Below, in pieces: positions 1-37,251 of a stretch of 37,251 nt of DNA. Numbering within the stretch: the first letter of the stretch is position 1; each line of letters starts with the position of its first letter. Where the stretch lies: positions 1-37,251 of the forward strand of contig PBIN01000008.1 in the NCBI GenBank assembly GCA_002720855.1. Reading direction: 5' to 3'. Under the pieces are notes generated by a model, which was not told the DNA's origin, ran no database searches, and saw only the letters and a program-made list of their open reading frames with translations. The DNA is from Rhodospirillaceae bacterium (GTDB lineage: Bacteria > Pseudomonadota > Alphaproteobacteria > MPNO01 > UBA2964). The position numbers were made by a program, and so were the translations under genes.

Positions 1-1
1 T

Positions 2-199
2 TCAATTCAGCCCTTTAGATCAGATCCGATGACCGTTCACCATTTAGGTTACCGTTGGGCTAGCGAACCGCCCAAAATGCGGGCGTTAAATCCTTCTTCA
101 TTAGAGTTACGCACCGTGGTGCATAAAGACAAAAACTGGGTTGATGTTGCTAAAGCAAAAAAGTGTGCGCAGCCCACATTCCTGAAAAAAGGAAACTGA
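2..199 (+). CDS. Possible C-terminal tail of a gene cut by the window edge
   Basis: The second plus-strand frame is open from the window edge to a TGA at 197-199, giving 65 residues with no start codon needed inside the window. The tail contains WASEPPKMRALN and ends in a Lys-rich KKCAQPTFLKKGN. I do not recognise a family. It lies upstream of, and in the same direction as, the polymerase-like gene at 354, so it could be the end of another element gene. An open frame this short can also occur by chance, so this is a candidate only. Confidence 0.3.
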   Translation, partial: SIQPFRSDPMTVHHLGYRWASEPPKMRALNPSSLELRTVVHKDKNWVDVAKAKKCAQPTFLKKGN

Positions 200-353
200 C
201 TAAAAGCTATTAGAGAGCCAATACTTCTCATATGATATGAATCATAAAAATAAAAATATTGTTATTTATCAATAAGATAATTCATTTTGAGCGTAGATAA
301 TATGGATATAAAAATAATGTAAGGGATGAATTTTTTTCATACTCTCGCTGGAT
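200..353 (+). promoter_or_regulatory. Very AT-rich leader before the polymerase-like gene
   Basis: This stretch is clearly more AT-rich than the coding DNA around it. It holds a small inverted repeat, ATGAT-ATGA-ATCAT (232-245), and several TATAAT-like words such as TAGATAAT near 293-300. It is the natural place for a promoter of the gene at 354. An AT-rich, repeat-bearing leader in front of a replication-type gene could also be an unwinding or iteron region, but no repeated iteron set is visible. The role is inferred from position and composition only. Confidence 0.35.
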
Positions 354-1613
354 ATGAGCTCAGATAAAGCATACCCGTTTGACGTGGCTTTAAGGCCATT
401 CAGCCCTCTTGCCAGAGAGATGTGTTCAATATTTATCCGAGATATCGAGAGAGCTGAAGCCACCCACCAGTTAAGAACTAGAAAGAGACGTGAAACCGAT
501 CAGGTGGTGTTTGAAGATATTGTCTCTTGCATCTTCGCCAACCTTTGCTTGTCTGCCATCGGCAATAGCAACCGTCCTATTCGTATTTCGCGTTCACACG
601 GCCGAATATCACCGAAGAGCCGGTATCATTCTTCTGTCTTAGGAAAAACCTTTCCAAAAATTATTGATGAATTAGCAAACCCACGGGTTGGCATACTCAC
701 CCAAAAAATCGCCGATCCCAGTGAGACATTTGCCACGCGCCAATCAACAATTAAGGAAACTCAGAAGTTTCGAAAGCTTGTGAGAGAAGCTGGCCTGAAA
801 GCGGGTGATTTCCGCCCAGAGGCTAGCTCGGAACTCATTCTTCTTAAGGCGAAGAAAACCAGACCTGACTCAACCGCCGGACTGGTCGAATATAAAAACA
901 CAGAAAAAACCAATCGCATGAGATCTGAAATGTTTGAGATCAATGATTGGTTGATGGGACTTGAAATCGAGCTGACTGGAAGCCTTGCAGGCTCACACAA
1001 CGTCAACAACAGACAACTCAAAAGACATTTCACAAGAGCAGACCATACTTTCAGCTCCGGTGGACGGCTTTTTGGCGGATTCTGGATGGGCTTGAGCAAG
1101 AAAGAGAGAGAACGGGGGCTCACCTTATCGGGGCAACCAGTCTGCACACTCGATATCTCGAACCTTAACCCAAGTCTTCTCTATGCCATTGCTGAAGTTG
1201 AGAGACCCGACGACGACGCCTATGCCCTCCCGGGCCTGGAACAGAGTCGCGACGGTGTAAAAAACATTTTTAATGCGATGACTTTCAGAGACACGCCACT
1301 AAAGCGCTTTCCATCGGGGACACGAACCAAGTTTCCACGACATGTTTCTATTCAAGATGTGCTCAGAGAGATCGAGCATAAACATCAAAAAATTTTCCAC
1401 CTTCTCAACTCTCAAATCGGCCACCAGCTCCAAAACAAAGAAAGCGATCTGATTGTTGATGTTCTGCTGAATGCGAAGGCCGAAGAAATCCCCGCCTTAC
1501 CTGTCCACGATGCGATCATCATCCCCGATGACAAGACAGAACATGGAATAAGAATCATTAAAAAATGCTTCTTCGCTCATACGGGTTATGAAGCAGAAAT
1601 AAAAAAAGAATGA
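354..1613 (+). CDS. Stand-alone family A / T7-type polymerase-like protein
   Basis: 419 residues. The C-terminal half carries what read as the three palm/finger motifs of the PolA/T7 RNA polymerase superfamily. Motif A is LDISNLNPSLLY (residues 266-277, metal-ligand candidate D267). The O-helix-like motif B is RDGVKNIFNAMTF (299-311, R299 and K303 spaced RxxxK). Motif C is ALPVHDAIIIP (381-391, H385-D386). LQNKESDLI (359-367) before motif C resembles the IQGxxAD segment of Pol I. By eye, the Pol I steric-gate Glu position (D+5) is Asn272 and the Tyr766/Tyr639 position is Phe311. The N-terminal half has no recognisable 5' nuclease or 3'-5' exonuclease motifs, and the protein is much shorter than Pol I. 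A primase, gap-filling or element-replication role is inference. The ATG at 354 has a weak Shine-Dalgarno; the ATG at residue 23, preceded by AGAGAG, is an alternative start. Confidence 0.65.
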   Translation: MSSDKAYPFDVALRPFSPLAREMCSIFIRDIERAEATHQLRTRKRRETDQVVFEDIVSCIFANLCLSAIGNSNRPIRISRSHGRISPKSRYHSSVLGKTFPKIIDELANPRVGILTQKIADPSETFATRQSTIKETQKFRKLVREAGLKAGDFRPEASSELILLKAKKTRPDSTAGLVEYKNTEKTNRMRSEMFEINDWLMGLEIELTGSLAGSHNVNNRQLKRHFTRADHTFSSGGRLFGGFWMGLSKKERERGLTLSGQPVCTLDISNLNPSLLYAIAEVERPDDDAYALPGLEQSRDGVKNIFNAMTFRDTPLKRFPSGTRTKFPRHVSIQDVLREIEHKHQKIFHLLNSQIGHQLQNKESDLIVDVLLNAKAEEIPALPVHDAIIIPDDKTEHGIRIIKKCFFAHTGYEAEIKKE

Positions 1614-1901
1614 TTAAAAATGTGTAGCAGCAGATGAACGATTATCATCGATAAAACAGATAGTTATTAGTCTATTAATCCCCTTCTATCTGTATCTATC
1701 TGCTTCCCCACTGTGGGACCCGTAAGCGATCCAATTACGCCCCCTGTCTGGTAAGAAAAAAAACCTAAACGCGTCGTGTCAGGAAGCCCCCCCAAACCCC
1801 TCTCAGAAGCCCTTAAAGGGGCCCTAGAGTCCAATCATTGATCTAGAGTGGGGGTTACCCGAGAAGCGGAGAGATGCAAACCCTACACGCGCTGAATCCA
1901 T
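1614..1901. other. Intergenic stretch between convergent element genes
   Basis: 288 bases separate the ends of the polymerase-like gene (plus) and the small secreted protein (minus). I see no convincing gene. There is a pyrimidine-rich repeat (TATCTGTATCTATCTG, about 1687-1702), a short inverted repeat CGTAA(1721-1725)/TTACG(1735-1739), C-runs near 1787-1800, and a weak hairpin GCCC(1809-1812)/GGGC(1819-1822) that could help termination from either side. None is strong enough to name. Confidence 0.4.
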
Positions 1902-2255
1902 TTATCGGTTATATGTTTTTTCTGCACAGCTTTCTTGGATCTGCCCGCGTCTATTATTAATGTGGGGCGGCAAAAAACCCGTCCTTCGAAGATACGCGTA
2001 GTCATCGGTCGTGAAGGAACCGAAATACGCCGCAGACAGACAATAACAATAGCTTCTGATCAAAGCTTCACTGAGCTGTGGTGCCTGAGCCTTCAACGTT
2101 GAGAGGCAACTGGGCAAATGTCCCTTCGCAAGCCCATTTTTGAGCGCTGGATCCAGAGGGCGGGCAACAACAGGATTGACGTAACCAACGCAGAAAATAA
2201 ACAGGATAAGCGTAAGTTTACGAAGCTTTATCTCTCTTAATACCTCACTCATCAT
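1902..2255 (-). CDS. Small secreted Cys-containing protein of the element
   Basis: 117 residues, no family recognised. After a basic N-terminus there is a hydrophobic run LTLILFIFCVGYV followed by VVARP, which looks like a Sec signal peptide with cleavage after VVA. The mature part has four cysteines, including a CYC pair (residues 70-72) and a Cys near the end, suggesting disulfides in the periplasm. Its start overlaps the stop of the upstream membrane-protein gene (2245) by about 11 bases, or 8 if the second ATG at 2252 is used, and no good Shine-Dalgarno is seen, so translational coupling is likely. With the integrase and the 2245-3273 gene it forms one minus-strand transcription unit. Function unknown; a periplasmic partner of the upstream membrane protein is a reasonable inference. 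Confidence 0.6.
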   Translation of the reverse strand: MMSEVLREIKLRKLTLILFIFCVGYVNPVVARPLDPALKNGLAKGHLPSCLSTLKAQAPQLSEALIRSYCYCLSAAYFGSFTTDDYAYLRRTGFLPPHINNRRGQIQESCAEKTYNR

Positions 2256-3273
2256 ACAGTAAGCGTTCTTGGGCGAGCCTACCCCCTTCGAAGAAGGCCA
2301 TCAGTAATCTAGACCGCCTATGAGGCGAGTAAACAAACTCCTCATAATTGATTCTGTTTGTCCCATTCATCTCATCCACGAAAGCCACCATTAAGAGTTT
2401 CTGCGGAATTTTGACGGTAAAGGCGAAGCCTGCCTTTACCCGGAATGTCTCTTCGAATTCGATAAAGGCCCTCTCAAAATTCTCGCCATATTCGGACGGG
2501 TCTATGTCCTCAACCCAAACTTTTTCAGCGAGCCGTTCGCATACTCCCTCTACCGAATTGTACCGCTCAATAGCTTCCGCTTCTCTCTGCCTAGCCTCCT
2601 GCTCAGAGCGTTCCTTTTCGCGGCTCTGCGCCTCCATCTCTTCCACGCGCAACGCGATATACCGGGCTTTGGCCTTGGTATCCTCTCCGTCACTTTCTGC
2701 GAGTGCTCTCGCCCATACGCCAATGACCTTCTTGTCATTTTCCAACTCAAGATAGGCTGCCTCATAGAATTCTTGTCGAGCGGCCTGCTCAGACGAACTA
2801 TCTTGCTCCGTCTTTCCTGTTGGGGCAGGCGCCTCAGGCGATGTGAACACCTCTCCGGAAGATGACGACGTTTCAGGCGGAGAGGGAGTTACAGATGCAG
2901 AGGCTGTAACCCTTGGTTGCGGCTGCTGAGTGCCAGCGTCAGTAGTTTTTTGATCCTTCTCGCGAATCTCTGCCAAAAATGGGTCGTTGTTCTTTATCTG
3001 GTATCGAAATGTGACCTTCACGCGATATGAGAAAAAAAGATAAAGGACTGGAGGGACAAGAAAAATCACAGACGGCAAAAGCGTTCCAATCGAAAAACCT
3101 ATTACCTGCCGACTCGGCAGTTTGATGGGTTCACTGGGCGCATCGAAAAAAGTACCGAGAGTTAGCAAGCAACCTATGCCAAACCAGATAATAGCGGGGA
3201 TCATCCATCCGCCGAATCCATATAGAGGATGATTGCGGACCTGCTCTTTTGTCAGTTGGACGTAGTCGGTCAT
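2245..3273 (-). CDS. Two-TM membrane protein with long coiled-coil cytoplasmic part
   Basis: 342 residues from the ATG at 3273, preceded by TAAGGG at good spacing; an upstream start at 3300 would run into the integrase end. The N-terminus (TKEQVRNHPLYGFGGWMIP) resembles the start of small DUF2569-like membrane proteins, a weak call. Two transmembrane segments follow (about residues 21-42 and 57-84). A Ser/Pro/Thr-rich linker (about 110-165) leads to a charged, Glu/Arg-rich coiled coil (about 200-240). The C-terminal domain contains FVDEMNGTNRINYEEF and is not recognised. The gene starts 10 bases after the integrase stop and overlaps the next small secreted protein gene, so the three look co-transcribed. 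Function unknown; accessory cargo of the element. Confidence 0.7.
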   Translation of the reverse strand: MTDYVQLTKEQVRNHPLYGFGGWMIPAIIWFGIGCLLTLGTFFDAPSEPIKLPSRQVIGFSIGTLLPSVIFLVPPVLYLFFSYRVKVTFRYQIKNNDPFLAEIREKDQKTTDAGTQQPQPRVTASASVTPSPPETSSSSGEVFTSPEAPAPTGKTEQDSSSEQAARQEFYEAAYLELENDKKVIGVWARALAESDGEDTKAKARYIALRVEEMEAQSREKERSEQEARQREAEAIERYNSVEGVCERLAEKVWVEDIDPSEYGENFERAFIEFEETFRVKAGFAFTVKIPQKLLMVAFVDEMNGTNRINYEEFVYSPHRRSRLLMAFFEGGRLAQERLLYDE

Positions 3274-3283
3274 AGAAAAACCC

Positions 3284-4261
3284 TTACCTAAGTCTATCAA
3301 CCAAGTCTTCCGCTCGGAGGTGAGTATACCTCTGAAGCATTCTTAAATCACGGTGACCGGTGATTGCGGCCACCTCCATCACATTCAGCCCTTTCTCGAA
3401 CAACCTACTGGTCGCCTCATGTCGGAGATCATGAAACCGAAGGCTCTCTATTCCAGCCCGCTGCACAGCCGCACGCCAGACACACCGAATACCGTATATC
3501 GTTGTCGGGAACACGCGCTCTGAGGATCCACCACGGATACGCTGCAATACTGACACTGCTGAGGTGCTTAGCGGAACCGACCTTCTTTCTCCATTTTTTG
3601 TTTCTTGGAGCTGAATCACGCGGCGAGAAAAATCTACATCACCCCACCTCAGGGAGAGCAACTCGCCACGGCGCATTGCAGTCTCAAGCGCAAAACGAAC
3701 AAGCGGCTCCACCCAGACATTACGGGACTCTGATAACGCGTTGAGTAGCTTTTCTTCCTCCCCGGTCTCCAATCGCCTCACACGGCCCTGTGGTTCAGGA
3801 GGCTTTCGAATGAGGCTCATTGGGTTGTCTATTTCAAAGCCCCATTCGCGCCGGGCGATCTCGATTACATGGTTTAGCAAAAGCATTTCTTTTCGCACGG
3901 TAGCCGTCGACACCTCTGCAAGCCTCATGTCTCGATATCGAGCGGCATCAACAGCCCTCAGGCGGTAAATGTTGATTGAGGATATTTTTTGTCTTTTTAT
4001 TTTTCCAAGTCTGAGCGCTTCGACAGATGCCCCCTTTTTGTGCGGCGTCACCATTTCCAGATATTTGTCTATCAGGTCACCAAGTGTCGTCGTTGCCGAC
4101 GGTCGCTCCGAGACGTCTTCACCGCGCTCTATCTTGCGCTCGATTTCATGAGCCCAGATCTCTGCATCTCGTTTGATCGAGAACGTCTTCGAAGTTGATG
4201 GGTAACCGGACCGTCGAACCTGAGCAGTCCAGCGTTTGTTTCGCTTGCGATAGGTCGCCAT
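3284..4261 (-). CDS. int: Tyrosine recombinase / integrase
   Basis: 325 residues from the ATG at 4261 (MATYRKRNKRW), preceded by GGAG at about 8 bases; this start matches the usual N-terminal beta region of phage-type integrases. An N-terminal SAM-like core-binding domain (about residues 55-160) is followed by the catalytic domain with the expected residues: Arg in ETAMRRGELLSLRW, Lys in ETKNGERR, HDLRHEA (HxxR), GH in AAITGHRD, and Tyr in MLQRYTHLR. It should catalyse site-specific integration and excision. The adjacent tRNA-Pro fragment (4330-4399) is the evident attachment site. The gene is transcribed away from the att site into the element and is followed closely by two cargo genes. The catalytic set appears complete, so it may be active. 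Confidence 0.95.
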   Translation of the reverse strand: MATYRKRNKRWTAQVRRSGYPSTSKTFSIKRDAEIWAHEIERKIERGEDVSERPSATTTLGDLIDKYLEMVTPHKKGASVEALRLGKIKRQKISSINIYRLRAVDAARYRDMRLAEVSTATVRKEMLLLNHVIEIARREWGFEIDNPMSLIRKPPEPQGRVRRLETGEEEKLLNALSESRNVWVEPLVRFALETAMRRGELLSLRWGDVDFSRRVIQLQETKNGERRSVPLSTSAVSVLQRIRGGSSERVFPTTIYGIRCVWRAAVQRAGIESLRFHDLRHEATSRLFEKGLNVMEVAAITGHRDLRMLQRYTHLRAEDLVDRLR

Positions 4262-4329
4262 AGCAGTCGCTCCGTGACAAGAGTGGTACAAGCGACTTCT
4301 GAGAATTCGAAAGAGTTAATTAAATCAAC

Positions 4330-4399
4330 AGCTCAGCCAGAGTAGAGCACTGTCTTCGGGAGGCAGGGGCCGGAGGTTCAAATCCTCTCACTCCGACCA
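4330..4399 (+). other. Attachment site: tRNA-Pro(CGG) 3' fragment
   Basis: The sequence folds as tRNA from the D-arm on. The D-stem is GCTC/GAGC and the anticodon stem CTGTC/GGCAG (4350-4354/4362-4366), with loop TTCGGGA and anticodon CGG (4357-4359). The T-stem is GGAGG/CCTCT around TTCAAAT. The acceptor 3' strand is CACTCCG (4389-4395), then A and an encoded CCA (4397-4399). The expected 5' acceptor strand (CGGAGTG) is missing: the bases before the D-stem are ATTAAATCAAC and cannot pair. It is therefore not a working tRNA gene but the duplicated 3' part left at one end of an integrated element. The T-rich stretch after CCA could be the original tRNA terminator region. Confidence 0.82.
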
Positions 4400-4564
4400 G
4401 TTTTCCTTTTATAATTTAATAAACTGTACTGTTATTCCGTGTTTTGGGTAACAATTGCACACAGCTCCAATAGTCCAGATTAAAGAAATTGCGGAGATAA
4501 CGTTAAAAAACCAATTGTGGAGTTCGACAAAAACCTTAGTTGGATACGAAGGCTGGAAGATATC

Positions 4565-5503
4565 ATGAAACCGAAATTTTCATCATTGTTGCTGGTGCTC
4601 GGATTGCTCTTCGCTGCATTGCCAGCCTATGCAGATGCTGTGGAGGATTGCATATCGAAGGACCCAGAACGGAAAATTTCTGGATGTAACGAAATTATCA
4701 CAACTAAGTCACTTCGGGGAAAGCCTATCTCGAGCAAGAAGCTGGCGATTGTCTACAGAAGTCGCGGCGATGCCTACGGAATAAAAGGCCAATTGAACCG
4801 GGCGATCCAGGACTATGACAAGGCCATCGAGCTAAACCCAAAATATGCGATTGCCCATATCAAACGCGGCGACGCCTACAGAAAAAAAGGGCAATTGAAC
4901 CGGGCGATCCAGGAATATGACAAGGCCATCGAGCTTAACCCGAAATTAGCGATTACCCATATCAAACGCGGCGCGGCTTACAGAAAAAGAGGCCAATTAA
5001 ACCGGGCGATCCAGGATTTTCACAAGGCTATCGAGCTGAATCCGCAATTCGCCCTTGCCCACTTCAACCGTGGCAACGCCTACAGAAAAAAGGGTCAATT
5101 GAACCGGGCGATCCAGGATTATGACAAAGCCATCAAGCTGAACCCAAAATATGCGGATGCCTACAACAACCGCGGCGTAGCTTACAGCGACAAAGGCCAA
5201 GTCAATCGGGCGACCCACGATTTGAACATGGCCATTGAACTAAACCCCAAATCTGCGGCTACCTACTACAACCGCGGCATCGCCTATAGAAAAAAGGGCG
5301 AATTGAACCGGGCGATCCAGGACTTATACGGTGCGGCACGCCTTTCCGCCTATTGGGCGAAACGGTTTCAAAAATCCCTAAAAAATCATGGTTTCTATAA
5401 TGGAGAGATAGATGGAAAGTTTGGAACAGAGATTAGAGCAGCACTTAAGGCCTGTTTAAAAACCAGGAAATGTAATCTGTACAAACCGCACAGGATTGGA
5501 TGA
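4565..5503 (+). CDS. Secreted TPR protein with peptidoglycan-binding-like C-terminus
   Basis: 312 residues from the ATG at 4565, chosen because it is preceded by GGAAG and begins a clear Sec signal peptide (MKPKFSSLLLVLGLLF, cleavage after AYA). Six TPR units of 34 residues follow (about residues 62-262), each close to RGxAYRKKGQLNRAIQDYDKAIELNP. They are so alike that the DNA repeats with a 102-bp period. The C-terminus (WAKRFQKSLKNHGFYNGEID, then GKFGTEIRAALKACL) has the spacing of a PG_binding_1 domain. A periplasmic protein that scaffolds partners and touches the cell wall is the likely picture; the exact role is unknown. It is the first chromosomal gene after the att site. Copy number of the repeats may vary between strains. 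Confidence 0.85.
   Translation: MKPKFSSLLLVLGLLFAALPAYADAVEDCISKDPERKISGCNEIITTKSLRGKPISSKKLAIVYRSRGDAYGIKGQLNRAIQDYDKAIELNPKYAIAHIKRGDAYRKKGQLNRAIQEYDKAIELNPKLAITHIKRGAAYRKRGQLNRAIQDFHKAIELNPQFALAHFNRGNAYRKKGQLNRAIQDYDKAIKLNPKYADAYNNRGVAYSDKGQVNRATHDLNMAIELNPKSAATYYNRGIAYRKKGELNRAIQDLYGAARLSAYWAKRFQKSLKNHGFYNGEIDGKFGTEIRAALKACLKTRKCNLYKPHRIG
4757..5335 (+). repeat. Six tandem 102-bp units encoding TPRs
   Basis: The core word AATTGAACCGGGCGATCCAG recurs nearly unchanged about every 102 bases, near 4792, 4894, 4996, 5098 and 5302; the unit near 5200 is the most diverged. Unit length equals 34 codons, one TPR. Conservation at the DNA level beyond what protein function needs points to recent duplication or gene conversion. 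Confidence 0.85.
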
Positions 5504-5638
5504 CTATTTCCGGACTTCAACCGTGATTTCATTATTGGGAATATTCGACTACGTAAAAAGAACGCCCTACTAACATGCTAGAAAACCTCGAATTATCGGG
5601 TGGCGTATAAACTGTTGGGCTGGCCAAATTACAGGATC

Positions 5639-6376
5639 TCAAAAATCGCTGAGCAGACGCCCGAATCCGTTCACACGATCGTCGATCCCGGTCTTTCGCA
5701 TTGACTCCCATGCTATCGCCTGAAGCGATGTCATTACGTTGATTCCGAATTCGTCCTCTAGCGGCTGAATCGCATCAATAACTGTCCAGTGTGGGCAGCT
5801 AAAATAAAGTGTATCCGCCCCCGGATTCGCTTTCATTGCCGCCCTGCCCCATTCAAGGGCCCGCTCCGGCGGCAACGTACCCAGGTTTATCAGGCTGGAC
5901 CCACCAGCAATAACACCCATTGGGTTAAGACCAAAAAATCCCCTGATATGGCGCTCATGCCGAGCGCTCTGATCTTCCGTGAATGGATGGACAATACAGA
6001 CATTCTGGGAACCGAGCGCTGCAAATGCATGAACCTGGGCAAGCGCCGAACACGACACTTTAACACCGATTTCGCGCTCCAGACTTTCCATCAATGAATC
6101 AACTGTGTCATCGCCCTTTGAAACATTGATCGGCAGACCGCCCAGCAAAACGAGGTCTGCGCCCGCTTGTGCCATTGTATGGGCAGCCTCAATTGATATC
6201 TGATAGCATTTTTTAACATCGTCAGGCGACCTTTCACCCAATGGCAGGGTTATCATCATCAGCGACACGCCATCGGGGACAACCCGATACCAATCGATTG
6301 GATAAACTTCGGTGGTGACGGCGGCGACGGTGTAGCCGATGCGCGCCCGGTGGCCGCGGATTTTCCTACCATCCAT
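5639..6376 (-). CDS. Arylmalonate decarboxylase / maleate isomerase family protein
   Basis: 245 residues from the ATG at 6376, which has GGAGA upstream; the longer frame to 6448 lacks that signal. The fold family (Asp/Glu racemase superfamily, AMDase/maleate cis-trans isomerase branch) is shown by the N-terminal ARIGYTVAAV segment, GADLVLLGGLPIN in the middle, and LYFSCPHWTVIDAI followed by FGINVMTSLQAIAW. The second-half catalytic Cys (SCPHW, residue 194) is present. At the first-half site, where racemases and maleate isomerases have Cys, there is GGLP. A Gly/Cys arrangement is the one known for AMDase, which decarboxylates malonates, so a decarboxylase-type or other one-Cys chemistry is more likely than isomerisation. 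The substrate is unknown. It is followed on the same strand by no close gene; the cupin gene lies about 170 bases upstream. Confidence 0.75.
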   Translation of the reverse strand: MDGRKIRGHRARIGYTVAAVTTEVYPIDWYRVVPDGVSLMMITLPLGERSPDDVKKCYQISIEAAHTMAQAGADLVLLGGLPINVSKGDDTVDSLMESLEREIGVKVSCSALAQVHAFAALGSQNVCIVHPFTEDQSARHERHIRGFFGLNPMGVIAGGSSLINLGTLPPERALEWGRAAMKANPGADTLYFSCPHWTVIDAIQPLEDEFGINVMTSLQAIAWESMRKTGIDDRVNGFGRLLSDF

Positions 6377-6548
6377 GAAAACGTCTCCAGAACTCGGTTT
6401 ACGCCCAATGGTTGGCCTTTCAACGTTTGACGTCAACCAACCTATCAAGGGTGCTCAAATTCGGACGAACTGATCGTTTAGAATTGAACCAGGGCTGAAG
6501 TACTTGCCAAAAATCTAAAGTCGAACGGCGTTCGCTAGCGGAAACGGG

Positions 6549-7124
6549 CTAGATTGCGAGAGGTACGAGCACCAATCCGCGTGAAGTTCCGGTTTTGCCA
6601 GTTTCCAAATTAAACATGACCTGATCGTAACTGCCGGGTTTTGTCGTCCGGACTGTAATGGCAACCGAACGCGGACTGTTGCCGTTCTCGGCATGGGGGA
6701 TATGGGGCGGCACGATATCAACAGTGCCCGCCGGTGCGTCAGAACGAACTTTCAGTTCCAGTTCCGCATATCCTTCCTTACTGCCATCATCGGTGCGCTC
6801 ATAGACATGTGTCACTTCTTGTCCATCCAGCACACCATAAATTGTCCAAGTCGGTCCGTGATCATGCGCCATTGCCGTGTGCTTCGGCTCACGAACAAGC
6901 GCGCCGACGAAGAAATCATATTCAGGGTCGTGATGGAGAATGTACTCGCGGCCTTTCTTTCGTTCCCAACCCTTCGAAGCTTCAAGAAGAGCATCATCCG
7001 ATATGAGTTTCCGCAATAGCGGCCGCACACCTTCCCATTGTTCAACTTCCGGCAAACCCTTGGCAAAATGTTCATGCATCTCGTCGATGAACTCGTTAAA
7101 CGCAGGAATCGAATATTGTCCCAT
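6549..7124 (-). CDS. Cupin protein of the cysteine dioxygenase type
   Basis: 191 residues, close to the usual size of thiol dioxygenases. The metal site is visible as AMAHDHGPTWTIYGVLDG (H87 and H89) and PPHIPHAENG (H144), giving the three-His iron site of CDO-like cupins at nearly the same positions as in animal cysteine dioxygenase. The Tyr/Arg substrate region is less clear: REYIL (59-63) lies where CDO has YxR. Oxidation of a thiol to a sulfinate is therefore possible, but another small substrate is equally likely. The gene stands alone on the minus strand between the AMDase-like gene and the AKR gene, with 169 bases of upstream DNA before the AKR stop side. Substrate unknown. Confidence 0.72.
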   Translation of the reverse strand: MGQYSIPAFNEFIDEMHEHFAKGLPEVEQWEGVRPLLRKLISDDALLEASKGWERKKGREYILHHDPEYDFFVGALVREPKHTAMAHDHGPTWTIYGVLDGQEVTHVYERTDDGSKEGYAELELKVRSDAPAGTVDIVPPHIPHAENGNSPRSVAITVRTTKPGSYDQVMFNLETGKTGTSRGLVLVPLAI

Positions 7125-7304
7125 GCTACAGCTCCCTGTTCAGCGTGTTATTTGGTGCATTAAGCCACAATGAATAAAGAGTGAAAATGGTAAGCGCCAC
7201 AAATTTATATCTGTTTTGCTTATGGAAATTTTCTTCACTTTCTCTCCGAAATCGACGCACGCCATATAGCTGACGCAATAAGTCCCAAACAGTCTGCCAA
7301 AATC

Positions 7305-8294
7305 CTACAGATTTACGCGTTTCATGCCGCCGGGCGGATAGCGGTCACCTGATGCTGCGTCCTTCGGAAAAATTCTATCTAATCTAGCCAGATCGTCTTC
7401 GGTCAGGACGATTTCGATGGCGTCGAGATTTTCATCCAAATGCTTTCGACTCTTGCATCCAGGGATTGGAAATACATTGTCATTATGCGCCAAAAGCCAC
7501 GCGAGGCAGATTTGCGCGGCCGTGGACTGCTTTTCCGCAGCAAATGACTCCAACTGCGTAACTTTTTCGCGATTGGTTTCAAAATTTTCCTCACTAAATC
7601 TTGGAAACTTCCCGCGAATATCGTCCTCTGACTGCGCACCGGCCCTATCCACCACACCGGCGAGAAAACCGTATCCGAGTGGTGCGTAAGCCATCAACGC
7701 CATTTCCAATTCTTCGCACGCCTGCCGATGTCCCTGCTCGACATCTCTGGTCCACAGGGAATATTCAAATTGTAACGAAACCAGCGAATGAACCGCTGAG
7801 GCACGTCGCACAGTCTCGGGTGCTGCTTCGGAAAGTCCTATAAACCGGACCTTCCCTTCCTCCACGAGACGGGCAACCGCTCCCACGGATTCCTCAATCG
7901 GGACCGTCGGATCAACGCGCGATTGGCACATTGCGTCAAGATAATCGACACCTAGATTTTTCAGGCTTTGTTCGCAAATACTGCGGAGCCTGTCAGGCGT
8001 GCCACTTCCCTCGGCAACGCTACGATCACCTTTGTTGCGAATTGTACCTGTTTTGGAGTGAATGAATATCTGATCGCGACGCCCTTTTATGGCTTCGCCA
8101 ATAAGTTGGTGATTGTGCCCGCCACCGTAGCGCGCTGAGGTGTCTAATAAATTTACGCCTCGTTCCATCGCCCGATGAATGGTCGCGATTGATTCAGCGT
8201 CGTCCGCCGCGCCGTATGCCCCCGACATACTGAAGCAGCCAAGCCCGATGCGCGATAGTTGAATACCAGTCCCGCCAAATTCGCGATACTGCAT
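7305..8294 (-). CDS. Aldo/keto reductase family protein with His-to-Ser change
   Basis: 329 residues from the ATG at 8294, which lies 6 bases after GGAG; the ATG at 8297 is too close to it, and a TTG at 8306 is less likely. AKR features: GIGLGCFSMS-like N-terminus, LLDTSARYGGG (catalytic Asp and Tyr), FIHSKTG (Lys), LMAYAPLGYGFLAG and PIPGCKSRKHLDENL (NADPH phosphate region). The catalytic tetrad His, normally in a Q-H-R-x-D context, is Ser here: CQSRVDPTVPIEES. The enzyme may act poorly as a carbonyl reductase, or use different chemistry as the dehydratase-like members of the superfamily do. It begins about 15 bases after the ornithine cyclodeaminase-like gene stops and is very probably co-transcribed with it. 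Confidence 0.85.
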   Translation of the reverse strand: MQYREFGGTGIQLSRIGLGCFSMSGAYGAADDAESIATIHRAMERGVNLLDTSARYGGGHNHQLIGEAIKGRRDQIFIHSKTGTIRNKGDRSVAEGSGTPDRLRSICEQSLKNLGVDYLDAMCQSRVDPTVPIEESVGAVARLVEEGKVRFIGLSEAAPETVRRASAVHSLVSLQFEYSLWTRDVEQGHRQACEELEMALMAYAPLGYGFLAGVVDRAGAQSEDDIRGKFPRFSEENFETNREKVTQLESFAAEKQSTAAQICLAWLLAHNDNVFPIPGCKSRKHLDENLDAIEIVLTEDDLARLDRIFPKDAASGDRYPPGGMKRVNL

Positions 8295-8309
8295 CATTGT
8301 CTCCAACAG

Positions 8310-9368
8310 CTAGGGATAGTCTTCCGCCGCAAGCCATTCACGTGGAACAACACGGTTGGTATCGTCATTCTTCATTTTGTTATAAATCACAGCGCCAGCC
8401 GCCGCGAACTGCATCCCCAAGCCAGTGTTATTTTTGTAATAGACGATATTCTCGTTCGATTGTTTAACGGTTTTCTCGCCCGTACATAGCCGTCCAAGCT
8501 CAACTACCCGATCTTGATCGACCGCGCCGCGCTCGATCATATCGAGCAGCTCAGTTTGCTGATTGGTGACGACGCTCTCCCAATCATTGATGACAATATC
8601 CGATGCCCTCTCAAAGGTCGTTTCGTCGACTTCGTGCCGCTTCAGCGTGACATCCGAATTGGCAACAGAAATGACCATTTGCCCCTCTTGCAGGAGATTT
8701 CCGTCAAATGTTGGCTTGGTAGAATTCGTCATTGAGCAAACAATATCTACACCGGCAAGGACTTCTTCAGAACTCTCCACCGGTATAATTTCTACCCCTT
8801 CCAATGGAACCTGGCCGGGAAACGCTTCTCTATTTTCCTGTGTCGGGCTGTAGACTTTTACGCGTTTGATTGAGGGACGTGCGGTACAGATCGCTTCGCA
8901 ATTTGCCCGCGCTTGCCGCCCTGTGCCAAACAATCCGAGTTCGGCAACGTCATCCCTTGCTATTTTATCGACTGCAACCCCCGTTGTTGCACCAACGCGA
9001 ACACCGCTCAAATGCGACTCATGCAAAAATGCCAGCGGTTCAGCGGTGTTGAGATCGTAAAGAGTAATAACGGTCCAATTATAGGAATCGGGACTGCTCG
9101 TCGTCTTACGGCCAGGGGCGCTGCTTTTCGCCAACATATTTGAGCCCGCCCGCACACATGCCATGCCGTAACTGGGGACAGCGCCAACATGAACATTGGC
9201 AAAATATTCGCGTCCAGGATCATCTGGAGCATCAACCCGATAACGCAATCTAGGGAGTGTTTTTGCTTTGCCTTCCGCGAAATCGCCAAAGCAAACATCC
9301 ATGGCTTCAATACATTCTGCCATCGTTAGATGCTTTCGCACATCATCATCGGAAATTATAATCGCCAT
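8310..9368 (-). CDS. Ornithine cyclodeaminase / mu-crystallin family protein
   Basis: 352 residues from the ATG at 9368, which has GGGAGAG at ideal spacing; the frame remains open to 9572, but that extension overlaps the divergent dioxygenase and lacks family similarity. The family is shown by IISDDDVRKHLTMAECIEAM at the N-terminus, PLAFLHESHLSGVRVGATTG, the Rossmann motif LGLFGTGRQARANCEAI (GxGxQA), and ADIV-like AGVDIVCSMTNSTKPTF. Members deaminate ornithine or act as NAD(P)-dependent imine, alanine or lysine-type reductases or cyclodeaminases. The neighbours (AKR after it, TauD-like gene divergent from it) suggest a small catabolic cluster for an amino or keto acid. Exact substrate not determinable. 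Confidence 0.88.
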   Translation of the reverse strand: MAIIISDDDVRKHLTMAECIEAMDVCFGDFAEGKAKTLPRLRYRVDAPDDPGREYFANVHVGAVPSYGMACVRAGSNMLAKSSAPGRKTTSSPDSYNWTVITLYDLNTAEPLAFLHESHLSGVRVGATTGVAVDKIARDDVAELGLFGTGRQARANCEAICTARPSIKRVKVYSPTQENREAFPGQVPLEGVEIIPVESSEEVLAGVDIVCSMTNSTKPTFDGNLLQEGQMVISVANSDVTLKRHEVDETTFERASDIVINDWESVVTNQQTELLDMIERGAVDQDRVVELGRLCTGEKTVKQSNENIVYYKNNTGLGMQFAAAGAVIYNKMKNDDTNRVVPREWLAAEDYP

Positions 9369-9450
9369 GGATCTCTCCCTGTCTAACCTTATTGGTTGGG
9401 CTCGTTTAGATTTCAAAATAAATGATAAACCCAACAGGGCATTAGGCACC
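9369..9450. promoter_or_regulatory. Divergent promoter region between OCD-like and TauD-like genes
   Basis: 82 bases separate the two start codons, which point away from each other, so promoters for both must lie here or overlap the coding ends. The words CCAACAGGG (9431-9439) and CCCTGT near 9376-9381 on the plus strand are partial inverted copies, which could be an operator. No regulator gene is adjacent. Confidence 0.45.
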
Positions 9451-10269
9451 ATGGCAATAACTATAGAAAAACTCTCCGATGCAGCGGGCGCCGCTATTTC
9501 GGGCCTTGATCTGACCAATCCGCTTTCCAGCGAAGACACTGACGCGCTTACAAAGGCCTGGCACGACCACATGGTTCTGTTACTGCGCGGTCAGGAGCTA
9601 ACGGAAGACGAACAAGAGCGTTTCTGTCGTGTATTCGGAGAAATTGCGGGGTTAAAATCCACCAAGTCAGATTCGAAATTTCTGTTTGTCACCAATAAAG
9701 AAGATCCAAAATTAGCCACTGCAGTGCAGCTCGGCGAAATGATGTTTCATTATGATCAAGCGTATTCTGAACACCCCTGCAAAGCATCTACCCTCTATTC
9801 AATTGAAGTTCCGGATGTCGGTGGTAATACCTGCTTCGCAAATTGTTGTGCCGTATATGATCAGTTGAATGATGATTGGAAGGAACGACTCGAAAACAAA
9901 ACCGCCCTCAACTATTTCAACTACGACACCAATCCGAGCCTGCGGCCTGACGAAGTTGATCCCAACGCGCCGCAGTTCTCTCACCCTGTTATCCGGACTC
10001 ATCCGGTGACAGGCCGCAAGTCAATCTACGTAAATCGTTTGATGTCGATCCGGATTAATGAAGTCGACAGAGAGGAGAGTGACGAGATCTTAGATTATCT
10101 TTTCGATCTCATCGAAAGCCCTCAAAATGTCTATGAACATGTCTGGCAGGCTCACGACCTGGTTCTATGGGACAACCGCTGCACAGCGCATGCGCGAAAA
10201 CATTACGATCCAGAAAAGCGTCGCCTCTTGAGACGCATGACAATTCTCGATGAGAACCCAGTCGCTTAG
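9451..10269 (+). CDS. TauD/TfdA-family Fe(II)/2-oxoglutarate dioxygenase
   Basis: 272 residues from the ATG at 9451 (MAITIEKLSDAAG); this begins the typical AEISGLDLT-like strand (AAISGLDLTNPL), and the longer frame from 9268 overlaps the OCD-like gene. The 2-His-1-Asp iron site is visible as MMFHYDQAYSEHP (HxD) and the distal His in LVLWDNRCTAHAR, followed by the 2OG-binding Arg region RRLLRRMT. TauD-family enzymes hydroxylate sulfonates, phenoxyacids, betaines or similar, releasing CO2 and succinate. With a CDO-like cupin and an OCD-like protein nearby, an organosulfur or amino acid substrate is conceivable, but nothing in the sequence fixes it. It stands divergent from the OCD/AKR pair. 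Confidence 0.9.
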   Translation: MAITIEKLSDAAGAAISGLDLTNPLSSEDTDALTKAWHDHMVLLLRGQELTEDEQERFCRVFGEIAGLKSTKSDSKFLFVTNKEDPKLATAVQLGEMMFHYDQAYSEHPCKASTLYSIEVPDVGGNTCFANCCAVYDQLNDDWKERLENKTALNYFNYDTNPSLRPDEVDPNAPQFSHPVIRTHPVTGRKSIYVNRLMSIRINEVDREESDEILDYLFDLIESPQNVYEHVWQAHDLVLWDNRCTAHARKHYDPEKRRLLRRMTILDENPVA

Positions 10270-10383
10270 TTTTTCGCATTCCCGCTTTCTCACATTTTTG
10301 TGCGAGGGCTGAATAAGGGGCACGGTTTCACTATATCTACTCTATCCACTCTATGGCCGTATCGGGAATTTGTTGGTGGTAAG

Positions 10384-10779
10384 ATGAAACAAACAGCGAA
10401 AACTATCGTTGCCATTGCAGCCATGAGCGCCCTCGCCGCCGGTTGCACGGGAGCTAACCTGAAAACGGATTACACCTTGGCGCAAGAACGCGTTAATTCT
10501 TACCTCGCGGCAAACCCAAACCTTTCAGCACCCGTCGCCCAAGCGATTGGACGCATGGAACTGCGCAAGGGTATGACAAAAGAACAAATTATCGCGGCTT
10601 GGGGTAAACCTGTTTACATTCAGCGATACAACGCGCATTCGGAGCAGTGGTTTTTCGGCTGTGTCTGGCCTCATAGTTGCGATACGCCAGACGAAGACAC
10701 CAATTTCCCGCTATTGGAAGAAATTTATAACTCCCGGGCAATTTTCGATCATGGGAAGCTGACAGACTGGACCAGCTGA
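10384..10779 (+). CDS. BamE/SmpA-like small lipoprotein
   Basis: 131 residues from the ATG at 10384 (preceded by GGTGGTAAG); the longer frame from 10300 would not place the signal peptide at the N-terminus. A lipoprotein signal MKQTAKTIVAIAAMSALAAG ends in the lipobox LAAGC, so the Cys becomes the lipidated N-terminus. The mature part has ELRKGMTKEQIIAAWGKPVY then EQWFFG, the pattern of the SmpA/OmlA (BamE) fold. The protein is likely anchored in the outer membrane. Two further Cys (CVWPHSC) may form a disulfide. It may be a BamE relative rather than the true Bam subunit, because the context does not include other envelope genes. Confidence 0.72.
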   Translation: MKQTAKTIVAIAAMSALAAGCTGANLKTDYTLAQERVNSYLAANPNLSAPVAQAIGRMELRKGMTKEQIIAAWGKPVYIQRYNAHSEQWFFGCVWPHSCDTPDEDTNFPLLEEIYNSRAIFDHGKLTDWTS

Positions 10780-10786
10780 ACCCGTA

Positions 10787-11197
10787 CTAACCGCGCTCCG
10801 TCAATTCGACCTCATATCCATCCGGATCCCTGATAAAGGCGATTAAATTCGGGTTATCTGGTCGAGGACTGTGCGGTTCAAGCACAAATTCCACACCAGC
10901 CTTTTTCAGCTCCGCACTCATTTCCTCCACACTCGGCACCAATAAAGCGACATGGCCGTAGGTATTGCCATGCACATATTCATCAGGCGGGACCATCATT
11001 TCGACTAACTCCAACGCGTGATTGCTGTACTCATTTCCATATCCAACATAGGCAACACGTTCACCACGTGCCTCATTCTCACGGGTTCGCATCAGGTCCA
11101 TACCCAGTAGCTGGGTATAAAATTCGATCGATCGTCGCAAATCAGATACCCGGATCATCGTATGTCTTATTCTCATGCCGCCGTTTCCGTCAGCCAT
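10787..11197 (-). CDS. gloA: Lactoylglutathione lyase (glyoxalase I)
   Basis: 136 residues, the usual length of bacterial GloA. The start MADGNGGMRIRHTM has GAGGGG upstream; Met8 is an alternative. The vicinal-oxygen-chelate fold is complete. Metal ligands are visible as the His in RIRHTMIRV, the Glu in NHALELVE, the His in TYGHVALLV and the Glu in DGYEVELTE. FYTQLLGMDLMRTRENE matches the family closely. It converts the hemithioacetal of methylglyoxal and glutathione to S-lactoylglutathione in the cytoplasm. It ends 7 bases from the convergent lipoprotein gene and stands alone. Confidence 0.93.
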   Translation of the reverse strand: MADGNGGMRIRHTMIRVSDLRRSIEFYTQLLGMDLMRTRENEARGERVAYVGYGNEYSNHALELVEMMVPPDEYVHGNTYGHVALLVPSVEEMSAELKKAGVEFVLEPHSPRPDNPNLIAFIRDPDGYEVELTERG

Positions 11198-11337
11198 GGC
11201 GTCACCCCTCGAACTCTGATTATAATCTTTTGCTGAGGCTACGCTCTTGCTCCACCCTATGACAAGTTGCTCTAAAGCCTTGTAAAATGGCGATTGGATA
11301 CCAACGTCTATGACGTAGATTTGGAGTTGAGTCAGTA

Positions 11338-12015
11338 ATGGAACTTTCAGCAGCGATTACGTTGGCACTTGGGGCGGCCTGGGCAAGTGGTTTAAATTTA
11401 TATGCTGCGGTTGCGACGCTTGGTTTGTTAGGCGTTACCGGCAATCTGGATTTACCGCCCGATCTTCAAATTCTGCAGCACCCCATCGTCATTGCTGCCG
11501 CCGGATTCATGTATTTTGTCGAATTTGTCGCGGACAAGGTCCCCGGTGTCGATAGCACCTGGGACACACTTCATACGTTTATTCGAATTCCTGCAGGCGC
11601 TGCGCTCGCTGCAGGCGCTGTCGGCGATGTCAGCACTCCTGTTCAATTGGCGGCCATCTTATTGGGCGGCGGCGTGACGGCAGGAACACATGCGTTGAAA
11701 GCAGGAAGCCGTATCCTGATCAACACATCTCCAGAACCGTTTTCGAACTGGGGTGCTTCCGTCGTGGAAGACGGCCTTGTCATAGGCGGAGTAACATTAA
11801 TCGCCCTGAACCCCACGATCTTCCTGATCTTGCTCGGCATTTTTGTGGCAATTGCAATTTGGCTTTTGCCAAAAATAGTGCGGGGTATCAAAAGACTTTG
11901 GGACAAGCTCTATAATCTTGTCCGCAGAGATCAAAAGGTTCCCAAAATCACATTACGGCCAGGAAACTCCGACAATCAGAAAGTCGATCCACCGCCGCCG
12001 ATTGCGCCTCGTTGA
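11338..12015 (+). CDS. DUF4126 family membrane protein
   Basis: 225 residues. The N-terminus LGAAWASGLNLYAAVATLGL, a FMYFVEFVADKVPGVDSTWD segment and the repeated small-residue helices (AGAALAAGAVG, LLGGGVTAGTHALKAGSR) are characteristic of DUF4126. Four or five hydrophobic segments are visible, the last (FLILLGIFVAIAIWLLP) followed by a basic cytoplasmic tail rich in Lys, Arg and Pro. It is probably in the inner membrane; the function of the family is not established. It is transcribed alone, and its promoter must lie in the 140 bases after the divergent gloA start. Confidence 0.85.
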   Translation: MELSAAITLALGAAWASGLNLYAAVATLGLLGVTGNLDLPPDLQILQHPIVIAAAGFMYFVEFVADKVPGVDSTWDTLHTFIRIPAGAALAAGAVGDVSTPVQLAAILLGGGVTAGTHALKAGSRILINTSPEPFSNWGASVVEDGLVIGGVTLIALNPTIFLILLGIFVAIAIWLLPKIVRGIKRLWDKLYNLVRRDQKVPKITLRPGNSDNQKVDPPPPIAPR

Positions 12016-12130
12016 CAAAATTTGTCCGAATTCCTTCGGACGCGTCAAACGAGCGCAGCATAAATGATGTCGAAATGTCTGCATCGGCGCACAATATTTG
12101 GAAAGCGATTTAAGTGGACAATAATTAAAT

Positions 12131-13642
12131 TCAGCTTTCAGCCCAAAGCTCAGCCAGCCGCGCTTTCGTAATCTTCATGTCAGAGCTGTATTGTTCGTTG
12201 TTCGGATAATTCTTTGAAACGGCGGTTACGATGGGCATACTCTTTTCATACGCCGCCACTGCTTCATCGATATTGCCGAGGGCTTATTGAATTTCGCCGA
12301 TTTTTTCGTGACAAATTGAAAGGTCGCGCTGATATACGACTTCATCAGGATAGGAATTTGTCAGGCGCTCGATCACCATCAGCGAAGACTCAAAGCTTTC
12401 GAGAGCGCCCACAAGATTGTCCTGTTCTGCTAAACCATCGCCGATCTCGTCATAGGCGATCGAGAGGTCTCTTTGCAATTCAGGGTTCTCGGGGTCTGAT
12501 CGCAATGCGAATTGAATCGATTCAATCGTTTTTTCGTCTGGTTGAACCGGTTCTTGCGGTCCGGGCAAACTCGGCGCGTCCGATTTGGCAATAATAACCT
12601 GCTCCATGCCTTCTAACGCCAAAGTCTGCGTTTGCGCATCGCCTGTGCTGGTGAACGCCTTTTGTGCGGCATCGAATGCACCGAGCAGATTTCCGGTCTC
12701 TTTGTATAAACGGGACAAACCAAGCTGTGCGGCGGCGGATTTCGGATCCAGCTCCGCCGCTTTTTCATACCACGGCAGGGCTTCTTCAACGGAACGGTGC
12801 GCTGCCATTGCACCTTTTTGCAGAGCGGTCTCCGCCGCTTTCGCTTTTAACTGGCCCAATTGCCCTTCCGCCTGCTGTGCGTCCCGTAATTCCTGCTCAA
12901 ACGCCGCCGTTAGTGCCTCTTCGCTCATATTCGTCGGAGGTGGGGTGGGAATCGGTAAAGGCGCCGCAGGTGGTATTGGATGCTGTCCTGTCAACACTTC
13001 AGGCATTTCTGACGCTGCAGCTGGCGGTACTTCTGGTGGCACTGAGACATCTACTGGATCAACCTCTGTGGTCGTCACCTCGGCACCATCGTTTGCCGCA
13101 ATAACATTTTCTACAGCAGGTATGGCGTCCGGTGCATCTTCTTCACCATTCAATTCGTCAAGAATGGTATCCGGTGTATCTGTCGTAAATCCGGATATGT
13201 CTGCGCTGACTTCCTGCGTCACGACGGGTTCGTCCTGTTTTTTGCGCTTTAAAACGCCTAAGAGTTTCACAGGAAGACTAAAGAACCACTTACAGCCGCC
13301 ACCAATGCTTCGGAATGCTTTACCAAAAAACCCGCCCACCGATTTAAAGGGATTTATCCGTCTCTTTTGATCTTTCAGGAGCTGTTTAGCGCGTTCTGCT
13401 TTGGACCTTTCGTCTATTATTCCTTCAGCCGCGTCTGCAGTAACAGGTTTTCGTTTGAATGGTGCCGTTACCATCCACTGCAAAAGTTTGAAAATTTTCC
13501 AGATAAAAAGACCAATATACAACAAAAGGACCACCAAGAAGGCGTCCATGACAACGAACTCTAAAAAGTCCGGAAGCGGCCTCGTCAGCGACTGCCCAAG
13601 CGTTTGCAGTATGTCGCGTACTGAAAAAATCGATTCAAACAT
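12131..13642 (-). pseudogene. Membrane-anchored TPR protein interrupted by an in-frame TAA
   Basis: The frame from 13642 gives 452 residues, then a TAA at 12284-12286. The same frame continues for another 50 codons to a TGA at 12131-12133, encoding ALGNIDEAVAAYEKSMPIV and ending ARLAELWAES, a clear TPR continuation. The ancestral protein was therefore about 503 residues. Layout: one transmembrane helix (VVMDAFLVVLLLYIGLFIW, about 28-46), a basic stretch, an acidic/Pro-rich linker (about 150-240), then TPR helices (NLVGALESFESSLMVIERL, then PDEVVYQRDLSICHEKIG). By comparison with the preceding repeat, the stop sits where a helix residue is expected, so one base change from GAA or CAA would explain it. 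The gene may be a recent pseudogene, a shortened but working protein, or a sequencing error. No good Shine-Dalgarno at 13642. Confidence 0.75.
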
Positions 13643-13854
13643 GAGATTTAATTTCTACGACAAGAAAACTTCAGTCCAATGATACGACATATGCCTTTGG
13701 CAGTTGCCCCGATATCCTATCAATCCCTCCGTTCAGGGTCTAATTCGACCAGAACTTTCCCACAACAAAAAAATATGGTTCATCCATTAGAACACGCGCG
13801 ATCATTGTGATAGGAAATACGTCGAATTATTGATCTTTGATGCGTGAGGAGGCG
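13643..13854. promoter_or_regulatory. Divergent intergenic region before the catabolic block
   Basis: 212 bases lie between the divergent TPR membrane gene and the alpha/beta hydrolase. No gene is seen. This is the likely promoter region for the hydrolase-monooxygenase pair. A GAGG-GAGG stretch (13846-13852) just before the ATG at 13855 serves as the ribosome binding site. No clear operator palindrome was found. Confidence 0.4.
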
Positions 13855-14628
13855 ATGGGCGCAAATACTGAAACAATAAATCTCCCGGTTGGAGAATGTA
13901 CTGTTACCCGCAAAGGGTCGGGACCGCAGCTGTTGTTATTGCATGGCGGAGGTGGATCAATTGCGGAGCATCCGGTCATTGATCGCTTGGCTGAGAAATT
14001 TGAAGTGATCGCTCCCACTCATCCCGGGTTTAATGGAACGAAAGTACCTGATCATTTTGATGGCATGCCCGAGCTTGTCCATTTTTACCTGGATGTTCTC
14101 GACGCGCTGGAGATTGAAGACGCAGTCTTGTTGGGAATTTCAATGGGTGGTTGGCTCGCCGCAGAATTGGCCTCAATAAACTGCGCGCGTTTCTCCAAAA
14201 TTATTCTCGTTGACGCGGTCGGCGTTAAAGTTGGTGGTCCGACTGACCGTGACATTGCTGACGTCTTCGGTGTCCCACCGGATGAGGCGACCAAATTGAT
14301 GTATCACGACCCTGCCAATGCACGGGACATGAGCGGTCTCACCGATGAAGAATTAACCGAACTTGCCGGTAACCGGATTGCGCTTGGGCTCTATACCTGG
14401 GAACCCTATATGCATAACCCAAAATTGCCTCAGCGGTTGCACCGTATTTCTGCACCGACGCTCCTATTATGGGGAGAAAGCGATGGGTTGGTTACGACGA
14501 ATTACGGCAAAGCTTACGCCGACCTGATCCCCGACGCGAGGTTTGTTGCCATTCCTGAGGCGGGTCACTCGCCCTATGCAGAACAAACAGATCGCTTTGT
14601 CGATGAAGTATTTGCCTTTTTAGACTAA
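13855..14628 (+). CDS. Alpha/beta hydrolase
   Basis: 257 residues from the ATG at 13855 (MGANTETINL), chosen because GAGGAGG lies just upstream; an ATG at 13840 is possible but has no such signal. The fold is complete: oxyanion loop LLLLHGGGGS, nucleophile elbow LGISMGGWLAAE (Ser), acid WGESDGLVT (Asp) and catalytic His in PEAGHSPYAEQ. An ester, thioester or C-C bond hydrolase is expected in the cytoplasm. It ends 11 bases before the luciferase-like monooxygenase gene, so the two are co-transcribed. Alpha/beta hydrolases paired with flavin monooxygenases of this type commonly work in sequence, the hydrolase cleaving the oxygenated product; the substrate is unknown. Confidence 0.9.
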   Translation: MGANTETINLPVGECTVTRKGSGPQLLLLHGGGGSIAEHPVIDRLAEKFEVIAPTHPGFNGTKVPDHFDGMPELVHFYLDVLDALEIEDAVLLGISMGGWLAAELASINCARFSKIILVDAVGVKVGGPTDRDIADVFGVPPDEATKLMYHDPANARDMSGLTDEELTELAGNRIALGLYTWEPYMHNPKLPQRLHRISAPTLLLWGESDGLVTTNYGKAYADLIPDARFVAIPEAGHSPYAEQTDRFVDEVFAFLD

Positions 14629-14639
14629 CGGAACAAAAA

Positions 14640-15872
14640 ATGAGAACTTACTGGTTTACCGAAGACGCCTATCCCGACCTGCCGCCGCAGGACGAGTACG
14701 AATCCATTCGCGTCAATCTGCCAAATGGCGAATTCGATCCTGAACGGGGCCATGAGCTCTACAACTGGTACCTTGACCTTTGGTGTATGGCCGAAAGTTA
14801 CGGCTTGGATATCATGAACAATGAGCATCACCAGACGGCGACCTGTATGGTGCCTGCTGCCCCATTGATGCTTGCGATTTTGGCCCGCGAAACAAAAACC
14901 GCGCGGCTTCTTATCCTTGGCAACCCGATTTCCAACCGTCGAAACCCGGTTCGCGTGGCCGAAGAAATGGCCTTGATAGACGTAATTTCGAAAGGTCGTC
15001 TGGAATGCGGATTTGTCCGTGGTGTGCCATACGAAGCCGCCCCGGCAAATCGGACGCCGTTGCGGGGCAGCCAACGATTGTGGGAAGCCCACGATATGAT
15101 CATGAAAGCATGGACCACACATGATGGCCCGTTTAACTTCGAGGGCCGCTGGTTTCATGGACGGCAGATCAACATATGGCCGCGCCCCTATCAGCAACCC
15201 GCTCCGCCAGTTTGGGTAACGATGGGTGGGCGACCGAGTACGACTCCAGTTGCAAAACATAAGCATGTGGGCGCTGTGTTCTTGGCTGGGTACCCCCGAA
15301 TCCGCGAAATTTTCGACGGATATCGAGAGGATTATCTCAAAATGCATGGAGAACACGCGCCGTTCGATCGGCTCGGTTATCTGGGGTTGGTATATGTCGG
15401 CGAAAACGAGAAAAAAGCACGCGAAGGTGCCGAGAAACTTCTTTGGTACATGACCGCCAATAAAGTACCCGGATATTGGTCCAACCCACCGGGCTATCAT
15501 CCTCCACAAATTTCCGCACAAATCATGCGCGGAGCTCGGGGTGGCTCTGGTGTTCCTCTGACAGCAACCGTCGATGACCAAATGGCTCGCGGCAATGTAT
15601 TTGCTGGCACACCCGATCAGGTTTACGAACAGATCAAAAATTTCTGGGAGTATTCTGGCGGCTTCGGCAACATGCTGATGATGGGCCAAGCGGGCTTCCT
15701 GACGCATGAAGAAACCGAGACTTCCATGAAACTCTATGCAGAAGAGGTCTTTCCGCGCCTCAAGGAACTGGAAGCCTCGACAACGCCGGCGGAGGCCTGG
15801 GAAAAATCCAAAGCGATGGAAAAACGCGAAAATGTGCCGCTTGACGGGTTCGCTCTGGAATTTGTCCGTTAG
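14640..15872 (+). CDS. Luciferase-like flavin-dependent monooxygenase
   Basis: 410 residues, bacterial luciferase-like (LLM) family with a TIM-barrel fold. Visible family segments are YGLDIMNNEHHQTATCMVPA, GNPISNRRNPVRVAEEMALI, SKGRLECGFVRGVPYEA and the C-terminal GTPDQVYEQIKNF with GGFGNMLMM. The enzyme should use FMNH2 supplied by a separate reductase, not seen in this window, to oxygenate a substrate with O2. The gene follows the alpha/beta hydrolase with an 11-base gap, and GAACAAAAA precedes the start. The downstream TRAP transporter and GMC oxidoreductase on the same strand suggest an import-oxidise-hydrolyse route. Confidence 0.92.
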   Translation: MRTYWFTEDAYPDLPPQDEYESIRVNLPNGEFDPERGHELYNWYLDLWCMAESYGLDIMNNEHHQTATCMVPAAPLMLAILARETKTARLLILGNPISNRRNPVRVAEEMALIDVISKGRLECGFVRGVPYEAAPANRTPLRGSQRLWEAHDMIMKAWTTHDGPFNFEGRWFHGRQINIWPRPYQQPAPPVWVTMGGRPSTTPVAKHKHVGAVFLAGYPRIREIFDGYREDYLKMHGEHAPFDRLGYLGLVYVGENEKKAREGAEKLLWYMTANKVPGYWSNPPGYHPPQISAQIMRGARGGSGVPLTATVDDQMARGNVFAGTPDQVYEQIKNFWEYSGGFGNMLMMGQAGFLTHEETETSMKLYAEEVFPRLKELEASTTPAEAWEKSKAMEKRENVPLDGFALEFVR

Positions 15873-16151
15873 AGTAAATCGAAATACTCGCATTGCTCGT
15901 AATCATTGGTTTTCGAGAGAAAGCCGGAGGTTTTGGCCTTCCTTATTGCGGTGATGTATTCGTCGGAGTCGCACTGGGGTGCTGTATGAAACAGAATCCT
16001 GTCACGTCCGCCATTGGAATTATGAGAGGGCCAATGGTGACTAACTCAGTGGCAAAGTCGATGCAGCGATGGCTTGACAATTAGGGTCTGTCTGAGCAGC
16101 ATGGCACCGCGAAAAAATTGTTAAAAAACGAAGTACAGGGAGTCGTTACAG

Positions 16152-16685
16152 GTGGAGGCCGTTCGCAGATATTTTCTGCCAGTTGTCCGGCTGTTGCTGG
16201 GCGTCATGCTTATCGCCAGCGTATTTTTAATCGTTGCCAATGCTATTGGTCGCTATGTCTTTTTAGCGCCAATTATTTGGGCTGAAGAGGTTTTGGGATA
16301 CGTCCTTGTTTGGGCTGTCTATCTCGGTAGTGTTCTCGTGACCTGGGATGGCGGCCATCTGAGAATGGATCTGATTTCCAAAACGCTGCCGGGAATTTCC
16401 AGGTCTCTCGTGAACGGATTTTCAGTAGTCGTATTTGTTTTCATCGGCGGTCTGATTGTTTATCAGTCCTGGTTCGCCATCGCAGAACTGACACATGTGA
16501 GCCAAGTCGCTGAGATACCGATGAATTGGATGCATTCGATCATTCCAGTTTCATTCGTTTTTATCGCGATTTTCATAATTATCCGCTTCAAAGATTATCT
16601 CGCCGGGACGCTGGAGAGCGAAACCGAGCAGGTCGAGGCATTGCGTGAGGCGGCGGAAGCGGCCGCTCGGGAAAAGGTGGAATAG
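16152..16685 (+). CDS. dctQ: TRAP transporter small permease (DctQ)
   Basis: 177 residues starting at GTG, with AGGGAG about 9 bases upstream. Four transmembrane segments are visible (LLLGVMLIASVFLIVANAIG, ILGYVLVWAV-like EEVLGYVLVWAVYLGSVLV, SVVVFVFIGGLIVYQSW, IPVSFVFIAIFIIIRF). The family mark is WAEEVLGY followed by GGHLRMDL. The tail is charged and probably cytoplasmic. Its stop lies 4 bases before the DctM start. The 279 bases upstream (15873-16151) hold no convincing gene and likely carry the transporter promoter. Together with DctM and DctP it forms a Na+-dependent TRAP carrier for an organic acid. Confidence 0.92.
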   Translation: MEAVRRYFLPVVRLLLGVMLIASVFLIVANAIGRYVFLAPIIWAEEVLGYVLVWAVYLGSVLVTWDGGHLRMDLISKTLPGISRSLVNGFSVVVFVFIGGLIVYQSWFAIAELTHVSQVAEIPMNWMHSIIPVSFVFIAIFIIIRFKDYLAGTLESETEQVEALREAAEAAAREKVE

Positions 16686-16689
16686 AACC

Positions 16690-17970
16690 ATGGAACTTTT
16701 CCTCGTCATGGGTGTTTTACCAGTAATCCTGTTGCTACTTGGGTTCCCGATATTCGTCATCCTGATGGTCTCATCGGTGATTACGATCCTGTTCATCATG
16801 GATCTGCCGATCACGATGGTTCAAATCGAACTATTTGGCAGTGTCGATAATTACAAGCTCATCGCGGTACCGTTTTTCATATTTGCCGGCGCGATCATGG
16901 CGCAGGGAGGAATTTCCCGGCGGCTCGTAGAATGGGTAGTATCATTGATGGGAGCAATCCGCGGCAGTATTGCACTTACAACTGTTGGTGCATGCACAAT
17001 TTTTGGGGCGATTTCCGGTTCGAGCCCTGCAACCGTAGCCGCAATCGGGGGGATGCTGTTCCCTTCTCTTCGAGAAAAAGGATATCCGGAAAAATTTGCC
17101 AGCGGGCTTCTTGCGTCATCAGGTGCTATCGCAGGGATTATTCCGCCTTCAATCGCGATGATTCTATACGGGGCTGCTGCAGAAGAATCAGTTCGACACC
17201 TCTTTATCGCCGGTGTGTTGCCAGGTTTATTCATCGCATTTTGTATGGGCATCTATATTTATTTTTACGCCCGGAAAAGGAACATTCGGGAAGGGACTAA
17301 GTTCGAAGTTAAACGCGTCGCCCGTTCAACAAAAGCCGGTGCTTGGGCGCTTGGTACACCGTTGATCATACTCGGTGGTATTTACGCCGGAATATTTTCG
17401 CCAACGGAAGCCGCCGGCGTGTCTTGCCTTTACGCCGTGATTGTTGCGATGTGGGTCTATCGCGATATGAATTTTACCGGATTGTGGAAGGTAACAATCG
17501 AGTCTGTATATCTTACAGCGCAAGTCCTGGTTATCGTCGGCGCGGCAACATTATTTTCCCGCTTGCTAACAATCGCAGGGGTCCCACAAGGGATGGTCGA
17601 ATGGATTCAAAGTCTAGGTCTTGAATCCTGGATGGTGTTGTTAATTATCAATGTATTTCTACTGGCCGTCGGCTGCGTTCTGGACCCAGCCTCCGCAATA
17701 CTCGTGTTGGCGCCGATCCTTAAACCGGTCATCCTGGCAGCAGGCATTGATCCGGTTCATTTTGGTATCATCATGACCGTCAATGTTAGCATCGGCATGT
17801 TTACCCCACCATTTGGGTTAAACATATTTGTGACGCAGGCATTGTTCCGTGTACCACTTTCTAGTCTTTACCCAGGGCTTGTACCGTTTATCATGATCAA
17901 TATTTTCGCGTTGGGGGTCGTTTCCTACTGGCCCGACCTCTCGCTTGTTCTCGTCCGTCTCCTTGGTTAA
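16690..17970 (+). CDS. dctM: TRAP transporter large permease (DctM)
   Basis: 426 residues from the ATG at 16690; the longer frame from 16645 runs inside dctQ. The protein is almost all hydrophobic, about 12 membrane segments, as expected for DctM. Family segments: PFFIFAGAIMAQGGISRRLV, GAISGSSPATVAAIGGMLFP, GAIAGIIPPSIAMILYGAAA, YAGIFSPTEAAGVSCLYA, and VGCVLDPASAILVLAPIL near the C-terminus. It holds the substrate and Na+ path. It follows dctQ with a 4-base gap; after it come 94 bases before the binding protein gene. Confidence 0.95.
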   Translation: MELFLVMGVLPVILLLLGFPIFVILMVSSVITILFIMDLPITMVQIELFGSVDNYKLIAVPFFIFAGAIMAQGGISRRLVEWVVSLMGAIRGSIALTTVGACTIFGAISGSSPATVAAIGGMLFPSLREKGYPEKFASGLLASSGAIAGIIPPSIAMILYGAAAEESVRHLFIAGVLPGLFIAFCMGIYIYFYARKRNIREGTKFEVKRVARSTKAGAWALGTPLIILGGIYAGIFSPTEAAGVSCLYAVIVAMWVYRDMNFTGLWKVTIESVYLTAQVLVIVGAATLFSRLLTIAGVPQGMVEWIQSLGLESWMVLLIINVFLLAVGCVLDPASAILVLAPILKPVILAAGIDPVHFGIIMTVNVSIGMFTPPFGLNIFVTQALFRVPLSSLYPGLVPFIMINIFALGVVSYWPDLSLVLVRLLG

Positions 17971-17981
17971 TGGAATGGATA

Positions 17982-17993
17982 ATCTGGCCAGAT
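17982..17993. promoter_or_regulatory. 12-bp palindrome between dctM and dctP
   Basis: ATCTGGCCAGAT is a perfect palindrome in the 94-base gap between the large permease and the binding protein. It may be an operator or a short RNA hairpin that lets dctP be expressed at its own level. Binding proteins usually need to be more abundant than permeases. Confidence 0.35.
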
Positions 17994-18064
17994 AGAAATG
18001 ACCAACCGGGGCAAGTGCCGGAAGAGCGATACCCCAAAAAATATGAAATCAATTGGAGGAACAA

Positions 18065-19072
18065 ATGATTCTTAGAACTGTCTTAGCAACTGGTGCGGCA
18101 GTTGCTGTGCTTGCAACGGGCGCAGCGCAGGCGCAGCACAAAATGAATATTGGCATGGTCACGATTAATGACCCGCAACATGCTTTTACGAAACACTATG
18201 CTGAACTGATCAACAAACGCAGTGGCGGAAAAATTCAGGCCAAAGTGTTCCCTGCCGGTCAGCTAGGTAAAATTCCGCGTCAGTTGGAAAATTTAAAAAT
18301 TGGTGCACAGGCAGCATTTGCTTCACCACCTGGTTTCCTTTCTGGCATGAATGTTGCGTTCCAGTCTCCCGACGCACCCGGTAAGTACAAGAACTTCTGG
18401 CATGCGCATAACGCATTCACCACACCAAAATTCCGGACGCCGTTCCTGAATCTCGCTGATAAACACGGCATCATTGGTGTTTCCATTTATAACTATGGCC
18501 CAACCTCTATCGCTTCCTTGAAGCCAATCCGGAAACTTTCTGATCTCAAAGGCCTGAAGGTTCGGGTTCTCGCAACCAAGATGGAAAGTAAACTGGCAAA
18601 TGTTCTGGGCGTGACGGGTGTTCCGATGCCGTACCTGGAAGTGTTGCCGGCGTTGCAACGCAAGACCATTGATGCCTGCCGTAGCTCGATCGTTGTTATG
18701 GGTGCTTCAAAGTTCTTCACAACCACAAAATCGATCACATTGATCGAATCCGGCCATATCCCAAGCGTGCTATTTGTTTCTAAGCGGTGGATGGGTAAAT
18801 TGTCGAAGGACCTTCAGAAAATGGTTCGGAAGACCGGGCGCGATGCAGAAGCATTTGCCGGTAAGTTTGCTTATGAAGCAAACAAGAAAGCCGAAGCATT
18901 GTGGAAGAAGAATGGCGCAGAGGTCATTCGTCTTTCCGCGGCTGATCAGGCTGAGGTTACAAGACGCCTCGCACCGCTTGGCGATGAATTCCTCGGTAGC
19001 AATCCGAAAACAAAGAAGATGTATAATATTCTTCAGGGCGTTCTCAAAACCGCTTCTACAAAAGCGCCATAA
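18065..19072 (+). CDS. dctP: TRAP transporter solute-binding protein (DctP)
   Basis: 335 residues from the ATG at 18065, with a strong GGAGG 5 bases upstream; the frame's earlier codon at 18053 lies within that site. A signal peptide (MILRTVLATGAAVAVLATG, cleavage after AQA) sends it to the periplasm. DctP marks: VFPAGQLGKIPRQLENLKIG, GPTSIASLKPIRKLSDLKGL, then KVRVLATKMESKLANVLG, containing the Arg usually used to hold the substrate carboxylate, then VTGVPMPYLEVLPALQRKTI. It captures the substrate and delivers it to DctQM. The order Q-M-P places the binding protein last. Downstream is a perfect GNRA-capped hairpin, probably the end of the transporter transcript. Substrate unknown. Confidence 0.94.
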   Translation: MILRTVLATGAAVAVLATGAAQAQHKMNIGMVTINDPQHAFTKHYAELINKRSGGKIQAKVFPAGQLGKIPRQLENLKIGAQAAFASPPGFLSGMNVAFQSPDAPGKYKNFWHAHNAFTTPKFRTPFLNLADKHGIIGVSIYNYGPTSIASLKPIRKLSDLKGLKVRVLATKMESKLANVLGVTGVPMPYLEVLPALQRKTIDACRSSIVVMGASKFFTTTKSITLIESGHIPSVLFVSKRWMGKLSKDLQKMVRKTGRDAEAFAGKFAYEANKKAEALWKKNGAEVIRLSAADQAEVTRRLAPLGDEFLGSNPKTKKMYNILQGVLKTASTKAP

Positions 19073-19098
19073 CGCGAGCGTCTAGTTTGAGTAATAGT

Positions 19099-19126
19099 AA
19101 GGGCCAGACGGCAACGTCTGGCCCTT
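19099..19126 (+). terminator. Hairpin terminator after dctP
   Basis: Perfect 12-bp stem AAGGGCCAGACG (19099-19110) / CGTCTGGCCCTT (19115-19126) capped by a GCAA tetraloop, a GNRA type. It begins 27 bases after the dctP stop and ends 24 bases before the GMC oxidoreductase start. The U-tract is poor (TT then CGCATTTG), so it may act as a partial terminator or mRNA stabiliser rather than a full stop. Confidence 0.7.
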
Positions 19127-19150
19127 CGCATTTGAATAATTGGGGGCATC

Positions 19151-20785
19151 ATGAGCAACGAGAAAACCTATGATTATATCATAGTCGGCGCCGGATCGGC
19201 GGGCTGTACCTTGGCAAACAGGCTTACGGAGGATAGTGACGCCAGCGTACTAGTACTTGAAGCTGGCGGACAAGATCGCGACCCCCTAATTCATGTCCCA
19301 CTTGGCTGGGGCAAAATTCTCTTTAACCGGCTTCATGATTGGGGTTATTTCACCGAACCGGAACCAGAACTGAATAACCGCGAAGTCGAGTGTGCCCGCG
19401 GCAAGGTCATCGGCGGATCATCTTCTATTAATGCAATGGCCTATGTGCGGTGCCATCCGGCCGATTTCGATCGTTGGGAAAATATGGGTCTGAAGGGCTG
19501 GTCCTACGCGCATGCCCTGCCCTATTTCAAACGCTCCGAAAACTGGGAAAACGGCGAAACGGAAGTCCGGGGAAGCGGCGGGCCGCTTAATACGATCCAG
19601 AACATTTATCCCGACCCACTAAAGGAAGCGTGGCTCGAAGCCGGCCGTGCCGCGGGATATCCTGTCACGGAAGACTATAACACCGATAATGAAGGCTTCT
19701 GCGTTATGCAGTCGACCATTCGCAATGGCAAACGGTGCAGTGCTGCAGTTGCCTATCTGCGCCCAGCCATGAAACGTCCAAACCTTACCGTTCTCGATAA
19801 ATCAATGGTTCTCAAGCTAGTTGTCGAAAACGGTCGAACAACGGGAGTGGAGTATTCCCGGAACGGTCGTTCAGAAATCGTACATGCTGATCGTGAGGTA
19901 ATTCTTGCGGGCGGTGTGATCAACACACCACAAATTCTCATGTTGTCAGGTATCGGCAACCCTGAGCATTTAAAAGAACATGGGATCGAATGCATCAATT
20001 CCTTGCCAGGTGTTGGACAAAATTTACAGGATCATATTGGTGTCGGTATCGAGTTCGAACGCACAGAGGACGGACCTTTTGTCGGCATGCTCCGGTACGA
20101 CCGGATCGCCCTTGCGATGCTGCGGGCCTATTTTATGGGTGATGGATTCGCCACCGAAATGCCAGGGCCAGTCATGGCGTTTCTCAAAAGCGAGGATTCT
20201 CTTCATCAACCCGATATTCAGCTGTTAACCCGCTTCGTTCCACCAGAGTCACAGCCCTGGTTCCCCGGGTTTCGCAAGAAACCCAAAGATGCCTTTATGT
20301 GCCGACCCGCTGTTCTTCATCCGGAAAGCCGCGGCGAATTGAAGCTCAAATCAAATAACCCTCACGATATGGTGGCAATTCATCAACGTTTCCTAACCGA
20401 TGAAAGAGATTGGGAAACATTGCGCACTGGGTTTGACATGGTGCGCGAAATCGCCAACCAAAAACCACTGGATCCGTTTAGGGGACCCGAAATTCAGCCT
20501 GGAAGTGGAGTGACAAGTAAAGCTGATATCGACGCCTATATCCGGCAAACAGCGTGGACAGTTCATCACCCCGCTTGCACATGTAAAATGGGGCCGGACA
20601 GCGATCAAATGGCAGTCGTGGACAATGAGCTCCGTGTGCGGGGGATCGACTCCCTTCGCGTAGTAGACGCTTCGGTATTTCCCGATATGCCCGGTGGCAA
20701 TATTAATGCTCCGGTCATCATGATGGCGGAGAAGGTATCCGATTTAATTCGCGGGAAAGCGCCATTGGAGCCTATGAAGATCTAA
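19151..20785 (+). CDS. GMC family FAD-dependent alcohol/choline-type dehydrogenase
   Basis: 544 residues, the usual length. The FAD-binding N-terminus is YDYIIVGAGSAGCTLANRLT, with VLVLEAGG after it. GMC signature 1 is GKVIGGSSSINAMAYVRCHP, signature 2 is GGVINTPQILMLSGIG, and the catalytic His region is AWTVHHPACTCKMG, with GGNINAPVIMMAEKVSDLI closing the FAD site. It oxidises a primary alcohol to an aldehyde and passes electrons to a carrier or O2. Closest in feel to choline or polyethylene-glycol dehydrogenases, but specificity cannot be set. It sits right after the TRAP dctP gene, past a hairpin, suggesting that the imported compound or a product is its substrate. Its stop overlaps the convergent EEP gene's stop. 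Confidence 0.93.
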   Translation: MSNEKTYDYIIVGAGSAGCTLANRLTEDSDASVLVLEAGGQDRDPLIHVPLGWGKILFNRLHDWGYFTEPEPELNNREVECARGKVIGGSSSINAMAYVRCHPADFDRWENMGLKGWSYAHALPYFKRSENWENGETEVRGSGGPLNTIQNIYPDPLKEAWLEAGRAAGYPVTEDYNTDNEGFCVMQSTIRNGKRCSAAVAYLRPAMKRPNLTVLDKSMVLKLVVENGRTTGVEYSRNGRSEIVHADREVILAGGVINTPQILMLSGIGNPEHLKEHGIECINSLPGVGQNLQDHIGVGIEFERTEDGPFVGMLRYDRIALAMLRAYFMGDGFATEMPGPVMAFLKSEDSLHQPDIQLLTRFVPPESQPWFPGFRKKPKDAFMCRPAVLHPESRGELKLKSNNPHDMVAIHQRFLTDERDWETLRTGFDMVREIANQKPLDPFRGPEIQPGSGVTSKADIDAYIRQTAWTVHHPACTCKMGPDSDQMAVVDNELRVRGIDSLRVVDASVFPDMPGGNINAPVIMMAEKVSDLIRGKAPLEPMKI

Positions 20786-21777
20786 CGTCTTTCTCTAGGA
20801 GTCTTGAGTTCCAATATGCCGATTAAAGGCAAATGATCGCCACCAATACGCGGTCCCGTTTCGAGCGAAATCGTCCTGAAATTCTTATCATGCAGAATAT
20901 GGTCGATGGGAACCTGGACCTGCCTGGGAAGCAAACCTGGCCAGGTAGGCGTTAATCCTCGCCCCCGGCGTGGGTCAATCAAACCACTGTCCTTAAGAAA
21001 CTTTCGGAACCGGGCATTGTAGGGCGTAATGTTAAGATCTGCTGCCAGGATTGCAGCAATTTCGGGTTGATCGAGGCGCCATAGGGTTAACATCGATAAT
21101 CCGGAATTTCTGGTAGCAACTGCACGACTCGAAAGCGGCGGTGGCGCATGTGCAGCCGCCAATCGTATAGGCCGCCCATTCACGTTTAACTACAAAAAGA
21201 CCGCAGGCACTGGAATGACGGGAAGGCTTACCACCCGGCTTTGTGTTATTGAGTGTCGGGAAAATACTGCAATGCCAAAATTGTCTTTTCGCGGCCTAGC
21301 GACCCTATAAGGATATTTTTTTAGCAAGGGAGTGAGTTCCAATATCCAGTCAGAGTCGACCTCCTCCAGAACAATCACATCGGCATCAGTATCGAGTAGC
21401 CACTTATTCACCGCAGCGAAGTGCCTGTTGATCGTTAGCACATTCATCTGAACGATTTTTATGCGTGGTCCTTGAACGTCGGCTATCGAACTTTCTTTCG
21501 TCGGCAAAAATGGAAACACCCAAATAAAATTGCCGACCATCCCAACAATGATCGCAATAAATATCCATCCGGTCCCACGCCGCTGTCTCAGAACGACTGC
21601 GACAATCAATATCACCAATGACGCATAAATTCCTTGGAGGGGGAAATGGCTTAATCTCTCGAGCGCCGCACCCGGATCGTCCAGTCCTGGCGCAATTGCA
21701 GCTATTACAGGCCCGAGAGATGCCCAAAATAGAATACGCTTAAATGGAAGCGCAAAGGCGGTCTTTGGAAATCGCAT
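20782..21777 (-). pseudogene. Membrane-anchored endonuclease/exonuclease/phosphatase-family protein, in-frame TAG
   Basis: Two minus-strand frames, 21190-21777 (195 residues) and the part below 21189, lie in the same frame and are separated only by a TAG at 21190-21192. Read through, they make one 331-codon protein. It has about three N-terminal membrane helices (FWASLGPVIAAIAPG, ASLVILIVAVVLRQ, FIAIIVGMVGNFIWVFPF) and then an EEP domain: KIVQMNVL (Asn), VIVLEEVDSDW (Glu), then after the stop RLAAAHAPPP (His), ILAADLNITPYN (Asp/Asn), VPIDHIL and GGDHLPLIG (terminal Asp-His). Catalytic residues lie on both sides of the stop, so the truncated pieces should not work as EEP enzymes. The intact type resembles VanJ/YafD-like proteins. 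A single base change would explain it; sequencing error is possible. Last gene of a minus-strand group with the arylsulfotransferase-like gene. Confidence 0.8.
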
Positions 21778-21793
21778 AAACTCAAAAACACAT

Positions 21794-22879
21794 TTACCCA
21801 GCGTAGGGGGATTTTACACGTCTTGCGAGCTCTGGCGAGTCAGAAGCGTACCGATACGCACGAAATAGTGAGTTGCCGGCACCTCCGCGTTCAAGACCAA
21901 ACCAATTATATCCGCCAAAAAAAGGCGATATATACTCCCACACAATCTGCTGATCGGGCGTTACTTCAAAGACGCGACCCATCTGTCCTTCGCAGATGAG
22001 CGTATTCCCTGACCAAAGCCGTTGAGCCCCTGAAATATTCGGGCTGAAAAACGTCCATGTCGGTTGCCCTCGATAATCCCAAACCTCTTCGCCTGTTTCC
22101 GGATTTAGTTCTATGACCCGTGAGAAAGGGTTGAGGGGTGTATAAATACCGTTGGCGAAAAACAGCAAATTTCCGTTGTCCAACATCTGTACGTCATGAG
22201 TTGTTCCCCACATGACGTCCTTCTTCATCCAACGGAACTTCTTGGTTTCACGGTCAATGATCGCCAGCGTATGGGTTCGCCTGAAACTCACCAGCACATC
22301 GCCATTTTCTAGCGGGAAACAGGCATTGGCATGCGCGAATTCTTCGCGATCGCAAACCTCGATTAATGGATGCGCTTCTATGTCTTCATCGAGATGGAAA
22401 TGCCACTCCCAGACCGTTTCGCCAGCCGGGCTAACTTCACGTATATAGTCGCCGTAAATTACGCCATCCCGTTCTGAACCGGGTATGCCGCCTATCACCC
22501 GCTTGGCATATTCTTCCGGCAATGGCTCCCACCCGAGGTAAATCGTATTGCCATTGGGGCAACGACGAAAATCATGGTGCTGGCCGTGATCTTCATACTC
22601 CCAGACGACATTGCCTTCCCAATCGTATTCCCGCATGAGACCGCCCTTGCCGCGACGGAGTGGCGGGCCGTCGTTGGTTCGGCCCGACCATAGTAGGTTT
22701 CCGGTCGGAAGCAGGTAGGCGTAATTACCAGGCGTTAGCGGGAAATCCCATTTGTGGAGGACCTCACCCCTCATACCGATAATGTAGGCCTCCTTGCTCA
22801 CCAGCGGCACGATCAATGTATATCCGTCCGTCGCGTGTCCTTCGTCATAGAGTAAAACGCCAGTATCGCGATGCCGCAT
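21794..22879 (-). CDS. Arylsulfotransferase (ASST)-like beta-propeller protein
   Basis: 361 residues made of repeated blades with the pattern G-x-x-V-W-E-Y and NG(N/D) loops: WEGNVVWEYEDHGQHHDFRR, SPAGETVWEWHFHLDEDIEA, ETGEEVWDYRGQPTWTFFSP, DQQIVWEYISPFFGG. Conserved His are present in QHHDF, AHANA, THDVQML and similar, the type of residue used by ASST for the sulfo-enzyme intermediate. Unlike classical periplasmic ASST, no signal peptide is visible (MRHRDTGVLLYDEGHATDGY), so the protein is probably cytoplasmic. The propeller family is convincing; sulfotransfer itself is not proven. It lies 36 bases after the zinc-ribbon membrane gene and 16 bases before the EEP gene, on the same strand. Confidence 0.78.
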   Translation of the reverse strand: MRHRDTGVLLYDEGHATDGYTLIVPLVSKEAYIIGMRGEVLHKWDFPLTPGNYAYLLPTGNLLWSGRTNDGPPLRRGKGGLMREYDWEGNVVWEYEDHGQHHDFRRCPNGNTIYLGWEPLPEEYAKRVIGGIPGSERDGVIYGDYIREVSPAGETVWEWHFHLDEDIEAHPLIEVCDREEFAHANACFPLENGDVLVSFRRTHTLAIIDRETKKFRWMKKDVMWGTTHDVQMLDNGNLLFFANGIYTPLNPFSRVIELNPETGEEVWDYRGQPTWTFFSPNISGAQRLWSGNTLICEGQMGRVFEVTPDQQIVWEYISPFFGGYNWFGLERGGAGNSLFRAYRYASDSPELARRVKSPYAG

Positions 22880-22915
22880 AGTTATTCCTTCGCTGAAATT
22901 ATTTGAATTGTCGAA

Positions 22916-23791
22916 TTAGCGCCAAAAAACCCAAAACGTTAAGAAAATGAGAACTACCGTTAGAAATGACGCCACAAATGCGGGAAATCTGCCTGCTTCA
23001 ATTCTCGGCTTTCTCTCACTGAATCCCTGATCGTCATTTTCTGCTAAACGATTTCTGTTTTTCAACCACAAACCTTCCAAATGCGCCGCCAGCATGTTTG
23101 TTTCACCACCGATGAACCTAGGCCAAAACTCGAATTTGGATCCATTTTTGGCAATTTCCAAATGCGGGGTAAGATTCTTGGGGCCCATTCTTGAGAGGAG
23201 CCCTCTTTTCGGCGCTTTAAAACTAGTTTCCGGTACAATGCAAATCTTTTGTGTGGCGTTAATATACTCAGGCATAAATAGACCAAATAAACTGGGACCT
23301 CCGGAAGCGATATATGCCGGGTCTTCCTCAATTTTGATCTGTTGAATCTCCCCCCAGGAAATTGAAAAATTCTCCCAACGCGGAAACCGAATTCCATTTT
23401 GATCGACAATTACCCATGGCTGCCTGTTAAAAGCCATCCAAGCGCAAGAAACCATCAGCACGCAAAAAGTTGCGAATAATGACCACCTTAATAACTCGTC
23501 AACGAGATCATCGGGTGACTCCTGTAGTTCGGTCCAGAGTATGAATGGAAACAGGCACAGATAGGCCAGTACATAAAAAAACAGAAATAGTCGCCTCTCA
23601 TGCCTATCCGGTTTGATGACATATCGACCGGTTCTTTCAAATTCTTGTTTAAATTCGTCCTCACGAGTTGTCGCTAATGTGGACGATCCATCCGATGCCA
23701 ACAACGGGGACACACCGCAGTGAGAGCATTCAGGAAGCGTTGCATAGGTTTCTTTGGTGCAACTCGCACATCGAATGATTGGAGGCGGCAT
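22916..23791 (-). CDS. Zinc-ribbon membrane protein
   Basis: 291 residues from the ATG at 23791; a TTG at 23809 is the longer option. A small zinc ribbon opens the protein: IRCASCTKE and PECSHCG (C8, C11, C22, C25). Two adjacent membrane helices follow (LFLFFYVLAYLCLFPFILW; WSLFATFCVLMVSCAWMAF), then a soluble part with GIRFPRWENFSISWGEIQQI that resembles bacterial PH-like domains in tryptophan and strand pattern. A last hydrophobic helix (FVASFLTVVLIFLTFWVFW) closes it. Function unknown. It heads a minus-strand group with the ASST-like and EEP genes, and is divergent from the amidohydrolase gene by 84 bases. Confidence 0.68.
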   Translation of the reverse strand: MPPPIIRCASCTKETYATLPECSHCGVSPLLASDGSSTLATTREDEFKQEFERTGRYVIKPDRHERRLFLFFYVLAYLCLFPFILWTELQESPDDLVDELLRWSLFATFCVLMVSCAWMAFNRQPWVIVDQNGIRFPRWENFSISWGEIQQIKIEEDPAYIASGGPSLFGLFMPEYINATQKICIVPETSFKAPKRGLLSRMGPKNLTPHLEIAKNGSKFEFWPRFIGGETNMLAAHLEGLWLKNRNRLAENDDQGFSERKPRIEAGRFPAFVASFLTVVLIFLTFWVFWR

Positions 23792-23875
23792 TTTAGGTCG
23801 TTTTCTCAATGATTGTTTACAACCTCAAGTTTGTCATATTCTCATCAAAATCTTCAAGCTGATCAGAGATTTGAA

Positions 23876-24772
23876 ATGCCTAATGACCTCCCCTATGCCC
23901 TGCCGCCGGACCCAAACACCAAACCGCCATCGTTTGAGATGCCGGACAAGGCGTGTGACACACATTTCCATATCTTTGGTCCGCCGGACCGTTTCCCTTT
24001 TTCCGAAACGCGGCGCTATACACCGCCCGGCGGCCCCTTTGAGCATTATCGGAATGTCCAAGAAATTACGGGCCTGACGCGTGGCATAGCGGTGCAACCG
24101 ACTGCACACGGTATGGATAATTCAGCGATTCTGGACGCTGTTGAGCGTTCTGAGGGAAACATGCGGGCGGTCGTGCGCTTCAACGATCAAACCACGGATG
24201 AAGAACTTGAAGCGTTGCACGAAGCAGGCGCGCGCGGTGCACGGTTTTCGCTGATGTCAGACAGGCCCGGCAGCGCGGAGATGATAAAGCACGCCTTGCC
24301 CCGTATGGAAAAACTCGGATGGTCTCTGGTGTTGCATGTCGAAACAGATCATTTCATCGACAACGAAGCCTTCATCCGAGGCATCCCAATACCCACCGTC
24401 ATTGACCATATGGCGCGCTGTCGGCCAGCAGATGGCATCGATCAACCTGGTTTCAGACTAATGCTCGACCTGCTCAAGGACGACCGGTTCTGGGTCAAGA
24501 TTTGCAGCGTCGACAAAATTAGCGCCATCCCACAGGCACGTGTGGAAAGCGGGTTACCCTTTAGCGACGTCATTCCATTGGGTCAGGCTGTCATCGACCT
24601 CGCTCCTGATCGGACAATTTGGGGCACCGACTGGCCCCACGGGAACACTTTCACTCCTGGTCGTATTCCCAATGAGGGCGATCTATTGGATATCATCGCT
24701 GCGATGGCGGGCGACCAGAACCAGTTACACAAAATACTCGTCGAGAACCCTGACAGACTGTATTTCAGCTAA
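23876..24772 (+). CDS. Amidohydrolase, 2-pyrone-4,6-dicarboxylate hydrolase-like
   Basis: 298 residues from the ATG at 23876; the longer frame from 23813 overlaps the divergent gene's leader. Amidohydrolase-superfamily TIM barrel of the LigI-like branch (COG3618 type): KACDTHFHIFGPPDRFPFS (metal or substrate His), ARGARFSLMSDRPGS, WSLVLHVETDHF, TVIDHMARC and the terminal TIWGTDWPHGNTFTP (Asp). The family hydrolyses lactones such as 2-pyrone-4,6-dicarboxylate in lignin-type aromatic breakdown, and related lactones or sugars. No other protocatechuate 4,5-cleavage genes are visible here, so a different lactone is as likely. The Shine-Dalgarno is weak. Confidence 0.82.
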   Translation: MPNDLPYALPPDPNTKPPSFEMPDKACDTHFHIFGPPDRFPFSETRRYTPPGGPFEHYRNVQEITGLTRGIAVQPTAHGMDNSAILDAVERSEGNMRAVVRFNDQTTDEELEALHEAGARGARFSLMSDRPGSAEMIKHALPRMEKLGWSLVLHVETDHFIDNEAFIRGIPIPTVIDHMARCRPADGIDQPGFRLMLDLLKDDRFWVKICSVDKISAIPQARVESGLPFSDVIPLGQAVIDLAPDRTIWGTDWPHGNTFTPGRIPNEGDLLDIIAAMAGDQNQLHKILVENPDRLYFS

Positions 24773-24815
24773 AAGCCTATTTGACCTCATCGCAATAAGG
24801 TCTCATCGTTAAATC

Positions 24816-26120
24816 ATGCCCTGGCTCTGCCGCGATTGCTTTGAAACAGGACCATCAGAAGACGGTGTTACAGATTTGTGCCCCGATTGCGGATCTGCGC
24901 GCGTCATTTCGCATAAAGAACTAAATACCCTTTCGATCGCCCATATCGATTGCGATGCCTTCTATGCAACAGTCGAAATGCGTGACGACCCTTCCCTAAA
25001 AGGTAAACCGGTTCTCGTTGGCGGCAAGGGAGGACGGGGTGTAATTATGGCTGCCAGTTACGAAGCGCGGAAATTCGGCTGCCGTTCGGCGATGCCGATG
25101 TTTAAGGCGCGCAAACTATGTCCCCAGGCAATTATCGTTCGACCCAACATGGCCAAATATTCAGTCGTTGGAAGGGAAGTGCGCAAGCTGATGCATGACA
25201 CGACTCCCCTGGTTGAGCCAATCTCCATTGACGAAGCATTTCTCGACCTTTCAGGAACCGAAAAACTTCATGGAGGAGCGCCTGCCCATACCCTTGCCCG
25301 CTTGGCCGATAGAGTGGAAAACGAGGTCGGGATTACCGTTACGGTCGGGCTTAGCCACAACAAGTTTCTCGCAAAAATCGCCTCCGATCTCGACAAACCT
25401 CGTGGATTTTCTGTTGTCGGCCGGTCAGAAACATTGGGTTTTCTGGATACCTTACCGGTATCCAAGCTGTGGGGTGTTGGCAAAGCGCTACAACGAAAAC
25501 TTCATGCTGACGGATTTCACGAGATCGGTAGCCTTCGCGCCTGTTCAGAAGAATTCCTTGTAGAACGATACGGCTCAATCGGCTCACGGCTTTCTCGTTT
25601 CTCCTATGGCAATGACAATCGCCGCGTAGACCCGAAAGGCAATCGCAAGAGTATCTCTTCGGAGTCTACGTTTTTTAACGATATTCGTTCTGCCGATGAA
25701 TTGATCAAACGCCTATGGCCGCTATCGGAAAAAGTGGCGGCGCGGGCGAAAGCAGCGGAATTATCGGGACGCGTTATCACCGTCAAATTTAAAACCGATC
25801 GCTTCCTGATCCGCACCCGCAGAAGAACGCTCACCGACCCGACACAACTCGCTGAGGTGATCTGGCGAACAGGCGCCGATCTCGTCAAGAAAGAGGCGCG
25901 CGGCACAGCCTATCGGCTCATCGGCATTGGAATTAGTGACTTTTCGCCCGCAGATCACGCTGATCCTCCGGATTTAGGAAATCCTGACGGTGAACGGATT
26001 AAGGTCGTAGAACAAACAATAGACAATGTTCGGGCACGATTTGGCACCGACGCTATAAAAAAGGGACGCGGGCTTAAACCAGAAAAAAATGACAGGACGA
26101 GTCGCCCGCCAGCACGCTAG
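24816..26120 (+). CDS. dinB: DNA polymerase IV (Y-family) with N-terminal zinc ribbon
   Basis: 434 residues. An N-terminal extension of about 35 residues carries CRDC and CPDC (C5, C8, C22, C25), a likely zinc ribbon before the polymerase. The Y-family core is complete: IAHIDCDAFYATVEMRDDP (D45, D47), AASYEARKFGCRSAMPMFKA, VEPISIDEAFLDLSGTEKL (catalytic acidic pair), VGLSHNKFLAKIASDLDKPR and LWGVGKALQRKL (HhH). It performs error-prone lesion bypass. No clear C-terminal clamp-binding QLxLF-type motif is seen; the tail is basic and Pro-rich. It follows the amidohydrolase gene by 43 bases. No LexA box was identified in that gap, and the start has a weak Shine-Dalgarno. Confidence 0.95.
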   Translation: MPWLCRDCFETGPSEDGVTDLCPDCGSARVISHKELNTLSIAHIDCDAFYATVEMRDDPSLKGKPVLVGGKGGRGVIMAASYEARKFGCRSAMPMFKARKLCPQAIIVRPNMAKYSVVGREVRKLMHDTTPLVEPISIDEAFLDLSGTEKLHGGAPAHTLARLADRVENEVGITVTVGLSHNKFLAKIASDLDKPRGFSVVGRSETLGFLDTLPVSKLWGVGKALQRKLHADGFHEIGSLRACSEEFLVERYGSIGSRLSRFSYGNDNRRVDPKGNRKSISSESTFFNDIRSADELIKRLWPLSEKVAARAKAAELSGRVITVKFKTDRFLIRTRRRTLTDPTQLAEVIWRTGADLVKKEARGTAYRLIGIGISDFSPADHADPPDLGNPDGERIKVVEQTIDNVRARFGTDAIKKGRGLKPEKNDRTSRPPAR

Positions 26121-26160
26121 CATATTACCAAAGCTTTTATTGTTGTTGAGGACAGAGGAA

Positions 26161-26739
26161 ATGAAGAACCGATTATCTGGGTTACTGGGACTAGTAATAT
26201 GTGCGGCATTCTGCGTTGGCCAATTCTCTCCAGCCGTGGCGCAGAAGAAAAAGGACGACACATATACTCAAGACGAAATTCTTGAGAAAGCGCGCGGTTT
26301 CTTCGGTCACACAACAGCGGGTCTGGCCAAGGGTATTCAAAAAGTGTTTGCCGATCTTGGGCAGCCAAATGGCATAATTCTAGGCGAAGAATTCGGCGGC
26401 GCTTTTTTTGTAGGGCTGCGTTATGGCAAAGGCGAACTCAGTCAAAAAACGTCAGGGAAACGCCAGGTTTTTTGGCAGGGCCCATCCGTTGGTTTTGACT
26501 TTGGTGGCAACGCATCCAAGGTTTTCACCTTGGTTTATCATCTGAAGAAACCCGGCGATTTGTACCGGCGCTTCCCGGGTGTTGACGGTAGCCTCTATGT
26601 GGTTGCCGGCGTCAGCTTGAATTACCAACAGGCTGGCAATTTGATTCTAGCACCCATCCGGACCGGAATGGGGCTCCGCGCTGGTGCCAATGTTGGATAT
26701 CTCCACTACAGCCAGGAACATAGCTGGCTCCCGTTTTAG
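26161..26739 (+). CDS. EipA-family envelope protein (DUF1134)
   Basis: 192 residues from the ATG at 26161, which has GAGGAA immediately upstream; the longer frame overlaps dinB. A signal peptide (LLGLVICAAFCVGQFSPAVA, then Q) exports it. The mature part contains GLAKGIQKVFADLGQPNG, GEEFGGAFFVGLRYGKGEL, WQGPSVGFDFGGNASKVFTL, YRRFPGVDGSLYVVAGVSLN and RTGMGLRAGANVGYLHYS, which are the core of DUF1134. The Brucella member, EipA, is needed for envelope integrity. A periplasmic role in envelope maintenance is expected. It is convergent with the double SDR gene, with only 4 bases between stops. Confidence 0.88.
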   Translation: MKNRLSGLLGLVICAAFCVGQFSPAVAQKKKDDTYTQDEILEKARGFFGHTTAGLAKGIQKVFADLGQPNGIILGEEFGGAFFVGLRYGKGELSQKTSGKRQVFWQGPSVGFDFGGNASKVFTLVYHLKKPGDLYRRFPGVDGSLYVVAGVSLNYQQAGNLILAPIRTGMGLRAGANVGYLHYSQEHSWLPF

Positions 26740-26743
26740 CGCC

Positions 26744-28423
26744 CTAGCAGCAGTTAGAGGTTAGCCCGCCATCGACGACAATCTCGGCTGCTGTGACATA
26801 ACGCGCCTGATCACTTGCAAGGTAAGCGACGGCGCCCGCTACATCCATGGCTTCTCCCATGCGACCCAACGGTACTGATCGTGCCCGTTTCTCAAAGATC
26901 TTCTTCATGTCTTCGGGATCATCAGATCTTTCACCCTGCCGGACTTCAGTCATCGGGGTATGAATTTTGCCTGGGATCACACAATTAGAACGGATGCCCT
27001 TTCTGGCGAACTCCAAGGCAATGCCGCGCGAAAACCGGATTAACCCTCCTTTGCCTGCCTGATAGGAGTTCATCGGGCTTTCGGGAACGCTTATGCCTGA
27101 AATGGATCCTGTATTGATAATCGAGCCGCCGCCTTGGTTCTCCATGATCGGAATAACCGCCCTGGTCGCAAGGAAGGCGGGCCGAACATTGAACAACACG
27201 TTGTTACACCAGGTCTCAACATCCATTTCCATCGTCGGGCCATGCCCTGCCGACCCCCCTACATTATTGTGCAAAACATCGATCCGGCCGAACCTCTCCA
27301 TACAATTTGAAACCATTGCATCCACATCAGTTTCCGATGTGGCATCCGCTTGCAAAATTTCGCATTGCGCCCCTTCCGCCAGCATCAACGCCTCAGTTTC
27401 CTTAACTGCGTCAAGATTTCGGTCCACAGCAAAAACTTTGGCACCCTGCTGCGCCATCAATAGCGCTGATGCTTTTCCGTTTCCCATACCCGGGCCAAGT
27501 GAACCCGCACCAACGACCAGTGCAACCTTGCCACTAAGCCGCGGCTCCGATTGCGGGGCAGAACGTGTGTCAGCATCGGGCACCCTCACCACATCGCATG
27601 CTGATGTGTCCCGCCAGTCCAGAGGTCTGCCAGCGGTTATCCCGCCGTCAACGACAAGCTCGGTGGCGGTCACGTATTTCGATTCCTCGGAGGCCAAATA
27701 AACCGCCGCCCAGGCAGTATCCCATGCATCCCCCATATACCCCATGGGGATCATACGGTGACGTTCATCCAGCGCAGCTTGCCTGGATTCAGGCGTTTCA
27801 TAGGTCGTGTTGATTCTGTCTAGAACCAATGGCGTCGCCATCAAACCCGGCAAGATACAATTTGAACGCACGCCACGCTGTGCCCATTGCGCAGCAACTG
27901 ATCTCGAAAGCTGAATCATGGCGGCTTTACCGGCCTGATATCCGACAAGGCTGCGTTCGAGATTTTTGATACCGGCAATGGATGCAATATTAACAACCGA
28001 ACCGCCGCCACTATCCGCCATGACGGGCAGAACATGCTTACACGTCATGAATGCAGAATCGATGTTTACGGCCATATTCTTGTGCCAAACGTCGACAGAC
28101 ATCTCGACAGGATCGCCCGGCGCAGGTGCCCCCACATTGTTGTGCAGAATATCAATCCCACTAAATCGGCTAGTGCACGCTTCAACGACGGCGGCGACAG
28201 AGTCACTATCCGTCACGTCCGCGATACCGCATGCCACCTCGCCACCCTCGCCTTCGATAATTGCGCGGGTTTCTTCAACGGCATCGGCGTTAATATCCAC
28301 CGCGAATATTCGGGCGCCCTCGCGAGCGAACAGTACCGCCGCCGCTTTGCCGTTACCCCAACCAGCACCGCGTGAGCCGGCACCAAATACAATTGCGATT
28401 TTATCTTGAAGACGTCCCGCCAT
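26744..28423 (-). CDS. Fused double short-chain dehydrogenase/reductase
   Basis: 559 residues from the ATG at 28423, which has GGGA about 8 bases upstream; an ATG at 28432 is also in frame. Two full SDR domains lie in one chain (about residues 1-265 and 295-559), joined by an Asp/Arg/Ser-rich linker. Each has its own NAD-binding loop (GAGSRGAGWGNGKA; GAGSLGPGMGNGKA), NNVG motif and catalytic set (first S148, Y162, K166; second S440, Y454, K458), and each ends in VVDGG. Both loops share the unusual GxGNGKA form, so the fusion probably arose by tandem duplication of one SDR. Either a bifunctional enzyme or a covalent pseudo-dimer of a single activity is possible. Substrate unknown. A 17-bp palindrome lies at the start. 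Confidence 0.9.
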   Translation of the reverse strand: MAGRLQDKIAIVFGAGSRGAGWGNGKAAAVLFAREGARIFAVDINADAVEETRAIIEGEGGEVACGIADVTDSDSVAAVVEACTSRFSGIDILHNNVGAPAPGDPVEMSVDVWHKNMAVNIDSAFMTCKHVLPVMADSGGGSVVNIASIAGIKNLERSLVGYQAGKAAMIQLSRSVAAQWAQRGVRSNCILPGLMATPLVLDRINTTYETPESRQAALDERHRMIPMGYMGDAWDTAWAAVYLASEESKYVTATELVVDGGITAGRPLDWRDTSACDVVRVPDADTRSAPQSEPRLSGKVALVVGAGSLGPGMGNGKASALLMAQQGAKVFAVDRNLDAVKETEALMLAEGAQCEILQADATSETDVDAMVSNCMERFGRIDVLHNNVGGSAGHGPTMEMDVETWCNNVLFNVRPAFLATRAVIPIMENQGGGSIINTGSISGISVPESPMNSYQAGKGGLIRFSRGIALEFARKGIRSNCVIPGKIHTPMTEVRQGERSDDPEDMKKIFEKRARSVPLGRMGEAMDVAGAVAYLASDQARYVTAAEIVVDGGLTSNCC

Positions 28424-28431
28424 AATTTTCA

Positions 28432-28448
28432 TCCCAAATTATTTGGGA
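28432..28448. promoter_or_regulatory. 17-bp perfect palindrome at the double-SDR start
   Basis: TCCCAAATTATTTGGGA is a perfect inverted repeat (8-base arms around a central T) ending at the first possible start codon of the SDR gene. In that place a bound repressor would block transcription or translation initiation. It looks like an operator for a TetR-, GntR- or MarR-type regulator, but no regulator gene lies beside it. Confidence 0.55.
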
Positions 28449-28509
28449 ACAAGAATAAGACAGTGTGGTCTAGCGGAACAACTGACCGTACCCGAGAAAG
28501 TTGGCGACT

Positions 28510-29658
28510 TTAGGTTTCCGCGCGTGTTTCCTGAGATTTCCCGGCGACGTTGAAACCGCATAAACGGTCGAGTAGATACTCGGCATTTTCCTCACCAAGT
28601 TCCTCTCCCGGGTCTTCCATGTAGGTCAAAACCCTCTCCAACATCTTACGTTGGAAACGGTCACGGTCATTGTCGCCACCGTCATATTCGGTTTCCTTTG
28701 CAACGTCGATCGCAGCTTTGAACATCGGTTGCATTTCCTCGGGCAATCGGGCGCGATCCAGAATAGCCGGCAAACCAAGTGCCCCTTCATCATGGATAAG
28801 CGATCTCGCTGCACCAAGCGGCAATCGTGACAATACAGCGACGCTAATCTCGAAAAATTCAATATCACCCATACAGATAGCACGCAGAATGATCGAGGGC
28901 GTTAACCGGTCATTCTTATGCAGCTGCGCGATCAACGCGTGAACATCCATGATCGCATCATTGGGCGAAAGCAAACCGAGTGTCGCCCGTTCCCGGCTTT
29001 GTAAAATGAGATCTGTGGCAACATCGTTTGGCAGTTCGTGTTGTGCAACGAGCTCATCCCGTAATTTTTCTGAAACCAGATTTACCAGCCGTTCTGCAAT
29101 GGCCATCGGAAGTTTGGTTCGACCGACCATTCCAGCATTAACCCGCTCATTTTCACCAAACGTATCGAGAACCTTGGTAAAACTCTTATCAGATATTGAG
29201 GCACCGTCATTGCCGACGAGCGCCACTACAACGTCTTCTTTACCGGTCTCAACAAGAGCGTCGGACACTTGCTCTGACACATGTGGCCGCCCGGCAACCG
29301 CGGTTTGTTTTGCCGTTCCTTCCTTACGAACGATTTCCAGAAGGTCGTCGTCGGTCAAAACCTCAGAGAACTGAATTACCGGCAACGCAACGCTATCGAC
29401 GTCGCCAGCCAGCTTCACGGCAATATCGTGTGAGAGACCGGAATATGTTTTCAGGTTCTCGGCGAGAGCCGCGCGAACCATCACCTCAGTGTCTTTGGTC
29501 ATGACACGAATAATGTCTTCCGCGATGTGCCGTTCATCTTCGCTAAGCGCCTCGGCGCTGTAAGCGGCAGCAACCTTGGCAGCTGTTTCTTCACGATTCG
29601 CTGCTGACGGCTCATCCAACAATCTGCGTACGTCCGTCTGGGTCAGCGTTTGTCTCAT
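28510..29658 (-). CDS. DUF2336 HEAT-like repeat protein
   Basis: 382 residues from the ATG at 29658 (MRQTLTQTDVRRLLDEPSAA). The pattern of short helices, AAKVAAAYSAEALSEDERHI, VMVRAALAENLKTYSGLSHD, VALPVIQFSEVLTDDDLLEI, then AKQTAVAGRPHVSEQVSDAL, is the alpha-helical repeat of DUF2336, found in alphaproteobacteria. No membrane segment or signal peptide is visible, so it is cytoplasmic. The C-terminus is acidic. The family has no firm function; a scaffold or regulatory role is suspected in some members. It stands alone, divergent from cytochrome c2. The Shine-Dalgarno is weak. Confidence 0.82.
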   Translation of the reverse strand: MRQTLTQTDVRRLLDEPSAANREETAAKVAAAYSAEALSEDERHIAEDIIRVMTKDTEVMVRAALAENLKTYSGLSHDIAVKLAGDVDSVALPVIQFSEVLTDDDLLEIVRKEGTAKQTAVAGRPHVSEQVSDALVETGKEDVVVALVGNDGASISDKSFTKVLDTFGENERVNAGMVGRTKLPMAIAERLVNLVSEKLRDELVAQHELPNDVATDLILQSRERATLGLLSPNDAIMDVHALIAQLHKNDRLTPSIILRAICMGDIEFFEISVAVLSRLPLGAARSLIHDEGALGLPAILDRARLPEEMQPMFKAAIDVAKETEYDGGDNDRDRFQRKMLERVLTYMEDPGEELGEENAEYLLDRLCGFNVAGKSQETRAET

Positions 29659-29895
29659 TGTCACAACTTTCACAAGGGATAGGAAAGCCGGTGTGAACCC
29701 CTTTCGAACTGAACACACCGGTGATCAGAAAGAGTGTCTCCCGTATCTCTTAACGTCAGATTAAGGAGCCAATGTCAGTGTGTTCGCGAATTCTTGAACC
29801 AGACCGCATTGACGCGTGATCACGATCAACGATTTATCCAATAGTGATCTGAAATAATTAAATATTCCACAGAGGAATAATGCCAGGAGACCATC
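29659..29895. promoter_or_regulatory. Divergent promoter region, DUF2336 and cytochrome c2
   Basis: 237 bases without a gene. They contain a 10-bp palindrome CGTGATCACG (29815-29824) and an inverted repeat TATTCC(29863-29868)/GGAATA(29874-29879) just before the cytochrome's AGGAGA ribosome site. The palindrome could be an operator for either gene. Confidence 0.4.
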
Positions 29896-30276
29896 ATGAA
29901 ATACCTTGCCGCCGTCCTTACGGCCGCCAGTGTTATGTTTGCCGTCGACACAGTTTCAGCCGCGGGCGACGCCATCAAAGGCAAAAAAGTCTATAATAAA
30001 TGCCGTGCCTGCCACGCTCTCGTCGCTGGAAAGCGCAAGATTGGCCCAAGTCTCAGCAAGATTTTCGGCCGGATGGCTGGCACTGAAAAATACAATTATT
30101 CCAAAGCGATGAAGAAAGCTGGAAAAAAAGGCCTGGTTTGGAACGAAGAGACCCTAAAAAAATATCTTACTTCCCCACGAAAGTTTGTGCCTGGTAACAG
30201 GATGCCGTTCGTCGGGCTCAAGAAGGCGGTGGACCGCGATAATCTGATGGCCTATTTGAAAAAGGCCACCAAATAG
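29896..30276 (+). CDS. cycA: Class I cytochrome c (c2 type)
   Basis: 126 residues, with AGGAGA 7 bases upstream of the ATG. A signal peptide (MKYLAAVLTAASVMFAVDTV, cleavage after VSA) sends it to the periplasm. The haem site CRACH (residues 36-40) and the distal Met in VPGNRMPFVGL identify a mono-haem class I cytochrome c, with IGPSLSKIFGRMAGT and DNLMAYLKKATK closing the fold. The protein is very Lys-rich, as electron shuttles docking to acidic oxidases are. It would carry electrons between the bc1 complex and an oxidase or other acceptor. It is monocistronic and convergent with the His-rich gene 14 bases downstream. Confidence 0.92.
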   Translation: MKYLAAVLTAASVMFAVDTVSAAGDAIKGKKVYNKCRACHALVAGKRKIGPSLSKIFGRMAGTEKYNYSKAMKKAGKKGLVWNEETLKKYLTSPRKFVPGNRMPFVGLKKAVDRDNLMAYLKKATK

Positions 30277-30289
30277 ACGCTCCTGTCTT

Positions 30290-31048
30290 TTAGCCGGGAT
30301 TATTTTCGAGCGCGGTTGTTACTGCACCGATTTGCTCGTCGATGTTTATTTCCAGCACCGATGTAACTTCCAGATCTTCATCTTCAAACACATTTACATC
30401 GGGGTGATCTCTTTCCCACTGTGCAATTGCGACATCGCGCGCGTCGATAAGCGCAGCTATTTGCGGCCGAAACAACCGGACCATGGCGCTCACCCAACGA
30501 TTCACAGGCCACGAGGGCTGCGCCAAATCGATCATAAAATGATCGATCATTTTTCTTACATCTTCTGCGCTATACCAATACTCGCCTGTAACCCAACGGT
30601 TTGTCGTAAACATGCGAATTGGAAAACCTAAATTATCCATCGAAATTGCGATGAGGTGACTTAGAGCCTCATCGTCTTCTTCTGGTGTTTTCAAATCGGC
30701 AACCAGTGCCGGCTGCACACCACGCGGCATGCCTTTTGGCCGAAGAAAGGTGTGAAAATGCCCATGCTCTCCACCCCGCAATTCCTGCGGATGAGCGTGG
30801 TAATAAAATTGCGAATGCGTCTCGTGATCAAAGACATCGCCCGTCGGATAATGGTCCCATTCGTAAAACTGCTCATGTCCTCGGATCAATTCGCCTACAA
30901 TGTTGTCTTCGGTTTTTGCCAATACCCGGTGACATTCAACCACCTCCAAAGCAGCTTCATACATAGCCTCTAACCGCTCCTTTGGAATCTTCGCAAAATC
31001 TACCGGACTGGGCGGTGGAAAATTGTGTGGAATTAATTCGTCAGCCAT
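30290..31048 (-). CDS. Conserved His-rich protein (DUF6969-like)
   Basis: 252 residues with GGAGAAG before the start. The middle is rich in His, Tyr and Trp: GHEQFYEWDHYPTGDVFDHE, QFYYHAHPQEL, GGEHGHFHTFLRPKGMP, followed by FTTNRWVTGEYWYSAEDVRK. This clustering looks like a metal site. I believe it belongs to the conserved family called DUF6969, a weak recall from sequence feel. No signal peptide or membrane helix is visible, so it is cytoplasmic. The C-terminal part is acidic. Function unknown. It lies 101 bases downstream of the SUMF1-like gene on the same strand and may be the last gene of that TRAP-linked unit. Confidence 0.7.
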   Translation of the reverse strand: MADELIPHNFPPPSPVDFAKIPKERLEAMYEAALEVVECHRVLAKTEDNIVGELIRGHEQFYEWDHYPTGDVFDHETHSQFYYHAHPQELRGGEHGHFHTFLRPKGMPRGVQPALVADLKTPEEDDEALSHLIAISMDNLGFPIRMFTTNRWVTGEYWYSAEDVRKMIDHFMIDLAQPSWPVNRWVSAMVRLFRPQIAALIDARDVAIAQWERDHPDVNVFEDEDLEVTSVLEINIDEQIGAVTTALENNPG

Positions 31049-31149
31049 TTACGGCTTCTCCGGTCAAACATCTCTGAATATTTTCGTTCTTATTAATAAT
31101 AGGGATCGAAACAACAAATTTGCAGACCCCAAAGATAAACTCAGCGTGA

Positions 31150-32001
31150 TCACGGTTCCCGAACAAGGCGAAATCCAACGAGAATATGTTTCAAATATTC
31201 CGGGCGTCCATGGCGCGCCGCCGGTCGGCAAATACCGCATCCTTTATCATCCCAAGAGCCACCCTTAACAATGTAACGCGCTTTGCCGGCGCTGCTGGCA
31301 GTCCACTCAAACACCTGCCCCGCGCCGTCGAGTAGACCGTAGGGGCTGCGACCAGAAAGGTATTGACCTACTGGCCGTGTATCGAAAGGCCCGCTGTCGT
31401 GACTGTTGAGACGTTTAGGGTCGAATTTATTTCCCCATGGGAATCGACGTCCATCAGTCCCTCTTGCTGCTTTTTCCCATTCGTTCTCGGTCGGCAACCG
31501 CCATACGCGACCCGTCTTTTTACTCAACCATCGTGCGTAAGCCATAGCATCGCTATGGCTCACCATAACGACCGGATGATTGCTGCGCCCCTTGGGCGGG
31601 ACCCCCGACTTCCAGGCGTGGCGCCGGGTCCGGGGATAGGGATGAATAAGCCCATAGGACTTCCAGGTTTTTATGTCGACGTTGGGCACCCTATGGCCTG
31701 TCTCCCCAACAAACCGGGCGTAATCACGATTGGTGATTGTTGTCCGCGTTATGGCAAAGGCGTTTGTTTCCTCGGTGCGCCGTCTCTCATCTTCGTACCA
31801 TTTTCGCTGTCGCGTGACGCTGTGACCATAGGCGCGCTCATCGAGCCGGTACGCGGCTTCCCTCTCCGCTCGGTCAGAGCCCCGAATAAAGGGTCCCGCG
31901 GGTATTGAAACTGTCTCAGGCGGTGAGAATGCGTTTCCTCCGCTGACAGCTGGGTCCACTGGCAGCACCAGCGAAACCCAGAGCAGCGCGAGCCAACGCA
32001 T
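31150..32001 (-). CDS. Secreted SUMF1 / formylglycine-generating-enzyme-like protein
   Basis: 283 residues from the ATG at 32001 (MRWLALLWVSLVLPV, a signal peptide with cleavage near VSG), 4 bases after the stop of the fused permease, with GGGGAGAG about 10 bases before. The FGE-sulfatase domain is clear: VSIPAGPFIRGSDRAEREA, ITRTTITNRDYARFVGETGH, HPVVMVSHSDAMAYARWL, WRLPTENEWEKAARGTDGRR, FPWGN, and GGSWDDKGCGICRPAARHG near the end with VGFRLV. In true FGE two Cys near the end bind copper; by eye only the second is matched here (CGIC), so it is probably not a sulfatase-activating FGE. Such SUMF1 proteins often bind or modify peptides outside the cytoplasm. The tight link to the TRAP permease gene is unusual. 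Confidence 0.85.
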   Translation of the reverse strand: MRWLALLWVSLVLPVDPAVSGGNAFSPPETVSIPAGPFIRGSDRAEREAAYRLDERAYGHSVTRQRKWYEDERRRTEETNAFAITRTTITNRDYARFVGETGHRVPNVDIKTWKSYGLIHPYPRTRRHAWKSGVPPKGRSNHPVVMVSHSDAMAYARWLSKKTGRVWRLPTENEWEKAARGTDGRRFPWGNKFDPKRLNSHDSGPFDTRPVGQYLSGRSPYGLLDGAGQVFEWTASSAGKARYIVKGGSWDDKGCGICRPAARHGRPEYLKHILVGFRLVREP

Positions 32002-32005
32002 TACG

Positions 32006-34390
32006 TTATGACTCTCCCCTTGCACCGGCGCGGCGGCGGACGAGTTGAGTCAAAACGACCAGGCCCAACGCCACCAATGCCAAAGGATATATCCATTCTT
32101 TTGCTGGTCTTCCGAGTTGTTCAACATCGATACTGGTCACAAAGTCTTCATATGGACGGATGCCCGCTTTCTCAGCCACGCTATTGAACGCTACATTCGT
32201 AACCGGATAGCGACCATCTTTTAAAGCACCCAGTTCCAGCCCGTACGGTTTTAGGCCAGGCTTATCTGCAGCAGAAATTCTGAAGAGTTTGAAACGGTCA
32301 CCATAATTCGTTTCGCGAACGACATGCAGCCGGAAGGCAAGGCCTTTTTCGATTGTCAAATCGCCTTTCGCAGCCCTTTCAATATCAGCGGTAGCAAAAG
32401 CGGGGGAAAACCGGTCGAGGATAAAGTCGGGGCGGAAGAACCCAACCATCGCCACGATGAGTAAAATGGATTCAAACCACTTAACTTTAACGAACATCCA
32501 TTGCTGGGTTAGCGAGCTAAAACACAAGATTGCGAGTAGCGAGACGCAAAAGACAGTGATCCCATGCCAAACACTCGTAACACCGATAAGCAGAAGCTCT
32601 GTATTGAAGATAAAGACGAATGGAAGTACCGCCGTGCGAATATCATACAGAAAACTCTGGACACCTGTTTTTAACGGGTCGGCGCGCGAAATCGCGGAAG
32701 CTGCAAAAGCTGCCAAACATACGGGCGGCGTTGAATCTGCCAGCAATCCGAAATAGAAAACAAACAGATGAACCGCGATCAATGGCAGGACCAGTCCGGC
32801 GGCATTTCCGAGCTCCACCAGCACGCCCGCTAGCAATGAAGCAACAACGAGATAGTTTGCGGTAGTAGGCAGCCCCATCCCGAGGACGATGCACAATACC
32901 GCCGTTAAAAGGAGCAACACATACACGTTGCCACCCGACAATGCTTCAACAACACCAACCATGGCGTTGTTCAGTCCCGTCGATGAAACCGCACCGACGA
33001 TTATGCCCGCCGCAGCAACGGCAACAGCAATGCCGATCATATTGCGGGCGCCGGCGATTAATCCGTCGCGAATGTCAGCGATCCCGTTATAGAAACTCTG
33101 AAGCGCCGGAACTCCTTGATAGCGCCCCTCGATGACCCGTTGTCCGATTATGATTACCATCATCACAACAACGGAATAAAACACGGCACTACCGGCGGTC
33201 CAGCGGGCCACCATAAGGAGATACACCAACACAATGATCGGAACCAGGAAATGAATACCCTGTCTAAAGGTTGCCCAAAGGATGGGGACTTCAGATTTAT
33301 CCAGCCCTTTGAGACCGAGCTTCAGTGCCTCGAGATGCGAGATATAAAGGAGCCCGAGATAGCTGATGACCGCTGGAATAAATGCAGCGACCACGACATC
33401 GAAGTAAGGAATGCCAATTGTCTCGGCGATAATAAAAGCGGCAGCGCCCATAATTGGCGGCATAATTTGACCGTTTGTCGAAGCCGCAACTTCGATTGCG
33501 CCCGCTTTCACAGCCGGAATGCCGATCTTTTGCATAACGGGGATCGTGAATGTCCCGGTTGTCACGACATTTGCGATCGAGGACCCCGATATCGCCCCGT
33601 TCATACCCGATGCAAGAATTGCAGCTTTTGCTGGCCCGCCGCGATATCTGCCAACCATCGCAAAGGCGAGGTCCAGAAAATATTTCCCTGCACCCGCTTT
33701 TTCCAGCAAAGCCCCAAACAGGACAAACAAAAAGACAAAGCTGACGGAAACATCGATTGGTATTCCGAAGATTGCCTCTCCTGTGAGCCATTGATACCCG
33801 ATCAACCGTTCCAAAGAGACGCCCTTATGGGAAATGATATCCGGCATCGACTGACCGAATATCGAAAATAAAAGGAAAATGGCGCAGATGATAACCAGCG
33901 GCAAACCAATGGCGCGGCGTGTCGCCTCCAGCAAAAGAAGGATTCCGCAGCCACCAATAATCGCCTCCACCGGCACCTGCATTCCCCAGATTTCTTCTTT
34001 CAGTAGTACACCAACACGTTTGGTGATCCCTTCTTGCGCAATAAGGGGATAGAGCGCACAGAACGCGGCAACGACCCCGAGAACCATGTCGGAAACAGGA
34101 ATGCCGGGTTTCGTCCGGCGTCTTGATCCTGGAAAAACAATAAAGCAAAGGAGCAATGCAAATGCGAGATGCGCTGCGCGCGCAGGAACGTCGACGATGA
34201 TCCCAAAATTTATATGGAAGGGAAAAGGTGACGCGATCCAAAGTTGAAATAAAGACCAAATGAGCGTGAGGGCGACAATCAACTTAAGCCCGGTCGATCC
34301 CGGGTCCCGGCCGGTACTTTCAAATCGTTCCAGGAGTTCTTCAGCACTCTCTGTTTGTTCGACCTGCTCGGATCCGTTTGTATCAGCCAT
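32006..34390 (-). CDS. TAXI-type fused TRAP transporter permease (DctQM fusion)
   Basis: 794 residues from the ATG at 34390, which has GGGGG 7 bases upstream; the ATG at 34396 sits directly on that site. Long hydrophobic protein fusing the small and large TRAP permease parts. Segments include LPLVIICAIFLLFSIFGQSM, GALLEKAGAGKYFLDLAFAM, NGAISGSSIANVVTTGTFTI, EVAASTNGQIMPPIMGAAAF, VLGMGLPTTANYLVVASLLA and LLADSTPPVCLAAFAASAIS, all typical of the 4TM/12TM fusion. The C-terminal soluble region after about residue 640 is the DUF3394-like tail. It moves an organic acid with Na+ or H+. It works with the TAXI binding protein 74 bases upstream. Confidence 0.95.
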   Translation of the reverse strand: MADTNGSEQVEQTESAEELLERFESTGRDPGSTGLKLIVALTLIWSLFQLWIASPFPFHINFGIIVDVPARAAHLAFALLLCFIVFPGSRRRTKPGIPVSDMVLGVVAAFCALYPLIAQEGITKRVGVLLKEEIWGMQVPVEAIIGGCGILLLLEATRRAIGLPLVIICAIFLLFSIFGQSMPDIISHKGVSLERLIGYQWLTGEAIFGIPIDVSVSFVFLFVLFGALLEKAGAGKYFLDLAFAMVGRYRGGPAKAAILASGMNGAISGSSIANVVTTGTFTIPVMQKIGIPAVKAGAIEVAASTNGQIMPPIMGAAAFIIAETIGIPYFDVVVAAFIPAVISYLGLLYISHLEALKLGLKGLDKSEVPILWATFRQGIHFLVPIIVLVYLLMVARWTAGSAVFYSVVVMMVIIIGQRVIEGRYQGVPALQSFYNGIADIRDGLIAGARNMIGIAVAVAAAGIIVGAVSSTGLNNAMVGVVEALSGGNVYVLLLLTAVLCIVLGMGLPTTANYLVVASLLAGVLVELGNAAGLVLPLIAVHLFVFYFGLLADSTPPVCLAAFAASAISRADPLKTGVQSFLYDIRTAVLPFVFIFNTELLLIGVTSVWHGITVFCVSLLAILCFSSLTQQWMFVKVKWFESILLIVAMVGFFRPDFILDRFSPAFATADIERAAKGDLTIEKGLAFRLHVVRETNYGDRFKLFRISAADKPGLKPYGLELGALKDGRYPVTNVAFNSVAEKAGIRPYEDFVTSIDVEQLGRPAKEWIYPLALVALGLVVLTQLVRRRAGARGES

Positions 34391-34415
34391 TGTCATCCCC
34401 CTGCTCTAAACGCAA

Positions 34416-34445
34416 AACGGCGGACGCATCAATGCGCCCGCCGTT
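34416..34445 (-). terminator. Intercistronic hairpin between TAXI binding protein and permease
   Basis: Arms AACGGCGGACGCAT (34416-34429) and ATGCGCCCGCCGTT (34432-34445) pair over 14 bases. The single imperfection is an A/C mismatch if read on the plus strand but a G-U pair in the minus-strand RNA, so the structure fits the transcript of this operon. In RNA order it is followed by TTTTGCGTTT, a weak U-tract. It lies after the binding-protein stop and before the permease start, and probably lowers permease expression or protects the binding-protein mRNA. Confidence 0.72.
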
Positions 34446-34464
34446 GCAACTAGCTATACAGAGA

Positions 34465-35454
34465 TTATTTCCAGCCTTTTTCCTTGTAGTACTTCAACGC
34501 ACCCTTATGAAGCGGCGCTGAAAGGCCGTCACTGATCATACGTTTCGGATCAAGATTCCGGAACGCAGGATGCAATTTGCGGAAATCATCAAGATTTTCC
34601 ATGACCGCCCGGGTCACTTCATAAACAGTATTCTCATCGACATCGGCACTGGTTACGAAAGTGGCCATCACACCAAAGGTCGTGACGTCTGAAGAGGTCG
34701 TTTTATAGGTCCCCTTTGGAATCGTTGCCCAGGCATAGTAAGGGCGTTCTTTTACAAGACCCTTTGCAAGAGCGTTGTTGAAGTTAACGATCTTGGCGCC
34801 ACAGCCATCGGTGGCAACAGACACGCCAGCATTCGGAACACCAACGGTGTAAATAAAGGCGTCAATTTTGCCATCGCACAGGGCTTTCGACTGCTCTGTG
34901 GAGGTCAATTCGGTTGCGGCCTTAAACGCACTTTTGTTCCAGCCTGCACGTTTCATCAGGAAATCCATTGTTCCCCGCTGACCTGAGCCCGCATTACCAA
35001 TATTAACGCGCTTGCCTTTCAGGCTATCCCATCCTGAAATACCGGATTTTCCACCAGCAATAATGTGAAGCGGCTCGGGATGTACGGAGAATACGGCCCG
35101 TACCTTCTTGAACTGCTTACCCTTCCAGGCGCTCGTACCGTTATACGCATGATGCTGCCAGTCTGACTGAGCAACGCCAAAATCGAGCTCACCTTCCTTA
35201 ATTTGGCCGATGTTGTAGTTCGATCCACCGGTCGAAGGTGCTGAGCAACGAATACCGTGCTTGCGGCCCTTTTTACGACCCTCTGCAGCTTCTTTATGAA
35301 CAAGCCGGCATACCGCGTTACCAACCTGAAAATACACACCAGTTGGTCCACCGGTTCCGATCGAAATAAAGCGCTTCTTGCTGGCTGCTTCGACGGTTGC
35401 CGCCAAACCAAACGCAAGAACTCCTGCCATTGCCGAAAATAAAATACGTTTCAT
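34465..35454 (-). CDS. TAXI family TRAP solute-binding protein
   Basis: 329 residues, with GGGAGGGG upstream of the ATG at 35454. Signal peptide MKRILFSAMAGVLAFGLAAT, cleavage after VEA. TAXI family marks: FISIGTGGPTGVYFQVGNAV, STGGSNYNIGQIKEGELDFG, VAQSDWQHHAYNG, VNIGNAGSGQRGTMDFLMK and DGKIDAFIYTVGVPNAGVSV. It is periplasmic and delivers its ligand, usually a dicarboxylate or an amino acid such as glutamate in studied members, to the fused permease. It contains several Cys (CRLVHK; RCSAPST; LCDGK; DGCGAK) that may form two disulfides. It is the first gene of the minus-strand TRAP operon. Confidence 0.95.
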   Translation of the reverse strand: MKRILFSAMAGVLAFGLAATVEAASKKRFISIGTGGPTGVYFQVGNAVCRLVHKEAAEGRKKGRKHGIRCSAPSTGGSNYNIGQIKEGELDFGVAQSDWQHHAYNGTSAWKGKQFKKVRAVFSVHPEPLHIIAGGKSGISGWDSLKGKRVNIGNAGSGQRGTMDFLMKRAGWNKSAFKAATELTSTEQSKALCDGKIDAFIYTVGVPNAGVSVATDGCGAKIVNFNNALAKGLVKERPYYAWATIPKGTYKTTSSDVTTFGVMATFVTSADVDENTVYEVTRAVMENLDDFRKLHPAFRNLDPKRMISDGLSAPLHKGALKYYKEKGWK

Positions 35455-35739
35455 GGGTTACCCCTCCCTATAAACAAATGGTTTCAAGCTCGTATCACCC
35501 GATATCGCCCCGGATACCGGAGGATTACCAGCCTTTGCACTGCAAACTATTCACCAACCGAACATTCTGGGTTGATCGAAATCCGTTGCAATAAATCAAT
35601 GGTATAACCATGCCCGCCACACCGCCGAGGAGTCAATTACCTAAAAAGAGATTTTCTTTATGTTTTTGTATGCATTTGCGCGGATATCGAGGCATCGATA
35701 GGATAGCGCCCGAATTTGAAGATACGATTTGAGTAGAAA
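35455..35739. promoter_or_regulatory. Divergent promoter region, TAXI operon and apt
   Basis: 285 bases without a gene I can support. This must carry the promoter of the TAXI operon (reading left) and that of apt (reading right). A GATATCGCCCCGGATACCGG stretch around 35501-35520 has weak dyad symmetry. No known operator recognised. Confidence 0.4.
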
Positions 35740-36255
35740 ATGGACATTAAGAACCACATTCGGACGATTCCTGATTTTCCCAAACCGGGCATCCTTTTTT
35801 ATGATATTTCGACCCTTCTCCATCACAAAGAAGCGTGGAAAGCTGCGGTCGATCAGATGGCAGAGCGTATCAGCAAATTTGAACCGGACATGTTGTTCGG
35901 TATTGAATCGCGCGGTTTTCTCGTCGCCGCGCCTGTTGCCTATAAACTTGGCTGCGGCTTTGCAATGATCCGAAAAAAAGAAAAACTGCCCGGCGAAACG
36001 ATCGCCTATACCTACTCTTTGGAGTACGGCACAGATACGATTGAGATTCAGGCAGATGCCGCCGCACCTGGACAAAAAATTGTAGTCGTAGACGATTTAC
36101 TGGCAACAGGCGGCACTATGGCGGCTGGAATAAACCTGCTGCGCCGCCTTGATACAGATGTGCGGGGAGCGGCGTGCATTATCGAGCTGGATTTTTTAAA
36201 AGGCCGGGCCCATATCGACGTCCCATTTGAGGCTCTGGTAAGTTTCTCGTCTTAA
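35740..36255 (+). CDS. apt: Adenine phosphoribosyltransferase
   Basis: 171 residues, the standard APRT length. [18 protein letters not shown] at the N-terminus matches the family, [19 protein letters not shown] the base-binding region, [20 protein letters not shown] the flexible loop, and [13 protein letters not shown] the PRPP-binding motif. It salvages adenine to AMP using PRPP in the cytoplasm. Monocistronic, divergent from the TAXI operon. Confidence 0.96.
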
Positions 36256-36311
36256 TCACCTTCGGACGTTTTTACCAACCATTTACATCCTCCATGTACC
36301 GTAACAGACGC

Positions 36312-36327
36312 CTTAAACGCGTTTGAG
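36312..36327. promoter_or_regulatory. 16-bp near-palindrome upstream of the PAS gene
   Basis: CTTAAACG directly joined to CGTTTGAG forms a dyad with one mismatch. It lies between the end of apt and the start of the PAS protein and could be an operator for the latter. The remaining bases of the 133-base gap show no other strong signal and no good terminator for apt. Confidence 0.35.
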
Positions 36328-36388
36328 CACGTTTATCGAACCCGTTACTCACAATCGGAAACACACGGTTCCGGGGTAGCTACTGCCT

Positions 36389-37251
36389 ATGGCTATGTCA
36401 AAATTCAACGTGAGAACGCGGCGCATTCCGGTCCGTCGTGGAATGTTCCGTCAAAAGCTATCGACGGCTGTGGGCGAAACACGCGAGGAAGCCGCCTCAG
36501 CAGCCCATCCGACCCACTACATTGAAAATCTTTGTTGTGCCGCCGTGCTCATCGACTGTGATCGACGCATAGAGGCCGTCAATAAGGAATTCTTTAAACT
36601 CTTCGGCTTGCCCGCAAAGGCGGTTCAATCGGGAGAAACCTTCGCCGAGTTCGCCCAACGGTCAATCCTAAATGGTTGGGAAGGCATCATTGGTCTAGGC
36701 GAACTTTTGGGAGCACCAGAAAATAATGTGGCTGGTATTCGAATCAGTAGTTCGCATGGCCAAACCGTTACCGCGAAAGTTGCAATAACCCCTGAAGAGA
36801 AGATGCTTATTTCATTATCAGTAGTCGAAAGCTCCTCCGACGAAGATCAATGGCCCAGACGGATGATAGACAATCTGGGCGGTGCCATCTTGCGCATTCG
36901 GCTGAATCCCAATGGTGTGCTTAGCTGCATATTTGCAAATGCCTCAGCACCCGACCTGTTTGGCATTACGAATGATGTTCTTCTTGATCCCGAATTCGAT
37001 GTCTTGACACTGGTCAACGAAATCCATCGCGACTCGCTTTCCACCCATATCCAAGATGCACGTATGTCTTCGGGACATTTCGATCTGGATTTGCAGATTT
37101 TGAATAATGATCGTGGGCCAATTTGGACGCGATGTGTCGGTTCAACATTCGAAAATGCAGAAGGAGAAAATACTTGTGACGTCCGCCTAATGGATATTGA
37201 AGATCGCGTCGCTATTTCAAACGAACGACAGCGACTGGAAACACTTTTAAA
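36389..37251 (+). CDS. PAS-domain sensor protein, N-terminal part cut by the window end
   Basis: The frame is open from the ATG at 36389 to the last base, 287 codons with no stop, so the gene continues past the window. An alternative ATG is at 36395; both have only a weak CGGGG upstream. The N-terminus is basic (KFNVRTRRIPVRRGMFRQKL) with no membrane segment or signal peptide. A first PAS-like domain (about 44-150) begins with HYIENLCCAAVLIDCDRRIE and AVNKEFFKLFGL. A second (about 157-275) begins with RRMIDNLGGAILRIRL and includes IFANASAPDLFGI. The final helix ISNERQRLETL is of the type that leads to a further PAS, histidine kinase or GGDEF domain. A cytoplasmic sensor or regulator is likely; the output domain is unseen. 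Confidence 0.82.
   Translation, partial: MAMSKFNVRTRRIPVRRGMFRQKLSTAVGETREEAASAAHPTHYIENLCCAAVLIDCDRRIEAVNKEFFKLFGLPAKAVQSGETFAEFAQRSILNGWEGIIGLGELLGAPENNVAGIRISSSHGQTVTAKVAITPEEKMLISLSVVESSSDEDQWPRRMIDNLGGAILRIRLNPNGVLSCIFANASAPDLFGITNDVLLDPEFDVLTLVNEIHRDSLSTHIQDARMSSGHFDLDLQILNNDRGPIWTRCVGSTFENAEGENTCDVRLMDIEDRVAISNERQRLETLL

Follow-up and report, generated by a model that had tools for sequence, protein, structure and literature searches.

Genes and features of the locus

The window analysed here, 37,251 nucleotides from a Rhodospirillaceae bacterium (assembly GCA_002720855.1, contig PBIN01000008.1), is the whole of contig C8 of that assembly. Its left end carries a polymerase-like gene, an integrase gene and a repeat of part of a tRNA gene, with the features given below.

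1..199, forward strand: truncated upstream ORF of the element, represented by its 3' end because the contig starts within it; repeated on contig C3 (blastn matches of 147 bp at 96.6% and 126 bp at 95.2%)
354..1613, forward strand: TV-Pol protein P0001, 419 aa
354..830, forward strand: N-terminal domain of P0001, residues 1-159, winged-helix-like, putatively DNA-binding
1059..1067, forward strand: GGR beta-hairpin motif, G236-R238, counterpart of TGR in PolA
1152..1169, forward strand: motif A, with catalytic D267 and sugar-gate position N272 (Glu in Pol I)
1248..1286, forward strand: O-helix motif B, with R299, K303 and F311 (the Tyr766/Tyr639 position)
1506..1511, forward strand: motif C, H385-D386
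1902..2255, reverse strand: small protein of the element cargo, its N-terminus hydrophobic by eye; no Pfam match above threshold
2245..3300, reverse strand: putative membrane protein, judged by eye, without a Pfam match above threshold
3284..4291, reverse strand: tyrosine recombinase (integrase) beside the right attachment site; Pfam Phage_integrase E 1.3e-33
4342..4403, forward strand: right attachment site, identical over 62 bp (the longest exact match) to the 3' portion of the tRNA-Pro(CGG) gene on C3

The P0001 ORF (354-1613, forward strand) is intact and reads through its 419 codons without an internal stop. A sequence-only reading of this DNA had placed the gene on an integrative element, and the tyrosine integrase, the tRNA-Pro gene and the 62-bp att repeat bear this out. 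The tRNA-Pro(CGG) gene lies on contig C3 (L045 16409-16485). At the very end of C3, a protein search of the assembly recovered the first 102 codons of a second polymerase copy, 75% identical to the first; the rest of this copy was found nowhere in the assembly. Exactly where C3 stops, a stretch of 181 bp is 92.8% identical between the copies, and the assembly therefore probably broke on a repeat. The sequence-only reading had missed this second copy. An element-free arrangement was present in 2 of the 9 other-genome loci of the host's family that were compared (L216 and L218; 11 were fetched), where a relative of window gene 5641-6166 lies slightly less than 1 kb beyond the same tRNA-Pro. Together with the att repeat and the tRNA-Pro gene, these loci indicate that the element most likely spans from C3 across a gap to the window start and ends at position 4403.

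Element cargo comprises the polymerase gene, at least part of its second copy, the integrase, small exported or membrane-type proteins and repeated small genes. One segment of the 2245..3300 protein is related to an ORF at the C3 element end (blastp 35% over 71 aa, E 1e-10, composition correction off). Proteins of Adhesin_E and DUF2914 type are also among the cargo (window 1-4403, L045:16486-20000). No helicase was recognized by Pfam in the six element ORFs scanned, a part of the element being missing from the assembly, and profiles detected neither resolvase-like nor partner-like genes in the window and the C3 end. The sole integrase-profile match (reverse-strand 32937-33965, equal to 3287-4315) is the window integrase itself. 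The host carries its own PolA elsewhere. Outside the element, amid metabolic and TRAP transporter genes, the window holds a Y-family (impB/mucB) DNA polymerase gene at 24816-26120.

Membership of P0001 in a published family

By its sequence characters, P0001 is a member of TV-Pol, a published, little-studied polymerase family carried by mobile elements (PMC2579912). Iyer, Abhiman and Aravind (2008) described TV-Pol and predicted it to act as a primase plus polymerase on such elements; P0001 is thus not the unrecognized "hypothetical" that the sequence-only reading had suggested. As published, the family has a minimal Pol A domain with a hairpin Arg, an Asp and RxxxK in the fingers and two active-site Asp, and never occurs with nucleases. 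A subset has an extra N-terminal domain, the elements encode a resolvase, integrase or transposase, and the context in print is linked to helicases and replication, with a Loktanella vestfoldensis TV-Pol gene in a neighbourhood that has a D5-like helicase (PMC2579912).

Among PHROGs, P0001 falls in phrog_4756 (unknown function; E 9e-24), which is matched by 96/96 members of alignment A4. The phrog profile placed the family in 23/289 genomes of the host's class, a tally that includes the host and a few weak matches, among them the 937-aa frame of G239 (E 2e-4), probably an ordinary PolA. With P0001 as the query, 23/385 genomes of the class were positive, host included. Members occurred in 4/27 genomes of the host's order, and in 6 Vibrio phage records, 3 alphaproteobacterial plasmid records and 29 viral contigs. 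A single-protein scan of viral contigs with P0001 gave 5 pattern matches, none of them a relative. Genome contigs contained 339 relatives, of which the best 80 by similarity to P0001 were analysed.

Conserved catalytic residues

P0001 was aligned with other family ORFs of at least 320 aa, yielding 143 rows from 155 distinct family ORFs after 12 shorter fragments were dropped; these rows are related rather than independent, and counts drawn from them depend on sampling. D267 is invariant (143/143 rows). R238 is present in 140/143, D288 in 136/143, R299 in 137/143 and K303 in 138/143 rows, and in rows with a letter at motif C, position 385 is His in 132/137 and position 386 Asp in 136/137. The full set of R238, D267, R299, K303, H385 and D386 occurs in P0001 and in 130/143 rows; of the 13 rows lacking it, 6 end before motif C, 3 belong to an altered branch described below and 4 have single changes or gaps. 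As aligned, the conserved residues of P0001 are the Pol A motifs, namely the hairpin Arg, the motif A Asp, the O-helix Arg and Lys, and the motif C His-Asp. The sequence-only reading had named D267, R299/K303 and an HD pair at 385-386, and had proposed conservation of the acidic residues in homologs as a check. These residues lie at the positions it gave, and both Asp residues are conserved.

When the family profile was aligned locally with that of 30 PolA sequences, the match (E 3.6e-4, HH probability 37%) spanned 70 columns around motif A. Within this stretch, limited to motif A and the hairpin, the family GGRL falls on TGRL and motif A on DYSQIELR in exact register, with D267 aligned to the motif A Asp and N272 to a Glu present in 30/30 PolA. 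Global hhalign of the family versus PolA returned nothing (probability 0.2). Motifs B and C lie outside the local match, and their positions were therefore taken from the structure and from the conserved anchor residues R, K and HD. F311 is K303+8, positioned from the RxxxK anchor (PolA: RRSAKAINFGLIYG). Pfam yielded no match to the 419 aa of P0001 at E up to 1, and so neither DNA_pol_A (PF00476) nor a nuclease domain; no NCBIfam model matched the protein, and comparison with PDB sequences gave a chance-level match only (E 1.7).

Predicted fold of P0001

P0001 almost certainly adopts the TV-Pol polymerase fold. An AlphaFold2 model built from a 96-row alignment (pLDDT 94.1, pTM 0.91) matched 88 PDB chains by Foldseek at E up to 0.001, and the 50 best were all Pol A-type DNA polymerases, with Bst Pol I at E 1.5e-5. 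VIA-align scored yeast mitochondrial RNAP at Z 14.2 (rmsd 3.4, 245 aligned), apicoplast polymerase at Z 14.0 (rmsd 3.5, 234 aligned), Taq at Z 13.5 (rmsd 4.1, 244 aligned), T7 DNAP at Z 13.3 (rmsd 3.4, 228 aligned) and T7 RNAP at Z 13.0 (rmsd 3.4, 239 aligned), a spread of little over 1 across the five matches. Structural alignment to Pol I, T7 DNAP, T7 RNAP and mitochondrial RNAP covers mainly model residues 156-419. The model puts D267 on strand 261-268 and D386 where hairpin 382-391 turns, an arrangement shared with Pol A; the R238 hairpin has its strand at 236-241, with a single long helix (184-202) ahead of it. Since the sequence-profile link is short and of low HH probability, it is this fold match that carries the case for PolA kinship.

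Foldseek against viral models returned mostly uncharacterized or unnamed phage proteins as its best matches (E down to 3e-21), together with one named DNA polymerase, and also the Zamilon virophage DNA replication protein V6BPG7 (E 5e-4). No archaeo-eukaryotic primase fold figures among the fold matches listed, which is no evidence either way. Some viral relatives are named DNA polymerase in UniProt, for example A0A4P8NBL2.

The sequence-only reading had described P0001 as a minimal PolA/T7-type palm and fingers without an exonuclease, to be checked by structure prediction and a fold search. A palm/fingers fold is indeed predicted, Pol I and T7 RNAP are both matched and no exonuclease was detected. 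P0001 nevertheless consists of more than these two parts: a conserved N-terminal domain of about 155 residues had been overlooked. Modelled alone, residues 1-160 gave pLDDT 90.3 and a helix-helix-strand-helix-helix-two-strand arrangement. Its best Foldseek match was of MarR type (E 0.2), and structural alignment scored highest with a putative DNA-binding protein (Z 5.6) and reached Z 5.5 with the N-terminal domain of T7 RNAP; none of these is a convincing fold match, the best scores lying at or below the level typical of the tools when there is no true match. The model is suggestive of a winged helix, from which we infer that the domain may bind DNA.

Absence of the sugar-gate glutamate

In DNA polymerase I the sugar gate is Glu710. 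The corresponding residue of P0001 is Asn272, and Glu occurs in 0/143 family rows as against 30/30 PolA. The retrieval patterns (the GGR region, with motif C added in the viral scan) excluded the gate position. Asn272 had been recognized from the sequence alone, as had Phe311 at the Tyr766/Tyr639 position; the first assignment holds in the PolA register, the second follows from the RxxxK anchor, and an altered gate is common to all 143 rows. Position 272 is His in 42 rows, Gly in 27, Ala in 17, Phe in 15, Asn in 12, Ser in 8, Gln in 7, Met in 6, Leu in 4, Thr in 3, Cys in 1 and Tyr in 1, and never Glu or Asp; by class, 68 of the 143 rows have a small residue, 42 His and 33 a bulky residue. It is the most variable column between 263 and 278, while D267 shows no variation. 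Residue 311 is Asn in 64 and Phe in 52 of the 143 rows. What is new here is the absence, across the 143 aligned rows, of the gate Glu. The steric gate is not treated in the text of the TV-Pol description (PMC2579912). The term "steric gate" is absent from PMC7581432, PMC10061031 and PMC11348598, although PMC7581432 does treat both residues in CCPol, a characterized TV-Pol considered below.

The two positions vary together. With the altered branch left out (140 rows), Asn311 accompanies 39 of the 42 His residues at 272, and Phe311 occurs in 34 of the 68 rows with a small residue. A FastTree tree of 137 rows, calculated with columns 272 and 311 removed, places 37 of 39 His/Asn rows on one side of 48 rows, together with all 3 rows from Vibrio phages and 19 of the 26 from viral contigs (viral rows counted from the drawing). 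On the other side (89 rows) are P0001, a total of 64 small-gate rows, including 34 of small/Phe type, and the relatives from genome contigs, which cluster with P0001 by construction because they were chosen for similarity to it. The deepest split is unsupported, and the association of gate type with tree side is therefore a tendency.

According to two reviews, a change of the steric gate alone brings about rNTP uptake by DNA polymerases, and rNTP-using variants derived from Taq carry E615G among several changes (PMC4215692; PMC4854868); T7 RNAP Y639F accepts 2'-modified sugars (PMC4854868). P0001 may thus be able to use ribonucleotides. His or bulky residues at 272 may still gate, perhaps in another manner.

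An altered branch in one bacterial order

An altered branch, with loci L226-L228 and L229-L257, is represented in the 143-row alignment by three divergent rows that lack a good part of the catalytic residues. One of these rows, used as a query, gave a single match in each of 29/32 genomes, representing 12/12 genera, of one small-genome order, of which three stretches have about 30% GC. None of the 29 retains the O-helix Lys or the motif C His. The hairpin Arg is present in 1/29 and the O-helix Arg in 3/29, while D267 is retained in 21/29 and D386 in 25/29, the alignment being uncertain there; conservation is strong in the N-terminal region. In 27/29 a gene for a cNMP-binding protein adjoins the altered TV-Pol, and in L257 the cNMP-binding domain is in the same frame (Pfam was checked for 3). 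Genes resembling folD and argG (by eye) lie near the altered TV-Pol in 3 loci. Judged by its residues, the branch is probably catalytically inactive, and it looks like a TV-Pol exapted as a regulator.

Genomic neighbourhoods of relatives

Neighbours of the best 80 of the 339 genome relatives, rather than of the His/Asn side, were grouped by single-linkage BLAST of stop-to-stop frames within 6 kb, with one representative of each group compared with Pfam. Recombinases were the commonest conserved neighbours: a resolvase-type cluster lies near 47 of these loci, a tyrosine-integrase cluster near 47, and one or the other near 65. Relatives of DUF5906, which we take to mark a D5/SF3-like helicase, are near 3 of the 80. 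One of the genome relatives (L166, E 9e-59) belongs to Yoonia (Loktanella) vestfoldensis SKA53, and the next gene has a DUF5906 domain.

At 38 of the 80 loci (L103-L182), a conserved neighbour, as at L103:7000-7959, is adjacent to or overlaps the polymerase frame. Its frames are mostly of 210-300 residues with a Cys/His zinc-finger-like motif (by eye), and the one representative scanned had no Pfam match; it is a candidate partner of the polymerase. Rhodobacteraceae bacterium HTCC2083 has two 5228-bp TV-Pol stretches (L125 and L126), 99.87% identical and far apart on one scaffold, probably reflecting recent movement. The Paracoccus versutus plasmid pBEN carries a TV-Pol gene with an N-terminal fragment of a second one upstream (L011:779-1402, L011:5371-7236), as if duplicated and truncated.

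Proposed role of P0001 and alternatives

We consider P0001 likely to be a replication or priming enzyme of its element. Somewhat less firmly, though still as the reading we favour, we propose that it is a TV-Pol that primes and copies its tRNA-Pro-inserted element, with an open gate that admits ribonucleotides. The integrase would excise the element from the tRNA-Pro gene, and the N-terminal domain, probably DNA-binding, would guide the enzyme to the excised or excising element. The palm would then prime and extend DNA on the element, replacing a separate primase, with N272 and F311 allowing it to start with abundant ribonucleotides and to continue with deoxyribonucleotides. That real ribonucleotide use would be seen in vitro we rate a little below an even chance. 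More tentatively, the TV-Pol side to which P0001 belongs might consist of natural dual-sugar primase-polymerases, in which mostly small residues at 272, often with Phe at 311, would let a single enzyme of about 400 residues make a primer containing ribonucleotides and extend it with deoxyribonucleotides, so that the element is replicated without a primase, proofreading polymerase or partner. The His/Asn pair of the phage-rich side would then be a second solution to the same problem, and CCPol an exception.

The strongest rival, which we hold to be a real if lesser possibility, is a DNA-only primase/polymerase like CCPol that both primes and extends with dNTPs, the gate being Asn272 or a residue close to it. 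Other polymerase families gate with Tyr or Phe, and position 272 is His in 42 and Phe in 15 of the 143 rows. CCPol-MP of SCC elements (SCCmec) is a characterized TV-Pol for which primer synthesis has been shown (PMC7581432, PMC10061031), and it reportedly prefers dNTPs and primes with dNTPs only (PMC7581432); priming therefore needs no open gate. CCPol keeps the equivalents of E710 and F762 (PMC7581432), and because it keeps Glu, it does not predict sugar choice in proteins without one; the Glu is gone in all 143 rows of the alignment, 68 of which have a small residue instead. Even CCPol incorporated NTPs as well as dNTPs in one assay in which a primer was supplied (PMC7581432).

A single-subunit RNA polymerase that transcribes the element genes, as T7 RNAP does, is improbable. 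The fold scores of yeast mitochondrial and T7 RNAP are about equal to those of Pol I, the N-terminal domain has a weak structural match in its T7 RNAP counterpart, and PHROG RNA polymerases gave weak matches, one member each, at E 0.005-0.006. A gate can also be Gly, as in T7 RNAP, where G542 is presumably the matching position. Against this, hhalign with a single T7 RNAP sequence reached E 0.13 in an unrelated segment, compared with E 3.6e-4 in register for the 30 PolA, the two tests being unequal; promoter-recognition loops like those of T7 RNAP do not seem to be present in the 419 aa; and the printed family context is one of helicases and replication (PMC2579912).

It is less probable still that P0001 is a catalytically inactive DNA-binding relic or regulator. 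The motif-poor branch, kept as a chromosomal gene in 29/32 genomes of one order, offers a precedent, yet all six catalytic residues checked are present in P0001 itself. Least probable, and to our mind barely credible, is a cargo-encoded polymerase that defends against phages: defence genes are common on integrative elements and one relative adjoins a DNA methyltransferase on a plasmid, but the best PADLOC match among six proteins scanned (E 0.017) was rejected and the commonest neighbours of the 80 relatives are recombinases.

Comparison with known systems

Relative to T7-like and mitochondrial single-subunit RNAPs, P0001 has the same palm/fingers fold (Z 13-14), but is about half as long and has no profile match to T7 RNAP. 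With DNA polymerase I (PF00476) it shares both fold (Z about 13 and the Bst Pol I match) and catalytic motifs; it differs in its length of 419 aa, in having no Pfam DNA_pol_A match and no detected exonuclease, and in the missing gate Glu. Its likeness to TV-Pol as published (PMC2579912) embraces the palm and fingers, the hairpin Arg (R238), D288, RxxxK, the two Asp, the lack of a nuclease, the N-terminal domain, the mobile-element context and the presence of alphaproteobacterial members, including that of Loktanella vestfoldensis. The element of P0001 departs from the printed description in having two polymerase copies, one of them partial, and no helicase among the ORFs scanned.

Like P0001, CCPol-MP and the PolA-SSB primases have a catalytic domain of Pol A type and are encoded on mobile elements next to a site-specific recombinase. 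CCPol reportedly retains Glu710 and has an OB-fold partner, in contrast to P0001 with its Asn272 and no such partner recognized. The characterized CCPol thus keeps the Pol I sugar gate, whereas P0001 and 142 other rows do not, and the missing Glu leads to a testable prediction, that this part of TV-Pol tolerates or uses ribonucleotides. If true, these proteins would show one small palm both starting and extending a chain, and would represent natural open-gate polymerases.
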